A stretch of 64,000 nucleotides of DNA from Arcticibacter tournemirensis (GTDB taxonomy: Bacteria; Bacteroidota; Bacteroidia; Sphingobacteriales; Sphingobacteriaceae). Positions 1 through 64,000 of this stretch are shown piece by piece. The stretch covers positions 1,798,001 through 1,862,000 of the forward strand of contig NZ_VFPL01000001.1 in the NCBI RefSeq assembly GCF_006716645.1. The letters are read 5' to 3'. The first letter of the stretch is position 1, and the number at the start of each line of letters is the position of its first letter. The notes beneath the pieces are model-generated. The model saw nothing but the letters and a program-made list of their open reading frames with translations. It was not told the DNA's origin and made no database searches. The position numbers and the translations under genes were made by a program.

Positions 1-918
1 GATGGCAACTCCCGCAGCATTTGAATTCTGAATAACGTCCCAGGCTGCTTCATACGCCTTTTTCCATCTTTCCTTGTCGTATGTTGGGTAGCACAAAACG
101 GTATCTCTCTGATCGCCATATCTGGCAGCCGATATTACCGATTTCATATTATCGGGGGTGTTATAAAGCGGACTGGCCGCATATAATAACATCCTTGATT
201 TAAGAGCAAGAGCTGCAAGCCTGGTAATCATTCCATACTCAGAGCTCGGGCGGGTAGCTGGCAACAAACCGGCAGCCTGATCACACCATTTAACCACACT
301 GTCTACTACGGACTCAACAGACCTTCTTGGAATGTTGATATTGCCGTCGCCGGCTAATGCTGTCAATAAAATAGGAATGCCGCCGTAATGACGAAACAGC
401 TCATAATGCTGTAGTGCCCTGCAGAATATGGCCTGGCCCTTTACGTCGTCTTTCCATCCCTGATCAGCATCTACTACCATGTCGATGTTTTTAAACACCA
501 GGTTAGCTTGTCTAATCCCTTTATAATGCCAGCCAAAGGCTCCGCCGGTCACTTCACCATCGCGTCCGGCACCCCATCCATAATCCACATTGCTGTTGGC
601 TCCCATGTTTCCCTTCTTAAAACTCGGAGCATTAATGCCGGCGTTGGTCCAGTCATATCCAGGAGTGATTATATAAAGGGCATCAGTAAGGATTTCTGGT
701 CTTGGCACGTCGGTTGATCCCTGCGGAAGATAACTTCTTACACACCAGGAATACATCCTGGCTACAGCGAACCGCGCCTGGTCTTTTGTGTGAAATATGG
801 TGTCGACAGTAACGGCGCCTCCTTTAGGCTTTTGCAAAAAATCCTTTGTACAGCCAGTTGCCATTACCAAAAACAGCAAGCCTGCCAAGAGCGAAATATT
901 TAAGTTTGATCTCTTCAT
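1..918 (-). CDS. RagB/SusD-family outer-membrane lipoprotein (partial, C-terminus outside window)
   Basis: Surface lipoprotein that would lid the SusC barrel and bind the imported ligand. The frame stays open from the start to the window edge (306 codons; the family usually has 500-600). The N-terminus is a lipoprotein signal with a lipobox-like LVMATGC, then KDFLQKP and a FHTKDQARFAVARMY helix typical of SusD TPR folds, with later GWHYKGIRQANLVFKNID. I chose the ATG at 918; an in-frame ATG at 924 is an alternative. It lies 18 bases after the SusC stop, the usual SusC-SusD order, so the two are surely co-transcribed. The substrate cannot be told from what is visible. Confidence 0.9.
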   Translation of the reverse strand, partial: MKRSNLNISLLAGLLFLVMATGCTKDFLQKPKGGAVTVDTIFHTKDQARFAVARMYSWCVRSYLPQGSTDVPRPEILTDALYIITPGYDWTNAGINAPSFKKGNMGANSNVDYGWGAGRDGEVTGGAFGWHYKGIRQANLVFKNIDMVVDADQGWKDDVKGQAIFCRALQHYELFRHYGGIPILLTALAGDGNINIPRRSVESVVDSVVKWCDQAAGLLPATRPSSEYGMITRLAALALKSRMLLYAASPLYNTPDNMKSVISAARYGDQRDTVLCYPTYDKERWKKAYEAAWDVIQNSNAAGVAI

Positions 919-936
919 CTCCATAACAATATCAGG

Positions 937-3900
937 TTAGAAATTAATATTGAGGCCGAGGTTATAGGTCCTTGTCAGAGGATATCCTATGTAGGCCAGG
1001 TTCTCAGGGTCTCCCCATATTTCATTAGGCGACCACGTAGTCAGATTATTTCCGTTCGCATACACCCGTGCTGATCGTATGCCTACTCGTTTGAGGAACT
1101 CTGGTTTCACCGTATAGCCAATCTCCAGGTTCTTTAACCGCATATAGGAGGTGTTTTTTAAGAAATAAGTATTATTAGCACCTGTGTGATCATATGCCGC
1201 GAGGGGGAAATCTATTTTTTCGCCGTTATTGTAACGTTCGAGCGTGAAGCGGTTAAGATCCACTTCAAATAACGACTCCTGTTTGTTAAAATGCCGTTGA
1301 CTCATGGCAAATTTAGCGACGCCGCCAACACCCTGCAGCAACGTTGAGAAGTCAAATCCCTTCCAGTTAAACCCAAAGGAAATACCGTAGGTGATTTTAG
1401 GTATTGTAGTATTTCCGGTCCTCACCAGGTCCTTTTCGTTTACAACCCCATCTTCATTGACATCCTTCAGTCGTACTTCGCCAGGTTGTAATGCAACGCC
1501 ACCATAGCCCAGGTCCTTTTGGTAAACAGGCGCACCCTGTGCATTTGTATATGGTTGTCCGTCCTGGTTGAGTGCCCTTACTGGTTCTGTGAGGACGGGG
1601 TCACCATTGGTATCTATATTATAAAGATCGGCCCATGAGGTGTATAATCCATCCGCTTGCAGGTATAATCCTTGTCCGATCGGTCTGCCTGTTGTGGCCT
1701 GGTATTCCAGTCCGTCGGATATTGCTTCATCCCGGAAAATGATCTTATTCCGGTTATTGGCAATATTCGCCTTTACCCAGTAATCAAATTTTCCTGCTCT
1801 GGTCCGGAAGTTTATCTCCAGTTCGTTCCCCCAGTTCTTTACTTCTCCCAGATTATAAGGAGGAAGGCTTGCTTGCACGATGGCAGGCACAGTCCCCCTG
1901 TAAGATAATATGTCGATACGTTTTTCACTGAAATGATCGTAGGTGATAGACAGCTTATCTCTAAAGAAATGCGCTTCAAAACCAATGTTTGCCTTGGTCG
2001 CCGTTTCCCAGGTTACGTTTGGATTTCCCAGTGTTCCTTCCTGCGAACCCTGAACATTATTCCGGTCGCCTATTGTACCGAAGGCGTAGTCCATATAAGG
2101 ATAGCCACTACCTCCGTAGGTCCAAACATCAGGAAGGTATAGGTAGCGGGCCCCTCCGATATTGTCATTTCCCACTTTCCCGAGCGAACCTCTTACTTTC
2201 AGATAGGTAACGAGGTCATTCTTGGGGAAGAAGCTTTCGTTCGAAGTTACCCAGCCGAGAGAGTAAGCAGGTAAGAGTCCGAATCGCTTGCCTTCAGGGA
2301 AGTTTTCCGAGCCATTATAGCCCATGTTGAATTCAGCAAGGTAACGGCTCCGGTATCCGTAAGTCAAGCGTGTAGCCAATCCGGTGTACGACTTCGGTAA
2401 ATGATAAGCCAGATTGGGGTCGTAGAACCTTTCAAGGTTATAAAGAAATAAGCCCGAGACGGCGTGGTCTCCAAAAGACCGGTTATAGTTTAACGAGAAT
2501 TCACCATATATCTTCCTCCACTTTCCATTGTGCCATGGCGACCATCTTTCGGGAGGGGTTTCCTCTTTCAGCTGCGAAAATATCGGATCGAGAACATCTC
2601 CGTTTGGATTGGGACTAATACCATAATATACAGGCGAGAACTTACCGCCGGATCTGCTCGAGAAGTAACTGTCGTAAGCTCCTTTTGCGTTAACCGATAG
2701 TCCGTTAGTGATAAAATCCAGCTTGTGCGAAAGTTTTACAGTAGAATTTAAGGTACTGTTGTCAGTAAGATTATAATTATTGCTGTTTGCAATTTCATAT
2801 AAAGGATTGAGAGACGCCTGCGGGTTGGAGTAAGGAACTACAAATTTTCCGTCTATTATTCCTGGAGACGACATGGGGTTAGACCATAAAATTCTCTTCT
2901 CCCAAATGAAATTATCATTGTCCATTCCGCTGATATTCACGAACTGAGTTCCTACATCGACGGAGATCCGGAAGTTCTTATTGACGTCAAAGTCGAAGTT
3001 GCCTCTCACGTTATAGCGCTTCTTCCTGAAGTCCATTTCGTCAGAAAACTTCATATAGTCGGTTTTGAATAAACCTCCCTGTGTCAGATATCCTAGTGAA
3101 ACGAAGTATTTTAACGCTTCTGTTCCGCCAGAGATATTTGCATTTACCTGGCTTTGAGGGGCGAAATTTTCAAACATCTGGTCAGTCCAGTTCACGTCAG
3201 GATAAAAATATGGACTGTAGTAAGGATTACGTTCGCCGTTTTCGAGAGTGGGTGTATGTGCGTTTTTATAGTACAGCAGCTGCTCGGGGGTATAGTATAA
3301 AGTAGCTTCTTTAGTCCAGTTTGACTCTCTTTTTTTGAGGAAGTCGTTCCATGTTTTTACATCGGCGTCTTTAGCATGGTTTATCCAGTAAAGCTGGAAG
3401 CTCTTTTCATTTTGCAGGGTTGCGTACTCGTATGAATTCACAAACTTCGGCTCCCTTGTAAATTCGGAAACCGCAGTCTGCGATGATACGGCGATCTTAG
3501 GTGCCCCTTCCTGACCCCGCTTCGTTGTAATCAGTATTACCCCGTTTGCACCTCGCACGCCATATACGGCAGTTGCCGATGCATCTTTGAGCATACTGAT
3601 AGATTCAATTTCGTTAGGGTCGATTTCGTTATAAGTTGTTCTGGCGACTCCGTCAATCATTATGAGAGGGGAGGTCTGATCTGTATAGGTTCCGATCCCC
3701 CGGATATATAATGTCGACTTATCGTCGCCCGGCTTGCCGCTCGTTTGAATAGCTGTTAGTCCCGAAAGCCGTCCGGCGAGGGCGTTGCTGATGTTGGCGA
3801 CGGGAGACTGAACTAAATCTTTTGTTCCGATAGTTGATATAGCACCGGTAACTGATTCTTTTTTCTGCTGCCCATAACCCACGATCACCACTTCTTCTAC

Positions 3901-4521
3901 GCTAAAAGACTGGTTTTTTAAAACTACTTTGATCTCAGTACGTCCATTTACCGGGATCTCCTGCTTTTGCATTCCAATAAACGAAACGACGAGCACCGCA
4001 TCAGAGCTGACATTGGTGAGTATGAAATTTCCGTTTAGGTCTGTCGACGTTCCCCTGGCACCGCCTTTGATGGTAACAGAAGCTCCCGGAAGGGGTTCGC
4101 CCTGCTCGTCTGTTACTTTTCCGCGGATGCGTACCTGCATTAGAGCTGCTGTCCCGGTTTTGCTTTTAATGACAACCGATTCATTTTCATTAAACAGGAA
4201 TTCAAATTTCTCGCTGTCAAAGCATCTTTCCAGAACGCTCCTGAGTGGCTCATTCTTTACCCTGAGAGTTACAGGCTTTAGCTTTTCCAGCAGTGCTGCA
4301 TCAGCTATAAAGCTATAACCCGTTTTTTTCGTCAGCTCGTACAGCACATCTTTAACCTGTGCATTGTTTACGTTGATGCTAACCTTTTGCGCAAAGCTGG
4401 CAGCTGTTGTCTGCACAATGCTAACTACCAGTAAGATAGCAGTAAATTTCATGATTATTAAATATTTTTTTAGACAGTATGTGCCTGTCCCGCAAAGTCT
4501 TGCAGAATATTTTTTATACAT
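937..4521 (-). CDS. SusC/RagA-family TonB-linked outer-membrane receptor with STN signalling domain
   Basis: TonB-dependent importer of the SusC type, 1194 residues. Order: an extended N-terminus and signal sequence (to about residue 45, ending ASFAQ), an STN secretin/TonB short domain (about 46-120) of the kind that contacts a FecR anti-sigma factor, a carboxypeptidase-regulatory-like domain (about 130-215, GKVTDEQGEPLPGASV), the plug with its entry motif EEVVIVGYGQQKKESVTGAI, and a beta-barrel ending in aromatic Phe (LNINF). The unusual long N-terminus beginning MYKKY is common to sphingobacterial STN receptors, so I keep that start. It lies between FecR and SusD. The STN domain supports control through that FecR and the divergent sigma factor. 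Substrate unknown. Confidence 0.95.
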   Translation of the reverse strand: MYKKYSARLCGTGTYCLKKYLIIMKFTAILLVVSIVQTTAASFAQKVSINVNNAQVKDVLYELTKKTGYSFIADAALLEKLKPVTLRVKNEPLRSVLERCFDSEKFEFLFNENESVVIKSKTGTAALMQVRIRGKVTDEQGEPLPGASVTIKGGARGTSTDLNGNFILTNVSSDAVLVVSFIGMQKQEIPVNGRTEIKVVLKNQSFSVEEVVIVGYGQQKKESVTGAISTIGTKDLVQSPVANISNALAGRLSGLTAIQTSGKPGDDKSTLYIRGIGTYTDQTSPLIMIDGVARTTYNEIDPNEIESISMLKDASATAVYGVRGANGVILITTKRGQEGAPKIAVSSQTAVSEFTREPKFVNSYEYATLQNEKSFQLYWINHAKDADVKTWNDFLKKRESNWTKEATLYYTPEQLLYYKNAHTPTLENGERNPYYSPYFYPDVNWTDQMFENFAPQSQVNANISGGTEALKYFVSLGYLTQGGLFKTDYMKFSDEMDFRKKRYNVRGNFDFDVNKNFRISVDVGTQFVNISGMDNDNFIWEKRILWSNPMSSPGIIDGKFVVPYSNPQASLNPLYEIANSNNYNLTDNSTLNSTVKLSHKLDFITNGLSVNAKGAYDSYFSSRSGGKFSPVYYGISPNPNGDVLDPIFSQLKEETPPERWSPWHNGKWRKIYGEFSLNYNRSFGDHAVSGLFLYNLERFYDPNLAYHLPKSYTGLATRLTYGYRSRYLAEFNMGYNGSENFPEGKRFGLLPAYSLGWVTSNESFFPKNDLVTYLKVRGSLGKVGNDNIGGARYLYLPDVWTYGGSGYPYMDYAFGTIGDRNNVQGSQEGTLGNPNVTWETATKANIGFEAHFFRDKLSITYDHFSEKRIDILSYRGTVPAIVQASLPPYNLGEVKNWGNELEINFRTRAGKFDYWVKANIANNRNKIIFRDEAISDGLEYQATTGRPIGQGLYLQADGLYTSWADLYNIDTNGDPVLTEPVRALNQDGQPYTNAQGAPVYQKDLGYGGVALQPGEVRLKDVNEDGVVNEKDLVRTGNTTIPKITYGISFGFNWKGFDFSTLLQGVGGVAKFAMSQRHFNKQESLFEVDLNRFTLERYNNGEKIDFPLAAYDHTGANNTYFLKNTSYMRLKNLEIGYTVKPEFLKRVGIRSARVYANGNNLTTWSPNEIWGDPENLAYIGYPLTRTYNLGLNINF

Positions 4522-4637
4522 TTGGATGGGTTAATAAATTTTTGCGTTTAATTAGTTTGTTTTCCCTGCAATCGTAATAAATTGCTTTTTCAGGAGTGCT
4601 GCCAACACTCCTGAATATTTAAACCTTTCAAATAGAC

Positions 4638-5852
4638 TTAGTAGTTAGCTGTAACGATAATCCTCCTTTCTTTTCCATTAGAGCCTTTTTCTGTTCGGAA
4701 ACGAACTTTGTCTGTGCTCTCTATGTTTTCTAATAAGTTGTTTAAACCTTTGCTTCTTAAATGGGTTCCGACGAAGCGAACATTGCCAGCATTGCCTTCG
4801 AAGACCACTTCTATGTTATACCAATGAGCCAGGCGGCCCATGATGCTTTTCAGTGACTCGTTGTTGAAAAGGAATAAGCCCTCCTTCCAATCTGTTATTT
4901 CCTCAATGTTGACCGAGTTAACGCGAACCTGGCTGTTCCCAGGAACCGAGCTGGCTTGCTGTCCGGGGCTCAAAATAACTGCTTCTTCTTTTTCACGGTC
5001 AGAAGTGCTGCTTACCCTCACACGCCCTTCTATAAGCGTTGTTTTTACGGCACTGCCATCCCTGTATGCATTTACATTAAAATGAGTGCCCAGAACTTCT
5101 ATTTCCTGACCTTCTGAGGTAACGGTGAATGGCCTGCGTGAATCTTTGGCGACTTCAAAATACCCTTCTCCCTCTAACTCCACGGTTCTTTGTTCCTGAC
5201 TGAATTCTACCGGGTAGTGTAATTTGCTTTCCGCATTTAACCACACTTTCGTGCCGTCCGAAAGGGTGATCTGATACTGACCACCTACCGGAGTCGCCAA
5301 TGTAGCCATCCGGGCTGCTTTTATTGTGGTCGTCTGTTTTCCCGGGCCATTGTCGTCGCTAACCATACTGCCATCAGTGTAAACCAGCTTGTTATCGGCA
5401 GCAATTATCCCCCCTTTTTCTTTTTTTAAGGCTATTGTGTTTCCATTATCGAGTGTTAGTGTGGCTTTATTGGCACCTGGGAGAATATCTGAGGTTATCT
5501 TGTTATCTGCGGTCATTTTTTGCTCCTCAGATGAATCGATTCGGGTCAGCAAAAAAGTGCTTACAGCAAGCAGGAATATAGCCGCAGCCGCTAAAGGAAT
5601 CCAAAACGTAAGGGTAGCTGTTTTCTTTGCGGGATGAGACACGATCTTTTTGAAAAGCATTTCCGATTTTTCCGGAACCATATCCCTTAGCTCGTCGTCA
5701 GCTAATAGGTTCCAGTTCTCATCAAGTAAATCAGCAAATAACGCTTCATTGGCCGGATCCTGAAGGGAAGCTTTAAGCTCTTTAAATTCTTCTTCAGAAC
5801 ATGCGTCTTTAAGATACTGGTTATATAAATATTGAATCCGGTCTTTAGTCAT
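4638..5852 (-). CDS. FecR-family anti-sigma factor
   Basis: Membrane-anchored regulator that relays receptor occupancy to an ECF sigma factor. Residues 1-80 are a charged cytoplasmic sigma-binding part, 81-103 a single transmembrane helix (WIPLAAAAIFLLAVSTFLL), about 180-280 the periplasmic FecR domain (TPVGGQYQITLSDGTKVWLN; GEGYFEVAKD; LGTHFNVNAY), and the C-terminal part after about 330 resembles DUF4974, which meets the STN domain. Length 404 is normal. It precedes SusC with a 116-base gap, and is divergent from the sigma gene at 6140, where many loci of this type have sigma and FecR in the same direction. Family call is secure; the pairing with that sigma factor is inferred from position. 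Confidence 0.94.
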   Translation of the reverse strand: MTKDRIQYLYNQYLKDACSEEEFKELKASLQDPANEALFADLLDENWNLLADDELRDMVPEKSEMLFKKIVSHPAKKTATLTFWIPLAAAAIFLLAVSTFLLTRIDSSEEQKMTADNKITSDILPGANKATLTLDNGNTIALKKEKGGIIAADNKLVYTDGSMVSDDNGPGKQTTTIKAARMATLATPVGGQYQITLSDGTKVWLNAESKLHYPVEFSQEQRTVELEGEGYFEVAKDSRRPFTVTSEGQEIEVLGTHFNVNAYRDGSAVKTTLIEGRVRVSSTSDREKEEAVILSPGQQASSVPGNSQVRVNSVNIEEITDWKEGLFLFNNESLKSIMGRLAHWYNIEVVFEGNAGNVRFVGTHLRSKGLNNLLENIESTDKVRFRTEKGSNGKERRIIVTANY

Positions 5853-5973
5853 TAGTTAAATTTCATAGCAGTTTCAAACCTTCTGCTTGCCCTTTCTTAT
5901 AGAGATGCATAGGAAAGGAAATAGGAGTAGTCATATTAAATTTTTTTTGTTGCTTTCTATTTTGACTTAGAGC

Positions 5974-6003
5974 TTGCAAATGATAACTGAATAATTAAGT
6001 TTG
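5974..6003 (+). promoter_or_regulatory. Bacteroidota-type promoter of the ECF sigma gene
   Basis: TTG at 5974-5976, exactly 19 bases, then TAAGTTTG at 5996-6003, matching the TTG/TAnnTTTG consensus of the Bacteroidota housekeeping sigma factor. It lies in an AT-rich 287-base divergent intergenic region and predicts an untranslated leader of about 130 bases before the ATG at 6140. No equivalent motif is seen facing the FecR gene, which may therefore use an ECF promoter. Confidence 0.6.
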
Positions 6004-6139
6004 TATTTTATTTTACTTGCATCGGGAAATCCGGTACTGAATTACCTGAATTATAAGGCCTCATAGAACTTAGGGTGTGACATTGCCGCCATTCTTAATT
6101 AGCAGATGAGAAGTCTTGAGATATACAAATGATTGGGTT

Positions 6140-6742
6140 ATGTACTCAGCAGACATAGGGTGGAGTGACGAAAAATTGTTGTTAGCAAAGATCGCAGCAA
6201 AAGATGAGAAGGCTTTCCGCTGGCTATATGACATGTACCGGAAAAAGATCTATAGCTATGCGTTAAAGGTGCTGAAGTTTGAGGACAGGGCCGAAGATGT
6301 GGTTCATGAAGTTTTTCTCAGTATATGGCAGCATGAGCATCCGGAGAGTATCGATAACATCGAATCTTATATTCACGTGATGGCAAGAAACAGTAGCCTG
6401 CGCTTATTGAGGAGACAGCAGCTTGAGATAAGGGCGAACCGTGAGCTGGCTCTTGAATGGAAGGAAACACACGAAGAAACAGAGCAGTTGATAATTACGA
6501 ATGAAACCGGGCGGCTGCTCCAAAAAGCGATCGAATATTTGCCTCCCCAGCAAAGGACTGTATTTCGCCTTTGCCGCGAAGAGGGCTTGAAATATAAGGA
6601 AGTAGCCGAGCGGCTGTCTATATCACAACTTACCGTTAAGACACATATGCAGCAGGCTTTGCGGTCTTTAAGGATGAGCCTTCAGAAGCATAATGATCTG
6701 GCAGTCGTTTTTGTCCTGTTGAACGTTTTCTTTAAAAGGTAA
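6140..6742 (+). CDS. ECF RNA polymerase sigma factor (SusCD-linked)
   Basis: Sigma-70 family factor of the extracytoplasmic-function group, likely activating the divergent FecR-SusC-SusD genes. Region 2 is at about residues 20-85 (FRWLYDMYRKKIYSYALKVL, then EDVVHEVFLSIW) and region 4 at about 130-185 (YLPPQQRTVFRLCREEGLKY, KEVAERLSISQLTVKTH helix-turn-helix). The frame extends upstream to a TTG at 6116, but the ATG at 6140 gives the usual length (200 residues) and is preferred. It converges with the gene ending at 6891, across a word-repeat tract. Partnership with the FecR at 4638-5852 is inferred from adjacency. Confidence 0.93.
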   Translation: MYSADIGWSDEKLLLAKIAAKDEKAFRWLYDMYRKKIYSYALKVLKFEDRAEDVVHEVFLSIWQHEHPESIDNIESYIHVMARNSSLRLLRRQQLEIRANRELALEWKETHEETEQLIITNETGRLLQKAIEYLPPQQRTVFRLCREEGLKYKEVAERLSISQLTVKTHMQQALRSLRMSLQKHNDLAVVFVLLNVFFKR

Positions 6743-6767
6743 AGAGGCTTTCGTTCACACTTCACAA

Positions 6768-6890
6768 CCTGCAAAATACACATCACCACCTTCAACCCAC
6801 CTCACGCAACTCACAACCTGCAACTCGCATCCTACAACCTGCAACTCGCATCCTACAACCTGCAACTCGCAACACGCAACACGCATCCTA
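6768..6890. repeat. Intergenic word-repeat tract (CAACCTGCAACTCGCATCCTA type)
   Basis: Degenerate tandem words CAACCTGCAACTCGCATC and CAACACGCA repeat about six times between two convergent genes, ending at the stop codon at 6891. On the transcribed minus strand they read GTTGCGAGTTGCAGG. It is one of about a dozen such tracts in the window, each with its own word. Confidence 0.75.
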
Positions 6891-8180
6891 CTACTTCGTA
6901 CTGAAGTTCAGTTTGAGGTTTAATCCTGCCGATCCGAAGCGGATATCCTGAGCTCCCAGCCCCCCAAGTGGATATTTAATGAAAGGCTCCAGCGAAAGTT
7001 TACTTTGTTTTCCTACCGGATAACCGAATCCAACAGAAAAGTTCAGCATCCTCGCGAAGTCGAAGCTGCTCGTCTTTGTGGTTGTTTTTTCTTCAGTATC
7101 ACCATCAATCCTTGCTCCCATATTTACATAGTTGTAGGTATAAGCCTCATCAATAAAGTAATTTGAGCTAAGTCCGGCCACCAAATACAGTTCTTTTTTA
7201 TTTTCGATAAACATGTATTTGATATTTACCGGGATGTCAAGACCTAACAGAGAAGCATCATATCCATTTACTGTATAACTTAATGACGACGTCTTTGCTA
7301 TAAAGCTATTTGTTAGTTGTGGCTCATCCGACACAGGTACAGAAAGATAAATATCGGCAGACTCCTGCGGCGAAAGCTTATCATATTTTAAAGTGTTTTG
7401 GGCCAAAGCGATACCAGTTGCAATTTTTAACTTTTTAGTGATCTTGAATTCAGACGATAGACCAACGCCCGTGTTCATACTGGTTTTACTTCCGTCAGAA
7501 TAGTTCACGAAGCTTCCTGCGTATATGCCAAAGGAAAGTTTATTGTCTTTCTTTACCTCGGCTTTCTTAACTGTTGGGACCTCCTTGATGCTGGCCAGCC
7601 TTTCAGCTTGCTGCTTTATATAGTCATCACCGGTTGCAGCGGTAACAGCTTCTTTTTTTCGGATATCAGCCTGTGCATACACCGGATCTTTTAAAACTGC
7701 TGTTGAGTCGCTGCTTTCAGCAGCAGTTAATATTACAGGAGCGCTGCTCGTGGTTGCCACAGGAAGTGTTTCGTTTTCTACATCAGTAGTATTATTGCGT
7801 TCTCTATCCGGGAGACTGGCGCGTACTACATGCGAAACAGGGTCTGCTGATTTTTCGGCGGTAATTATCTCTTCATGTTTAACTACCTCGCTGCTTATCT
7901 CATCCTGATGATCCTTCAGTTGTTTGGATGGAACTGGAGAAGTTACTTTAGCAACAACCTGCTCCTGCATATCCTGGTTAAAGTATAGCCAGCTTCCTAT
8001 AGCTAACAGAGCAACTGCGGCGGCAGCACTCATCCAATAAAGCAGTGGACGGCGCTTGCCCTCTGTTCCCGGAAAGCTTTTTCGTAACTCTTTCCAGCCT
8101 GCATCTGAGGAGTCATCTTCATATGTGTCGAACACATATTTTATCCTGTCAGAAATCTTTTTATCAAACTGGTCGTACAT
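6891..8180 (-). CDS. Membrane-anchored protein with C-terminal outer-membrane beta-barrel-like domain
   Basis: 429 residues. The first 44 are charged and cytoplasmic (KKISDRIKYVFDTYEDD), 45-67 form one transmembrane helix (LLYWMSAAAAVALLAIGSWLYF), about 70-210 are a low-complexity Ser/Thr/Glu-rich linker, and about 215-429 resemble a PorT-like barrel with alternating strands (FGIYAGSFVNYSDG, LKIATGIALAQNT, LSLEPFIKYPLGG) and a terminal strand ending LNFSTK. The start overlaps the ECF sigma stop by 17 bases, so translation is probably coupled. This position and the anchored N-terminus fit an anti-sigma-like role. An inner-membrane anchor joined to a predicted barrel is topologically odd. Function is inferred. 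Confidence 0.8.
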   Translation of the reverse strand: MYDQFDKKISDRIKYVFDTYEDDSSDAGWKELRKSFPGTEGKRRPLLYWMSAAAAVALLAIGSWLYFNQDMQEQVVAKVTSPVPSKQLKDHQDEISSEVVKHEEIITAEKSADPVSHVVRASLPDRERNNTTDVENETLPVATTSSAPVILTAAESSDSTAVLKDPVYAQADIRKKEAVTAATGDDYIKQQAERLASIKEVPTVKKAEVKKDNKLSFGIYAGSFVNYSDGSKTSMNTGVGLSSEFKITKKLKIATGIALAQNTLKYDKLSPQESADIYLSVPVSDEPQLTNSFIAKTSSLSYTVNGYDASLLGLDIPVNIKYMFIENKKELYLVAGLSSNYFIDEAYTYNYVNMGARIDGDTEEKTTTKTSSFDFARMLNFSVGFGYPVGKQSKLSLEPFIKYPLGGLGAQDIRFGSAGLNLKLNFSTK

Positions 8181-8727
8181 AATTATCCTCCTGTTGATTC
8201 CAGAACTTTCTTAGTTTTTCTTTTGCACGGCTCAGGTAAACCCTTGAAGAACTCACTGGTATACTGAGTATATTTCCTATCTCATCGTGACTGTATCCGT
8301 CTATTTCATAAAGGTTAAATACCATTCTATGTAATTCCGGAAGATGGTTCATTAATTCCAGAATATCTTTTACAGACAGGTTCTCTACCGCTTCGGCAGC
8401 CTGTCCTACATATCCCGCTTCATCTATATCTACCTGGTTCATGTATTTTAAGTTCTTTCTCCTATGGTCGATGGCTGTATTTACAACTATACGCCTGAGC
8501 CATGCTTTGAAAGGTTGTGTCTCATTGAAAAACTGAATCGCTTTAAAAACCTTAATAAATGAGTCGTTTACTACTTCCAGCACATCGTCTCTGTCTGCCA
8601 GGTATCTTAAACCTACGCCCATAGCGTAGCCGTAGAAATGCTTATAAAGCTTCTCCTGGAACTTCAATTCACCCGACTTACACCGTTGAATCAGTTCGTC
8701 TTCAGAAATACCCAACTTTTTCTGCAT
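8164..8727 (-). CDS. ECF RNA polymerase sigma factor
   Basis: 187-residue ECF sigma factor. Region 2 covers about 20-90 (KLYKHFYGYAMGVGLRYLA, DVLEVVNDSFIKVFKAI, FKAWLRRIVVNTAIDHRR) and region 4 about 125-180 (LPELHRMVFNLYEIDGYSH, DEIGNILSIPVSSSRVYLSR). It starts 3 bases after the lipoprotein stop and overlaps the membrane barrel protein downstream, giving an operon mazG-lipoprotein-sigma-barrel protein. Unlike the two SusCD-linked sigma factors there is no FecR or SusC next to it, so the overlapping membrane protein is the natural candidate regulator. Confidence 0.93.
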   Translation of the reverse strand: MQKKLGISEDELIQRCKSGELKFQEKLYKHFYGYAMGVGLRYLADRDDVLEVVNDSFIKVFKAIQFFNETQPFKAWLRRIVVNTAIDHRRKNLKYMNQVDIDEAGYVGQAAEAVENLSVKDILELMNHLPELHRMVFNLYEIDGYSHDEIGNILSIPVSSSRVYLSRAKEKLRKFWNQQEDNYVRPV

Positions 8728-8730
8728 TTA

Positions 8731-9135
8731 TTAAGGAATTCTTTTTAGCCTGTACTCGTATGTGTTACCGTCATTTGTTCGCCTGGTTAAAAATAAGCTA
8801 TCTGCCCGAGTTTTGTAAGCATATTTGCCGCTTAATATTAATGCCCAGTTGAAATCAGCTGTCCAGGCATTTGTATCAGCAAATTCAATTTGTCTTCCGT
8901 TTATTTTAAATGTTCCAGATCCTCCTGCCGGAATTCTATTCTGGCCTGCAGTTGATGTAAAAGTTTCGTTTTCGAAACGTATTGAGGCCGGGGCGATTGT
9001 GGGCCCGCTCGAACTTATAGCGATTGTATAGATAAAACGTCCTTTATACGTTCCTTCAGGATTGAAAACGCCATCGCGTTTGCAGCTGTTGATTAAAAAG
9101 CTAAAAAAAATCAATAGGCAGGCTTTTCTTCTCAT
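8731..9135 (-). CDS. Small hypothetical lipoprotein
   Basis: I do not recognise the family. The protein has a short signal sequence (RRKACLLIFFSFLINSC) ending in a lipobox with Cys at about 17, then a beta-rich region of about 110 residues (GTYKGRFIYTIAI, GSGTFKINGRQIEFAD, LILSGKYAYKTRADSLFLTR) resembling small lipocalin-like lipoproteins of Bacteroidota. The ATG at 9135 is preferred over the upstream in-frame one at 9150 because it puts the positive residues at the N-terminus. It sits 3 bases upstream of the sigma gene and 36 bases downstream of mazG on the same strand. Role unknown. Confidence 0.7.
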   Translation of the reverse strand: MRRKACLLIFFSFLINSCKRDGVFNPEGTYKGRFIYTIAISSSGPTIAPASIRFENETFTSTAGQNRIPAGGSGTFKINGRQIEFADTNAWTADFNWALILSGKYAYKTRADSLFLTRRTNDGNTYEYRLKRIP

Positions 9136-9171
9136 ATCTGCTATACGCAAATATGAATATAAACGCTACAG

Positions 9172-9981
9172 CTATTTTTCGCCCTTTTTGGCTTCATTCC
9201 AAAAGACATCCATCTCATTTAATGTCATGTCTTTCAGGTTTTTCCCTATTTCAGCTGCTCGCTTTTCGAGAAATTGAAACCGACGAATAAACTTTTTGTT
9301 GGTTTTTTCTAAAGCATTCTCCGGATTAATGTTGATGAACCGCGCATAATTGATGAGTGAAAAGAGAAGGTCGCCAAATTCGCCTTCAGCTTTTTCAGCA
9401 TCAACGGGTGCATCTGTTTTGTTGAACTCCTCTCTGAATTCATTCATTTCCTCTTCCACCTTTTCCCAAACCTGGTGACGATTTTCCCAGTCGAATCCAA
9501 CTCCCCGCACTTTTTCCTGGATACGCGAGGCCTTCACAAGAGACGGAAGCGAAACGGGCACACCTTCGAGAACCGATTTATTGCCTTCCTTTAATTTGAT
9601 TTGTTCCCAGTTTCTTTTAACCGTTTCCTCATCCTCTGCCGTTACCTCGCCATAAATATGGGGATGCCTGATAATAAGCTTATCGCATAAACTGTTAAGC
9701 ACGTCCGTGATGTCAAAATCCCCCGTTTCTGAAGCGATGCGCGCGTAAAAAGCGAGATGAAGCATGATATCTCCAATCTCTTTCTTTATTTCCTGTTTAT
9801 CACCTTCCAGAATTGCATCGGATAATTCATAGGTTTCCTCTATAGTAAGATGACGCAAACTTTCCATTGTTTGCTTCTTATCCCAGGGACATTGTTCTCT
9901 CAGCGTATTTAAAACGGTAAGCATCCGCTCAAAAGCAGAAGCTGGAGTGGTGGCGGTAGAAGGAGCTATATTTTGAGGCAT
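9172..9981 (-). CDS. mazG: Nucleoside triphosphate pyrophosphohydrolase MazG
   Basis: Hydrolyses (d)NTPs to the monophosphate and pyrophosphate, a cytoplasmic house-cleaning enzyme. Two MazG folds are visible: residues about 20-130 with CPWDKKQTMESLRHLTIEE, and the EExxE plus EIGDIMLHLAFYA metal-binding pattern, and about 160-260 with a second EExxEF / EGEFGDLLFSLINYARF pattern. Length 269 matches the family. It heads the operon with the lipoprotein and ECF sigma factor. A TACCTTTG -7-like motif lies 20 bases upstream. Confidence 0.95.
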   Translation of the reverse strand: MPQNIAPSTATTPASAFERMLTVLNTLREQCPWDKKQTMESLRHLTIEETYELSDAILEGDKQEIKKEIGDIMLHLAFYARIASETGDFDITDVLNSLCDKLIIRHPHIYGEVTAEDEETVKRNWEQIKLKEGNKSVLEGVPVSLPSLVKASRIQEKVRGVGFDWENRHQVWEKVEEEMNEFREEFNKTDAPVDAEKAEGEFGDLLFSLINYARFININPENALEKTNKKFIRRFQFLEKRAAEIGKNLKDMTLNEMDVFWNEAKKGEK

Positions 9982-10000
9982 GAGCTATCAAATTGACGGG

Positions 10001-10008
10001 CAAAGGTA
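10001..10008 (-). promoter_or_regulatory. Candidate -7 element upstream of mazG
   Basis: On the minus strand the octamer reads TACCTTTG (TAnnTTTG), 20 bases before the mazG ATG. No clear TTG is found 19 bases further upstream, so the call rests on one element. Confidence 0.4.
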
Positions 10009-10049
10009 AAAAAAGATGGGGATAATAACCAGATGCTTCCGTTATTACC

Positions 10050-10160
10050 CCCATCGTCTCTTGTCAGTTAGCATTGTTCCTTGTCAGCTGTCCATTGTCA
10101 ACTGTCCATTGTCCATTGTCAATTGTCCATTGTCCATTGTCAATTGCCAATTGTCCATTG
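10050..10160. repeat. Intergenic word-repeat tract (TGTCCATTGTCAATTGTCC type)
   Basis: The words TGTCCATTGTC, TGTCAATTGTCC and TGTCAACTGTCC follow each other with a period of about 7-9 bases. The tract ends directly at the stop codon (10161) of the peptidase gene, so it would form the 3' end of that transcript. Units abut without spacers, so it is not a CRISPR array. Confidence 0.8.
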
Positions 10161-11348
10161 TCAAACGCCTATCTTTTTCCTTAATTCTGAAGGAATAGCC
10201 TTCTTATGAAGTAGTAAAGAAGTAGTTTTATATTTCACAAAGTTCCTGGTGACATACAGATAACCTTTATAATCGTTCGTTGTTCCCCACGAGTTCTTAA
10301 CGATGTAATATTCCTTGCCATTCTGGTCTTTAGAAATACCTACAATGTGCATACCGTGGTCATCTGTGGTATTATAGTTATCAAATGCTTGTTGCCTGAT
10401 TTCGGGAGTCACCGCTAATTCCGGTTTAGGCCCATTGAACATTTCTGCTTTCTGCTGATCGGTCATGTCCTCGTAGCTTGTTTCAGGAACATAAGCAACT
10501 CCATTTTTCCAGCTAAAGCTTTTTTCACTCACGTCAGTAGCCCATGCTACAGTATATCCATTCTTTAAAGCGTTGTCGATAATGTCGGTCATCTCATCCA
10601 TGTGTACATTATAAACCTGATCAAACGACCAGTTGTCGGGAATCAACAGGGTGAACTTTTTATAATATGGGTAATCAGTAAGGGATGAAAGCTCGATATA
10701 ATCATCAGGATTAATGCCAACCAGTTCTTTTGCAAAGCTCTGAGGTGTATAGTTTTTTCCCTTGTAACTGAAACTCTGAGGTACATTTCCCAGATATGCA
10801 TCTAGAACGGCTGTGTAAGCGCTAAGCCAGTTAGGAGTAAGCTGTCCGTTAGGGTTTTTAACTATCGCTTCCAGCATCGCCTGTGTAACTGCGGCCATTT
10901 CGCCAAATTTATTTTTGCTGGTTCCGTAGTTTAGTCCGGTATAAACGCTTAGCGGCAATGCTCCGTATTTTCGGTACATGTTGATCACGTCGTGTGTCTC
11001 TCCTCCGTCGCCTAAAGTCACAGCGCCATGCATGCGAACGTAGTTTTTCGCCTTTTCGATATAGGCGCAACGGGCGCTGTAAATTGGCGAAAGTTCTATT
11101 GGATCTTTACCCAGCCTGATCATTTCAGACTCAAGGAACGAATTAGTAGAATAGCTCCAGCAGGTTCCCGAGGATCCCTGGTTCTTAATAGTTGTATTTG
11201 CAAGATTGATGACGTCGGTAAATTTAAAACCCTCTTTGCTGTCAGCGCTCTGATTGGATTTTAATGAATTAACAAGATTGTCCTGCGAAAAAGAAACATT
11301 AGCCGCTATAATCAGGGCAGCAGAAAAAACGAATGGTTTAAACTTCAT
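10161..11348 (-). CDS. C1-family cysteine aminopeptidase (PepC/bleomycin hydrolase-like)
   Basis: Papain-fold peptidase of the aminopeptidase C/bleomycin hydrolase group, 395 residues. A signal peptide (FVFSAALIIAANVSFSQ) suggests export, unlike the cytoplasmic PepC of Gram-positives. The active site is complete: oxyanion Gln and catalytic Cys in NQGSSGTCWSYS (about 57-68), His in DDHGMHIVGI, Asn in YYIVKNSWGT. The insertions between Cys and His fit the C1B group rather than papain. It is a single gene with word-repeat tracts downstream; the upstream gap of 331 bases shows no clear promoter motif. Confidence 0.93.
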   Translation of the reverse strand: MKFKPFVFSAALIIAANVSFSQDNLVNSLKSNQSADSKEGFKFTDVINLANTTIKNQGSSGTCWSYSTNSFLESEMIRLGKDPIELSPIYSARCAYIEKAKNYVRMHGAVTLGDGGETHDVINMYRKYGALPLSVYTGLNYGTSKNKFGEMAAVTQAMLEAIVKNPNGQLTPNWLSAYTAVLDAYLGNVPQSFSYKGKNYTPQSFAKELVGINPDDYIELSSLTDYPYYKKFTLLIPDNWSFDQVYNVHMDEMTDIIDNALKNGYTVAWATDVSEKSFSWKNGVAYVPETSYEDMTDQQKAEMFNGPKPELAVTPEIRQQAFDNYNTTDDHGMHIVGISKDQNGKEYYIVKNSWGTTNDYKGYLYVTRNFVKYKTTSLLLHKKAIPSELRKKIGV

Positions 11349-11679
11349 TATGAGGAATAAATTATAAAAGCATGCTATTAAACCGGTCTTCCGAAAAAGG
11401 ATTTCCTAATGATAGCACGTGTGTGTTTAAGGTGTAAATTTATGAGGATGTGAGTAATAAAAAAAGAAATTTGCTTTTTTATAACAGAATGCCGTCAATT
11501 ATTAGCAATCGGCGACAGGCGATCAGTAATCCGCAATCCGCAATCCGCCGTCAGCTTTAGCCTTTTGCTTTCTGCTTTCACCTTTCAGCAAGCAGCCTTA
11601 TGCTTTCGCCTTTCAGCTTTTATCTTTAAACCCTCAACCCTCAACCCTCAACTCACAACCCGCAACCCGCAACCCACCA
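11349..11679. other. Non-coding gap between peptidase and amidohydrolase genes
   Basis: No gene is seen. The right half (about 11515-11679) is word-repeat sequence in blocks: AATCCGCAATCCGC, then CTTTCAGCTTT and CTTTTGCTTTCTGC, then CCCTCAACCCTCAA, then CAACCCGCAACCCGC, ending at the amidohydrolase stop. The left part is AT-rich and would hold the peptidase promoter, which I could not pinpoint. Confidence 0.7.
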
Positions 11680-14600
11680 TCAATCACACTCCGGCGTTGT
11701 GAAAGTAAAGGTTTCAGCATTACCGTTTATTACCACGCCTTCACCGCGGGTTGTTTGCCACCAGAACTTAGCCCTCTGTTTTGGTCGGTTGCCTTCTTCA
11801 TTCATTGTCTCGGCATTAAACAAGCGTCCGTTAGCCATCACATACTTAATACTTTCAGTGTTCCTGATGTCGTCGAGAGGATTTGCATCCAATACAAGGA
11901 GGTCAGCAAGCTTTCCGGCCTCGAGTGAACCCAACTCTTTACCCATTCCAAGGTATTCAGCACCATTAATAGTAGCACAGCGGATTGCCTGCAATGCACT
12001 CATGCCTCCCTGCGCCAGCATCCACAGTTCCCAGTGAGCACCCAGTCCCTGTAATTGGCCATGCGAACCGAGATTAACTTTTGTGCCGCCATCAGCAAGT
12101 TGCTTCACCGCCTTTGCTACTTCAATATGACCATAATCGCCAAATTCTGAAGTTGTTCTCCTCCGCGAACGGCTGTCGATAATCGCACGGGGCACGAAAT
12201 TAAGCAACCGCTCTTTTTCCCATACATTGGTACGGTCATACCAGAAGTTCTCGCCCGACTGTGATCCATAGCTAACAATCAGGGTAGGAGTGTAGCCCGT
12301 TTTACTCGCATTCCAGAATGCCTTTACATCTTTATATACAGGCACTACCGGGATATTGTGTTCAATGCCGGTATGCCCGTCGATGATCATCGACAGGTTA
12401 TGGAAATAGGTCGATCCGCCTTCTGGAACTACCTCCATTTTTAATTCGCGTGCGGCTTGTATGATTTGCTGCCGTTGTTCCCTCCTTGGCTGATTGTACG
12501 ACTTTACCGAAAAAGCACCAACCGCCTTCATTCGTCTTAAATGTGATCTGGCGTCGTCCAGACTGTTTATGACGGCTTTAAAATCTCCATCGGCACCATA
12601 TAAAATAGACCCCGTTGAGAAAATACGCGGCCCGATCATTCGTCCTGATCTGACCATTTCAGATTGACTGAAAACCATTTCAGTGTTACTAGAAGGATCG
12701 TGTGATGTTGTTACACCATAGGCAAGGTTTGCAAAATAGCTCCAGTCCTGTTGAGGTGAAATGCCATCGGGGCTGGTTGGAAGGTGCGCATGGACATCCA
12801 CAATGCCTGGCATGATCGTTTGGTTATCGGCACTGATAACCAGTGCATCATCCGGTACTTTAACCTGGGCAGCCGGACCAACTGCAACAATACGGTTCTT
12901 CTCAATTACAATTGTTCCGTTTTCGATAACTTCGTTCCCTTTCATCGTAATGATGCGGGCGTTAGTAAAAGCAATTTTGCCTGAGGGGGCGTCGGATGCC
13001 AGTTTAAGACCTATTTCCAAACCAGTACTGTCAATAGCCGGCAGTGTTTGCGGAGCGCCCTCAACGAAACTAAAGGAATTTTTAATTTCCCTGCTGAAGT
13101 ATTGTGATCCAAGTGTCCAGTTTAGCTTTTTACTGTCGCGGCTCCAGTGCAGGTACGTTCCCGCGTCTCTGGTAACCTTGGTTAATGGCAGAGATTTGTT
13201 TTCTGCCGAAAGTTCAAGTCCGTTTGCTGAGGCAACAAGGGGCGTAATGTAAGCATTGAAAAGCTCAGTAAAAGCAAGCCATTTTCCATCTGGACTCGGG
13301 ACGAACTGGTTGGCATAGGTAGACAGATAATGAGTCCTGACGTTGCCGCCGTTCAGATCCATGCTTTTAAATGCTTTCTTATCTCCTTCGTGGCTCTGGA
13401 AAAATATCCTGGAATCATTTGAACTGAACAGGGGTCTTATCCCGTTTTCAGAGATTTTTACGGGCTCACCTCCGTTAACGGAGATAACATAGATTCCCGG
13501 GTTCTTTCCGAAAGTGAAGCCCAGTGAGTAATTTCCTGTGCCCTTTCGGTATACAACCCTATCACTTTTGTTCGAGAATTTAGGCGAATAATAAAAGCCC
13601 TTTTCGGTAGTTAGTGGCGTAACACGCCCGCTTCTGAGGTCAAGCTTATTCAACGTTCCTTTGGTTTCGTCATTCCAGCTTACAAAGACCAGCCACTTGC
13701 CATCGGGACTAAAATCCGGCTCAAACTCAAAGTCCGTTCCCTCAGTGATACGTTTGGGTTCACCGTCGGGTAAGGTTTTCGTATAAATATATCCCGCCGC
13801 GTTGAATGCGATCATCTTCCCGTCAGGTGAAGTGCTTGTTTGCCTGATCATTTTAGCATCGAACTCATCCTTGAAAACCGTCTGCTCAAAATGCAATGCT
13901 TCAGTAACGGTTTGATTCGACGTCACATCAAAAGGAATTTCTTTCACAACCTGTGAGGCGATATCCAGATTTCTAATCTTGCCTTTCGCATAGAAGATGA
14001 TGTTTTTACTGTCCGGAGTCCAGGCAAAGCCAGGGTAAACGCCAAAGATTGCCCAGGCTTCCTGCTGGTCGCGCGAGAGATCATCATACACAGGCCATTC
14101 CTCGCCTGTCGAAAGGTCTTGTAGATATAATACTGATTTTAATCTTACACGTTTTACAAAAGCAAGCATTCTTCCGTCAGGAGAGGGCTGCGGCCGAACC
14201 GCTCCGCCGGGACCACCTGCAACTTCATCGGTTTCACCAGTTTCCCGGTTCAGGCGCTTGATGGCGTAGATCTCACCATTCGGGTCCTTGTTGTATTGGA
14301 AATAGGGTCCCGGACTCACATCCTCACTGTAATACAGATATTTACCGTCAGGCGAAACCGCTGGTTCTCCTGCATCCTGCTGATCATTCTTTCTTTTTGT
14401 AAGCTGAACGCCATCGCCTCCCGAGATGTGGTACATCCACATCTCGCCTGCTCCCAGAGAACGGCTGGCAGTAAAATGCTTTCTCGCTATCAGGTATTGG
14501 TTGTCGGGCGTCCACACGGCATTATTCAAAAGCCTGAATGTTTCCTTTGAAACCGCACGTTTACCGGTTCCGTCGGCATTCATGACCCATATATTGTCGG

Positions 14601-14919
14601 CACCCCCCTTATCACTAGTGTAAGAGATGTATTTCCCATTGGGACTAAAACGCGGCTGCACATCAAAAGCCATACCTCCCGAAAGTAATACAGCAGCACC
14701 ACCCGTAGCCGGGATTTTATAAATGTCGCCTAACAGGTCAAAAACAATTTCTTTTCCGTCCGGACTAACGTCCAGGTTCATCCAGGTTCCTTCGTCGGTA
14801 TAAATAGAGACTGTTTTTACAGGGCCTGTTGGTTTGTCTATGTTCCAGGTAGCAGATTTTTGCTGACTGTAGGCATATGAAGAGATAAATACAGATAGAA
14901 TAATATAAACTTTCTTCAT
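11680..14919 (-). CDS. TolB-like beta-propeller plus amidohydrolase fusion protein
   Basis: 1079-residue exported metal-dependent hydrolase. The signal peptide (VYIILSVFISSYAYSQ) is followed by repeated PD40/TolB blades up to about residue 620, visible as recurring SPDGK motifs (DVSPDGKEIVF, RFSPNGKYISYTSD, SPDGKWLVFVSW). The amidohydrolase half starts near 650 with the composite beta-sandwich, metal ligands HAH in MPGIVDVHAHLP, a His in DGHTGIEHN, LGSHGQ, and the closing GSLEAGKLADLLVLDANP. I use the ATG at 14919, which makes a proper signal peptide, instead of one 8 codons upstream. Substrate unknown; cyclic imide/peptide substrates occur in the superfamily. It is followed by a word-repeat tract. 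Confidence 0.92.
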   Translation of the reverse strand: MKKVYIILSVFISSYAYSQQKSATWNIDKPTGPVKTVSIYTDEGTWMNLDVSPDGKEIVFDLLGDIYKIPATGGAAVLLSGGMAFDVQPRFSPNGKYISYTSDKGGADNIWVMNADGTGKRAVSKETFRLLNNAVWTPDNQYLIARKHFTASRSLGAGEMWMYHISGGDGVQLTKRKNDQQDAGEPAVSPDGKYLYYSEDVSPGPYFQYNKDPNGEIYAIKRLNRETGETDEVAGGPGGAVRPQPSPDGRMLAFVKRVRLKSVLYLQDLSTGEEWPVYDDLSRDQQEAWAIFGVYPGFAWTPDSKNIIFYAKGKIRNLDIASQVVKEIPFDVTSNQTVTEALHFEQTVFKDEFDAKMIRQTSTSPDGKMIAFNAAGYIYTKTLPDGEPKRITEGTDFEFEPDFSPDGKWLVFVSWNDETKGTLNKLDLRSGRVTPLTTEKGFYYSPKFSNKSDRVVYRKGTGNYSLGFTFGKNPGIYVISVNGGEPVKISENGIRPLFSSNDSRIFFQSHEGDKKAFKSMDLNGGNVRTHYLSTYANQFVPSPDGKWLAFTELFNAYITPLVASANGLELSAENKSLPLTKVTRDAGTYLHWSRDSKKLNWTLGSQYFSREIKNSFSFVEGAPQTLPAIDSTGLEIGLKLASDAPSGKIAFTNARIITMKGNEVIENGTIVIEKNRIVAVGPAAQVKVPDDALVISADNQTIMPGIVDVHAHLPTSPDGISPQQDWSYFANLAYGVTTSHDPSSNTEMVFSQSEMVRSGRMIGPRIFSTGSILYGADGDFKAVINSLDDARSHLRRMKAVGAFSVKSYNQPRREQRQQIIQAARELKMEVVPEGGSTYFHNLSMIIDGHTGIEHNIPVVPVYKDVKAFWNASKTGYTPTLIVSYGSQSGENFWYDRTNVWEKERLLNFVPRAIIDSRSRRRTTSEFGDYGHIEVAKAVKQLADGGTKVNLGSHGQLQGLGAHWELWMLAQGGMSALQAIRCATINGAEYLGMGKELGSLEAGKLADLLVLDANPLDDIRNTESIKYVMANGRLFNAETMNEEGNRPKQRAKFWWQTTRGEGVVINGNAETFTFTTPECD

Positions 14920-14940
14920 TTTTATATCTAAAGTGTAAGG

Positions 14941-14948
14941 CAAATATA
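14941..14948 (-). promoter_or_regulatory. Candidate -7 element upstream of the amidohydrolase gene
   Basis: On the minus strand TATATTTG matches TAnnTTTG and lies 21 bases before the ATG at 14919. The -33 element is not convincing. Confidence 0.35.
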
Positions 14949-15024
14949 CTTCTTCTCATCCATGGACAGAAGTAGCAATAGTTGATATCCGGTAAAAAAC
15001 ACATCTTTGTAATTGGGAAATAGT

Positions 15025-16917
15025 ATGACAATCTATCAGGTACTCAAGAAATACTGGAATTACGATTCATTTAGACCTTTGCAGGAAGATATCATTCAAT
15101 CTGTCCTGGATGGGAAAGATACGCTGGCTTTATTGCCGACCGGCGGAGGGAAATCGATATGTTTCCAGGTACCTGCAATAGTAAATCCCGGGATCTGCAT
15201 TGTCGTGTCTCCTCTTATCGCCCTGATGAAAGACCAGGTCGAAAATCTGAAGTCACGGGGGATTGAGGCTGTAGCGATTGTTTCGGGGATGGGAAAGCGC
15301 GAAGTCGATATCATGCTCGATAACTGTGTTTACGGGAAGATAAAGTTTCTTTATCTGTCTCCGGAGAGGCTCATGTCTGATTTGGTAAGAGCCCGTATTT
15401 CGTACATGAATGTCAACCTGATCGCAGTAGACGAAGCCCATTGTATCTCTCAATGGGGCTATGATTTCCGCCCGCCCTATCTTCATATTGCCGATATCCG
15501 TGAGATTCATCCCCAGGTACCGGTGCTGGCACTCACGGCCACTGCTACAGAACGCGTAGTGGAGGATATACAGCAAAAGCTCCTGTTTAAAAAGCCGAAC
15601 GTTCTCCGCAAAAGCTTTGCCCGTAAGAACCTGAGCTACGTGGTGGCTCATGAAGAGAATAAATACAGGAAACTGTTTTCTATTGCTGCCAATATAGAAG
15701 GTACGGGTATTGTGTATGTAAGAAACCGGCGTGAAACTCAGGAAGTATCACGCTTGCTCAACAATGAGGGCTATAATGCCGATTTCTACCACGCCGGTAT
15801 CGACACACCTGGCCGAAGTCTGAAGCAGGAGGCCTGGAAAAAGAACGAAACAAGGATTATTGTAGCAACAAATGCTTTCGGAATGGGAATTGATAAGCCA
15901 GATGTGCGGTTTGTTGTGCATCTCGACCTTCCGGGTAGCCTGGAGGCTTATTACCAGGAAGCGGGCCGTGGAGGTCGTGACGAAAAGAAAGCCTATGCCG
16001 TTTTACTGTATAATCAGGCAGACCGCATACAACTTGAGAAAAAGCTCGAGCTAAGCTTTCCGTCAATTGAGGAGATCAGGCAGGTTTACCATGCGCTGGG
16101 CAACTATTATCAGATCGCCTATGGAGCAGGAGAGGGACTTGTTTTTGAATTCGACATAGGTGATTTCTGTTCCCGCTTCAAACTGGATGCTCTCAAAACC
16201 TTAAGCGCATTGAAGTTTCTGGAGCACGACGAATATATTTCGCTCACCGAAAGTGTATACCTTCCGTCCAGACTAAAAATTGTAGTAGCTGCCGAAGATC
16301 TTTACCGGTTTCAAATAGAGTATGCCGGATACGATGCGTTTATAAAATTGCTGCTACGTTCATATGGCGGGCTTTTTGAACAGTATACTCCGGTAAGAGA
16401 GAGTGAAATTGCCCGGCGAAGCGGTAAAACTACCCGTGAAGTAATGCAAATACTCGAGAAGCTGGAGGAACTTGGTTTGCTGAGCTATCTGAAACAAACA
16501 GACATGCCGCAGCTTCAGTTTGTAAAAGCAAGAGCTGATGGCGCACACCTCAATATCGATACGAAGTATATCGCCTTGCGGAAGCAGATTATGCAGTCCC
16601 AGGTGAAAGCCGTTGTTCATTACGCAGAGGCGAAGGCGTGCAGAAGTCGTCTGCTCCTTGAGTACTTTAATGAACCAGAGTCAGAAAAATGCGGGATCTG
16701 TGATGTCTGTCTTGAAGAAAAGAGACTTGCAAACAGTAAAGGCCTTTTCGAACAGATCACTTTTGAAATTATCCAGCTCCTGAGCGCCGAACATCTCAGC
16801 CTTGAAGAAATCATCACATCCCTTCACTCCGGAAACGAAAAAGAACGCATTGACGCCCTTCGCAACCTTCTCGACGCCGGAAAGGTCAAATCGGACGGGA
16901 TCGGCTATTATTTATAA
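15025..16917 (+). CDS. recQ: ATP-dependent DNA helicase RecQ
   Basis: 3'-5' DNA helicase of recombination and repair, 630 residues. The helicase core covers about 1-335: motif I LLPTGGGKSICFQVP, motif II DEAHC, motif III LALTATAT, motif VI QEAGRGGRDE. The RecQ C-terminal zinc-binding helix follows with Cys residues in CRSRLLLEY and CGICDVC (about 540-565), and a winged-helix region. The final 60 residues are helical and do not look like a standard HRDC domain. The ATG at 15025 is preferred to a TTG four codons earlier. It is convergent with the PEGA gene, with a terminator hairpin between. Confidence 0.96.
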   Translation: MTIYQVLKKYWNYDSFRPLQEDIIQSVLDGKDTLALLPTGGGKSICFQVPAIVNPGICIVVSPLIALMKDQVENLKSRGIEAVAIVSGMGKREVDIMLDNCVYGKIKFLYLSPERLMSDLVRARISYMNVNLIAVDEAHCISQWGYDFRPPYLHIADIREIHPQVPVLALTATATERVVEDIQQKLLFKKPNVLRKSFARKNLSYVVAHEENKYRKLFSIAANIEGTGIVYVRNRRETQEVSRLLNNEGYNADFYHAGIDTPGRSLKQEAWKKNETRIIVATNAFGMGIDKPDVRFVVHLDLPGSLEAYYQEAGRGGRDEKKAYAVLLYNQADRIQLEKKLELSFPSIEEIRQVYHALGNYYQIAYGAGEGLVFEFDIGDFCSRFKLDALKTLSALKFLEHDEYISLTESVYLPSRLKIVVAAEDLYRFQIEYAGYDAFIKLLLRSYGGLFEQYTPVRESEIARRSGKTTREVMQILEKLEELGLLSYLKQTDMPQLQFVKARADGAHLNIDTKYIALRKQIMQSQVKAVVHYAEAKACRSRLLLEYFNEPESEKCGICDVCLEEKRLANSKGLFEQITFEIIQLLSAEHLSLEEIITSLHSGNEKERIDALRNLLDAGKVKSDGIGYYL

Positions 16918-16940
16918 AAAAACCCGGTATATGTACCGGG
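16914..16940 (-). terminator. Intrinsic terminator between recQ and the PEGA lipoprotein gene
   Basis: Perfect 7-base-pair stem CCCGGTA/TACCGGG (16923-16929 and 16934-16940, loop TATG). On the minus strand it is followed by seven T's, so it chiefly ends the PEGA gene; the T-run on the plus strand is weak. Confidence 0.8.
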
Positions 16941-16949
16941 CTGAAATTG

Positions 16950-17348
16950 TTACTTAGTGGAAGTGGCCTGTACCGGCGCTTGTTTTGTTAAATTTAACTC
17001 GTATGCCTTTGGATCATATTGCATCATAGCTCCAGTGGCTGCGTCGATGATGAATCCTGGAAAGAAAAAAACATTGACAATACTGACTGCATCAAACGTA
17101 GTCTCAGGTTCGAAAGACCTTCTTTCATATCCGTCTTTTTTGAGTACTACGGTCTGGCCTTTAAATCCTTTTTTTATTCTAAGATCCAGAGGTGTTACTC
17201 CTCTCTCAATGCCATCGACTTCCACAGTCGCACCGGGAGGATTAGTTACTACTTTAATTGATTGTTTGGATCCTTTAAATACGGTGCAACAGCTTGACAA
17301 CAGCAGAATCACCACTGATGACATGACAAGGTTAAGAACTTTTTTCAT
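16950..17348 (-). CDS. PEGA-domain lipoprotein
   Basis: 132 residues. A signal sequence (VLNLVMSSVVILLLSSCC) with a lipobox Cys around 20 is followed by a PEGA domain (about 32-75: QSIKVVTNPPGATVEVDG, GVTPLDLRIKKGF), a small sandwich often found in surface proteins that bind carbohydrate or other proteins. The rest holds a short hydrophobic stretch (VSIVNVFFFPGFIIDAATGA). The frame runs 22 codons further upstream, but the ATG at 17348 places the signal peptide correctly. It lies downstream of the trp operon on the same strand, with its own terminator. Function unknown. Confidence 0.82.
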   Translation of the reverse strand: MKKVLNLVMSSVVILLLSSCCTVFKGSKQSIKVVTNPPGATVEVDGIERGVTPLDLRIKKGFKGQTVVLKKDGYERRSFEPETTFDAVSIVNVFFFPGFIIDAATGAMMQYDPKAYELNLTKQAPVQATSTK

Positions 17349-17440
17349 TTTATTATTTGTGAATTTTAGGCAAGTGTAAAACTTTATTCTTAAAAACACA
17401 ATTTTTAATGGCATTAAGACGGCAATTGCATCAGTCTTCG

Positions 17441-18217
17441 TTATTGACCATTTTTCAGACTTTGAATAAATCCAGGGATTTTATCCATATAATCTTCTGA
17501 ATCAAGTAGTCTTACAAAAGCGCTTCCCACAATTGCACCGTTAGCATATTCGCTTGCTTTGCTGAAGCTCTTATTGTCTGAAATTCCGAAACCGATCATC
17601 GTTGGGTTTCTAAGTTTCATATTTTTAATCCGGCCAAAATAATCTTCAGTCCCCGCCGATACAGCAAGGTTCTTCCCGGTGGTCGATGAAGATGAAAGCA
17701 AATAGATAAAACCATTACTCAATTCATCGATCTTGCGGATGCGCTCGTCGGACGTATGAGGGGTGATAAGAAAGATATTGCTGAGGCCTTTACTTTCAAA
17801 ACACGAACGGTACATCTCTTCATATTCATACATCGGAAGGTCTGGTACGATCAGTCCGTCAACGCCCACCTCTACACACGATGAGCAGAACCTCTCTACG
17901 CCGTATTGCAGCACCGGGTTTACATATCCCATCAGCAGTACCGGGATAGAAACTCTTTTCCGAAGGTCCTTCAATTGTTCAAAAAGTACTTTTACAGTCA
18001 TCCCGTTTTCGATAGCTTTTTGCGAGCTGTTCTGAATAACTGGTCCATCGGCCAGAGGATCAGAATACGGTATCCCGATCTCAAGAAAATCCGCCCCTGC
18101 CTTTTCCAGCGCCTCTGCAATATCAACAGTGCTGTTCAGATCAGGATATCCGGCGGTAAAAAATATAGATAATACAGAAGATTTTTTCTGTTCAAATACG
18201 TTTTTAATTCTGTTCAC
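17441..18217 (-). CDS. trpA: Tryptophan synthase alpha subunit
   Basis: Cleaves indole-3-glycerol phosphate to indole and glyceraldehyde 3-phosphate, passing indole to TrpB through a tunnel. The 258-residue TIM barrel shows the catalytic Glu in DFLEIGIPYSDPLADGP (about 42-58) with the following Asp, the MGYVNPVLQYG strand, GVDGLIVPDLP, and the phosphate-binding YLLSSSSTTG and IGFGISDN loops. It is the last gene of trpD-F-B-A. The start is 89 bases after the trpB stop, the only sizeable gap in the operon, filled with short TTTAGAGT and ACTTTCAACTTT words. Confidence 0.97.
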   Translation of the reverse strand: MNRIKNVFEQKKSSVLSIFFTAGYPDLNSTVDIAEALEKAGADFLEIGIPYSDPLADGPVIQNSSQKAIENGMTVKVLFEQLKDLRKRVSIPVLLMGYVNPVLQYGVERFCSSCVEVGVDGLIVPDLPMYEYEEMYRSCFESKGLSNIFLITPHTSDERIRKIDELSNGFIYLLSSSSTTGKNLAVSAGTEDYFGRIKNMKLRNPTMIGFGISDNKSFSKASEYANGAIVGSAFVRLLDSEDYMDKIPGFIQSLKNGQ

Positions 18218-18221
18218 TTTC

Positions 18222-18306
18222 TTTAATGTTTAGAGTTGATTGTTTAGAGTTTAAAGTGAAGTTCTGTCGTTATCAGACCTTCTACTTTCAACTTTTAACT
18301 TTCTAC
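18222..18306. repeat. Short word-repeat tract between trpB and trpA
   Basis: Contains GTTTAGAGTTGATTGTTTAG and TTCAACTTTTAACTTTC words and ends at the trpB stop. It is a shorter, more degraded relative of the other tracts and lies inside an operon. Confidence 0.5.
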
Positions 18307-19488
18307 TCATAGTCCAAAATATTTCATATAAGTATCGAGGTCTTTATCTCCCCGGCCCGAAAGGCAAACGACTACAGTCTCATTACCTTCAAACTTCATC
18401 TTGTCGAGATAGGCAAAGGCATGAGCACTTTCGATTGCAGGGATAATGCCTTCAAGTTTCGCCAGCTGCAGTCCTGCCTGCATCGCTTCATCATCAGTAA
18501 TACTTACATATTCAGCTCGCTTTGAAGCATAAAGATGGGCGTGTTGCGGGCCGATACCAGGGTAATCGAGGCCTGCTGATATAGAGTAGGGTTCTACAAC
18601 CTGGCCATCTTCAGTTTGCATTACTATTGAGCGGCTGCCGTGAAGCACCCCTTCTTTGCCGAGCAGGGTTGTAGCCGCAGATTCTCCTGTTTCTACTCCT
18701 TTACCTGCAGCTTCTACCGCAATCAGTTTAACATCATCGTCGTCGAGGAAATGGTAAAACATTCCCATCGCATTACTTCCGCCTCCAACACAAGCAAGAA
18801 CATAGTCAGGGTTCGATTTACCTGTTTTCTCCTTTAGCTGCCATTTAGTTTCCTCTGAAATAATTGACTGGAACCGCGCTACCATATCCGGATAAGGATG
18901 TGGACCCACTACCGATCCGATGATGTAATGCGTGTCGGCAGGGTTGTTGATCCAGTCGCGTAAAGCCTCGTTTGTTGCGTCCTTTAGTGTTCTGCTTCCC
19001 GAAAGGGCCGGAATTACCGTAGCACCCATCATTTTCATCCGGGCAACATTAGGAGCCTGACGTTCAATATCCACTTCTCCCATGTATACGATGCATTCCA
19101 GGCCTTTTAAAGCGCACACGGTAGCAGTTGCTACTCCATGCTGCCCGGCTCCGGTTTCGGCAATAATGCGTTTCTTACCGAGGCGCTCTGCCAGCAGGAT
19201 CTGGCCCACTGTATTGTTGATCTTGTGCGCACCCGTATGATTCAGGTCCTCACGTTTTAAATAGATGGTGGTTCCGTACTTTTCCGACAGGCGCTCTGCC
19301 AGATAAAGCGGCGAAGGGCGGCCAACGTAGTCTTTCAGCAGTCCCATATACTCTTCTTTGAACTTGGGATCTGCAATCATTTCGAGGTAGACCTCATTTA
19401 GCTCTTTTATGTTAGGATACAGCATTTCGGGAATATAGGCCCCCCCGAAATTTCCATAATATCCTTTTTCGTTTACATGATAGCTCAT
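18307..19488 (-). CDS. trpB: Tryptophan synthase beta subunit
   Basis: PLP enzyme joining indole and serine to make tryptophan. The 393 residues show the PLP lysine in [13 protein letters not shown], the indole-site [12 protein letters not shown], the PLP-phosphate loop [13 protein letters not shown], and the C-terminal [13 protein letters not shown]. Its start overlaps the trpF stop by 4 bases (ATGA), implying coupled translation. It is a TrpB1-type protein, as expected next to trpA. Confidence 0.98.
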
Positions 19489-20171
19489 AATTTCTCCTTT
19501 TCTGCTTGCGCAGACAACTTTTTTATATGTTCAAAAATGATATTTAATTTGTTAATGTCTTTTAGTCCAGGTTCTGTTTCGAACCTGCTGTTCAGGTCGA
19601 GTGCATACAGGTTGGCGGCATCAAAGTCACTGAGTGTTCCAATGTTTTCTATGCCCAATCCCCCGCTTAAGAAATATCCTTTCTTACTTTGGCTTTTTTT
19701 CAGGAGGTCCCAGTTAAACACTTTTCCTGAGCCGCCATGTGCCGGAGTTTTTGTATCGAACAGGAAGTAGTCGGTGGTTTCTTCATAAGCGTTGAGCATT
19801 CCATAATCAAACGATTCATCAATCCCGAATGCCTTGATCACTTCAATTCCTTCTAACCGGATTTGTCCGCATAATTCCGAAGGCTCATTTCCATGCAGTT
19901 GAACGGCATCAAGCTGGTATTTCTTTACCTTCTCTATGATCTCATTAAACGGGGCATTTACAAATACACCGGTCTTTTTAATTGTTTGCGGCAGGTTTCT
20001 CAGAATGTCTTCATTCAGGCTGTTTGCAAACCGTTTAGAAGCAGGGTAGAAGATGAAACCCATGTAGTCAGGATTTAATGCTGCTACCTGCATAATGTTT
20101 TCCGGCTCGCGCATGCCACAAACTTTGAGTTTGGGCCTGCTGACGTTCTTACTTATGCCTTGACCATTCAT
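19485..20171 (-). CDS. trpF: Phosphoribosylanthranilate isomerase
   Basis: Isomerises phosphoribosylanthranilate to the carboxyphenylamino-deoxyribulose phosphate. The 228-residue TIM barrel has the catalytic Cys in [12 protein letters not shown], the LHGNEP strand, the catalytic Asp in [15 protein letters not shown] and the phosphate site GGLGIENIG. Start and the trpD stop share one base. The next enzyme, TrpC (indole-glycerol-phosphate synthase), is not fused and not encoded in this window. Confidence 0.96.
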
Positions 20172-21163
20172 CAGCTTATAGATAAGAGAGTTTTAAAGCT
20201 TACAAGCGCACGTTTGCTCAGGAGCGATTCCTCTGCTTCATAATAACAATCGGCAAAAGATTTGCCGCTGTGGATGGTTTTAATAGCCAGCGCTGCATTG
20301 CTCAGAACCACATTATTCTGTTCTGAAGTGCCTTTCCCTTCAAGCACATTCATAAAGATGGCTGCCGATTCCTCAACAGAACTTCCACCCCCTATTTGTT
20401 CCGGTTTTATCTTGTCAAAGCCCAACTGGTCAAGCGTGTAAATATATTCTCCATCATTAGAGAACGTTTTAAAGCTGCCTGTAAGCGAAATCTCGTCGTA
20501 CCCGTCGAGGGCATGTAAGATCGTATACTGTTTGTCCGACTTCTGGTACAGGTAAGCGTATATCCGGGCAAGCTCGAGACTGAATACCCCGACCACCTGG
20601 TATTTTGGCTTTGCAGGATTCACCATTGGGCCCAGCATATTGAAAAACGTTTTTACGCCAAGTTCCTTTCGGATCGGTCCTACGTTCTTCATCGCAGGAT
20701 GAAAAAGTGGCGCATGTAAAAAACAGATACCTGCCTCTTCCACGCTCTTTTTAAGATGCGACGTATCGTTACTAAACTTGTACCCCAGAAACTCCATTAC
20801 GTTGGATGACCCGCATCCCGAAGAAACACCATAGTTGCCATGCTTTGCTACACCATACCCGGCGCCGGCAACCACAAACGAGGCAAGTGTTGAGATATTG
20901 AATGTGTCTTTTCCATCACCGCCCGTACCGCACAGGTCGATCAGGTCGTACTGCTCTAATCCGGGGCTAAGGCAAAGGTCGAGCATGGCATCCCTGAATC
21001 CTTCCAGTTCGTCTACAGTAATGCTCCGCATACAATAGGCCGTCATGAAAGCAGCCATTTGAGATGTGTTGTATTTACCTCCGGTGATATTGGTTAAAAT
21101 GGCTTTTGCCTCCTGCGTGTTGAAGCTTTTGTGCTCAAATAAATGATTTAATATTTGTTTCAT
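20171..21163 (-). CDS. trpD: Anthranilate phosphoribosyltransferase
   Basis: Transfers phosphoribose from PRPP to anthranilate. The 330-residue protein shows the PRPP-binding DLCGTGGDGKDTFNIST (about 77-93), KHGNYGVSSGCGSSNVME and the metal-binding region around DGYDEISLTG. It is not fused to a TrpG amidotransferase. As first gene of the trpD-F-B-A operon it lies 27 bases after the leader terminator, so its transcription is directly exposed to attenuation. Confidence 0.97.
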   Translation of the reverse strand: MKQILNHLFEHKSFNTQEAKAILTNITGGKYNTSQMAAFMTAYCMRSITVDELEGFRDAMLDLCLSPGLEQYDLIDLCGTGGDGKDTFNISTLASFVVAGAGYGVAKHGNYGVSSGCGSSNVMEFLGYKFSNDTSHLKKSVEEAGICFLHAPLFHPAMKNVGPIRKELGVKTFFNMLGPMVNPAKPKYQVVGVFSLELARIYAYLYQKSDKQYTILHALDGYDEISLTGSFKTFSNDGEYIYTLDQLGFDKIKPEQIGGGSSVEESAAIFMNVLEGKGTSEQNNVVLSNAALAIKTIHSGKSFADCYYEAEESLLSKRALVSFKTLLSIS

Positions 21164-21190
21164 TATCTGTTTGTTTTTGCCCGCAAAGAC

Positions 21191-21218
21191 AAAAAAAAAG
21201 GTTGCCTTGCGGGCAACC
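21191..21218 (-). terminator. Attenuator terminator of the trp operon
   Basis: On the minus strand GGTTGCC-CGCAA-GGCAACC (21218-21200) is followed by nine T's (21199-21191), a textbook intrinsic terminator placed between the Trp-rich leader peptide and trpD. The 5' arm and loop could instead pair with GGCAAACTG just after the leader stop (21258-21250), the expected antiterminator. A 10-base perfect complement to the stem also occurs downstream at 21177-21186. Confidence 0.85.
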
Positions 21219-21257
21219 CTGTTTATCTTATAATAATTACTTACATATACAGTTTGC

Positions 21258-21277
21258 CACTACGATAAATCGAAGTG
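21258..21277 (-). promoter_or_regulatory. Leader hairpin (pause/protector) of the trp attenuator
   Basis: On the minus strand CACT-T-CGA-TTTA-TCG-T-AGTG folds into a 4+3 base-pair stem with one T-T mismatch. Its 5' arm begins right after the three Trp codons and its 3' arm runs into the antiterminator segment, so a ribosome stalled at Trp codons would block it. The structure is read by eye, without energy calculation. Confidence 0.6.
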
Positions 21278-21310
21278 CCACCACCAGATATGTATGTTGT
21301 TTATTTTCAT
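21260..21310 (-). CDS. trpL: trp operon leader peptide with three consecutive Trp codons
   Basis: A 16-codon reading frame, MKINNIHIWWWHFDLS, with ATG at 21310 and TAG at 21260. Three of 16 codons are tandem TGG, far above chance in a 51-base frame placed exactly between a promoter and a terminator ahead of trp genes. The peptide serves as a sensor: with scarce charged tRNA-Trp the ribosome stalls at WWW, the CACT hairpin cannot form, GGCAAACTG pairs with the terminator's 5' arm and the operon is read. The start is 4-7 bases from the predicted transcription start, so translation would begin nearly leaderless. Too short for ordinary gene finders. Confidence 0.87.
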   Translation of the reverse strand: MKINNIHIWWWHFDLS

Positions 21311-21320
21311 TCGTGTCTGA

Positions 21321-21350
21321 CAAATATGAATATATCTTTTGGTTTGACAA
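21321..21350 (-). promoter_or_regulatory. Promoter of the trp operon
   Basis: Minus strand: TTG (21350-21348), exactly 19 bases, then CATATTTG (21328-21321), one mismatch from TAnnTTTG. The predicted start of transcription, about 21314-21317, lies just ahead of the leader peptide ATG. Confidence 0.65.
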
Positions 21351-21360
21351 AATTTATTTT

Positions 21361-21695
21361 AAGGTATCAAGTATATAGTATCAAGTATCAAGACACAAGT
21401 ATCAAGACACAAGTATCAAGTTTGGTAAAATAGCAAAACATGTATTAACAGACTTGAGCAGTCGCTCATGAATTTTTCCATATTTTACCTATATTGTGAC
21501 GTCTAAAACAGGCAAGAACATCGCTTCAAGCTTATCGTAGAATTTATTAAAGCACATCCTGGTACGTACGTCTTGATACTTGATACTATATACCTGATAC
21601 TTGGATAATACGTACATCGTGATACTTGATATTAAATGCTTGATACTTGGATAATTCAGCGTCTTGATACCTGATACTAAATACTATACTAAAAT
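21361..21695. repeat. Inverted GTATCAAG word-repeat region upstream of yitT
   Basis: No gene is seen here. The left end (21365-21421) holds seven or so GTATCAAG words, and the right end (21570-21690) holds the reverse complement CTTGATAC repeatedly. A 24-base block at 21371-21394 is a perfect inverted copy of 21570-21593. The 175 bases between are ordinary AT-rich sequence. The right arm runs up to the yitT start codon and so occupies the place of its promoter and leader. Confidence 0.8.
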
Positions 21696-22580
21696 ATGAT
21701 TAACAGAAGAAAGAGGTACAATTTATCACTAAAACAACGATTACTAAAGATTCTTTTTGTTATTTTGGGAGTATTACTGGCGGCTTTTGGATTAAAGGGA
21801 TTCCTGCTTCCGAATGAATTCATCGATGGGGGAGTCACCGGGATATCCTTGTTAGCGAATCACATTACCGGCGTACCTGTTTCCGTATGGCTGCTTGTGT
21901 TTAACGCTCCTTTTATTCTTCTTGGTTTACGGCAGATCGGAAAACCCTTTGCTCTTTATACCCTGTTTGCGGTTGTAGGCCTGTCATTAGTGATTTTCTT
22001 TTTCGACTTTCCCGTAATAACGCATGATAAGCTGCTGATATCTATATTCGGCGGATTCTTCCTTGGAGCGGGTATCGGCTTTGCAATGAGGGGAGGATGC
22101 GTACTCGACGGTACTGAAATTATTGCAGTGTACATTAACCGCAAGAGTGTTTTCTCTATCGGTGATATCATCATGATCATCAATGTTGCGATCTTCATCT
22201 GTGCGGCTTTTATTTTAGGAATAGAGTCTGCATTATACTCGATACTAACCTATCTTTCTGCCTCGAAAACAGTGGATTTTATTATTCAGGGGATCGAGGA
22301 GTACACCGGAGTAACGATCATATCTGCCAAGAGCCACGAGATAAAGGAAGCAATCACAACAAATCTCAAGCGTGGCGTGACGGTGTATAAAGGAGAGCGC
22401 GGTTACGGTGGCAATCAGTACAGCGACAAAGAAATAGATATCATCTTTACGGTAGTAACCCGTCTCGAAGTATCCAAAATAAAGGATGTAGTTCGCTTGA
22501 TCGACAGGAAAGCCTTTATGGTGATGAATGTAATTTCCGAAACAAACGGGGGACTGATAAAAAGGAGACCGTTGCATTAA
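21696..22580 (+). CDS. YitT-family membrane protein
   Basis: 294 residues with five or six transmembrane helices in the first 190 (ILFVILGVLLAAFGLKGFLL, LLVFNAPFILLGL, LYTLFAVVGLSLVIFFF, SIFGGFFLGAGIGFAMRGG, DIIMIINVAIFICAAFIL) and a C-terminal cytoplasmic DUF2179 domain (VTIISAKSHEIKEAI, GVTVYKGERGYGG). The family is widespread; the transported or sensed molecule is not established. It stands alone, with the trp operon divergent and an SDR gene convergent. The sequence in front of the start is CTTGATAC repeat rather than a recognisable promoter. Confidence 0.93.
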   Translation: MINRRKRYNLSLKQRLLKILFVILGVLLAAFGLKGFLLPNEFIDGGVTGISLLANHITGVPVSVWLLVFNAPFILLGLRQIGKPFALYTLFAVVGLSLVIFFFDFPVITHDKLLISIFGGFFLGAGIGFAMRGGCVLDGTEIIAVYINRKSVFSIGDIIMIINVAIFICAAFILGIESALYSILTYLSASKTVDFIIQGIEEYTGVTIISAKSHEIKEAITTNLKRGVTVYKGERGYGGNQYSDKEIDIIFTVVTRLEVSKIKDVVRLIDRKAFMVMNVISETNGGLIKRRPLH

Positions 22581-22600
22581 AGAGCTGGAAACAGCTTTTT
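22579..22600 (+). terminator. Terminator of yitT
   Basis: AAAGAGCTG-GAAA-CAGCTTTTT pairs over nine positions (one G-T wobble) with a GNRA-type loop and ends in five T's. It begins at the last bases of the yitT stop codon. Confidence 0.7.
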
Positions 22601-22709
22601 AAAAGACAGTATTAGTAATTAGCATTAAATAGCAACAGCTAATCGCCCGCCGGAAAATAGCTATTAACAATGGCAATCAGCTTACAAGCAACTGCCAACA
22701 GCTATCCGC

Positions 22710-23525
22710 CTACTTAATCAACGGGTCTTTTTCTTTTGTGAACAGCTGATAAACTTTTTTATCGACCCAGGCGGGTAGCAGTTTGTTCATCAATACGGCC
22801 AGTTTTCCCTGCCCCGTCATAATCAGCGTGCGCTTCCTTTTAATGATGCCGTCGGCTATGATTGCGGCAACCTCTTCCGCGGTCATCATCTTGCCTTCAT
22901 CCATGCTGCTCTCGCCTTGCTGAGAACCATCTTTAGCGAGCGCTGTATTGCGGATATTCGATGCGGTGAAGCCCGGAGCTGCCACCATCACGTGAAGTCC
23001 TGTTTTTAAATTCTCTACTCTTAAAGCTTCCATAAATCCATTCATTGCGAATTTCGAAGCTGAGTAGCCCGTCCGGCCCGGCAGGCCACGGTAACCAGCG
23101 ATAGAAGATATGCCCACCACAGAGCCTTTGCTTTTCAGAAGCTCGGGAAGTGCATGCTTCGTGCAGTATACTGTTCCCCAGAAATTTACATCCATCAGAT
23201 TGCGTATCACTACCAGGTCGAGGTCCTTAAAAAGCGCTCTCATGCTGATTCCCGCATTATTTACGAGAATGTCAATCCCTCTGAATGTCAGTACGGCTTG
23301 TTTAATAAGATGCTTACAATCCTCTTCATTTGATACATCACATTGAACTGCAACCGCTTTTATATTGTATTCCTTTTCCAGTTCATCTGTTAGCTCGCAA
23401 AGCGAAACGTACTGCCGGGCTCCAAGAACAAGATTCGCCCCACGGCGCGCAAATTCCTCTGCGCAAGCCCTGCCTATTCCCGAAGAGGCCCCTGTGATGA
23501 TGATGGTTTTATTTTTAAGATCCAT
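22710..23525 (-). CDS. SDR-family NAD(P)-dependent oxidoreductase
   Basis: 271-residue Rossmann enzyme of the classical short-chain dehydrogenase group. Cofactor loop TGASSGIGRA at about 12-21, NNAGISM, the catalytic Ser in VGISSIAGYRG and the YxxxK motif GYSASKFAMNGF. An Arg after the first strand (GARQY) hints at NADP. A basic/amphipathic C-terminus (LAVLMNKLLPAWVDKKVYQL) suggests membrane association, as in DltE/YqjQ-like relatives. The ATG at 23525 is preferred over one six codons upstream. It lies downstream of recR on the same strand with a word-repeat tract between. Substrate unknown. Confidence 0.92.
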   Translation of the reverse strand: MDLKNKTIIITGASSGIGRACAEEFARRGANLVLGARQYVSLCELTDELEKEYNIKAVAVQCDVSNEEDCKHLIKQAVLTFRGIDILVNNAGISMRALFKDLDLVVIRNLMDVNFWGTVYCTKHALPELLKSKGSVVGISSIAGYRGLPGRTGYSASKFAMNGFMEALRVENLKTGLHVMVAAPGFTASNIRNTALAKDGSQQGESSMDEGKMMTAEEVAAIIADGIIKRKRTLIMTGQGKLAVLMNKLLPAWVDKKVYQLFTKEKDPLIK

Positions 23526-23526
23526 A

Positions 23527-23640
23527 CTTTTTAAAGAGTTCAAAGGTAAAAGTTCAAAGTAAAGAGTTCAACACAATTAATAATATTAAGTGCCTTGTCG
23601 CTGTCAACCTTCAACTCTTAACTCTCAACTTTCAACTCCA
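23527..23640. repeat. Word-repeat tract between recR and the SDR gene
   Basis: AGTTCAAAGTAAAGAGTTCAA and then CAACTCTTAACTCTCAAC words. The right end runs into the recR coding sequence: its last codons (V-E-S-stop) are themselves made of the repeat. The SDR promoter also lies within it. Confidence 0.65.
23541..23571 (-). promoter_or_regulatory. Candidate promoter of the SDR gene
   Basis: Minus strand: TTG (23571-23569), 20 bases, TACCTTTG (23548-23541), followed by a leader of about 10 bases to the ATG at 23525. It suggests that the SDR gene can be expressed apart from recR. Confidence 0.5.
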
Positions 23641-24236
23641 TACGGTACCCTCGTTGCTATAGAGCGTGCAAGAGTTATTTCATCGGCATATTCGATTTCT
23701 CCCCCGAAGGCGATTCCGCGGGCGATAGTGCTGATTTTCACTGGCAGGTCCTTCAGTTTTTTGAATATATAAAAGATAGTGGTGTCACCCTCCATTGTTG
23801 CACTGAGCGCGAGTATAACTTCCTCTATCTCTCCGGTTTTTACCCGCTCTACGAGGCGTTCTATGTTGAGATCCGAGGGGCCAATACCGTCCATAGGTGA
23901 AATCAGGCCTCCAAGTACATGATAGACGCCGTTATATTGATTCGTGTTCTCGATAGCCATAATGTCGCGCGTATCCTCTACAATACAAACTAAGGACTTG
24001 TCGCGTTTATTTGCCGAGCATACCCCGCATACTTCAGAGTCGGAAATGTTACCGCAAACCTTACAATAGCGTATTTCCCGCTTCAGGCGGGTCAGTGCAT
24101 CGCTTAAGTTCTCCACCTCCTGCGAGGATTGATTCAAAAGATGAAGCACCAGGCGAAGGGCGGTTTTCTGGCCCACTCCCGGGAGCTTTGAGAATTCATT
24201 TACAGCATTTTCCAGTAAACGCGAGGAAAAGTTCAT
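23625..24236 (-). CDS. recR: Recombination mediator RecR
   Basis: Works with RecF/RecO to load RecA on gapped DNA. 203 residues: N-terminal helix-hairpin-helix ([17 protein letters not shown]), a four-Cys zinc finger ([17 protein letters not shown], about 57-73), a Toprim domain ([28 protein letters not shown]) and the C-terminal Walker-B-like part ([24 protein letters not shown]). The ATG at 24236 is standard for the family; a start five codons upstream is possible. A TACCTTTG element ends four bases from this ATG, suggesting a leaderless transcript. The last residues (VES) come from the adjoining repeat tract. Confidence 0.96.
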
Positions 24237-24240
24237 CCTG

Positions 24241-24248
24241 CAAAGGTA
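24241..24248 (-). promoter_or_regulatory. Candidate -7 element of recR
   Basis: Minus strand TACCTTTG followed by CAGG and the ATG, so transcription would start at or next to the initiation codon. No perfect TTG is found at the -33 position. Confidence 0.45.
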
Positions 24249-24610
24249 CATAGGAGATTCTGTGATTGAAAACAGGAATTGGATTTATACGATACCGACC
24301 GCTTCGCACCCGCTTCAGAACCGCTTCAGAGCGGATAGCACTCACTTAGGGACCATGCTTTGTCTTCCTCCCGTGCTTCTTCGAGAAATATCGAAGAAGC
24401 ACGGGAGCGAGCGGCAGTCTGCATCGAAGATAGAGTCGCGCCTTTCAAAAGAAGTTCCGTATCCGTTCAGACAGATGTCTTGAATAACCAACAAGCGAAA
24501 TGAATTGTAAACTTATTTTTCTTACATTTAGCGCCCTGTTTCAGAATTTTATCTTAGTTTATAAATTGCAGGAGCAAACAACATTGTACTAAATACTATT
24601 AATTGAAAAT
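24249..24610. other. Non-coding gap between recR and the LOG-family gene, with a long perfect palindrome
   Basis: No supported gene. It contains CTCCCGTGCTTCTTCGA (24368-24384), a 6-base loop, and its perfect inverted copy (24391-24407), plus a small CCGCT-TCAG-AGCGG hairpin near 24330. The last 110 bases are AT-rich and should hold the promoter of the gene at 24611; TACATTTA around 24522 is a weak -7 candidate. Confidence 0.7.
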
Positions 24611-25315
24611 ATGACAAGTGACGAGAAAATAAGAAACGCGTTCGACAATAAGGATTGGCAGGAGATTAAAGTAACTGACTCCTGGCAGATTTTTAAAATA
24701 ATGGCCGAATTTGTTGAAGGCTTTGAAAAACTGGCCAAGATAGGTCCCTGTGTGTCTATATTCGGTTCCGCGAGGACCCCGCAGGATAGTAAATATTACA
24801 AGATGGCAGAGGAGATAGCCGCCCTGCTAACCGAGCACGGTTATGGTGTGATATCGGGGGGAGGCCCGGGGATTATGGAAGCCGCCAATAAAGGCGCTTA
24901 TGAAGCAGGCGGTAAGTCTGTAGGATTAAATATTGAACTGCCTTTTGAACAGTTCCATAATAAATACATCGATCGCGATAAACTGATGGAGTTCAATTAC
25001 TTCTTCGTCAGAAAGGTAATGTTTATGAAATACTCTCAGGGTTTTATTGTACTGCCAGGTGGATTTGGAACAATGGATGAGATGTTTGAGGCCATTACTC
25101 TTATTCAAACAGGAAAAATTGCACGCTTCCCGATTGTCCTTGTCGGTAAAGAATACTGGAGCGGACTACTCGACTGGGTAGAAAACCATATGCTTGACGC
25201 AAAGAATATCAGTGAAGATGATTTGAACCTTTACCGTGTAGTAGACACCGCTGAAGAAGCTGCAGAACACATCTTCAGGTTCTATAATAAATATGTGCTG
25301 AAACCTAACTTCTGA
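24611..25315 (+). CDS. LOG-family (TIGR00730) nucleoside 5'-monophosphate phosphoribohydrolase
   Basis: 234-residue Rossmann-fold protein of the Lonely-Guy family, which releases a base from nucleoside 5'-monophosphates (cytokinin activation in plants, nucleotide salvage or clean-up in bacteria). Signature motifs: SIFGSARTP, VISGGGPGIMEAANKGA (about 79-95) and the catalytic PGGFGTMDEMFE (about 148-159), with the Arg in FFVRKVMF. The N-terminal 50 residues form a helical extension. It is a single gene ending in a bidirectional terminator. Exact substrate unknown. Confidence 0.93.
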   Translation: MTSDEKIRNAFDNKDWQEIKVTDSWQIFKIMAEFVEGFEKLAKIGPCVSIFGSARTPQDSKYYKMAEEIAALLTEHGYGVISGGGPGIMEAANKGAYEAGGKSVGLNIELPFEQFHNKYIDRDKLMEFNYFFVRKVMFMKYSQGFIVLPGGFGTMDEMFEAITLIQTGKIARFPIVLVGKEYWSGLLDWVENHMLDAKNISEDDLNLYRVVDTAEEAAEHIFRFYNKYVLKPNF

Positions 25316-25328
25316 TAGTATATACTCT

Positions 25329-25366
25329 GCATTTAAAAATACACATTTGCGTGCATTTTTAAATGC
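25329..25366. terminator. Bidirectional terminator-like hairpin
   Basis: GCATTTAAAAAT (25329-25340) and ATTTTTAAATGC (25355-25366) are perfect complements over 12 bases, with an A/T-rich stem that gives U-rich runs on either strand. It lies between two convergent genes. Confidence 0.65.
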
Positions 25367-25385
25367 AAGTACATACTATGTATCC

Positions 25386-26423
25386 TTACCTCCAGTCTAT
25401 AGACACAGAGCCTGCAGAGGTACGCACATATACATCGGTTCCTCCTCCGTTAAGACTGCCTTTTATTTTATCTTTTTCTACAATACCGTTAAAGTTATTC
25501 AACGTTCCTGCATTGATCCTTCCGCCATTCAGGTCGAGGTTGAACCCTTTGTTTTTCGGCAGCGCTAATGTTGCACTTCCGGCACTGACGTTTATTTTTA
25601 CAAATTTCCCGGGCGTGGTGAAGGAAGCCGTCACTCCTCCTGCACTCGTAGAGGCATCCAAACTACATGCCAGTTGTTCTAAACGAATGCTGCCTCCGGA
25701 AGTATGCGAGAAAAGCTCTCCGGAAATGCTATTTCCACTGATACTGCCTCCGCTGGTCCTGGCTTTTATATTGCCTTGCAGTTGCTCCAGTTTTAATGAA
25801 CCTCCTGAAGTGGACAGATCAATTGTTCCATTGCATTTAACCGCTTCGATGCTGCCTCCACTGGTCTTAAGATCTACTGTTCCTTTGCTGTTGGCAACAT
25901 AGATACTGCCCCCCGATGTCTTTCCTGACAGCATCCCGCTTAGGCCCTCAATATGCAGACTACCGCCACTGGTGCTGAAGTCATGATTGCCTGATAAATC
26001 TGACAGCCTGATGCTTCCGACACTCGTATGAAGTTTAGAAGAGATTTTAGAAGGGACGAAGATCCTGAACGAAATACTTAACGACTTCTTCCAGTTGATG
26101 TTTCCTTTTGATGAAGCAATAGCCCTTAGTTCGTCGCCGCTTACAGCGATGTCAATGTCATAGTTTTCAGAGAGCAGTTTCTTTATTTCCTCGTCGGAGA
26201 TGTTACGGTTATTGCCATTGGTCCTGACATACACCTCTACTTTTGCCTCCTTTTCACTGCTACCCGTTACCGTAAGGCTGCCGCCAGAGGTTTCAGCTTT
26301 AACGTTCATAATACTTGTTCCATTAAAGGACTTTGTTAAATAAGGCAGGCCAGAATCCTTCTGACGTGCCGTTGCCGGAATTAATTGTGATAAAATCAGC
26401 GTTAATAAAATCAGTCTTTTCAT
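25386..26423 (-). CDS. DUF4097-family beta-solenoid protein (putative surface adhesin)
   Basis: 345 residues. A signal peptide (LILLTLILSQLIPATARQ) precedes a long series of strand-turn repeats whose turns read TSGGSI/TSGGSL (at least eight, from about residue 48 to 230), then TSAGGV and SAGSV variants. This regular ladder is typical of DUF4097 head-GIN-like domains, often beside regulators or transport genes in Bacteroidota. It ends in GSVSIDWR. It follows the MacB-type permease gene on the same strand across a word-repeat tract, so co-transcription is possible. Precise role unknown. Confidence 0.88.
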   Translation of the reverse strand: MKRLILLTLILSQLIPATARQKDSGLPYLTKSFNGTSIMNVKAETSGGSLTVTGSSEKEAKVEVYVRTNGNNRNISDEEIKKLLSENYDIDIAVSGDELRAIASSKGNINWKKSLSISFRIFVPSKISSKLHTSVGSIRLSDLSGNHDFSTSGGSLHIEGLSGMLSGKTSGGSIYVANSKGTVDLKTSGGSIEAVKCNGTIDLSTSGGSLKLEQLQGNIKARTSGGSISGNSISGELFSHTSGGSIRLEQLACSLDASTSAGGVTASFTTPGKFVKINVSAGSATLALPKNKGFNLDLNGGRINAGTLNNFNGIVEKDKIKGSLNGGGTDVYVRTSAGSVSIDWR

Positions 26424-26449
26424 TTTTTGTAATTTAAAAGGTTATATAA

Positions 26450-26525
26450 TTGAGCTGTCAGCTTTCAGCTATCAGCTTGTTACCCTTCAACTTTCAACCT
26501 TCAACCTTCAACTTTCAACCCAATA
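26450..26525. repeat. Word-repeat tract (CAACTTTCAACCTTCAAC type)
   Basis: Two blocks: CTGTCAGCTTTCAGCTATCAG, then CAACTTTCAACCTTCAACC several times. It lies directly downstream of the permease stop at 26530. Confidence 0.75.
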
Positions 26526-26529
26526 GCGG

Positions 26530-28947
26530 TCATTCTGATCGCAGGCTCTTCACCGGGTTTGCCAGTGCCGCTTTCACCGAATGAAAGCTGACGGTAAGCA
26601 AGGCCACAGAAAATACGATCAGCCCGCCTGCCAGTATAATCCAGCCCGAAACATTGATATGGTAGACAAAGTCTTCCAGCCATTTATGCATAATAAACCA
26701 GGTCAGGGGAGCTGCGATAACAAAAGCTATCAACACTAACCTTGCAAAATCTTTTGATAACATAACTATTATGTTGGCCACACTGGCGCCCAGAACCTTA
26801 CGGATTCCAATTTCTTTGACTCTCTGGTTCATTGCCAGCAGGGCAGAGGCAAACAAACCCATGCAGGATATGAATATAGCCAGGCCGGCTCCTGCGGAGA
26901 ATATTTTCGACATTCCCTCTTCTTTTTTATACTCCCGGTCAGTGTTCTCATCCAGGAAGGATGCACCTGTCTGACTCCGGGGGTTCACTTCTTTCCAGGC
27001 TTTCTCAATAAGCTGCATTGATTTAACAAGGTTGTCACCCTTGACCCTTACGAAAATGTACGAAACAGGCCATTCACCCGGCTGGATCACCATTGTAAGT
27101 GGCTTGATCTCCTGATGCAGGTTCTTGAAATGAAAGTCTTTTACAACTCCAATTACCTTCACATTGTGCCCGTCGCCCAGGGGGAGTATTGTTCCAACTG
27201 GCTCTTTCTCGCCCAGCAGAGCAGCCATTTTTTCATTTATAAGAACCGATGCAGTATCGGTGCCGAAAGCTCTTGAGAAATCCCGTCCCTTAATAAGCGG
27301 TATATCCAGTGTTTTTAGGTAGTCGTAATCTATGCGGAGCCAGTTAGTTTTTACTTCCCTGTTTTTATAATCAAAACCCATTACCGAGTTAGTCACAGAG
27401 CCATCCAGGCCCCGTCCCAGATTGATGTCCGTTCCCGTTACACTCACGGCAGCAGGTATAGCAGCCATTTTGTTTCTCATCTGCTGTAAAGCGCTTTCCG
27501 GATCAATATCATTTCCTATCGGGATACTGATAACTTCCGCCTTGTTGAATCCCAGAGGCATGTTCCTTATGAAGCTGAGCTGCTTACTGATGGTAAGTGT
27601 GGAAATAATGAGGATGATAGCGATGATGAATTGTACGATAGTTAAGGTATTTCGTAATCCGTTTTTCGAGCCTACGTTTAATTTACCCTGTAAAGTCCTT
27701 AGCGTATTAAAGCGGGCCATCACCAGCGACGGGTAACCACCGGCGAGGGCTGTGGTTAGTAGAAAAACAAGGCAGAACCACAAAAGCGCCTGGCCTGAGA
27801 AAAGAATCTCAGCCGACATGTTAGAGCCTGTGGCCGCGAGATACGACTTTAAACCAGCAAGCAGCAAGCCTGTCCCTGCCAGCAGTGCTAAGAAACATAA
27901 AATGAAAGCCTCGCACCAGAACTGGGTAATAATCTGCTTTTTTTGAGCGCCGAATGTTTTTCTTACTCCTATCTCTCTGGCACGTGTAAAAGACGCTGCC
28001 AACGAGAGGTTAACGAAATTGCTTCCTCCTATAAACAGGATAACAGCGCTTAACAGAATAAGGACGAACGGGAAAAAAGGCTTTATGGCCTGGCCTACCG
28101 AACTGATACTGCTGAAATGGATTTCGCTGAGAGGAAGCAGCTTCAGGTTCACGAATTGACCCCGTGTATCCGGTTTCGCGCCGTCGCGTTTCAGGTTCTT
28201 AATATCCGTCTGAAAGTATTTATTTATAAATGGTCTCGCAGATTGTTCGAAAGATTCAGCTGTGATATTATCTGCAAGCTGTAAAAAAACAGGATGGTTT
28301 TGATTGGCCCACTTATCTTCATTCCCTTTATACCCTGGGAAGTTTTCGAAACGCGACAAAATATCAAATTTTAAAGTCGAGTTTTTGGGAGGATCTTCTG
28401 CAACACCAGAAATAATATAGCTCTTCCAATCCTTATCCGTCTTGATTTTAATTGTTTTACCCGTCACATCCTTCGTTCCCATAATCTTTTCAGCATACGA
28501 ACTTGTAATGATCACTTCGTCGGCGTTCCGGAGTGCCGAGCTGGCGTTTCCGCTCACAAGAGGAAAGGAGAACATTTGAAGGAATGAAGGATCGGCATAT
28601 TTAACAGAAAGATCAAAGAATTTGTCGTTATACATCAGGAGCCCGCCTGAATTACCGAAGCGGCTTATATATTTTATTCCACTTAGCTCTGCTTTTGCCG
28701 ACGGAGCAAAAGGAACCGGCATGGGCGAATCATTTTCTATGCCGCGCGGACTGTATTGCTGCCTGTAAACCTGGTATATTTTATCTTTGTTTTTGTGAAA
28801 ATCGTCAAAAGAAAATTCAAACATCGCTGTGAGGAACAAAATAAGCGCCGCCCCGAAGGATATGCTTAAACCAAGCATCTGGATCAGGGTGAAAACTTTA
28901 CGCTTCCACATGTTGCGCATCGCGATCAGAATATAGCTTTTTATCAT
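26530..28947 (-). CDS. MacB/FtsX-type ABC transporter permease (isolated copy)
   Basis: 805-residue permease with two MacB periplasmic core/FtsX halves. First helix near 20-42 (FTLIQMLGLSISFGAALIL), a periplasmic domain, three helices (about 280-430), then a second periplasmic domain and three C-terminal helices with the conserved IGIRKVLGASVANI coupling helix and the tail NPVKSLRSE. I take the ATG at 28947 because it gives the usual IKSYILIAMRNMWKRK start. It stands about 8 kb from the four related permeases and 18 kb from the only ATPase, but its tail is almost identical to theirs. Likely a subunit of an export or envelope-remodelling ABC complex. Confidence 0.93.
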   Translation of the reverse strand: MIKSYILIAMRNMWKRKVFTLIQMLGLSISFGAALILFLTAMFEFSFDDFHKNKDKIYQVYRQQYSPRGIENDSPMPVPFAPSAKAELSGIKYISRFGNSGGLLMYNDKFFDLSVKYADPSFLQMFSFPLVSGNASSALRNADEVIITSSYAEKIMGTKDVTGKTIKIKTDKDWKSYIISGVAEDPPKNSTLKFDILSRFENFPGYKGNEDKWANQNHPVFLQLADNITAESFEQSARPFINKYFQTDIKNLKRDGAKPDTRGQFVNLKLLPLSEIHFSSISSVGQAIKPFFPFVLILLSAVILFIGGSNFVNLSLAASFTRAREIGVRKTFGAQKKQIITQFWCEAFILCFLALLAGTGLLLAGLKSYLAATGSNMSAEILFSGQALLWFCLVFLLTTALAGGYPSLVMARFNTLRTLQGKLNVGSKNGLRNTLTIVQFIIAIILIISTLTISKQLSFIRNMPLGFNKAEVISIPIGNDIDPESALQQMRNKMAAIPAAVSVTGTDINLGRGLDGSVTNSVMGFDYKNREVKTNWLRIDYDYLKTLDIPLIKGRDFSRAFGTDTASVLINEKMAALLGEKEPVGTILPLGDGHNVKVIGVVKDFHFKNLHQEIKPLTMVIQPGEWPVSYIFVRVKGDNLVKSMQLIEKAWKEVNPRSQTGASFLDENTDREYKKEEGMSKIFSAGAGLAIFISCMGLFASALLAMNQRVKEIGIRKVLGASVANIIVMLSKDFARLVLIAFVIAAPLTWFIMHKWLEDFVYHINVSGWIILAGGLIVFSVALLTVSFHSVKAALANPVKSLRSE

Positions 28948-29149
28948 TTTTATTGCTTTAGTTGAAGGCCTCAGAATCTTCGTCCTAATTACCATCATAA
29001 GCAATGCCTTGATTTTAACTTATTGATATTTAATTTGTTGCTTGTTTGTTTTATGCATTTGATGTCCATTGCTGAACACCATATGTACGAAACCGTACAG
29101 CGTAAACGGTACTTTGGTCAAAATGAAGAATTTCAGGCGATTTATACTT

Positions 29150-29222
29150 TAAACCCCAAAACCTACAACCTACAACTTACAACCTACAACTTACTACTTA
29201 CAACTTATTACTTACAACTTAA
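29150..29222. repeat. Word-repeat tract (CTACAACTTACAACC type)
   Basis: Tandem ACCTACAAC, CTTACAAC and CTTATTACTTACAAC words directly after the stop codon of the Lrp-like gene (29229). Confidence 0.75.
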
Positions 29223-29228
29223 AGCAAG

Positions 29229-29690
29229 TCAAATATTATAAGCATGGGTATGTTTAATTTCTTTCAAAACGAAGGCGCTGTTAAGGACGCCGATATTGCT
29301 GATTTTCGATAGCTTATACCGAATAAAATTATGGTATTCGTCAATACTTCTCACATTGATCTTTAAAAGAAAGTCAATCTGACCTGCAATATGATAGCAT
29401 TCCTGAACCTCTTCAAGGTTTTGTATTTCCTGTTCGAATTTATCGATAAAAGCTTCATTATGATATCGCATTGATACCTGGCAGTAGGTTGTAAAAGGCT
29501 GACTTAAGAGGTTTTTGTTCAAGACTGCAACATACTGTTTGACATATCCAAGGTTCTCGAGTCGCTTAATTCTCTCATAAACCGGAGAAATTGAAAGGTT
29601 AAGCAGCGCTGCTAATTCCTTAGTGGTGATCTTCGCATTCTGCTGTAATTCCTTCAGAATAATCCTGTCAATATCGTCGATGGCATTCAT
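29229..29690 (-). CDS. Lrp/AsnC-family transcriptional regulator
   Basis: 153 residues: winged helix-turn-helix in 1-60 (DIDRIILKELQQNAKITTKE, LAALLNLSISPVYERIKRLE) and an AsnC ligand domain (65-150: FTTYCQVSMRYHN, VQECYHIAGQIDFLLKINV). Such regulators sense amino acids. It is divergent from sdaA-kbl across 249 bases, so control of that pair in response to serine, threonine, glycine or leucine is a reasonable inference. I see no clear operator in the intergenic region. Confidence 0.93.
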   Translation of the reverse strand: MNAIDDIDRIILKELQQNAKITTKELAALLNLSISPVYERIKRLENLGYVKQYVAVLNKNLLSQPFTTYCQVSMRYHNEAFIDKFEQEIQNLEEVQECYHIAGQIDFLLKINVRSIDEYHNFIRYKLSKISNIGVLNSAFVLKEIKHTHAYNI

Positions 29691-29939
29691 AGTGGTAAAA
29701 TTTTCTGATTCCGATACGTTCCGATGGCTAATTTAGATTTATTTTTTGCTTGGAGAAGCTCGTACAGTAAAATTTATGGAGAACTGGTATTTATTAAATA
29801 AAATTCCTTTATTACATCGCTTTGAAGTAGAACATATAGGTCCGTGATTGATACAATATATGGATATTTGATGTGTTAAAACTCTTTGTGAATATTACGC
29901 TTATTAATGAATATCCTTTAAATGAGGTAGTCATTTCCA

Positions 29940-31367
29940 ATGGAAGAAGAAAGAATTTCGGTTTTTGATGTGTTTAAAATAGGTGTAGGCCCATCAAGTT
30001 CACATACGCTGGGTCCCTGGAAAGCAGCACAGCAATTTGTTAAGTCGTTGCAGGGTAGCGACTTGCTTTCGAAGGTGGAATCCCTTAAAGTTATTCTATA
30101 TGGATCGCTCGCTAAAACCGGCAGGGGGCATGGAACTGATATTGCGATCATGCTGGGTCTCATGGACTGCGACCCCGTTACAATTGATACGTCTACTATC
30201 CTCCCGATCATCGATGGAGTGCGCCAAACTTCCGAAATTACCTTAAGTAGAAATACGCGGATTTCGTTCGTTCCCGAAAGCGATATCTTTTTCGAATATA
30301 ACGAATCGCTTCCTTTTCACCCCAATGCGATGACCTTTATCGCGGAGGTGGGCGAAATGGGTCAATTCATAGAAACATGGTACTCCATCGGCGGCGGTTT
30401 TATAAAGAAAGAAGGCGAATGTGATAATGTTGACAAGCCGGTAAGTTTACCGTACCCCATTAACTACGCAGCCGATTTGCTTAAGTGGTGCGAGACCTCG
30501 AACAAGCGCATATGGGAGGTGGTGATGGAGAATGAGAAAGCCTGGAGGTCCGAACAAGAGGTAAACGATGGTTTACTCGAAATTTATAAGACGATGCGCG
30601 ATTGCATTTACCGGGGGTGTAATACCGACGGTATTTTGCCCGGCGGACTGGATGTAAAGCGGCGTGCTGCAAATATGAGCAGAAGTTTGCTAAATGGCGG
30701 GGCATATTCCGACTACGAGAGCTGGAGAGCGAGAGTACGTCCCTCAGGTAATAGTTTTAACAGTATTCTCGATTGGGTAAGCTGTTTTGCGCTGGCCGTG
30801 AATGAAGAGAATGCTTCGTTTGGAAGAGTGGTTACAGCTCCTACAAATGGGGCAGCAGGGGTAATTCCTGCTGTTCTGAAGTATTATGTCTTTTTCTGCG
30901 ACGGCGACGACCCGCAGAAAATCGTTCAGTTCCTTTTAACAGCAGGGGAGATAGGCAGCATTTTTAAAAAGGGATCCACTATATCGGCGGCCATGGGAGG
31001 CTGCCAGGCTGAAATCGGAGTTTCTTCGGCAATGGCTGCAGCTGGACTTACGGAGGTGATGGGAGGGTCGGTAAAGCAATGTCTTATGGCTGCTGAAATT
31101 GCTATGGAGCACCATCTTGGCATGACCTGCGATCCGGTGGGCGGACTGGTTCAAATCCCTTGTATCGAAAGGAACGCTTTTGGGGCGATAAAGGCAATTA
31201 CCGCTTCGCAGCTCGCCTTAAGAAGCGATCCGGCACTTGCCAAAGTTTCTCTTGACAACGTGGTGAAAACCATGTGGCAAACAGCCCAGGACATGCATTC
31301 CAGGTACAAGGAAACTTCTGAAGGGGGACTTGCTGTTAACATTCCTATCAGTCTTAGTGAATGCTAA
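29940..31367 (+). CDS. sdaA: L-serine ammonia-lyase, iron-sulfur type, single chain
   Basis: Deaminates L-serine to pyruvate using a [4Fe-4S] cluster. 475 residues join the beta domain (about 1-155, beginning [20 protein letters not shown]) and the alpha domain (about 190-475) in one chain, as in Escherichia coli SdaA. Cluster-type cysteines appear in [26 protein letters not shown]. Other family motifs: [16 protein letters not shown] and [16 protein letters not shown]. It is 44 bases upstream of kbl on the same strand; the two together send threonine-derived glycine and serine toward pyruvate. Confidence 0.96.
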
Positions 31368-31411
31368 TGAATTTAATAAATTATCTGTTATTGAGCTTAA
31401 TATAAAAAGTC

Positions 31412-32602
31412 ATGTACGAAACATTAAAACCAGAGCTGCAGAAGCTTATTGAAGAAATCAAAGAAGCAGGATTATTTAAGGAAGAAAGAATCATTACTAC
31501 CCCTCAGGGTGCACAGATCGATACCACCGCAAATCACGGGGTACTCAACTTCTGTGCTAATAATTACCTCGGACTATCTTCTCATCCGAAGGTAGTAGAA
31601 GCCGCAAAGAAAGCGATTGATGCGCGTGGATATGGAATGTCTTCTGTTCGTTTTATTTGTGGTACACAGGATATACATAAGGAGCTTGAGAAGAAGCTCT
31701 CAGACTTCCTTGGAATGGAAGATACCATTCTTTATGCGGCAGCTTTTGATGCGAATGGTGGCGTCTTCGAACCTCTTTTAGGGGAAGATTCTGCTATCAT
31801 CTCCGATGCGCTCAATCATGCCTCTATTATCGATGGAGTGCGCTTGTGTAAAGCAAAACGATATCGTTATAATCATAACGATATGGACGACCTTGAAAGT
31901 AAGTTAAAGGAATCATCTGCTTTAAAACACCGGATTATCGTTACCGACGGGTCTTTTTCCATGGACGGCACCATTGCGCAACTTGATAAGATTTGCGATC
32001 TCGCAGATCAATATAAGGCGCTTGTAATGGTCGACGAAAGCCATTCTTCTGGCTTTATCGGGAAAACGGGGCGCGGTACTCATGAGCATCACGGTGTGAT
32101 GGGCCGCATTGATATTATAACCGGAACATTAGGCAAAGCTCTGGGAGGAGCAATGGGAGGTTTTACTTCAGCGAAAAAAGAGATTATCGAAGTTCTGCGC
32201 CAGCGTTCGCGGCCTTATCTTTTCTCTAATTCTCTTGCTCCCTCTATCGTCGGCGCTTCTATCGCTGTGCTTGACATGCTCTCGGAAACAACCGAATTAA
32301 GAGATCGCCTCGAATGGAACACTTCTTATTTCAGGGAAAAGATGACTGCTGCCGGTTTTGATATCAAACCCGGAGTACATCCTATCGTTCCGATCATGCT
32401 ATATGATTCGAAGCTGTCGCAGCTGTTTGCTTCCAAACTTCTTGAGAAGGGCATTTATGTGATCGGGTTTTATTATCCCGTAGTTCCCGAAGGGAAGGCA
32501 AGGATACGCGTTCAGATGTCGGCAGCACATACCAAAGAGCATCTGGATAAAGCCATTAACGCATTTACAGAAGTAGGCAAGGAGCTGGGCGTTTTGAAAT
32601 AA
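31412..32602 (+). CDS. kbl: Glycine C-acetyltransferase (2-amino-3-ketobutyrate CoA ligase)
   Basis: PLP enzyme that splits 2-amino-3-oxobutyrate (from threonine dehydrogenase) with CoA into glycine and acetyl-CoA. 396 residues, alpha-oxoamine synthase fold: [13 protein letters not shown], the cofactor-stacking region [25 protein letters not shown], and the PLP Lys in [15 protein letters not shown] (about 240-254). The TSVRFICGT-type loop reads [17 protein letters not shown], matching Kbl better than KAS-type 8-amino-7-oxononanoate synthase. The usual tdh partner is not in the window. Confidence 0.94.
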
Positions 32603-32635
32603 ACTATTGGTTTCAGTTGCACACTGAAGCCTGCA

Positions 32636-32664
32636 GATGAGAGAAGTTTGTAACTTCTCTCATC
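32636..32664. terminator. Terminator between convergent kbl and DPP4 genes
   Basis: A perfect 13-base-pair stem, GATGAGAGAAGTT and AACTTCTCTCATC, with loop TGT. The following sequence is only moderately T-rich, but the position 34 bases after kbl and 17 bases from the opposing stop fits a shared terminator. Confidence 0.65.
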
Positions 32665-32680
32665 CTTTGACCCCATTTTA

Positions 32681-34834
32681 CTATTTCAGGTATTCGTCAA
32701 AGTAATCAGTGATTTTCTGCATCAGATGCACCCGGTCGCGGCCTCTTACGTTATGCTCATAACCAGGGTATACAAAATAATCTACCTGCACATTATTGTC
32801 TACGCACTGCTTCACGAAGTTAACCGAATGCTGCCAGACAACAGTGCTGTCAATTGTACCATGGATCAATAATAATTTCCCCTTCAGGTTCTTTACCTTG
32901 GTAAGAAGGTTCGCTTCTTCGTAGCCTTCCGGATTCTCCTGGGGGGTATCCATATAGCGCTCGGTATACATCACCTCATACATCTTCCAGTCCATCACCG
33001 GACCGCCGGCAACACCGCATTTAAATACTTCCGGGTGACGCAGCATCAGCGATGTGGTCATGAAGCCACCATAGCTCCAGCCGTGAACACCTAACCTCGA
33101 TGCATCCACAAAGGGAAGCGACTTCAGGTATGCCACACCCTTTAGCTGATCCTCCATTTCTACCGTTCCCAGTTTTCTAAACGTAGCCTGTTCAAATTTC
33201 ATTCCCCTGTTAGCGCTGCCCCGGCCCTCCATGGTGAAAATGACATAGCCGTGCTGCGCCATATATTCGTACCAAAGATTGCCGCTGGCAGGGAAGCCAT
33301 TAGAGATGATCTGAACGTTCGGACCGTTATACAGATAAACAATTACAGGGTATTTCTTTGTCGCATCAAAGTTTACGGGATAGATCAGCTTTCCATATAA
33401 AGGAGTGCCATCATCAGCTTTAATCGTTACGTTTTCAATCTTTGGCCGCTGATACGCGGCGAGAGGATCTTTTGCGGTCAGAAGATTTTGCTTCCATTTC
33501 CCGGTGGTCGACACCATGTCGATAACCCTTGGTGCATTCCCGTTCGACCAGCGGTCGATCACATAATCACCGGTGGTACTTACTCCGGCCGAGTGAGTGC
33601 CCGGATCGCTGCCCAGCCTTCTCAGCTTTCCGCTTTCCCAGTTCACCGAATAAATATGCCGGTCTAAAGGCGACTCCTTCGTGCTAATAATATAAAGCTC
33701 TTTCCTTTTTTCTGACTCTCCCGCTATCTCAGTAACCACCCAGTCGCCTTTCGTGATCTGATTAAGTAGTTTTCCCCTGGTATTGTATCGGTAGAGATGC
33801 ATAAACCCGTCGCGCTGACTCCACCAGATGAACTCGTCGTTTTTTCCGGGAATAAAAGTGAGCGAGTGCTGCGGATGTACATATTTTGGGTCAGTTTCCT
33901 CAAACAGTGTTTTTATGAAGGCGCCTGTGCGGGCGTTGTACTGGTTCAGCCAAAGGTGATTCTGTTCGCGGTTGAGTATAGCCAGATAAATAAACTGCTC
34001 GTCGGGGCTCCAGGTAACAGAAGTCAGATAGTGGTCCTTCGGAGTACCAGTGTCCAGGAATATCGTTTTCCCGCTTGAAGGATTGTAAACGCCGAGGGTC
34101 ACTTCATGGGAAGTGCGACCTGCAAAAGGATACTTTGTCAGATGAACAGCCGCAGGAGTCACATTCCAGTTTACAATAGGATAATCTTCAACCATGCGTT
34201 CATCCATCCTGTAAAAAGCAAGATAGTTCCCTTTAGGGGATAAGAATATTCCACCGTCGATGCCGAATTCGTTTCTGTGGACAGAACGCCCGTTAACTAT
34301 CCCGGCCTCCTTGTCGCTGGTCACCGTATGCGTTTTTCCTGCAGCATCAATAAGATATAGGTTGTTCCCAATAGTATAAGCAAACCGCTTTGTGCTTTTT
34401 TGTAAAACGACGTTCTCTGCTTCCCCGGGAAGGTCCCTCCATTCTTTGATATTCCAGCCATTAGCTGCAGCTGAACAGATGAAATAGTTGTTTCCCAGTG
34501 CAAAGAAGGCCTCTTTGTTGTCGATCCATTCTATCGGTGGCAAGGCACGTAAAGTATATTTACTACCAAGTTGCTTCTGAAGTTCGCTTAAACGAAGCAA
34601 TGTGTCGGTACTTATCTGCGGAAGCTTCCGGCGGACCAGTGCACCTCCGTATGGAGTTTTCACTACCTCGGAAATCGAATTTTCACCCGGAATCCAGTTT
34701 AACTGTTTAAGGTCTTCACGTGCCAGACTGGTATTCATACCAAGAACGGCTTCTTCCATCGTAAACTGTTTTTGCTGGGCAAAAGCAGGCGCACAAAAGC
34801 TAAAGCTGACAAAGAGCAGAAAAAATCGGATCAT
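32681..34834 (-). CDS. S9-family dipeptidyl peptidase IV-like serine peptidase
   Basis: 717 residues, exported (FFLLFVSFSFCAPAFAQ). A DPP4 N-terminal eight-blade propeller (about 60-450) precedes an alpha/beta-hydrolase domain with the nucleophile in GWSYGG (about 555-560), catalytic Asp in HGTIDSTVV and His in YEHNVRGRD. Cleaves X-Pro or X-Ala dipeptides from peptide N-termini in the family. The ATG at 34834 gives a proper signal peptide, unlike the longer frame to 34888. A TATCTTTG element lies 52 bases upstream. Single gene. Confidence 0.94.
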   Translation of the reverse strand: MIRFFLLFVSFSFCAPAFAQQKQFTMEEAVLGMNTSLAREDLKQLNWIPGENSISEVVKTPYGGALVRRKLPQISTDTLLRLSELQKQLGSKYTLRALPPIEWIDNKEAFFALGNNYFICSAAANGWNIKEWRDLPGEAENVVLQKSTKRFAYTIGNNLYLIDAAGKTHTVTSDKEAGIVNGRSVHRNEFGIDGGIFLSPKGNYLAFYRMDERMVEDYPIVNWNVTPAAVHLTKYPFAGRTSHEVTLGVYNPSSGKTIFLDTGTPKDHYLTSVTWSPDEQFIYLAILNREQNHLWLNQYNARTGAFIKTLFEETDPKYVHPQHSLTFIPGKNDEFIWWSQRDGFMHLYRYNTRGKLLNQITKGDWVVTEIAGESEKRKELYIISTKESPLDRHIYSVNWESGKLRRLGSDPGTHSAGVSTTGDYVIDRWSNGNAPRVIDMVSTTGKWKQNLLTAKDPLAAYQRPKIENVTIKADDGTPLYGKLIYPVNFDATKKYPVIVYLYNGPNVQIISNGFPASGNLWYEYMAQHGYVIFTMEGRGSANRGMKFEQATFRKLGTVEMEDQLKGVAYLKSLPFVDASRLGVHGWSYGGFMTTSLMLRHPEVFKCGVAGGPVMDWKMYEVMYTERYMDTPQENPEGYEEANLLTKVKNLKGKLLLIHGTIDSTVVWQHSVNFVKQCVDNNVQVDYFVYPGYEHNVRGRDRVHLMQKITDYFDEYLK

Positions 34835-34885
34835 ATATGACAGGAAATAAATTACAATTGCGCGGCTCAGGCTGCACAACTGCAA

Positions 34886-34893
34886 CAAAGATA
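34886..34893 (-). promoter_or_regulatory. Candidate -7 element of the DPP4 gene
   Basis: Minus strand TATCTTTG matches TAnnTTTG; leader to the ATG at 34834 would be about 45 bases. The -33 element is poor. Confidence 0.35.
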
Positions 34894-34915
34894 ATGATCT
34901 GAACGAATAGATCGC

Positions 34916-35188
34916 TTACTGATAATGTGAGTAGCAAGAAATAATAACCACAGAGTTGTTAGTTATTTTATAGACAAGACGATGTTCATTATTTATTCTC
35001 CGGCTCCAATATCCCTGAAACTGGTGTTTCAGAGCTTCAGGCTTTCCAATGCCCTCAAAAGGACTTCTCAGAATATCCTTAATAAGGTCTCCAATCCTTA
35101 ATGCAACTTTTCTGTCTGTTTGTATCCAATTTTGGTATTCTTTAAAAGCTTTTGGAATGAACTCAATAGTTCTATCATAAGAGCTCAT
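34916..35188 (-). CDS. Txe/YoeB-family toxin (mRNA interferase)
   Basis: 90-residue RelE-fold ribosome-dependent endoribonuclease. Family signatures are intact: a Trp-rich start region (FKEYQNWIQTDRKVALRI), GIGKPEALKHQFQGYWSRRI, NNEHRLVYKI and the C-terminal catalytic His-Tyr in ISCYSHYQ. Length is normal, so it appears functional. It follows its antitoxin with a 14-base overlap, the usual order for a type II pair with translational coupling. Confidence 0.93.
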   Translation of the reverse strand: MSSYDRTIEFIPKAFKEYQNWIQTDRKVALRIGDLIKDILRSPFEGIGKPEALKHQFQGYWSRRINNEHRLVYKITNNSVVIISCYSHYQ

Positions 35189-35399
35189 TGGCTTTTAGTG
35201 TTATTGTTTCCTGTTTTTTGTCATACTCTGCTATTCTCTCCTGAAGCTCCTGGGCATATGCAGGATTACTTAAAATATAATCAGTAGCATCAGCAGATTG
35301 AATAGTTATTTCAACCGTTTTATGAGGAAACATTTCTTTGATACCATTCAGAAAATCAGTACCTAACATATCTGTATTAATTCTTATTGTAGCTTCCAT
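35175..35399 (-). CDS. Antitoxin of the YoeB-type module
   Basis: 74 residues, beginning EATIRINTDMLGTDFLNGIK and ending in an acidic, helical tail (YAQELQERIAEYDKKQ). The tail is the part expected to wrap the toxin. The N-terminal half looks like a small beta-helix DNA-binding or dimerisation unit, not the Phd/YefM fold usual with YoeB; similar short antitoxins occur in Bacteroidota. It overlaps the toxin by 14 bases. A TATATTTG element lies 22 bases upstream of the ATG. Confidence 0.85.
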   Translation of the reverse strand: MEATIRINTDMLGTDFLNGIKEMFPHKTVEITIQSADATDYILSNPAYAQELQERIAEYDKKQETITLKANELL

Positions 35400-35420
35400 A
35401 AGAGAAGAAATTTAAATATA

Positions 35421-35428
35421 CAAATATA
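35421..35428 (-). promoter_or_regulatory. Candidate -7 element of the YoeB-type module
   Basis: Minus strand TATATTTG, 22 bases before the antitoxin ATG, in an AT-rich stretch. No convincing -33 element. Confidence 0.35.
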
Positions 35429-35643
35429 CAATTATTCTCCTTGACAAAGCTTGGTTTTTCCCGGGCAAACGAGTTCTGAAAACAAAAAGTCTTCCCGAAG
35501 ACCTTAACACTAAGCGTTTCCATTGGATTGAAGTCAGGTCAATGTTGCCTAAAGATATTTTTCTGTATGTTACCTTGATTGCCTGGTACCTGATTGCTTG
35601 TTTTTGCACGATTTTTGTACTTTTATTTATTCACAATACTATC

Positions 35644-35850
35644 GTGGAGCATCTGAAATTAATTGAAAAGATAAAAAAAATTCCACCTGGACACCATAAG
35701 GAGGTTGAAGACTTTATAGATTTTATTTTGGAGAAGAAAAATATCACTTCAAAGAAAAGCAAGGGACGGAAACTGGGATTGCTAAGGGGTAAAATGCAAA
35801 TGAGTCCCGGTTTTGATGATCCTCTGGACGATTTCAAGGAATACATGTAA
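35644..35850 (+). CDS. DUF2281-like antitoxin (partner of a broken PIN toxin)
   Basis: 68 residues from a GTG start: an amphipathic helix (LIEKIKKIPPGHHKEVEDFI, DFILEKK), a basic linker (TSKKSKGRKLG) and a toxin-binding-like tail (LLRGKMQMSPGFDDPLDDF). This is the DUF2281 plan, small antitoxins placed ahead of PIN-domain VapC toxins. An upstream ATG at 35542 would add 34 very hydrophobic residues, which does not fit. A weak promoter (TACTTTTA at 35618) also favours the GTG. The next reading frame is the truncated PIN gene, starting 20 bases later. Confidence 0.72.
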   Translation: MEHLKLIEKIKKIPPGHHKEVEDFIDFILEKKNITSKKSKGRKLGLLRGKMQMSPGFDDPLDDFKEYM

Positions 35851-35876
35851 ATGAGTCGAATACATGTAAATGAGTC
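35839..35876 (+). repeat. 19-base tandem duplication at the antitoxin/toxin junction
   Basis: GAATACATGTAAATGAGTC occurs twice in a row (35839-35857 and 35858-35876). The unit holds the antitoxin stop and the toxin start codon. The duplication has separated a 4-base-overlap style or adjacent pair by 19 bases. Confidence 0.9.
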
Positions 35877-36022
35877 AGTACCTTCTCGATGCACATGCAT
35901 TGTTGTGGATGAAGGATGATAGCGACCAACTCTCGGAAAGGGTAAGAGAAATATTAAGAGATGATCGATCCGACTTATATGTTAGTATTGTCTCTTTCTG
36001 GGAGATAGTTAGCACTCTTTAA
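35870..36022 (+). pseudogene. Truncated PIN-domain (VapC-like) toxin
   Basis: Fifty residues, beginning SQYLLDAHALLWMKDDS, which is the first strand of a PIN nuclease with its first catalytic Asp (LLDAHALLW), then LSERVREILRDDRSDLYVS and IVSFWEIVSTL before a stop. Intact relatives run to about 125-130 residues and need two or three more acidic residues. The stop is at the 3' end of the opposing DUF4143 ATPase gene (36019), so the remainder seems to have been lost when that gene arrived. Confidence 0.8.
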
Positions 36023-37218
36023 TACATCAGCCCAAAGAGCCATAGCGGTATCTTGTTACCGAACCCCGTTATTATTTCATCGGCTGCTATATAAGAATCC
36101 TTAATACCCTCGATTTGCTTTGCTGACTTACCCGGTCCGCCGATTTCGATTGTATATTTTCTGTCTACCAGAAAATCGCCTTTGGTTGCGTATTCAACTT
36201 CATGGCCTGCGTTCTTTAACTGATTAAGCAGAAAAGTTTCCCTGATAGTTCCGATATCGGGATTCGGCTTAAGCGCATAGCTCAGATTTGTATTCTCCAA
36301 ATATATTTTATCTGGCTTTTGCAATGCAGCAACTCCATTAGTTGGCCGGTTGATGAGATTTAACAGATGCGCACTCTGCAGGTGTTGCAAAAAGCTGTTA
36401 ACGGTATCCCTCCCGAGATTAAGTTTTTGGGCTAATGATGTAATATTAGGTTCAAACGGAGCCGATTCAGCTATTACTCCCAGTAGTTTCTTTATTTTAG
36501 CTGCGTGAGTAGATGAGTAATCCTTTATAAAAGCAAGGTCAAAAGATATGGAGGTATCAATTACCTGAAATAATCTTGTCAAATAATCTGCCTCTTTATT
36601 TTCAAGAGTGAAAGGCAGATAACCACTAATAAGATATTGCTTAAACAGCCTCAACGGTGTCTCTAATTGCTTGTTTATGTCAAAAGCAATTCCCGAATGG
36701 TTCGCAAGAATATCTTCCAGTGTTATCCGTGGTAATTTGATGCTATGAACCAGCTCTATGTACTCCCGTACCGACATTCCCGGAAGATTGTAGCTAAGCA
36801 CTCTTCTGCTCAAGTCTGATTCTCCCCTGTAGATATCGAGCGCTGAAGACGCTGTAAATACAATTTTCATTTTTGGGTAGCCATCGTATATGTTTTTTAG
36901 CTCCCGCGACCAGTTTTTATATTTGTGTACTTCATCGATGTATAAGATTCTTCCTCCGTGTTTATACCATTGGTCGGCAAGATCTAATAAAGTATTTGTG
37001 TAAAACCAGGGATGATCGGCTGTTACATATAAACTTATCGCGGGGTCTTCCGTTCCAAACTTAAGGTGCTGTAAAATAAGCGTCGTCTTACCCGAACCCC
37101 TCAATCCTTTTATAGCTATCATGCGCTGGTTCCATGGGATTACCTGGTACAGAAAGCGAAAGAAGTTCCCTTTTATATTCTCAAGTAAGTTATTCTGATA
37201 TTCTATAAGTGTTTCCAT
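36019..37218 (-). CDS. AAA-family ATPase with DUF4143 C-terminal domain
   Basis: 399 residues. The N-terminal AAA_14 ATPase has Walker A KGLRGSGKTTLILQH (about 37-51), Walker B ILYIDEVHKY (about 91-100), sensor-type VFTASSALDI, and an arginine stretch SDLSRRVLSY. The C-terminal half has a winged helix (ITSLAQKLNLGRDTVNSFLQ) and the DUF4143 restriction-endonuclease-like fold (EVEYATKGDFLVDRKYTIEIGG). These proteins are abundant in Bacteroidota, cellular role unsettled. Its promoter overlaps two identical palindromes. Its 3' end truncates a PIN toxin gene, so it looks recently acquired. Confidence 0.9.
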   Translation of the reverse strand: METLIEYQNNLLENIKGNFFRFLYQVIPWNQRMIAIKGLRGSGKTTLILQHLKFGTEDPAISLYVTADHPWFYTNTLLDLADQWYKHGGRILYIDEVHKYKNWSRELKNIYDGYPKMKIVFTASSALDIYRGESDLSRRVLSYNLPGMSVREYIELVHSIKLPRITLEDILANHSGIAFDINKQLETPLRLFKQYLISGYLPFTLENKEADYLTRLFQVIDTSISFDLAFIKDYSSTHAAKIKKLLGVIAESAPFEPNITSLAQKLNLGRDTVNSFLQHLQSAHLLNLINRPTNGVAALQKPDKIYLENTNLSYALKPNPDIGTIRETFLLNQLKNAGHEVEYATKGDFLVDRKYTIEIGGPGKSAKQIEGIKDSYIAADEIITGFGNKIPLWLFGLMY

Positions 37219-37237
37219 TGACTTGACCTCAAGTCAA
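37218..37237. promoter_or_regulatory. Palindromic operator copy 1 at the DUF4143 ATPase start
   Basis: TTGACTTGA-CC-TCAAGTCAA, perfect 9+2+9 palindrome that begins at the first base of the start codon and covers the predicted transcription start and the edge of the -7 element. Confidence 0.7.
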
Positions 37238-37265
37238 ATTTACAATAATATTGACTTGAAGTCAA
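37235..37265 (-). promoter_or_regulatory. Promoter of the DUF4143 ATPase gene
   Basis: Minus strand: TTG (37265-37263), 20 bases, TAAATTTG (37242-37235), ideal TAnnTTTG. The leader would be about 10 bases. Both palindromes overlap it. Confidence 0.55.
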
Positions 37266-37270
37266 GTCAA
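37251..37270. promoter_or_regulatory. Palindromic operator copy 2 at the DUF4143 ATPase promoter
   Basis: TTGACTTGA-AG-TCAAGTCAA, identical to copy 1 in both arms, different only in the two central bases, and flanked by an extra A/T pair. Centre-to-centre distance is 33 bases, about three helical turns. It covers the -33 element. Confidence 0.7.
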
Positions 37271-37272
37271 TA

Positions 37273-39642
37273 TTATTCATTCCTCAATACTTCCACAGGA
37301 TTAGTAAGTGCAGCTTTTATTACCCTGGCACTTATGGTTAGTAAAGTAACGAGCAGCACCACAGCGCCAGCCAATCCAAACATCCACCATTGCAGCTCCA
37401 TCCGGTAGGCAAAATCCTGAAGCCATTTGTTCACCAGATAAGCGCTCAAAGGAATAGCTATCAGTGAAGCCAGTGCAATTAAAGCGAAGAACCCCGAGGA
37501 AGTAAGCCGCACAATATCTGCAACCGAAGCGCCCAGAACCTTACGGACGCCAATTTCCTTAATCCGTTTCTGAATGCTAAGGCTCACCAGTCCAAATACC
37601 CCTGATAAAGAAAGCACGATAGAAAGCACTGAAAAGCCTATCAGCAGCCTCGTGAACTGTTGCTCACTTTTGTACATCGAATCAAATTCTGCATCCAGGA
37701 ACCAGTAGTCAAAGGGAAGATCGCTGTTTGATTCCCAGATCGACTTTATCTGTTTGATAAGCAGAGATGGATTTGAAGTGTACCTGACAGCGAGGTATTG
37801 ATACCCGCCCCACGGTTTGTTGGTGATGATCAGGGGTTCGATCCGGTCGTGCAGGGAAGTGAAGTTAAAGTCTTTCACTACTCCGATCACCCGGTGAGGA
37901 CCATCCCGTTCAATTATTTTTCCAACAGCGTTCTGCCATCCCAATTGTTTAGCAAGTGTTTCGTTGATAACATAGCCGTCCTCCTTTGTTCTCAATGCCT
38001 TCGAAAACCAGTCGCCAGAGTTGAGTTTTAAGCCAAAAGTCTTCAGCAGATCTTCATCGGCATCCAGCTGGTGGATCATCATAGACTGAGACTGGCCTTC
38101 AGCTAAAAAGCCATTCATGGTGATGCCGGAAGCCGGTATTTCTGAAACAGCCGAAGCCGTTTTTACAAAGCTAAGGTTCAAAACATCCTGCTTTATACGG
38201 GATGTCAGGTCGTCCTGCTTGTTATTGCCGGCAAGCGGGACTAAAACCACGTTTTCGCGGTCAATGCCCGTAGGGTGCGACTTTATAAAGCTCACCTGCT
38301 CATAAATAATGAATGTACAGGTTATTAAAGCAATGGATATGATAAACTGAAGGACAATTAGAGTTTTTCCGGTAGACCCTTTTTTTCCGCTGATTGCGGT
38401 CGCAGTTAAAGTATTCCTGATGGTTACCTTACGAAGATAGAAGCTGAGGTAGGCCCCGGCTCCGGCACTTATCACAATAAATACAATGCCCGCGATTAAA
38501 AGAAGCTTGCCGTTGAATAGTTCACCTGCAATAGACAGTTCTTTTCCTGTCAGCCTTGTAAATACAGGGGCCAGAGATAGAATTAAAATCAGAGCAATGG
38601 CGAAAGCCATGCACGTTGTTATTGCCGATTCAGTAAGCCACCTGAACGAAAGATGATTTTTGTCGGCTCCAAGAACTCTTCGTATTCCTATTTCCTTTAT
38701 TCTTGTGAACGACTGGGCTGTGCTGAAGTTTATATAATTGACACATGCAATAATGAGGATCAGAATGGCAACTGAACTAAAGATCGTTAGATTTCTGCTC
38801 AATGTTTCCGAGTTGTAATTAAATTTCAGATGTATATCTTTCAGCGGCTGCAGACTAGCCTCTGTTTTACTTCCATCTGATGCGTCGCTTTTATTAATAT
38901 GTCGCCACATGAAGGCGGGAAGTTCTTTTTCAAGAGCCGCCGCATTCTCCGGTTTATTAAGCAGAAGGTAGGTGGTATACCGGTATCCTCCCCGCCAGCT
39001 CATAAAGGCATCAGGATCAGAACTTAATGTTGAAAAAGAAAGAAGGGCTGTATACCGGATATCGGTATTGGAAGGAGCATCTTCAATTACCCCGGTTACC
39101 AAAAAGTCCTTTTTGCCGTTAAGGAGTACCGTCTTTCCGACTGCCTTTTGAATATCGCCAAAAAGTTTAACAGCCGTTGTTTTGTCGAGGACAATGGTGT
39201 TCGGCGCTTTTAATGCAGAAGACGGATGTCCCTCCAGAAGCCTGAATGAAAAAAGATTAAAGAAAGAAGAATCGGCGTAGTGCATTCCTTCTGTCTTAAA
39301 ACTGCGGTCACCGTAGCCGATGTACCTTTCACCGCTCCCCGCCATCCGGCAAAAGTCTTCAATACCCGAAAGCTCCGCTTTTGCATCCGGACCGAAGAGG
39401 GGCGAAAAGTCAGGGATCTCCCTGTCATACACCTTTCCCTGTTCCCAAAATGTAAAACCAGCCCTGAAGATCCGGTCGCCCTTTTTATGGAAGGTGTCGT
39501 ACTGGTTCTCGCTCTGGATATATAATGCTATTAATAAAACAGCAGCTATCCCTGCAGATAAACTAAGCAGGTTAATGCCTGATATCAGTTTATTGCGGAA
39601 TAAGATCCGTGCTGCAACCTTTATATAGTGAATGAAGAACAT
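37273..39642 (-). CDS. MacB/FtsX-type ABC transporter permease
   Basis: 789 residues with the double MacB-PCD/FtsX plan: helix about 19-42 (LISGINLLSLSAGIAAVLLIAL), periplasmic domain, helices about 280-430, second periplasmic domain, and C-terminal helices with IKEIGVRKVLGASVADIVRL. It is the most divergent of the tandem four, with tail NPVEVLRNE instead of NPVKSLR(S/T)E. It is the last gene of the permease row, 55 bases upstream of the DUF4143 ATPase, and separated from the next permease by a word-repeat tract. Confidence 0.93.
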   Translation of the reverse strand: MFFIHYIKVAARILFRNKLISGINLLSLSAGIAAVLLIALYIQSENQYDTFHKKGDRIFRAGFTFWEQGKVYDREIPDFSPLFGPDAKAELSGIEDFCRMAGSGERYIGYGDRSFKTEGMHYADSSFFNLFSFRLLEGHPSSALKAPNTIVLDKTTAVKLFGDIQKAVGKTVLLNGKKDFLVTGVIEDAPSNTDIRYTALLSFSTLSSDPDAFMSWRGGYRYTTYLLLNKPENAAALEKELPAFMWRHINKSDASDGSKTEASLQPLKDIHLKFNYNSETLSRNLTIFSSVAILILIIACVNYINFSTAQSFTRIKEIGIRRVLGADKNHLSFRWLTESAITTCMAFAIALILILSLAPVFTRLTGKELSIAGELFNGKLLLIAGIVFIVISAGAGAYLSFYLRKVTIRNTLTATAISGKKGSTGKTLIVLQFIISIALITCTFIIYEQVSFIKSHPTGIDRENVVLVPLAGNNKQDDLTSRIKQDVLNLSFVKTASAVSEIPASGITMNGFLAEGQSQSMMIHQLDADEDLLKTFGLKLNSGDWFSKALRTKEDGYVINETLAKQLGWQNAVGKIIERDGPHRVIGVVKDFNFTSLHDRIEPLIITNKPWGGYQYLAVRYTSNPSLLIKQIKSIWESNSDLPFDYWFLDAEFDSMYKSEQQFTRLLIGFSVLSIVLSLSGVFGLVSLSIQKRIKEIGVRKVLGASVADIVRLTSSGFFALIALASLIAIPLSAYLVNKWLQDFAYRMELQWWMFGLAGAVVLLVTLLTISARVIKAALTNPVEVLRNE

Positions 39643-39654
39643 AATCAGTTTCTA

Positions 39655-39786
39655 GCGATTGGCAATTGGCGATTGGCTATCAATAATCAGCTTTCAGAAA
39701 TCAGCTTTCAATCTCTTTCTGCCTCGTCATTTCTTGATACTTGATACTTGTGTCTTGCTACTTGACCCACAGCTACAACCCACAAT
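39655..39786. repeat. Composite word-repeat tract between permease genes
   Basis: Successive blocks: GGCAATTGGCGATTGGC, AATCAGCTTTCAGAAATCAG, CTTGATACTTGATACTTG, then CTACAACCCACAA. It ends at the permease stop at 39787. Confidence 0.75.
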
Positions 39787-42150
39787 TCATTCCGACCTCA
39801 GGCTTTTCACCGGATTCGCCAATGCGGCTTTAACCGCCTGAAAACTCACTGTAAGAAGTGCTACAATGATAGTGATCAGCCCGGCGAAAACAAACAAAGT
39901 CCAGTCGAGACTTATGCGATATTCGTAGTTCTCAAGCCACTTACCCAGGCTCCACCATGACAAGGGCACAGCGATAATTATAGAGATGACCACCAATTGA
40001 AGGAAATCCCTTGAGAGCAGCGTTGTTATACCTTGTACGCTGGCGCCTAATACTTTTCTTATTCCTATCTCTTTGGTTCTGAGTTCTGCAGCGTAAGTTG
40101 CAAGCCCAAATAAGCCAAGGCAGGAGATGATAATAGCCAGTCCGCCGAAGAGGTTTGCCAGCAATCCGAGTGTCTTTTCATTCTCAAACTTCTTTTCAAA
40201 ATCCTCATCCGTAAAATGAAGAACCGGTGGATAAGCAGGATTAATCGATTTAAGGATTTCCTCCATCTTCCTGACAGACGAGCTGATATTCTTTGCAGGA
40301 TTTAGCCTTACTGCAAGTACAGAGCTGCTTGATCCGCTGTAACTTAATACCATCGGTGCGACCTTCTGATAAGGCGATCCCCATATAAAATCCTTAATAA
40401 CTCCAATGACGGTAACCGGCGAGCCACCCGACTTAATAATACTTCCAACCGGACTCTTCAGTTTCATGATTTTAGCCGCCGTTTCATTTATTATTATAGT
40501 GGAAGAGCTTGTATCTGCAGCGTTTGCTCCTGAAAACTGACGGCCCTCTATAAGCTTAATTCCCGTGGTAGCGGTGAAATCGTTGCCCACGCGCAATACA
40601 TCTATTAAGACCTGTTCGTCAGGACGCTTTCCGGGCCATTCAAACCCCCATGTATTGTTGCCCGACTGGGTTATACTTTGAGAAAGGCCCGTACCCGAAA
40701 CAATTGCTCCCGCATTTTTTGCTTCCCGGATAAACAGGTCAGTGCTTTTCCCCAAATTTCCCTCAACCGGAATTTCCACCAGCCCTACTTTGTCGAATCC
40801 CGTAGGTTTATTCCGGATAAAGCTGATTTGCCTGTACACACACAGGGTGGCGGTAATAAGAAAGACAGCAAAGCCGAATTGAATAACAACAAGTACTTTT
40901 CGGAGCGAAAGTGTCCCTTTACTTGTTTTCAGTGCCCCTTTCAGAACTTTTACCGGTCGGAACGACGAAAGATAAAAAGCCGGGTAACTCCCCGAAACAA
41001 CGCCCGTTAGTACTGTAATTCCCACCAGGAATGCCCAGAAATACCATTGCGACCACGGCGCCGATAGCTGAATGCCGAGCAGGCGGTTGAAGTATGGCAG
41101 ACAAATAAAAAGTAGAATAACAGAGGTTATCATTGCGAATAGCGACAGGATAAGCGACTCACTCATAAATTGTGCTATCAGCGATTTTCTTGATGATCCG
41201 ATTGCCTTACGTATCCCTACTTCTTTTGCCCTCTCTTCCGATCTGGCAGTCGAAAGGTTCATGAAATTGATACACGCAATCAGCAGAATGCAGATGGCCA
41301 GGATCGAAAACTGACGTATCTGATCTATCATTCCTCCAACGGATTTTCCGTTTTCGAACTTCGACCATAAGTGGAGTTTTGCGAATGGAAACATAAAAGC
41401 TTCACCTTTATATCCGTTCTGGTTTTTATTGATCATCTTTTTGATGATCCCGTTAGCGGAGGAATAGTATTTTTCGTCTTTCAGCTGGACAAAAGTCTGG
41501 CAAAAATTGCTGCCCCAGCCGGCATTTTTAATCCAGGACTGCTCATTTTCAACAATGCTCCAGGGAAGAAAATAATCGAACCGGAACGTTGTATTCGTTG
41601 GAATGTTCTCTACAACGCCGGTTACCATGAGTTGCGTGGTGTCGTTTCTTCTGACCGTCTTTCCCATCGGATTGTCGTCTCCAAAGAGGTTGGCGGCCAG
41701 ATCCCGTGTAAGTACAATGGAATTGGGTTGTGCCAGGGCTTTTGCAGGCGAGCCACTTATAAATTTATAGTCGAACATTTCAAAGAAAGCAGGATCGGCA
41801 AAAAGTCCGTCCTTTTTTATTCCGCTTTCCTTATAACTGATTAAACCGCCGGCAGTATAACTCAGTACCCTTGCTGTTCTTTTTACACCCGGCACCTCGG
41901 TTGCTATAGTACCGGCGATAACCTTAGGCGTTGCCAGAAAAGTAAATATCTTGCCGTCGCCCTGTTGGTTGTTTTGCAGAACATAGATGTTTTCTATGCC
42001 GGTAAACTGTTTATCGTAGTTCCAATGGTGCCATACATATAGTAATAGCAACAAACAGCTTGTCATACCTAAAGCAAGCCCTCCTGCATTGATCACAGAG
42101 AATGCCTTCCGCTTTTTAATATTTCTCCAGGACGTTTTAAAATAGTTCAT
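39787..42150 (-). CDS. MacB/FtsX-type ABC transporter permease
   Basis: 787 residues, start NYFKTSWRNIKKRKAFSVIN followed by helix 1 (GLALGMTSCLLLLLYVW). Two periplasmic core domains alternate with helix triplets; the first triplet carries EERAKEVGIRKAIGSSRKSL and the last ELRTKEIGIRKVLGASVQGI, the two coupling helices that contact an ATPase. Tail NPVKSLRSE. It has no ATPase domain, so it depends on a separate ATPase, most simply the one at 47281-47958. Confidence 0.94.
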   Translation of the reverse strand: MNYFKTSWRNIKKRKAFSVINAGGLALGMTSCLLLLLYVWHHWNYDKQFTGIENIYVLQNNQQGDGKIFTFLATPKVIAGTIATEVPGVKRTARVLSYTAGGLISYKESGIKKDGLFADPAFFEMFDYKFISGSPAKALAQPNSIVLTRDLAANLFGDDNPMGKTVRRNDTTQLMVTGVVENIPTNTTFRFDYFLPWSIVENEQSWIKNAGWGSNFCQTFVQLKDEKYYSSANGIIKKMINKNQNGYKGEAFMFPFAKLHLWSKFENGKSVGGMIDQIRQFSILAICILLIACINFMNLSTARSEERAKEVGIRKAIGSSRKSLIAQFMSESLILSLFAMITSVILLFICLPYFNRLLGIQLSAPWSQWYFWAFLVGITVLTGVVSGSYPAFYLSSFRPVKVLKGALKTSKGTLSLRKVLVVIQFGFAVFLITATLCVYRQISFIRNKPTGFDKVGLVEIPVEGNLGKSTDLFIREAKNAGAIVSGTGLSQSITQSGNNTWGFEWPGKRPDEQVLIDVLRVGNDFTATTGIKLIEGRQFSGANAADTSSSTIIINETAAKIMKLKSPVGSIIKSGGSPVTVIGVIKDFIWGSPYQKVAPMVLSYSGSSSSVLAVRLNPAKNISSSVRKMEEILKSINPAYPPVLHFTDEDFEKKFENEKTLGLLANLFGGLAIIISCLGLFGLATYAAELRTKEIGIRKVLGASVQGITTLLSRDFLQLVVISIIIAVPLSWWSLGKWLENYEYRISLDWTLFVFAGLITIIVALLTVSFQAVKAALANPVKSLRSE

Positions 42151-42154
42151 GTTT

Positions 42155-42318
42155 TAGTATCAAGTATCAAGTATCTAGTATCAAGTATCAAGTATCAGGA
42201 TGTGTTAACCTTCTGCTGTCAGTTGTCAACAATCAGCTTCCTGTTAATCTCATAATTCATATCCCACAACTCATAATTCATAACTCCTGCAACCGCAACA
42301 TAGAACCCGCAACCCACA
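42155..42318. repeat. Composite word-repeat tract between permease genes
   Basis: Order of blocks: GTATCAAG words, a ATGTGTTAACCTTCTGCTG stretch with TGTCAG words, CATAATTCATAAC words, and CAACCCGCAACCC. The same order and linking sequence recur at 44690-44817, which indicates duplication of a whole permease-plus-spacer unit. Confidence 0.8.
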
Positions 42319-44682
42319 TTACTCCGTTCTCAGGCTCTTGACAGGATTTGCGAGCGCAGCTTTAACCGCCTTAAAACTGATTGTTAGCATAGCAATCAAC
42401 AGAGTAAGAACTCCGGCTATTGCAAAAATTTCCCAGCTTAGGGCGGTGCGGTAAGCGTATTGTTGCAGAAGCTTATTCAATGCCCACCATGCAGCCGGAA
42501 AGGAAATGGCACATGATATCAGTACAAGGATCAGGAAGTCTTTAGACAGCATTCCCACTATATGACTGATGCCCGCGCCCAGGGTTTTCCTGATGCCAAT
42601 CTCCTTAACCCTGCTTTCGGCAGTGAAGGTGATCAGGCCAAATAATCCAAGGCATGATATTAAAATAGTGATAATGGCAAAACTATTGAACAACATTCCG
42701 ATACGGATATCCGCCCGGTACATCTCGTTAAAAGTGTCGTCGAGGAACTTATACTTAAAGGGGAGGTCGCCATTGTATTGCGTCCAAACCTTTTTCAGAG
42801 CCGATATGGCTTTGGATGTATTCATGGCCGATGTTTTTACATACATGATATTCTTCCAGGTCGGGTTGTAGTAAAGTATTACCGGTTTTATGGTGTTGTG
42901 GAGATTCTGAAAGTGGAAATCTTTTACAACTCCGGCGATCGTTCCGTTCTGATCATGAAACTTAAACCGTTTTCCAACCGGATCACTTATTCCCATTGCT
43001 TTTACAGCTGTCTCATTCAATATAAAATTAGAGCTGTCAGCGCGTGTCCCTGTAAAGCCAGATCCGGCTACCAGCCTTAGATTCATTACCTTCAGGAAGT
43101 TTCTCTCAACAGGGTTTTGATTGATCATGAAGGTTTCATGGGCAGCCGTCTTACCATCCCATTCAGCATCGCCTGTCGAACTGTAACTATTCATAATATC
43201 CTCACCCGAAGATGTAATGTCTAGGATTTCCGGCCGGCTAAGAAGCTCGGACTTCGCCGCATCATAATGGTTGCCGATTTCATGCAGGTTCACCATCAGG
43301 ATGTTTTCTTTGTCGAAACCAAGATTTTTCTCCCGTATGTACTTTAGCTGCTTGCCGATAACAAACGTACTTATAATCAATATAACCGAAAGCGTGAACT
43401 GCAAAACGACGAGTATCTTGCGGATCGTCACATTTTTTCCGAAACCCGAAAGTTTGCCCCGTAGCGCTTCGATAGGTTTGAATGCGGTAAGGGTGATCGC
43501 AGGATAGATGCCGGCGAGCATCAGCGTGGCAACCAGGGTAAACAGATAAGTCAGCCAAACTTCAGCGCTGAACAACACAAAAGTCATGTGCTTACCGGCT
43601 ATGCTATTGTATAAGGGCATGATCAGAAAGATCAGTATGGTGGCGGTAACCATAGAGATTAGAAAGAGGAGAAGCGATTCGCTCATGAACTGAAGGAACA
43701 ACTGCACCTTCCCAGCACCCACTATTTTACGTAAACTAATCTCTTTCGCTCTTCTTATTGCTCTTGCGGTAATAAGATTGACATAAGTAATACAGGCTAT
43801 GAGGAGTATTACCATTGCAATAATGAAAAAGATCCTCACAGTAGCCATATCCTGGTCTTTCCCGTCGGCACTGTACAAATGGACTCTTTCTAACGGCTGC
43901 AGGACATAATTCAGGTTCCTCGTAAAGTTTCCCGGCTGAGCTTTCTGATGGATGCCGGTTAATTTCTTTGCTGCTGCCGCCGCGTTCGTATTTTCTTTCA
44001 GCAAAAAGTAGGTGTCGTAATTGTAATTGCCCCAGTTTTCATCAAGACTTTTCCAGTATCCTTTGCCATCATATTCACGTTCGAGAATGGTGAAAGGTAC
44101 GATAAGATCGAACCTGATAGAGGAGTTTGCCGGAATATCTTTCATTATGCCGGTTACCTGAAATCGTTCTCTGTCGTTGCCCTGAATTATCTTGCCTATT
44201 GGGCTTTCTTCGCCAAAAAACTTCTTTGCCGTGCTCTCCGATATTACCACAGACTGATTGTCGGGAAAAGGGTTTTTAGCATTGCCCTCAAGCAGGGTAA
44301 AGCTGAACATCGTAAAGAAAGACCGGTCTGCCAATCCGCATCGAAGGTCAAAATACTTCTTGTCCTTATACTGCAATTTATTAATCTCCCATAAGCCCGT
44401 CACGCGGCAGGCGTCGGCAATTTCCGGAACCTCTTGTTTCCCTTTGGTGGCGAGGGGAGCGGGGGTAGTCCAAATGTCAGTTTTTCCTTCCTTACTGAAC
44501 ATCGCCGATGCCTTATAGATCCGGTCAGCTTTTTTATGAAACCCATCGAAACTCAGCTCATCCTGAACCCATAAAAGCAGTAAAATGCAGGCGGCCAGGC
44601 TTACAGACAACCCTGTTATATTAATCAGGGAATATGTTTTGTTCGCAAGAAGATTGCGCCAGGCGGTTCTGAAATAATTCAT
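42319..44682 (-). CDS. MacB/FtsX-type ABC transporter permease
   Basis: 787 residues from the ATG at 44682 (an in-frame ATG seven codons upstream falls in repeat sequence). Start NYFRTAWRNLLANKTYSLIN, helix 1 GLSVSLAACILLLLWV, coupling helices RAKEISLRKIVGAGKVQL and VKEIGIRKTLGAGISHI, tail NPVKSLRTE. The start and the flanking spacers are closely related to the neighbouring permeases. Confidence 0.94.
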   Translation of the reverse strand: MNYFRTAWRNLLANKTYSLINITGLSVSLAACILLLLWVQDELSFDGFHKKADRIYKASAMFSKEGKTDIWTTPAPLATKGKQEVPEIADACRVTGLWEINKLQYKDKKYFDLRCGLADRSFFTMFSFTLLEGNAKNPFPDNQSVVISESTAKKFFGEESPIGKIIQGNDRERFQVTGIMKDIPANSSIRFDLIVPFTILEREYDGKGYWKSLDENWGNYNYDTYFLLKENTNAAAAAKKLTGIHQKAQPGNFTRNLNYVLQPLERVHLYSADGKDQDMATVRIFFIIAMVILLIACITYVNLITARAIRRAKEISLRKIVGAGKVQLFLQFMSESLLLFLISMVTATILIFLIMPLYNSIAGKHMTFVLFSAEVWLTYLFTLVATLMLAGIYPAITLTAFKPIEALRGKLSGFGKNVTIRKILVVLQFTLSVILIISTFVIGKQLKYIREKNLGFDKENILMVNLHEIGNHYDAAKSELLSRPEILDITSSGEDIMNSYSSTGDAEWDGKTAAHETFMINQNPVERNFLKVMNLRLVAGSGFTGTRADSSNFILNETAVKAMGISDPVGKRFKFHDQNGTIAGVVKDFHFQNLHNTIKPVILYYNPTWKNIMYVKTSAMNTSKAISALKKVWTQYNGDLPFKYKFLDDTFNEMYRADIRIGMLFNSFAIITILISCLGLFGLITFTAESRVKEIGIRKTLGAGISHIVGMLSKDFLILVLISCAISFPAAWWALNKLLQQYAYRTALSWEIFAIAGVLTLLIAMLTISFKAVKAALANPVKSLRTE

Positions 44683-44689
44683 GTTTTTT

Positions 44690-44817
44690 GTATCAAGTAT
44701 CAAGATGTGTTAGCCTTCAGCTGTCAGTTTTCGGCTTCCTGTTAACCCTGCAATTCATAATTCATAACCCATAATTCATAACTCTCACAACCCGCAACAC
44801 AGAACCCGCAACCCGCA
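44690..44817. repeat. Composite word-repeat tract between permease genes
   Basis: GTATCAAG words, ATGTGTTAGCCTTCAGCTG with TGTCAG words, TTCATAATTCATAAC words, then CAACCCGCAACACAG and CCCGCAACCCGC, ending at the stop at 44818. It is a diverged copy of 42155-42318. Confidence 0.8.
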
Positions 44818-47199
44818 TTACTCAGTCCTCAAACTCTTCACTGGATTCGCAACCGCCGCTTTCAACGCCTGAAAACTAATGGTCGCCAGTGCGATTAAAA
44901 CGGCGCTGCTGCCTGCTACGGCAAATACTACCCAGGAGATATCTATTTTATATGCAAAATCTTTTAGCCACTGGTGCATCAGCAGCCAGGCCAGCGGAGA
45001 GGATATCACAAATGCCGTGACCACCAGACGTAAAAAGTCGATGCTCAATAACCTTACTATAGCTGAAACGTTGGCGCCTAAAACTTTTCTGATCCCAATC
45101 TCCCTCGTCCGTTGAATCGTGCTGTACGACGCAAGACCAAGTAAGCCAAGGCAGGAAATGAATATGGCGAGAATGGCGAAGTTCAGGAATAACTTTCCGA
45201 ACTGTTCTTCGCTGCGGTACTGCCGGTCGAAGAACTCATCCAGGAAATAGTAACTGAACGGCCGCCCTGGGATCATCGCGTTCCATTTCTTTTCAATAGC
45301 TGCAATTGTTGACGGAAGATTAGCTGGCGAAACTTTTACGGAGATAAGCTCGCAGCCGTTAGGTTCTATCCTCATAGACAGCGGCTTTATTTCCCGTTGC
45401 AGCGAACGGTAATGAAAATCTTTCATCACCCCGACGATGGTTCCTTCACGGCCCCATTGCCTGAAGCGCTTTCCGATGGCCTGCTGCGGAGAGCTGTAGC
45501 CAAACATTCTCACCGCCGCTTCATTCAGGACCATCGCTTTCGTGGTGTCCGTTCCGAACTCCTTTGAAAAGGGCCTGCCTGCTACCATCTTTATTTTGAA
45601 CTGGGGGATATAATCAAAATCGACAAAGTAGAGATCCAAATTAGCAACCTGCATTTCGCCCTTGGTGTTCTCAATTTCAGAGTATGCACCCGGATTTCCT
45701 CCTCCCGGTACGCTGGATGAAAGTGCAGTCGACTTAATGCCGGCCAGCCCGGAAATCGACTCCTTAAAAGCTGTTCTGGCAGGGTCGCTGTTGGTGTTGA
45801 TGACCATGATCTGATCCTTGCTAAACCCGAGGTCGCGGTTTCGCATAAAGTCCATCTGGTTATACACCACCAGAGTAGCAATAATCAGTGTTATGGATAT
45901 GGTAAACTGCGCTACAACAAGCCCCTTCCTTAACAGGATACCTTTAGTGCCGGAGGCAAATCGTCCCTTCAATACCGACACCGGCCTGAAGGAGGCTAAT
46001 ACCAGTGCCGGGTAAATTCCCGCCAGCAAACCCATAACGATGGAACACAAGAACAGTATCAGCAGCTGAGAACCGCTTCCAAAGATCCCTTCGCTGACGG
46101 TTTTTCCTGCAAGCTGATTGAACAGCGGCCGCAAGGTTGCAGATAGTAACACAGAAATAACAAAAGCAATAAGGCACACAATGAGAGATTCACCGATAAA
46201 TTGTCTTGAAAGCTGTGTTTTTGCCGCTCCAACCACTTTCCGGATACCCACCTCCTTTGCTCTTTCAACAGAACGGGCAGTACTGAGATTGATAAAGTTA
46301 ATGCAGGCAATAAGCAGTATAAAAATCCCGATAATAGAGAAGATATAAACGTTCGTTATGTTACCCGTCTTGCTGCCGTTGCGTGTTGAGCGAAGGTAAA
46401 CATCTGGTAATGGTTCAAGGAATAGTGTTGCCGACATCTTGTTTTCCCTGGCTTCTTTTCCGTTGCGTCTCTCCATAAATGCCGGAAACTTCCTTTCAAG
46501 AGCCTTTGCATCTGTGCCCGGCTTCAACAGAATGTATGCCGATGCTCCGTAATTTCCCCATTGATCATCAAGCCCCCGGTTAAAATTCTCTGTCAGTGTA
46601 CTCATCGACACCAGCATGTCAGCCTTTATTTGCGAATTTTCAGGAATGTCTTTCATTACTCCTGTTACTTTCGCCGGATGAGCGTCTCCAGTGAGCAGTA
46701 ACGTTTGCCCAAGCGGATCACTATTGCCAAAATATTTCCGCGCAGTAGTTTCGGTTAATACAATGCTTAGCTGATTGGATAAAGCAGTCCTGCCGTCTCC
46801 CTTTATCAGTTTGAAGTCAAAGACCTGAAAGAACGCCGAGTCGGCAAATAGCGAATTGTCTTCCTGAAACTTGATATTATCCTTCCTTACCAGAAGACTG
46901 GCATTCGATATTCTGACGAATGACTCGATTTCCGGAAAGTCAAGCTTTAGATGCGGGGGGACAGCCCACGAAGGTCCGCTTGCTTTCAAGATCTCTGTCG
47001 GAGTTTTAATATCGGATATAATCCTGTAAATTCTGTCGGCTTTTTTATGGAAATTGTCATAGCTCAGTTCCATACTAACATACAAAAAGATCAGAAAGAA
47101 GGCTGTCATTCCTACTGCCAGACCAAGGATGTTAATGAATGAGAACCCCTTGTGCCGCCAAAGGTTTCTGAATGCGATTTTTAAGTAATTTCTGATCAT
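44818..47199 (-). CDS. MacB/FtsX-type ABC transporter permease
   Basis: 793 residues: start IRNYLKIAFRNLWRHKGFSF, helix 1 GLAVGMTAFFLIFLYVS, coupling helices RAKEVGIRKVVGAAKTQL and TREIGIRKVLGANVSAI, tail NPVKSLRTE. It is nearest the ATPase gene (81-base gap, with only a faint TTGGC-type repeat), so it is the best candidate for the original permease of the module. Confidence 0.94.
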   Translation of the reverse strand: MIRNYLKIAFRNLWRHKGFSFINILGLAVGMTAFFLIFLYVSMELSYDNFHKKADRIYRIISDIKTPTEILKASGPSWAVPPHLKLDFPEIESFVRISNASLLVRKDNIKFQEDNSLFADSAFFQVFDFKLIKGDGRTALSNQLSIVLTETTARKYFGNSDPLGQTLLLTGDAHPAKVTGVMKDIPENSQIKADMLVSMSTLTENFNRGLDDQWGNYGASAYILLKPGTDAKALERKFPAFMERRNGKEARENKMSATLFLEPLPDVYLRSTRNGSKTGNITNVYIFSIIGIFILLIACINFINLSTARSVERAKEVGIRKVVGAAKTQLSRQFIGESLIVCLIAFVISVLLSATLRPLFNQLAGKTVSEGIFGSGSQLLILFLCSIVMGLLAGIYPALVLASFRPVSVLKGRFASGTKGILLRKGLVVAQFTISITLIIATLVVYNQMDFMRNRDLGFSKDQIMVINTNSDPARTAFKESISGLAGIKSTALSSSVPGGGNPGAYSEIENTKGEMQVANLDLYFVDFDYIPQFKIKMVAGRPFSKEFGTDTTKAMVLNEAAVRMFGYSSPQQAIGKRFRQWGREGTIVGVMKDFHYRSLQREIKPLSMRIEPNGCELISVKVSPANLPSTIAAIEKKWNAMIPGRPFSYYFLDEFFDRQYRSEEQFGKLFLNFAILAIFISCLGLLGLASYSTIQRTREIGIRKVLGANVSAIVRLLSIDFLRLVVTAFVISSPLAWLLMHQWLKDFAYKIDISWVVFAVAGSSAVLIALATISFQALKAAVANPVKSLRTE

Positions 47200-47280
47200 G
47201 AGAGGGCTATTGGTGCTTGGCTGTTAGCAATTGGCCTGTTGGTTTTTATGTAGCTTTTAATTATGGAGTTGGGTGTTTCC

Positions 47281-47958
47281 TTACACCATAATATTCTCTG
47301 TTACTACCTGCCCGTCCAGCATACGGATGATGCGATGGCTATATCGGGAATCGTGCTCAGAATGTGTCACCATCACAATAGTGGTTCCCTGTTCATTCAG
47401 ATCGGTGAGCAGCTGCATTACCTCGTTCCCGTTTGATGAGTCGAGGTTTCCAGTAGGCTCATCCGCAAGAATGAGTTTCGGGTTGTTCACTACAGCCCTG
47501 GCTACGGCCACACGCTGCTGCTGACCGCCCGACAACTGCTGGGGGAAGTGGTTTCGCCGGTGCATGATCTGCACTTTGTCAAGCACGGCTTCTACCTTAC
47601 GTTTCCGCTCGGCGGCAGGCGTTTTGGTATAGATCAAAGGAAGCTCTACGTTTTCATAAACCGTAAGTTCATCGATCAGGTTGAAACTCTGAAATACAAA
47701 CCCGATATTATGTTTCCGCAGGTCAGATCGCTTACGTTCATTGAATTTGGCAACCTCAATATCATTAAACAGATAGCTGCCTCCGTCAGGGTCATCCAGC
47801 AACCCAAGGATATTCAGAAGCGTGGACTTTCCACAGCCGGAAGGTCCCATAATTGATACGAATTCTCCCTTTGCAACGTCAATAGACACTCCGTTAAGGG
47901 CTATCGTTTCTACCTCTTCTGTGCGGTAGAATTTTTCAAGGTTCGTTATTTTAATCAT
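47281..47958 (-). CDS. ABC transporter ATP-binding protein (MacB/LolD type)
   Basis: 225 residues. Walker A GPSGCGKSTLLNILG (about 39-53), Q-loop FVFQSFNLIDELTV, signature LSGGQQQRVAVARA (about 140-153), Walker B LILADEPTGNLD and the H-loop in VTHSEHD. It is in the group that powers FtsX-fold permeases by mechanotransmission instead of substrate transport through the membrane. It sits between the adaptor and four permeases and is the only ABC ATPase in the window. Confidence 0.96.
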   Translation of the reverse strand: MIKITNLEKFYRTEEVETIALNGVSIDVAKGEFVSIMGPSGCGKSTLLNILGLLDDPDGGSYLFNDIEVAKFNERKRSDLRKHNIGFVFQSFNLIDELTVYENVELPLIYTKTPAAERKRKVEAVLDKVQIMHRRNHFPQQLSGGQQQRVAVARAVVNNPKLILADEPTGNLDSSNGNEVMQLLTDLNEQGTTIVMVTHSEHDSRYSHRIIRMLDGQVVTENIMV

Positions 47959-48022
47959 GCTATATGTGGCTAACAGCTTTCTGTTTTTATTTTTTTTATT
48001 TATAGGATTCTTTGCGAAGTGC

Positions 48023-49276
48023 TCATTTCTTTAGCACCAGCTCCTGCACATCTCCGAAATTCTCATAACTCGACGTAATCACCTTATCACCCGGCTCCAG
48101 TCCGCTTAAGATCTCGTAATAGTCGGGGTTTTGCCTCCCCAATTGTATATCTGTCTTATATGCAGTTTTGCCATCTTTACTCATCTTAAAGACCCAGTTT
48201 CCGCCGGTTTGCTGGTAAAAGCCTCCGCGGGCCAGTAATAAGGCCTGGGTTTCGTCGCCCAGCGCAAGCCGCACCTGCAAGGTCTGGCCTCTGCGGATGT
48301 TGGACGCAGCTTTGCCGATGAATTCCATATCCACCTGAAAACGGCCATTGGTTACCTGGGTGAAAACTTTCTTGATTCGAAGCTTATAAACCTTGTCGCC
48401 AAGGGTAAAGTCGCCCATTAATCCCGGAAATATCCTAGCGATATAATGTTCGTCGATATCGGCACGGACTTTAAATCCGCTCAATACATCGATCTGCCCA
48501 AGCCGCTCTCCCTTGTTTTTGTTCTGCCCGATCTCAGCATCCATGGACGTCAGCTGACCGTCCACCGGTGCACGTACAACGAGATCGCCAACCTTCTTTT
48601 TCATTAGCTGAAGAGCATTGGTCATTCGCTCATATGATTCATTCATCTGGCTCAATTGCTGCTTTACAGAAACAGAATCTTGTTTGAGCACGCGGTCGGC
48701 CAGCCTTCTTTTACGCAGCTGATAGTTATATTCATTTTCGGTCGCCTGAAACTCCTGCAATCCAATGATCCTGTCGGCATAGAGCTTCTTGTTCATCTTG
48801 TACTTTCTTTCAGCCTCCTTCAAGCCGTTATCCACATCTGCCAATTGATTCAATTTCGAGATGGTGTTCTCCTGCGAATTATTCCGGGTGTTCTGCATCT
48901 GCGTAAGAACATCAAAAACGGCCGTTTCCTGGTTCGCTAGAGTGAGTTCGAGATCTGTATTGGAGAGGCGCATAATCGGATCGCCTTTCTTCATCATGGC
49001 GCCGTCTTCGACATATTTTTCTTCCACTCGCCCGCCCTCTGCAGCATCAAGGTAAATGGTAGTAAGAGGCATGACAATTCCGTTCACAGGAATAAACTCC
49101 TGGAATTTCCCTTTATGTATTTCACTCACGGTGATCCGCTCGGCATCAACGTTGAGCTTGCTTTTTCCGGAGGTGAAGTAAATGCTTCCGGATATCAGCA
49201 ATACTAAAGCAGTGATTCCCGCTACGGTAGTAATTCGTTTATTATTCCACTTCTTTTTTGGTAAAACTCTGTCCAC
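48023..49276 (-). CDS. Periplasmic adaptor (HlyD/MacA-type membrane-fusion protein)
   Basis: 417 residues: N-terminal helix 15-34 (ITTVAGITALVLLISGSIYF), a beta-barrel/lipoyl part (YLDAAEGGRVEEKYVEDGAM, MKKGDPIMRLSNTDLEL), a coiled-coil hairpin about 110-225 (KLNQLADVDNGLKEAERKYK, LSQMNESYERMTNALQLMKK), the second lipoyl half (VGDLVVRAPVDGQLTSMDAE) and a C-terminal barrel. It should link the inner-membrane ABC permease with an outer-membrane TolC-like channel, which is not encoded here. First gene of the adaptor-ATPase-permease row. Confidence 0.94.
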   Translation of the reverse strand: MDRVLPKKKWNNKRITTVAGITALVLLISGSIYFTSGKSKLNVDAERITVSEIHKGKFQEFIPVNGIVMPLTTIYLDAAEGGRVEEKYVEDGAMMKKGDPIMRLSNTDLELTLANQETAVFDVLTQMQNTRNNSQENTISKLNQLADVDNGLKEAERKYKMNKKLYADRIIGLQEFQATENEYNYQLRKRRLADRVLKQDSVSVKQQLSQMNESYERMTNALQLMKKKVGDLVVRAPVDGQLTSMDAEIGQNKNKGERLGQIDVLSGFKVRADIDEHYIARIFPGLMGDFTLGDKVYKLRIKKVFTQVTNGRFQVDMEFIGKAASNIRRGQTLQVRLALGDETQALLLARGGFYQQTGGNWVFKMSKDGKTAYKTDIQLGRQNPDYYEILSGLEPGDKVITSSYENFGDVQELVLKK

Positions 49277-49415
49277 AGTAATTTGTACTAATCAGATTTA
49301 CCTGAGTACAAACTGTGCCATAGTCTCAAGTGGTTGATACATAGTTTTTTATTGACTGGGAGGCCTGGAGGGATGTCCGGTTCCGAACACTATGTGTCCG
49401 AAATTACGAGATGTT

Positions 49416-50495
49416 TCAAAACTTTACCCTTTTCCCCATGAGCTTACTGGTATCAATGGCTTCTCTTGCTGCAATGGCCGACTGTTCCCTCATCTGCCTG
49501 AGTTTCTCCCTTACTATCTGCTCCTGCAGCTGCTGCTGTCGTTCCTGATCCGAGCGTCCCGGGCTCTCTTCTGCTTCGATGGATTTTCGCTCACCGGCCG
49601 GTACCGCCCGCTGCTTTCGCATACTGCTCAGGAAGCCGTTCCCCCGGTAACCGGCCATGATCTGGATACGCGGAGCGATGCCCAATGCTGCTGCCTCTTC
49701 ATGGTGCAGGATGGCCCTGCTTTCCCCGTATCCTGCCTCTGCTTCATCTTCCGACTGGAATGCCCCGATCAGGCTTACCGGGTTAAAGTCTTTACTGTTG
49801 AGGGGCTCCTGCTCGTATGTGTAGATGTTTGCTGCCGTACATTCCAGCATGCCCAGCACCAGCAGCAGGCAACCTTTGGGTACTTCCTGTTCGAATACCA
49901 GCTCTTGAGCGGCATTCAGGCCGCTGCTTTCCATGACGATCTTCTTCTCCCCGATATACTCATAGTACTCTTCCCTGAAGTTAAAACCTGCCAGTACAAA
50001 GCTGAGCCGGTAACCTGTAACCCGGTAATGTCCCTTAAAGGGGGTGACAAAGTCCCTGCGGGGATCGATCTCCGGCAGGCTGATGCTTACCTGTCCCTTC
50101 TCATTACGCCTTACCTGTGGTTTGATCTGCAGGGCCTGCGAGAACTTGCTGTCTTCATTGAACTCCAGTCCCTCCAGGAAGGAGAGCTCCCCGTCGTGCA
50201 GGTCGCGGTCGCCACGCTCCCGGCTGCGGCTGCCCCGGATGCTGCGCGAGACCGCTGCCGTCATGCGGTTCACCATCCCTCCGTCATGAAAGTGGTGGTA
50301 AAAGGGCCGGAATGCTTCCCTGATCACCTTGGATGCCTGACTGATTAGTCCGAATTCTCCGGCAGCCTCCTGGCTGGCCTGGGTTTGTTTGAAGCGCCGG
50401 GGACGGCTCTGAACGATGTTCATCCCCCGGTAGCTGCGGTATACCACGGAGCCTGCTGTGCCGTGGATGCCGCCTTTACTATCGATTACTGCCAT
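49416..50495 (-). CDS. GC-rich protein of unknown function
   Basis: 359 residues, no function recognised. The N-terminus (GGIHGTAGSVVYRSYRGMNI, SRPRRFKQTQAS, DGGMVNRMTAAV) recalls the small DUF6266-type proteins of Bacteroidota, as far as I can judge from memory. Residues 170-270 look beta-rich, and the last 60 form a Gln/Glu/Arg-rich coiled coil (DQERQQQLQEQIVREKLRQM). No signal peptide or membrane helix. Base composition is clearly richer in G+C than neighbours. A strong Shine-Dalgarno site, GGAGG (50507-50503), lies seven bases before the ATG, unusual in this phylum. Likely horizontally acquired. Confidence 0.8.
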   Translation of the reverse strand: MAVIDSKGGIHGTAGSVVYRSYRGMNIVQSRPRRFKQTQASQEAAGEFGLISQASKVIREAFRPFYHHFHDGGMVNRMTAAVSRSIRGSRSRERGDRDLHDGELSFLEGLEFNEDSKFSQALQIKPQVRRNEKGQVSISLPEIDPRRDFVTPFKGHYRVTGYRLSFVLAGFNFREEYYEYIGEKKIVMESSGLNAAQELVFEQEVPKGCLLLVLGMLECTAANIYTYEQEPLNSKDFNPVSLIGAFQSEDEAEAGYGESRAILHHEEAAALGIAPRIQIMAGYRGNGFLSSMRKQRAVPAGERKSIEAEESPGRSDQERQQQLQEQIVREKLRQMREQSAIAAREAIDTSKLMGKRVKF

Positions 50496-50937
50496 ATATT
50501 TTCCTCCTTTTTTAAATTGCTTCAGCCATCAGCAGCTGGCACAGGGCAGGGTTAGGACGGTAACACGATGCGGAGGTCGGCGGCTTCAGCTGATGTAAAG
50601 TAAAGTTGATAAGAACTGCAAAAACATGAAACAGGTATTTGCAATTTATAATCAGTTTAAACTAAGCGCTTGATTCCCTTTGGTTTGAGCTGTTCTGGCA
50701 ATCCAAGCAAGGGCATAGGCAGGAGTCTCCCCGCTCCGGGAACGCTCTGCTACTGCCTATCCCCTGGCTATCTGTATTTCTTCACACCAGGGAGGCTCAG
50801 CGTATAGTGAGTCTACCTTTTTACCCAAAAGGTAGACTCACAGTAGGGAATCATTAGCAGAAGTAGGGCAATATTGATACTCAGGGCATAGCCTGGGGAT
50901 AACAGGGTGCGAACCGCTGCTGTATTCTGATGAGCTT
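50496..50937. other. Structured non-coding region upstream of the GC-rich gene
   Basis: No gene is seen. Inverted repeats are dense: ATAGGCAG/CTGCCTAT (50715-50722, 50753-50760), TATCCCCTGGCTAT (50758-50771) against ATAGCCTGGGGATA (50888-50901) with one mismatch, and inside them the perfect hairpin GTGAGTCTACCTTTT/AAAAGGTAGACTCAC (50807-50841). The pattern suggests a folded RNA or the end of a mobile element. Confidence 0.6.
50807..50841. repeat. Perfect 15-base-pair hairpin
   Basis: GTGAGTCTACCTTTT, loop TACCC, AAAAGGTAGACTCAC. No T-run follows on either strand, so it is not a standard terminator. Confidence 0.85.
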
Positions 50938-51396
50938 TCATTTTTGAGTAATGTGCGGGAATTTATCTGCTATCAGATTAAGTTGTACGTTGTGTTCAAG
51001 ATACGCTTTTAGTCCGTCGAGCACTGTGGTGAAACCACCTGTATTATCTATAAGCGCTTTTATTAAATCATCCCCGCTTAGGTTAAAGCCATAATTTTTG
51101 ATCACTACATACGTGGTGTCATCTGTCAATGGAGTAAATTCATAGTCGACAATGGTTGCTGGTTCGCCCCATTCTGTTGATATCAATTTATCTTGTACGA
51201 TCTTGTTCGTCAGCACGTTTGTTGACACACCGTACATCTCCCATTCCCATTTCACGGTTTTACCCAGTTCCAGCGGTCCGCTCGATTTGGTGAACCAGAA
51301 TTTACTGGTGACTGCAGGGTCAATAAATGCCCGGAAAACTTCTTTAACGGGCTTTCTGATGAGCATTTGCGCCTCTACTATCGGTGTATCTGCCAT
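50938..51396 (-). CDS. SRPBCC/AHSA1-domain protein
   Basis: 152 residues with the helix-grip fold of activator of Hsp90 ATPase homologue 1 C-terminal domains: start EAQMLIRKPVKEVFRAFIDP, VTSKFWFTKSSGPLELGKTV, KWEWEMYG, a beta-sheet, then the long C-terminal helix (FTTVLDGLKAYLEHNVQLNL). Such proteins bind small hydrophobic ligands in a cavity; the actual partner is unknown. Single gene, divergent from the ECF sigma gene across about 165 bases. Confidence 0.9.
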   Translation of the reverse strand: MADTPIVEAQMLIRKPVKEVFRAFIDPAVTSKFWFTKSSGPLELGKTVKWEWEMYGVSTNVLTNKIVQDKLISTEWGEPATIVDYEFTPLTDDTTYVVIKNYGFNLSGDDLIKALIDNTGGFTTVLDGLKAYLEHNVQLNLIADKFPHITQK

Positions 51397-51561
51397 AGTT
51401 TTAATCTTTAACTTGTGTAAGTATGTTCAATATATGATTTATGTATCCAGGGTTATTTAAACATAGTAATTAACCGGAGGCTTACGAAAATGTTATTGAC
51501 AAAAATAATGTACAAGGAACCATTGTAAGAAGTGAAAGCCAGGGAAGGTGGTTTTAAAAAA

Positions 51562-52158
51562 ATGGTATATTCGCTTTCCGGAACTATGGGGAGTTATAAC
51601 ACATTGGCCGATGCTGAACTTGCAGTATTACTAAAAAGCCGGGATCATAAGGCATTTGAAGAGGTATATAGCCGTTACGGGCAAGTCCTGTATACCCATG
51701 CCCTGAGGCTCACAAGGGATCCTGACGACGCTCAGGATATCCTTCACGACCTTTTTACTGTTCTATGGGATAAAGCTACTGAACTCAATACCAATATTCC
51801 ACTGAGGGCCTATTTGTTTAAATCTGTGAAAAATAGAGTTTTTGATCTCTTTTCCCGACAGAAAGTACGCTCTGAACACCTTAAATCGCTGCAAACTTTT
51901 ATTGATCAAGGCGAGTGGGTAACCGATGATTCAATTAGAGAGAAGGAACTAAAGAAAGTGATAGAGAAGGAGATCTCTTTATTGCCTGAAAAAATGCGGT
52001 TGGTTTTCGAGATGAGCAGGAAGGAAAATATGTCGCATAAGCAAATAGCTGAAGAGCTTCAACTTTCCGACAAAACGGTAAAGAAACAAGTCAACAATGC
52101 GATCAGGATCCTGCGCCTGAAAATCCATAGTCTTTTAGTGACCGTATTTTTTTTCTGA
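51562..52158 (+). CDS. ECF RNA polymerase sigma factor (second SusCD locus)
   Basis: 198 residues. Region 2 is at about 25-95 (FEEVYSRYGQVLYTHALRLT, DAQDILHDLFTVLWDKA, RAYLFKSVKNRVFDLFSR) and region 4 at about 130-185 (LPEKMRLVFEMSRKENMSH, KQIAEELQLSDKTVKKQVN). The frame extends upstream to a GTG at 51532; the ATG at 51562 gives a more usual N-terminus and one at 51586 is also possible. It is followed 108 bases later by FecR, then SusC and SusD, all on the same strand, the standard arrangement. Confidence 0.93.
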   Translation: MVYSLSGTMGSYNTLADAELAVLLKSRDHKAFEEVYSRYGQVLYTHALRLTRDPDDAQDILHDLFTVLWDKATELNTNIPLRAYLFKSVKNRVFDLFSRQKVRSEHLKSLQTFIDQGEWVTDDSIREKELKKVIEKEISLLPEKMRLVFEMSRKENMSHKQIAEELQLSDKTVKKQVNNAIRILRLKIHSLLVTVFFF

Positions 52159-52266
52159 TTACTTCGTTCGGATGAACTTTTTCAGAAAAAATTAATAATC
52201 ATCTACTACCACAGAGTTTTTCACCCGTAGTGTATACATAGGGCGGATACATCCCCTGTTTACTGC

Positions 52267-53409
52267 ATGAATACACAAAAGGCCAGAGAGCTTTTAGATA
52301 AATATAAACAAGGTACTCTTTCTGAAGAAGAGAAGTCTATCCTCGATAGCTGGTACATGAAACTCAGCCAAAATGAGCTTTCGGATATGGGCGAAGAGGA
52401 GATTAAGAACAGGTTAGACTCTCTATGGCGGGGACTTCCGGTTAACAGGAAGATTAAGAGGTGGACTATTGGTTTGCGAATCATCAGCATTTCGTCGGCT
52501 GCCATTGTTTTGATAGCCCTTGGGATCAGCCTTTATTATTCTCCTGAAGCCAGAAAGCCCCAGGAACATCGAATTGTACACGACATTGCACCTGGTGGAA
52601 ATAAAGCCATACTTGTGTTGTCGGATGGTCATGAGATCAGTCTGAATGATGCTCAAGATGGTGATCTTGCGCAGCAATCTGGTGTAATAGTTACGAAAGT
52701 AGCCGATGGGAAGTTAAGCTATGCCGGCAATAAAACGACAACAGGGACAGAAGGGAGGGCTAACCTCTATAATACCATCTATACTCCCCCCGGAGGGCAG
52801 TTTGAAGTGACGCTTCCCGATGGGACTGTCGTATGGCTGAACGCAGCTTCTTCTATAAAATATCCAGTGCAGTTCTCCGGAAAAGAACGGCGTGTGGAAC
52901 TGAACGGAGAAGGTTATTTTGAAGTAAGCCGAAAGAAAAATGCGCCGTTCATAGTCGAATCATCACGCCAGAGAATCGAGGTATTAGGAACCCATTTTAA
53001 TGTAAATAGCTATCCCAATGAACCCTTTGTGAAAACGACCCTTCTTGAGGGGGCGGTTAAGGTTGTGCCTGTTGTTAGTAATCCATCGGGCGCGGGAACG
53101 ATTATAAAGCCGGGTGAGCAGACTTTGCTCACGGGCAATCGCCTTGTAGTTGAAAAGGCCGACATTGAGAAGGAAACAGCATGGAAAAACGGTGACTTTA
53201 TATTCGATAATGAAGATTTTAATACTATTCTCAGGCAAATATGCCGATGGTATGATGTCGAACTAACCAATCCCGGAAATTACCGGGACCTTCATTTGAG
53301 CGGAAGAGTCTCCCGCTCACGGAAAATTTCTGCAGTGCTCGAGGCTCTTGAAGTAACAGCTAAGGTTAAATTTAAATTAGAAGGAAGGAGGATTACAATT
53401 ATAGATTAA
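52267..53409 (+). CDS. FecR-family anti-sigma factor
   Basis: 380 residues: cytoplasmic part 1-66 (KARELLDKYKQGTLSEEEKS), transmembrane helix about 70-91 (IISISSAAIVLIALGISLYY), FecR domain about 175-275 (YTPPGGQFEVTLPDGTVVWL, GEGYFEVSRKK, LGTHFNVNSY, GAVKVV) and a DUF4974-type C-terminus (FNTILRQICRWYDVELTN). It would hold the preceding sigma factor at the membrane until the STN domain of the following SusC signals. Confidence 0.94.
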   Translation: MNTQKARELLDKYKQGTLSEEEKSILDSWYMKLSQNELSDMGEEEIKNRLDSLWRGLPVNRKIKRWTIGLRIISISSAAIVLIALGISLYYSPEARKPQEHRIVHDIAPGGNKAILVLSDGHEISLNDAQDGDLAQQSGVIVTKVADGKLSYAGNKTTTGTEGRANLYNTIYTPPGGQFEVTLPDGTVVWLNAASSIKYPVQFSGKERRVELNGEGYFEVSRKKNAPFIVESSRQRIEVLGTHFNVNSYPNEPFVKTTLLEGAVKVVPVVSNPSGAGTIIKPGEQTLLTGNRLVVEKADIEKETAWKNGDFIFDNEDFNTILRQICRWYDVELTNPGNYRDLHLSGRVSRSRKISAVLEALEVTAKVKFKLEGRRITIID

Positions 53410-53430
53410 CTGGATATACTCATAAGAAAA

Positions 53431-53458
53431 GTCGGCCCCGACGTCAATCGGGCCCGAC
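53431..53458 (+). terminator. Hairpin between fecR and susC
   Basis: GTCGGCCCCGA-CGTCAA-TCGGGCCCGAC pairs 5+5 bases around one mismatch. It starts 22 bases after the fecR stop; only a weak T-rich sequence follows. It may be a partial terminator separating regulator from receptor expression. Confidence 0.4.
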
Positions 53459-53559
53459 AGGTCGATTAAGTTTAAAACATTTCACCCAAATATTTTAATC
53501 ATTGCACAGCGCTGCCGTTCCTCGCAAGAAGTCAGCCCTGCGCCTTAACCAATATGTAA

Positions 53560-56500
53560 ATGTATAAAATTTATACTAATGGGCGGTGCCAAGCCTGCGG
53601 CTCCGCCGAAAAAAAACTTGTTGATACTGAAGTCTGCAGATATGGCTTCAGTACCGATATAACAAGAAAAATTATCATGAGGATTAATATATCAGTTCTT
53701 GTTTTAATTGTATCTCTTCTTCAGGTTAGTGCAAAATCGTCCGCACAGAAGATCACAATCACTGACCGGAGTACCTCGCTTCAGGAGCTTTTCAAAGAGA
53801 TCCGCAAGCAGGGGGGGTATGATTTTCTTTATAACGAAGATGATTTGAGGAAGATAAAAAAGATAAGTGTTAATGTGAAGAATATGGATGTAAGTCAGGT
53901 TCTTCAATCAGCCTTATCAGGATTGCCGCTAAAGTACTCTATAAAAGACAAGATAGTGATGATCAGCCGCGAGGAAGAGACGGCGCTCGAAAAGATCATT
54001 GACGTCTTTTCGAAGGTGAACGTCAGAGGTAAGGTTACGGATGAAAAGAATCAGCCGCTGATAGGAGCTACAGTAAAAGTAAAAGGGACGAGTAAGGGGA
54101 GTGCTACAAATGAAGAGGGGAATTTTTATCTGCCCAATCTGGATGAAAAAGCAGTATTGGTAGTATCATATACTGGTTTTGTATCGCAAGAGATCGCCGT
54201 CAACGGGCGTACTGAGCTTACAATTGTATTAAAGGAAGATCAGGCTCAGTTAAGTGAGGTGGTGGTGGTGGGATATGGCACCCAAAAGAAGGTAAACCTT
54301 ACTGGCGCTGTCAGCCAGATAAATGCTGATAACATTGCTCAGCGTCCATCGGTAGACATTACCGGAGCCTTACAAGGATTGCTGCCAGGATTGAATATCC
54401 AGATAAACAATGGGGATCCGTCTGCAAAGCCCGACGTTAATATCCGTGGTTTCAACTCAATAAACGGAGGAAGTCCGCTGGTGCTGGTTGATGGTATAGA
54501 AGGCAATATTGCGCGTGTTAATCCAAATGATATTGCCAGTGTCAGCGTGTTGAAAGATGCGGCTTCGGCAGCTATCTATGGCGCCAGAGGCGCCTTTGGG
54601 GTGATCCTGATCACCACAAAGGCAGGTAAATCCGGCGAGGTGAGGGTCAATTACTCGAATAACTTTGCATTGACCACTCCTACAACCCGGACTGATTTTA
54701 TTTCTGATCCCTATGTTTACGGTAAGACAGTAGATGCTGCGCTCTTCGGTTATAACGGAACCAACTACACCGGCTATAACGATATGGATTGGGAGATCAT
54801 AAAAATGGTTGCCGAGGGAGAAATCGAGCCGTTCCACGAAAAGCAGGCTAATGGCGCGTATAAGTTCTATTACAAAACGAACTGGTATGATTACTTATTT
54901 AAGAAATATCAACCGTCGCAATACCATAATATCTCCGTTTCTGGAGGAACAGATAAAATTAAGGCTTATCTGTCCGGCAGGATATACGATAGGGCAACGA
55001 TACAGAACATACAGGATGCCGATGTAAAAAGGTATAATTTAAATTCGAACCTGAGCTTTAAACCCGTAAAGTGGCTTGAGCTCTCAGATAACATCAAGTA
55101 TGTAAACGAATATAACGACGAGTACGGGGGTTACCGGAGTGGTTACGGTGGTTTGTGGAGCACGACTACGTGGTATAACCTGTTCCCGTTCTATCCTAAT
55201 ATGGTAGATGGCATCCCTGCTGATATCGGCATAAGCGGTAGCGGCGGATATGGGGGCGGTCCGGCAATGGAAGATGGTAATAACTGGAAGAAATTCGTTA
55301 CCGATGAACTTACCAATACCTTCCGTGTAAAGATCACACCTTTTAAGGGGCTGGATCTGAATATGGACTATAGTAACCGCATTGAAAATACATCGCGGAC
55401 GGAACGTTATAATCAATTCGACCTTATAACAACTGACCGCCTGGTTTTACAAACGGTGGGAATTAACCGCCTCGGCGAGTGGCGTTGGAAGGATAAATAC
55501 AATGCGCTGAATATTTTTGGTACATACGGATTTAATATTAAAAACGACCATAATTTCAAGTTACTGTTGGGATACAACCAGGAGAATTTTGACCGCGACA
55601 GGGTCGCAGCTCAGTCTAACAATCTGCTGGTCAGAGATCTGGCAAACTTGTCGCTGGGTACAGAGATGTACAATATCGATGGTTCTGCACTTGTATGGGC
55701 TGTTGAGGGTTATTTCGGCCGGTTCAACTACGATTATAAAGGTAAATACCTGCTTGAAATAAATGCACGTTACGATGGTTCATCCCGTTTTCCGGATGAA
55801 AGTCGCTGGGGCTTCTTTCCTTCGGTGTCGGGAGGCTGGCAATTGAACAGGGAAAGCTTCTGGGAGCCTATCGAGAATGCAGTGTCTTCGATGAAACTGC
55901 GGGCTTCGTACGGAAAACTGGGTAATCAAACAGTGGATGTTAATACCTTCCAGCAGTTAATGGGTCTGGGACAGTCGGGGTGGCTCGACAACGGGCAACG
56001 TATTAATTATGCCAGTGCGCCAAATCCCCTGCCAAGGGTTGTTACCTGGGAAACAACCAGGAGCATCGATTTTGGTGTTGATCTGGGTGTGCTGAAGAAT
56101 CGATTAATGGCGACATTCGACTGGTATCAGAAAGAGACAGATGGGATGTACCTGGCGGGTCAGCCCTTGCCATCGGTTTTTGGAGCCGGAGAACCAAAGG
56201 AAAATTATGCTGCGTTGCGTAACAGGGGGTTTGAGCTGAGCCTCAGCTACCATGATAAATTTACAGTAGGCGGTTCGCCGCTGAGCTTCAGTGCCACCGC
56301 CAGTGTGTCGAACTTTAAAGGCATCATCACTAAATACAATAATCCGCAAGGGCTGATGGGCAGCTACTGGGAAGGCCAGGAGCTAGGGCAAATCTGGGGA
56401 TATCACATCGACGGACAGTTCCAGTCTGATGAGGAAGCTGCTGCCTACCAAAACAGCTTTGCCAATCCGGCCATCAATCTCGGTAATGTATACAAGTATA

Positions 56501-57195
56501 TTCTTGGCACAGTTCAAAATAGCCAATGGAGTAAGCTGAGAGCAGGAGACGTGAAATATGTTGACAGCAATGGCGACGGCAGGATTGACAAGGGCGATTA
56601 TACACTTGAAAACCATGGCGACCTGATGCCTATTGGCAATGCGATGCCGAAGTTCCCGTTCGGGTTTAATGTGAGTGCTTCGTGGAAAAACTTCGACGTA
56701 TCTGCTGCAGGAGCAGGCGTTGCTAAACAAAACTGGTACCCCACAGGCAATATCTTTTGGGGCCCTTACCAGCGTCCTTACCTGTCTTTTATCAGGAAAG
56801 ATCTGGTAGAAAACGCATGGACTCCTGAGAACCCTGGAAATACTTATCCTCAAATCTACAGGGGGTATGCTGCGTTACAAACCGGGCGCTCGTTATATGA
56901 AATGAATGACTATTATCTTGAAAATGTAGGGTATATGAGAGTGAAGAACCTGACCGTAGGATATACGCTTCCCGAACGCCTTACCAAAAAGATCAATGCT
57001 CAGAAGATCAGGGTGTTCTTCAGTGGAGAGAACCTGTTTACCGTTCGGTTCGGAGGCCTTACAAAGTATATTGATCCGGAGCAGGCTGGTTCGGCTATAA
57101 ACTATTCAGATCCTGGCGATGCTGTGGGAAGGGCAGATGTCACCGATTACCCCATGGGGAAGACGTATTCAATGGGTATTAATCTAACCTTATAA
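53560..57195 (+). CDS. SusC/RagA-family TonB-linked outer-membrane receptor with STN domain
   Basis: 1211 residues. Long N-terminus and signal (INISVLVLIVSLLQVSAKSS), STN domain about 65-130 (LQELFKEIRKQGGYDFLYNE, LQSALSGLPLKYSIKD), carboxypeptidase-like domain about 150-235 (GKVTDEKNQPLIGATVKVKG), plug from EVVVVGYGTQKKVNLTGAV with VLVDGIEGNIARVNPNDI, and a large barrel. Receptor for a still unknown ligand; STN matches control by the adjacent FecR and sigma factor. It is followed by SusD after 24 bases. Confidence 0.95.
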   Translation: MYKIYTNGRCQACGSAEKKLVDTEVCRYGFSTDITRKIIMRINISVLVLIVSLLQVSAKSSAQKITITDRSTSLQELFKEIRKQGGYDFLYNEDDLRKIKKISVNVKNMDVSQVLQSALSGLPLKYSIKDKIVMISREEETALEKIIDVFSKVNVRGKVTDEKNQPLIGATVKVKGTSKGSATNEEGNFYLPNLDEKAVLVVSYTGFVSQEIAVNGRTELTIVLKEDQAQLSEVVVVGYGTQKKVNLTGAVSQINADNIAQRPSVDITGALQGLLPGLNIQINNGDPSAKPDVNIRGFNSINGGSPLVLVDGIEGNIARVNPNDIASVSVLKDAASAAIYGARGAFGVILITTKAGKSGEVRVNYSNNFALTTPTTRTDFISDPYVYGKTVDAALFGYNGTNYTGYNDMDWEIIKMVAEGEIEPFHEKQANGAYKFYYKTNWYDYLFKKYQPSQYHNISVSGGTDKIKAYLSGRIYDRATIQNIQDADVKRYNLNSNLSFKPVKWLELSDNIKYVNEYNDEYGGYRSGYGGLWSTTTWYNLFPFYPNMVDGIPADIGISGSGGYGGGPAMEDGNNWKKFVTDELTNTFRVKITPFKGLDLNMDYSNRIENTSRTERYNQFDLITTDRLVLQTVGINRLGEWRWKDKYNALNIFGTYGFNIKNDHNFKLLLGYNQENFDRDRVAAQSNNLLVRDLANLSLGTEMYNIDGSALVWAVEGYFGRFNYDYKGKYLLEINARYDGSSRFPDESRWGFFPSVSGGWQLNRESFWEPIENAVSSMKLRASYGKLGNQTVDVNTFQQLMGLGQSGWLDNGQRINYASAPNPLPRVVTWETTRSIDFGVDLGVLKNRLMATFDWYQKETDGMYLAGQPLPSVFGAGEPKENYAALRNRGFELSLSYHDKFTVGGSPLSFSATASVSNFKGIITKYNNPQGLMGSYWEGQELGQIWGYHIDGQFQSDEEAAAYQNSFANPAINLGNVYKYILGTVQNSQWSKLRAGDVKYVDSNGDGRIDKGDYTLENHGDLMPIGNAMPKFPFGFNVSASWKNFDVSAAGAGVAKQNWYPTGNIFWGPYQRPYLSFIRKDLVENAWTPENPGNTYPQIYRGYAALQTGRSLYEMNDYYLENVGYMRVKNLTVGYTLPERLTKKINAQKIRVFFSGENLFTVRFGGLTKYIDPEQAGSAINYSDPGDAVGRADVTDYPMGKTYSMGINLTL

Positions 57196-57219
57196 CTGGT
57201 TAATCTTAAAACAAAAGCG

Positions 57220-58977
57220 ATGAACAAACTATATTATACACTGGTCGCTATCGGGATGATATTGTCATTCTCTGCCTGTAAAGATGATTTTCTCGATCGT
57301 GCGCCCAAGGATCAGGTCGATGCAAAGTTTTTCTTTAATACGGCGAAAGACCTTGAAGTAGCAACGAACGACTTTTATAAAATGCTGCCTACTACGGCTG
57401 TTTATACAGATGATGCATCTTCGGATAATATCGTCCCGCTGATCGTATCCGACAAGGTAAGAGGCAGCCGGATTGTACCTACCAAAAGAGGCACTGCTCC
57501 ATGGAACTGGAGTTCTCTTCGCGATATCAATTTTTTTCTGGCGAATTATCATAAATGCAGCGACGCTGCTGCACGGGCGAAATACAGCGGAATTGCCCGG
57601 TTTTTCAGAGCGTGGTTTTATTTTGATAAGGTAAAAAACTTCGGAGACGTGCCATGGTACAATAAGGTGCTTGAAGCTGACGATCCGGATTTATACAAAG
57701 GCCGTGATTCGCGAGTGCTGGTGATGGACTCGGTGATGGCTGATATTAATTATGCTGTGGCGAATATTCCGGCAGAGAAAAAGCTGAATGCTATTACAAA
57801 ATATACGGCGCTGTTACTAAAAGCGCGGATAGCCCTTCATGAAGGGACCTTCAGGAAATATCATGGTCTTGGCAACTACGAACAATTCCTGAATGATGCC
57901 GTTTCGGCTTCTCTGGAACTAATACAGTCAGGCGCTTACACGGTCTTTACCGCCGGAGGTAAAGATAAAGCTTACCGCGACCTGTTTGCGCGCAACAACC
58001 AGGATGCTGTAGAAACGATCCTTGCTGCTGATTTTGAAATGGCTATAGAGTCGCACAATCTTGGTTTCCTAATGACGGCTCAGACGTCGGGGGCCTGGGG
58101 TATAACCAAAGATCTCATCAATAGCTATTTAATGGCGGATGGCAGCCGGTTTACTGATAAATCGGGCTACCAAACGATGGGATTTTACAATGAAATGCAA
58201 AACCGCGATCCCCGCCTTACGCAAACTACTGCTGGTCCTAATTTTGCGGTGAACGGGCAGGCAAGTCCGGAACCCGTTACCCTTAGCAGTTCAACCACCG
58301 GCTACCGTGTGATCAAGGCTCTGCCGCCTAAGGACCAGTGGACCACCTCTTATTTTGATATTATTATATTCAGGTATGCGGAAGCGCTTCTGGTATATGC
58401 CGAGGCAAAAGCTGAATTGGGGACGATTACCCAGGCCGACCTTGAACTTTCCATAAATAAGTTGCGCGACAGGGTGCAGATGCCGCATCTTCAGCTCGCT
58501 GCAGCAAATGCTGCTCCCGATCCCTACCTTGAGCAGATGTATCCGAACGTGGATAAGGGCGCCAATAAGGGAGTGATCCTGGAGATTCGTCGTGAGCGCC
58601 GCCTTGAAATGTTCAATGAAGGGTTAAGATGGGACGATCTGATGCGCTGGAAGGAAGGGAAGAAGCTTGAAAAACCGATGGTCGGAATTTATTTTTCAGG
58701 CATTGGCTCGCATGACTTTAACAACGATGGAGTTGCTGATGTCTACCTCCATACAGGTGATGCATCGGGCGCGCCTAAGTCGGTTACTTCTCTCATTAAT
58801 ATCACACAGAGACCTTTAAGAAACCCGGCTACCGGTGCTACAGGCACAAATTCGGGAAATCTGGATCCGTTCCCGGCCAGGGGAATATTTGATGAAAGTA
58901 AGGACTATTACTACCCGATTCCATTGGAAGACCTTAGTCTGAATCCTAATTTATCTCAAAACCCGAACTGGAAATAA
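57220..58977 (+). CDS. RagB/SusD-family outer-membrane lipoprotein
   Basis: 585 residues. Lipoprotein signal (LVAIGMILSFSACKDDFLDR) with lipobox Cys at about 20, then TPR helices (FFNTAKDLEVATNDFYKML, IARFFRAWFYFDKVKNFGDV), a variable ligand region, and the C-terminal SusD signature (DIIIFRYAEALLVYAEAKAE, RRERRLEMFNEGLRWDDLMR). Works as the lid of the SusC at 53560-57195, 24 bases upstream. Full length and apparently intact. Confidence 0.95.
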   Translation: MNKLYYTLVAIGMILSFSACKDDFLDRAPKDQVDAKFFFNTAKDLEVATNDFYKMLPTTAVYTDDASSDNIVPLIVSDKVRGSRIVPTKRGTAPWNWSSLRDINFFLANYHKCSDAAARAKYSGIARFFRAWFYFDKVKNFGDVPWYNKVLEADDPDLYKGRDSRVLVMDSVMADINYAVANIPAEKKLNAITKYTALLLKARIALHEGTFRKYHGLGNYEQFLNDAVSASLELIQSGAYTVFTAGGKDKAYRDLFARNNQDAVETILAADFEMAIESHNLGFLMTAQTSGAWGITKDLINSYLMADGSRFTDKSGYQTMGFYNEMQNRDPRLTQTTAGPNFAVNGQASPEPVTLSSSTTGYRVIKALPPKDQWTTSYFDIIIFRYAEALLVYAEAKAELGTITQADLELSINKLRDRVQMPHLQLAAANAAPDPYLEQMYPNVDKGANKGVILEIRRERRLEMFNEGLRWDDLMRWKEGKKLEKPMVGIYFSGIGSHDFNNDGVADVYLHTGDASGAPKSVTSLINITQRPLRNPATGATGTNSGNLDPFPARGIFDESKDYYYPIPLEDLSLNPNLSQNPNWK

Positions 58978-59002
58978 GGTATGTTAAAAAAATGAATAAG
59001 TC

Positions 59003-60688
59003 ATGAAAATACTTAAAAATATAACCGGACCGGTTGTCATGGTACTCTTTTTACTTGCTATACTAAACGCCTGTAAAAAAGACGATGAACTGGTTCCAAA
59101 GATGTTCCTCGGGGTTGGAGAATCTATTTCCGTTTCGAATAAGCCAAATGAGCAGACGATAGATATTGTAGCCAATCTGCCATGGACTGTTGAAACCGAT
59201 GCAAACTGGATAACCATTGCAGACAAGCAGGGTGAAAAAGGGAAACGGGTGGTGAAGTTTGCGGTTGCGAAAAATGAAGATGATCAAAGAACGGCGACAA
59301 TTATGATTAAAGCCACCGGGGGAGAACTTGTTAAGGAGATAAAGATCATCCAGGAATCAGGACTTACAAAGAATTTCTATGTAAAAGCAGGAGCAACTGG
59401 AGAAGGTACTTCCTGGGAAGATGCTACGACGCTGGCGAAGGCGCTGAATGACTGTGTTAGTGGCAGTACGATCTTTATTGCGGCAGGTACTTATACGCCG
59501 GAGAAAACCATTACCGGAGGTGACCCGGCAGATGATGGGGATCTTACATTCGAAGTGAGTAAGTATATTACGTTAAAAGGGGGGTACCCTCAGAATGCTA
59601 CAGGTAATTCTGTTGCGGATCCCTCGGTTAATAAAACTATCCTTTCAGGAAAACTCGCAAATGGCAGCGAAACATACCATGTGGTAACCGTCACCGCTCC
59701 TAAAGATCCTGAACAGAACGTGATACTAAACGGACTGGTGATCAGTAACGGAAATGCAGGAAGCTCGACAACGCCGATAAAGATAAGCGGTACTGATTTC
59801 AGGAGGGACTACGGTGGTGGTATCATCGCAGGCAATGCAGGTCTCGACATCCTGAATTGTGAAGTCACCGGCAACAAGTCGCAGAAATTTGTCTCTGGCG
59901 TGTACATCTTCGGAGGTGCGAAAGTGACAATTAAGGGTTCGAAAATTTCGAAGAATGTATCAAAGAATAACGGGGGTGGAATGTGGGTGAATGATGCGGT
60001 AGCCTATATTTATAATTCAGAAATTTCTGAAAATGAGAGTACGGGTACCGCCGGTGGCCTTCACGCCTATCCTAACGCCAGTGTTTGGGTTTACAATACG
60101 ACGGTTGCCAATAATAAATGTACTTCCTACGGTGCTGGAATTTACCTGAGGGAGAAGTCTAAAGGTGTTTTCGTGAACTGTTTGATCTATGGTAACTCCA
60201 CAACGTCGAAAAATGGCGGCGGTGGTGTGATGATGTATGATAATTGTTCTGCAGATCTTATTAGTTCAACTGTCACTCTCAATAGTTCAGCCGGTCCCGG
60301 CGGAGGCATATACCGCAGATTAAATGTCAATACGCTTCGTATTTATAATTCCATCATTTCAGGAAATGTGCAGCCAGCTTTGGGTAAGGACGTCGACGCG
60401 TTTGAAGCAGATGCTGTTACACCTGTTGTACAGTCGTCTGTGATAGCTGCGAAAGCATATGATGCAACAGGGAATGAAATAGCCGGGGCGTCGTTTAACT
60501 CAGCAACTATGTTGAATGCTGTATTTGTGCCCGTCGGTAGTGACAATCCTGCTATCGGTTCTGGTATGTCGTCGAACGCATTGCTTGCTCTCGGCGCAAC
60601 CTTTAATCCGGCCCTGGAGAATTTCATCTCCACAGATCTTAAGGGACAAAGCCGCAGTACATCAATTATGGGAGCTTTAGTAAAATAA
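59003..60688 (+). CDS. Lipoprotein with BACON domain and right-handed beta-helix
   Basis: 561 residues. Lipobox LLAILNAC, then a BACON domain (about 35-125: GVGESISVSNKPNEQTIDIV, LPWTVETDANWITI), a carbohydrate- or mucin-binding Ig-like unit frequent in polysaccharide-utilisation loci. From about 130 on there is a parallel beta-helix with recurring NGGG, GGGI and NN turns (SGSTIFIAAGTYTP, KNNGGGMWVNDAVAYIYNS, AGGLHAYPNAS), similar to DUF1565/pectate-lyase-like folds. It follows SusD by 25 bases and ends 12 bases before the IS. It may be a surface glycan-binding protein or lyase; no catalytic residues can be assigned. Confidence 0.87.
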   Translation: MKILKNITGPVVMVLFLLAILNACKKDDELVPKMFLGVGESISVSNKPNEQTIDIVANLPWTVETDANWITIADKQGEKGKRVVKFAVAKNEDDQRTATIMIKATGGELVKEIKIIQESGLTKNFYVKAGATGEGTSWEDATTLAKALNDCVSGSTIFIAAGTYTPEKTITGGDPADDGDLTFEVSKYITLKGGYPQNATGNSVADPSVNKTILSGKLANGSETYHVVTVTAPKDPEQNVILNGLVISNGNAGSSTTPIKISGTDFRRDYGGGIIAGNAGLDILNCEVTGNKSQKFVSGVYIFGGAKVTIKGSKISKNVSKNNGGGMWVNDAVAYIYNSEISENESTGTAGGLHAYPNASVWVYNTTVANNKCTSYGAGIYLREKSKGVFVNCLIYGNSTTSKNGGGGVMMYDNCSADLISSTVTLNSSAGPGGGIYRRLNVNTLRIYNSIISGNVQPALGKDVDAFEADAVTPVVQSSVIAAKAYDATGNEIAGASFNSATMLNAVFVPVGSDNPAIGSGMSSNALLALGATFNPALENFISTDLKGQSRSTSIMGALVK

Positions 60689-60700
60689 ATGATTAAAAGG

Positions 60701-62464
60701 GGGTGTCCAAAAAGGCACCCTCTTTCCTTTTACAAGAGAGTAGGAGTTTTTCAGATTCTTATGAAATAGCTTTTCACTTTATGTTTAATGCAGTTAATTG
60801 CTGCATTAGATCGTATAGACATTGTGTTATCATGATGAATCGCGTCAATTTAGGCTTTTTAAGCAGCTTTTGCTGCCATTTTCCTTAAGTTATGTGCTAT
60901 GGCGGCCAGTCCGAACTCGATATTTACTTTAGGGAGTGTACGTAGTCTGAATCGATTGAACCTGTTATTGCTTTTTAGTTGACCAAATACAGCTTCTGGT
61001 TCTATCGCTCTGTTCTTTCTGAGCCTAACACCTTCTTCACTTAACAGCTTTTGCTTCACTTTCTCCTTAAAGGCCCTTAAGGCATGGTTGACCTCAATTT
61101 TACGGTCTTCATCGCCTTTATAACACATTTTCCTGAGCGGACAGCCCTGGCAGCTCTCTGTTTTGTAACAGCTCACCTTAGATTTATACCCCAGCTCTGA
61201 GATGCGCTCAGATTCCTCCATTTTGATCATACGTTTGCCTGCCGGACATATAAAGTAATCCCCTTGCACATCGTAGGGCAGGTTTGAGGCATGATATATA
61301 TTCTTTTTAAAGCTGCGTTTTTGTTCTTTATGAAAGTAATTGTACTTGATAAAAGCCTCAATATCATTATCCTCCATCCACTGGTAGTTCTGCTCGCTTC
61401 CATACCCTGAGTCTGCCACTACTTTCTTTGATTGTTTATTGTAATGTGCTTTGAACTGCTCCAGGTGGAGGGTCAAAGTGGCAGTATCTCCGGCACGCTG
61501 GTGAATGGAAAAGTTGGTAATAAACTGATTCTCGGTACTAATCTGGGTATTATAAGCCGGTTTAAGCTGGCCGTTTTTCATATGGTCTTCCTTCATCCGC
61601 ATGAAAGTAGCATCCTGATCGGTCTTGCTGTAGCTGTTGCGTGTGCCTAAAGTTTCCAGTTGCGCTTCATATTTCTCAAGTCGGGGAAGTGCATCTTTTT
61701 CAAGCTTCTTAACCTCTTTTTTTTGTTGCTTGTTCAGCTCTGCCAAACGACCGTTCAGTTCATCTATCCTGTTCTTAAGTTCCGTTGAACTTACAGGAAC
61801 GCCTGGCTTTTCCGGTGAGGCCAGTTCCGCTTTATCATGCTTTATAGACCTATCTATATCCCCAAGTACTCCGGTTATTTTTTCTTCCAGCTTTGCTTTA
61901 TTCTTCTCTGTAGAGCCTTTCCATACAAAGGTATACCGGTTCGAAGCCGATTCCAGCTTGGTGCCGTCCACATACTGGATATCAAGACTGACATAGCCAA
62001 GATCAGCCATCAAACGGACCAGTTCTGCAAACAGATGCTGGATCTTATCCTTTAACCGCTTACCACGAAAATCGTTAATAGTGCGGAAATCAGGGGTACT
62101 GTTGCCTGATAGCCACATGAAGTGGATATTTTCCTGCAGGGCCTGAGCCATCTTTCGACAAGAATAAATATTACAGAAGTAACTGTAGAAAAGTACTTTA
62201 ATTAGCATTCTGGGATGAAAGCTGCTGGTACCGCCGCCTTTATATCCTGAAAGAATATCATCGATATTAAGTGATTCAACAACTTGGTTAACAATACGGA
62301 CAGGATGATCTGATGGAATCCGATCCCCTATGTTCGAGGGAAAAAGCACAACCTGCTGCGAGGTTAACGCCTTAAAATGTACATTTGATCTTGTTTTCAT
62401 TAGCACCATTAATTTACGAATTAATGGGAAAACAAAAAAGGGTGTCCTTACTTTTTGGACACCC
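60701..62464 (-). mobile_element. IS1182-family insertion sequence
   Basis: About 1.76 kb, bounded by perfect 14-base terminal inverted repeats: GGGTGTCCAAAAAG at 60701-60714 and CTTTTTGGACACCC at 62451-62464. One transposase gene fills most of it. Each end can fold on itself: GGGTGTCC/GGCACCC at the left, and GGGTGTCC/GGACACCC (62440-62464) at the right followed by TCTTTTT, both terminator-like. No clear target-site duplication is seen. It separates the BACON gene from the phosphodiester glycosidase gene of the same locus. Confidence 0.9.
60859..62400 (-). CDS. IS1182-family DDE transposase
   Basis: 513 residues from the ATG at 62400 (62409 is also possible; longer frames begin outside the element). 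The N-terminal DUF772 region shows LFPSNIGDRIPSDHPVRIVN and FHPRMLIKVLFYSYF, the DDE domain has YVDGTKLESASNRYTFVWKG and VADSGYGSEQNYQWMED, with a helical insertion of charged residues between, and a C-terminal Cys cluster (CYKTESCQGCPLRKMCY). The frame is intact and reads to AAKAA, so the element is probably active. Moves its own IS by cut-and-paste or copy-out. Confidence 0.95.
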   Translation of the reverse strand: MKTRSNVHFKALTSQQVVLFPSNIGDRIPSDHPVRIVNQVVESLNIDDILSGYKGGGTSSFHPRMLIKVLFYSYFCNIYSCRKMAQALQENIHFMWLSGNSTPDFRTINDFRGKRLKDKIQHLFAELVRLMADLGYVSLDIQYVDGTKLESASNRYTFVWKGSTEKNKAKLEEKITGVLGDIDRSIKHDKAELASPEKPGVPVSSTELKNRIDELNGRLAELNKQQKKEVKKLEKDALPRLEKYEAQLETLGTRNSYSKTDQDATFMRMKEDHMKNGQLKPAYNTQISTENQFITNFSIHQRAGDTATLTLHLEQFKAHYNKQSKKVVADSGYGSEQNYQWMEDNDIEAFIKYNYFHKEQKRSFKKNIYHASNLPYDVQGDYFICPAGKRMIKMEESERISELGYKSKVSCYKTESCQGCPLRKMCYKGDEDRKIEVNHALRAFKEKVKQKLLSEEGVRLRKNRAIEPEAVFGQLKSNNRFNRFRLRTLPKVNIEFGLAAIAHNLRKMAAKAA

Positions 62465-62491
62465 TCTTTTTCTAAATAAAGAGGAGAATAA

Positions 62492-63394
62492 ATGAAGCGT
62501 AAATTGTTTTTATACATTGCCTTATTGACAGCTATCCTGTACACAGGGTGCGGTAAGGACAATAATGGGCAGGGACCCGAGAAGCCTCAGGTAGAGAACC
62601 CGGGGTCGTCGAAGACAGATAAAGAAAAGATCACCGGCGCTGCCTGGGAGACGCAGAAACTTTCCGAAGCGATATCCTGGAGATATTGTCCTTTTACCGA
62701 TCTTTTTTCTTCCAGACAAAGTGTTACGGTGTTTGACGTCGATTTGAGCCATTCAAAACTGATGGTAGACATCCCTTTTGTGAGAACCGGTGCATTTATT
62801 AAGACGAGTGAAGCAGCTGTGAATGTTAAAGCAACGGCTGCGATCAACGGAAGTTATTTTAATACGACAGCAGGTGGCTCTACGGTTTTTTTTAAGAAGA
62901 ACGGACAGATCATTACACGTACTGTGAGTGGATTTACTCCTTACCGTGAAAATGCCGGCTTTGCAATTGACAATACCGGAAAGGTGTCGATCGTAAAGCG
63001 ACCTACATCTGGGTGGGAAGCGATCGATCCTTACACATTGCTGGTATCAGGCCCTCTTCTGATGTTCGACGGTAAAGCGATTGAACAAGTGAACGAAACA
63101 TTTACAAAGGAAAGGAACCCCCGGACGGCGGTTGGAATAACGAAAGATAATCATCTGATCGCGGTGGTGGTTGATGGCAGAGCTACTGAGGCCGCCGGGA
63201 TGACAACGCCCGAGTTAGCACTATTGATGGAGGCCTTAGGCTGCCAGTCGGCCATGAACCTTGATGGCGGCGGGTCTTCCACCGCCTGGGTGAAAGGTCG
63301 TGGTGTGGTGAGTTATCCTTCGGACAATAATAAATTTGACCACGATGGTGAACGGGCTGTAGCGACGGTTATTTCCTTTATCATGAAGGACTGA
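62492..63394 (+). CDS. Phosphodiester glycosidase (NAGPA-domain) lipoprotein
   Basis: 300 residues. Lipoprotein signal (FLYIALLTAILYTGC). From about 90 it matches the NAGPA/DUF2233 domain: AAINGSYFNTTAGGSTVFFK, SGPLLMFDGKAI, NPRTAVGITKDNHLIAVVVD, LMEALGCQSAMNLDGGGSST. The family removes N-acetylglucosamine from phosphodiester linkages; here a phosphodiester-linked glycan of environmental origin is a guess. A GAGGAG Shine-Dalgarno-like site lies five bases before the ATG and 17 bases from the IS end. It belongs with SusCD but is now cut off from the operon promoter by the IS. Confidence 0.9.
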   Translation: MKRKLFLYIALLTAILYTGCGKDNNGQGPEKPQVENPGSSKTDKEKITGAAWETQKLSEAISWRYCPFTDLFSSRQSVTVFDVDLSHSKLMVDIPFVRTGAFIKTSEAAVNVKATAAINGSYFNTTAGGSTVFFKKNGQIITRTVSGFTPYRENAGFAIDNTGKVSIVKRPTSGWEAIDPYTLLVSGPLLMFDGKAIEQVNETFTKERNPRTAVGITKDNHLIAVVVDGRATEAAGMTTPELALLMEALGCQSAMNLDGGGSSTAWVKGRGVVSYPSDNNKFDHDGERAVATVISFIMKD

Positions 63395-63438
63395 CAAAGT
63401 TGTTTTTGTATTTTAATTTATACTTTATTTTATAAACC

Positions 63439-64000
63439 ATGAGATCGACTTTTTTTGCTTTTCTATTTTTGGCAATAAGCAGCGTTATGACGGCTTTTTC
63501 TGCAGTGCCGGCAGATAAAGGCACTCCAAAACCTTTAAGGGTTGGATATTCAGTTACTCTTACCGGTGTCACTCCCGAGAAAATGAAATATGCCAAATCA
63601 GTGGGGGTGGATTGTATTGAAACCAGTTTCGCTGCTTTTATTGATAAACAGACACTCAGCTTTAAATTCAGTGCCGCAGAGATGACGGAAAAGGTGAAAC
63701 AGGCAAAAAAAGCGGCAGATGATGCCGGGATAGAAATCTGGTCGGTACATATGCCGTTCGGTGAGGAAATTGATATATCCCTGGCGGATGAGAGCCAACG
63801 CCGCAAGGTCGTTGAGCTGCACTCACGGATACTTGAGTTTTGCCGTATCCTGCAACCTAAAGTCATCCTGTTTCACCCAAGCTGGTACCTGCGTTTGAAT
63901 GAACGCGAACTACGTAAGTCGCGCATGATTGAATCAGCCCTTGAACTAAATAAAAAAGTAAAGGATATTCACGCGATCATGGTTATCGAGAACATGCTTG
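63439..64000 (+). CDS. Sugar phosphate isomerase/epimerase-like TIM-barrel protein (partial)
   Basis: Open from the ATG at 63439 to the window edge, 187 codons. Exported: signal peptide STFFAFLFLAISSVMTAFSA. Then a xylose-isomerase-like (AP endonuclease 2) TIM barrel: KPLRVGYSVTLTG, GVDCIETSF, DAGIEIWSVHMPFG, PKVILFHPSW and MVIENM, with a His and Glu at the usual metal sites. Export is less common but occurs in PUL-linked members. It is 44 bases after the glycosidase gene. The C-terminus and exact activity cannot be seen. Confidence 0.85.
   Translation, partial: MRSTFFAFLFLAISSVMTAFSAVPADKGTPKPLRVGYSVTLTGVTPEKMKYAKSVGVDCIETSFAAFIDKQTLSFKFSAAEMTEKVKQAKKAADDAGIEIWSVHMPFGEEIDISLADESQRRKVVELHSRILEFCRILQPKVILFHPSWYLRLNERELRKSRMIESALELNKKVKDIHAIMVIENML

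Follow-up and report, generated by a model that had tools for sequence, protein, structure and literature searches.

What controls transcription of the trpD-F-B-A genes in Arcticibacter tournemirensis, and could the short reading frame just ahead of trpD be the part that senses tryptophan? The DNA analysed here, which we call the window, is a 64-kb stretch of that genome. It carries the four genes on its minus strand, and TrpE, TrpG and TrpC are encoded elsewhere in the same genome. From the comparisons described below, we judge it very probable (about 0.92) that the leader is a cis-acting ribosome-mediated transcription attenuator of the enterobacterial trp type, belonging to the Bacteroid-trp leaders. 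The trp genes were called with NCBIfam models and their cut-offs, and trpF is named from its best model match (E 9.8e-48, 162.6 bits), which is under the cut-off of 215, and also from operon position. The features are:

21321..21352, minus strand: predicted promoter of the Bacteroidota sigma type, from sequence
21260..21310, minus strand: trpL leader peptide MKINNIHIWWWHFDLS, 16 codons plus TAG, from sequence and kept in relatives
21278..21286, minus strand: three tandem Trp codons, the putative sensor, from sequence and relatives
21258..21277, minus strand: protector hairpin 1:2, CACTTCGA / TCGTAGTG, with strong covariation
21242..21294, minus strand: outer extension of stem 1:2, TACATAT (21288-21294) with ATATGTA (21242-21248), from the lowest-energy fold
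21250..21258, minus strand: candidate antiterminator 5' arm, segment 2, GGCAAACTG, from folding, permutation and complementarity tests
21212..21221, minus strand: candidate antiterminator 3' arm and terminator 5' arm, segment 3, CAGGGTTGCC, from the same tests and covariation of 3:4
21191..21219, minus strand: intrinsic terminator, hairpin 21200-21219 plus T9 21191-21199, from relatives, covariation and a terminator scan
21173..21190, minus strand: post-terminator element, holding TTGCGGGCAA at 21186-21177, from genus comparison and folding
20171..21163, minus strand: trpD, first gene of the operon, TIGR01245 above cut-off
19485..20171, minus strand: trpF, phosphoribosylanthranilate isomerase models below cut-off
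18307..19488, minus strand: trpB, TIGR00263 above cut-off
17441..18217, minus strand: trpA, TIGR00262 above cut-off

Layout of the trpL leader

All leader parts lie on the minus strand, in the order promoter, trpL, hairpin, antiterminator arms, terminator, trpD. The original prediction had named a promoter, a 16-codon peptide, a hairpin, antiterminator arms and a terminator with nine T's before trpD, and each was found at its place. The protector hairpin, with arms at 21277-21270 and 21265-21258, begins directly past the third TGG codon and holds the stop codon of trpL in its 3' arm. Its predicted outer extension would enclose the Trp codons, and a similar outer stem is present in the consensus of Rfam family RF01692. 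Together with the stretch past the terminator, the leader has a more stable fold than any of 200 shuffles (z -3.6). Four terminator-like sites, the trpL terminator among them, occur in 21100-21720, where shuffles predict 0.3. Within the 64-kb window no other site combines an ATG, TGGTGG, a stop codon and a hairpin with T6, so that trpL is the single fit. A whole-genome search with the pattern ATG..TGGTGG..TGGC was uninformative beyond finding trpL, as it gave 125 matches against 94 for a reversed-pattern control. Between the trp promoter and a divergent gene at 21696, window positions 21364-21684 hold arrays of TTGATAC-type seven-base repeats; with at most one mismatch allowed, the window has 17 copies of CTTGATACTTG, where 1.2 would be expected.

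The predicted promoter consists of TTTTG at 21348-21352, near -33, a 19-base spacer and the -7 box CATATTTG at 21328-21321, which is ten bases from the trpL ATG at 21310. A box fitting the consensus NANNTTTG, taken from a Bacteroides promoter study (PMC7366714), lies 5-17 bases (median 10) ahead of the trpL ATG in 61 of 62 leaders, L085 being the one leader in which no -7 box is recognisable. The centre of motif 1 in that study is at -7, which would put the transcription start some three or four bases past the box and give a trpL 5' UTR of about 2 to 14 bases. We infer that trpL starts very close to its predicted transcription start, behind a very short 5' UTR. UTRs as short as this are rare in mapped Bacteroidota: the same study gives about 3.7% of UTRs below 10 bases in B. 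thetaiotaomicron, and leaderless transcripts are put at 5.5% in F. psychrophilum (PMC9723704). No Shine-Dalgarno site is seen before trpL, as stated in the original prediction, which also called the peptide nearly leaderless. For ribosome-mediated attenuation, the leader provides a clean comparative case from a phylum in which Shine-Dalgarno sites are reportedly absent, and prompt ribosome loading on an almost leaderless ATG becomes testable.

A Trp-rich short reading frame before a Trp operon and an intrinsic terminator before its first gene, two of the marks of a ribosome-mediated attenuator, are both present. From these parts we infer a promoter position, translation of trpL, ribosome stalling, an antiterminator state and a response to Trp that would fit together as follows. 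Transcription would begin a few bases ahead of the trpL ATG, with the ribosome trailing RNA polymerase. With ample Trp-tRNA, the ribosome would translate as far as the stop codon, which the 3' arm of the first hairpin contains, and would cover segment 2, leaving segments 3 and 4 to form the terminator, and trpD-F-B-A would not be transcribed. With scarce Trp-tRNA, it would stall on the three Trp codons and block segment 1; with segment 4 still to be transcribed, segment 2 would then pair with segment 3, preventing the terminator and letting the operon be transcribed. If trpL were not translated at all, 1:2 and 3:4 would form and transcription would stop.

Conservation and base pairing among relatives

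The leader was followed in the best 80 of 588 confirmed trpD loci, chosen by likeness to the trpD of the window. In all 59 near relatives (L034-L092, which include Pararcticibacter, Mucilaginibacter, Pedobacter, Pelobium and Sphingobacterium), a peptide that starts with ATG and contains adjacent Trp codons is encoded no more than about 530 bases upstream of trpD. The codons encode WWW in 57 of them and WW in L036 and L058, and a hairpin and T-run follow the peptide in 59/59. Because the leader is conserved to this extent, a chance origin is ruled out. Much of the peptide varies, and what is kept across genera is chiefly the Trp codons with a few adjoining residues. None of the other 21 loci among the best 80 (L093-L113) has an accepted leader directly upstream of trpD. 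In 20 of these 21, trpD lies behind trpE and trpG, and for 16 of those 20 the covariance model R1 described below places a leader just ahead of trpE, each with a WWW peptide and E below 1e-4. L097, labelled Sphingobacteriaceae, has a short contig on which neither a leader nor trpE is present. In L098, L105 and L110, frames with adjacent Trp codons upstream of trpD were discounted because trpD there sits inside an operon.

A less selected sample comprised 61 family genomes, 49 of them with a TrpD match. A leader with adjacent or near-adjacent Trp codons precedes trpD in 44 of the 49, by a criterion that admits W-x-W and non-ATG starts and that counts one weak case, G007, with a GTG start. All four sampled members of the window's genus have the leader, with WWW in G000 and G041 and WLW in G055 and G020. 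In 40 of the other 45, a Trp-codon frame followed by a hairpin and T-run lies within 600 bases of trpD; a leader is missing from that interval in G015, G002, G044, G027 and G008. G008 is 76% complete, and in G015 the matched trpD stands behind another trpD-trpF pair, with an RF01692 match above cut-off on another contig. G002, G044 and G027 (L242, L245 and L247) form one genus (g3), are without adjacent Trp codons before trpD, and are perhaps a natural loss of the sensor. By eye, G002 and G044 retain a terminator-like hairpin upstream of trpD. The trpD of G020, in which the leader is present, matches as two overlapping pieces (L119/L120), one with an internal stop, a possible frameshift or assembly error.

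Model R1 was built from 61 leaders, with L072 left out of the first alignment as a duplicate of L070, and 64 matches were realigned (alignment A2), including a low-scoring opposite-strand match of L081 (33.6 bits) that is counted in the covariation. The alignment was fitted to the 1:2 + 3:4 structure and so favours it; in it, 94.5% of the cells of the two helices are paired, compared with 26-49% when the arms are slid by 1-3 columns. The two helices have 86 two-sided cells versus 34.6 in shuffles, a number that 0 of 500 shuffles matched, and ten pairs with two-sided changes; in hairpin 1:2 alone, four of seven pairs are changed on both sides. When arms were swapped between species in an alignment-free test, 0 of 2000 permutations were as good as the native partners for either helix. 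Folded without a ribosome, 60 of 60 leaders form the terminator and 59 of 60 the hairpin. The protector hairpin and the terminator covary strongly, which is observed directly, as are the parts of the leader, their order and their conservation. In the comparison of relatives that the original prediction had proposed, its ribosome-mediated trp attenuator is borne out in three respects: the Trp codons are retained, the terminator is retained, and compensatory changes are present.

Segments 2 and 3 are also complementary across relatives. In A2, which was not fitted to 2:3, 83.5% of the 2:3 cells are paired versus 26-55% when slid. Column-wise covariation and two-sided changes for 2:3 are not above shuffles in this alignment (480 of 500 as high in score and 31 of 500 in cells paired), and the rows of the window's genus are one column out of register in the antiterminator, which adds to the shortfall. 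Exchanging native for foreign segments was as good in 13 of 2000 permutations, and in 50 of 60 leaders the 2:3 duplex is better than that with a shuffled segment 2 at p<=0.05 (L049 was left out of the stall and duplex tests, giving n=60). To mimic a stalled ribosome, the Trp codons were masked and segment 4 was left out; 2:3 then forms with at least 7 pairs in 60/60 leaders. In this stalled fold native leaders make 10.5 pairs to segment 3 versus 5.0 in shuffles, but in energy only 17 of 60 are better than shuffles at p<=0.05, the window having p=0.06. As judged from the sequences, the antiterminator is the least supported part of the attenuator, with conserved complementarity and covariation that does not support it.

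When a ribosome is placed on the second Trp codon of the full leader, the terminator is still preferred at equilibrium in 58/60; when it is placed at the stop codon, five or more other pairs to segment 3 are possible in 38/60. The trpL of E. coli K-12 behaves alike under the same masks, including the preference for the terminator at equilibrium, so termination or readthrough would have to be decided kinetically, in the manner of the classic attenuator.

These data also bear on other ways in which the leader could act. It might be mainly translational, with a hairpin near the trpD start that blocks initiation until the leader ribosome relieves it, and with little termination. The terminator T-run does start 15-19 bases ahead of the trpD ATG in 21 of the 59 relatives (L036, L038, L045 and others; L053 is a 22nd locus with a T-run at this distance, but not that of the terminator), so translation of trpD may be influenced by the hairpin as well. 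However, the T-run starts 36 bases from trpD in the window and more than 200 in some relatives, the hairpin and T-run are still kept there, and translational control does not need a T-run; we therefore regard a mainly translational leader as very unlikely. Even harder to credit is that tryptophan is sensed without a leader ribosome, by a T-box, a TRAP-like protein or a riboswitch acting on the same terminator, with the small frame incidental. A terminator with alternative pairings would suit many sensors, but the adjacent Trp codons are kept in every near relative while much of the peptide varies, and the only Rfam families at E<=1 in the 4 kb around the leader are the two trp leaders.

A further suggestion would be an addition to attenuation rather than an alternative: once terminated, the leader might have a second role in trans, either as an sRNA or as a free peptide. 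With so short a predicted 5' UTR and a strong terminator, the result would be a small RNA that starts nearly at the ATG, and rnTrpL/peTrpL of S. meliloti provide a precedent for action in trans, as described in PMC7298713. Set against this, the peptide retains little across genera beyond its Trp codons, and we think such a function unlikely. Attenuation in cis, by a ribosome translating trpL, is the reading that we carry forward.

An element past the terminator

A ten-base complement to the terminator stem at 21177-21186 had been proposed as a third structure. The bases past the T-run can pair with the 5' arm and loop of the terminator in all six members of the genus (p<0.001 each versus shuffles), with energies of -18.5 to -26.7 kcal/mol. 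Of 53 loci outside the genus, two show such pairing at p<=0.05, as do five of 32 in an overlapping set. In a competing fold, the T-run pairs with the A-rich bases after it and the terminator stays intact. This competing fold is the minimum in four of the six genus members, and the third helix is the minimum in two, the window (-21.2 against -19.8) and G041. The ten-base structure as the sole fold was rejected, since it is the lowest-energy fold in only these two.

Two columns of the third helix are changed on both sides between sub-groups, and with six sequences 44 of 500 shuffles show covariation as high, which is suggestive only. Tested against the arms of the other species, the native partner comes out best or equal best in only three of six. 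Past the trpE terminators described below, a similar element has shuffle p<=0.05 in three of six genus members and in 0 of 23 loci in other genera. On these sequence comparisons, the post-terminator element appears to be real and genus-specific, with two competing foldings.

The element is copied only after readthrough, so it should not affect the termination decision, and its role, if any, would be in the readthrough mRNA. A tentative and rather doubtful suggestion is that it provides a second stage in this genus, invading the terminator hairpin or tying up the T-run in readthrough transcripts and thereby controlling either what happens to the mRNA or how accessible its A-rich trpD start region is. 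If true, a transcriptional attenuator would be coupled to a post-readthrough RNA switch.

Known leaders and the split operon

Leaders of this kind have been described in the phylum. RF01692, the Bacteroid-trp family (Bacteroidete tryptophan peptide leader RNA), is listed in a table by Weinberg and colleagues, 2010 (PMC2864571). The window leader scores 34.3 bits over the full model (E 0.26) against a gathering cut-off of 49, so the standard Rfam threshold misses it; no Rfam match reaches its gathering cut-off anywhere in the window. That cut-off misses most family genomes tested, as 8 of 151 pass it; of the same 151, 83 are matched at E<=1. Because the window and most family genomes fall below it, membership was assigned via linking relatives and not by score. 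The positions marked by RF01692 and by R1 coincide in all 31 loci compared, which are that of the window and the 30 that match RF01692 best, and this places the window leader in the family as a divergent member. Like the family, it is found in Bacteroidota, would act on Trp biosynthesis, and has tandem Trp codons enclosed by a hairpin, as in the consensus. It differs in preceding trpD of a split operon: RF01692 passes its cut-off in 8 of 13 other loci searched, each ahead of trpE of an unsplit trp operon. R1 found a match at E<=0.01 in 63 of 198 phylum genomes. In the genome of the window, its matches besides trpL and the trpE leader have E of 0.05 to 9. In the second and third RF01692 matches in that genome (L002, L003), the sole R1 match has E 0.8 and was taken as chance.

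The enterobacterial trpL family, RF00513 (Trp_leader), matches the window at 34.0 bits (E 2.5e-4), below its gathering cut-off of 41. Layout and logic are alike, as is the masked folding of the E. coli leader, whereas the window has a Bacteroidota-type promoter, a very short predicted 5' UTR and no visible Shine-Dalgarno site. The E. coli trpL precedes trpE, and that of the window precedes trpD.

The original prediction knew of no described case in Bacteroidota, which RF01692 and two reports contradict. In Flavobacterium psychrophilum, Bacteroid-trp has been noted ahead of the trp operon (PMC6414381), and amino-acid operons of this species have been inferred to use leader-peptide attenuation (PMC9723704). 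These attenuators share the phylum and the proposed mechanism with the window leader but belong to another family, and the available parts of both reports do not mention two attenuators on split operons. The trpL of Sinorhizobium meliloti starts at or next to the 5' end of its transcript, a position that was measured there and is predicted in the window (PMC7298713). It encodes a 14-residue peptide before trpE(G) in an alphaproteobacterium, and trans functions are reported for it in the same source.

In the family, the trp genes appear to be divided between two operons, trpEGC and trpDFBA, with one attenuator for each. In open-licence literature on Bacteroidota trp attenuation we found no reports of split trp operons with two attenuators and no experimental tests of such attenuation. 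The pair of attenuators on a split operon, the near-leaderless leader peptide and the genus-specific post-terminator element seem to be fresh. The genome of the window has a second WWW leader and terminator ahead of trpE-trpG-trpC (L124:1284-1465, contig C1 at about 121.4 kb). Its peptide, MLIIKHTQNWWWHAISSAGNRYVYTE, differs from trpL in its letters, and the order of the parts is equal. With a Trp-codon attenuator on both halves of the operon, a single cell offers two such leaders for direct comparison.

A WWW leader precedes trpE in all six genus genomes. More widely, a WW, WLW or WCW frame lies upstream of trpE in 30 of 30 family loci, taken from the 30 best of the 50 genomes that TrpE matched; the shortest form of each frame was taken, with a GTG or TTG start in five of the 30. 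Terminators of the trpE leaders were checked in the genus, and T-runs were listed outside it. In L034-L092 the gene run begins at trpD and comprises trpD-F-B-A in 52 of 59 loci and a shorter part of it in seven. In the outgroup, by contrast, trpE-trpG-trpD-trpC-trpF form one run in 20 of 21 loci, and so the split goes with two attenuators, one for each half.
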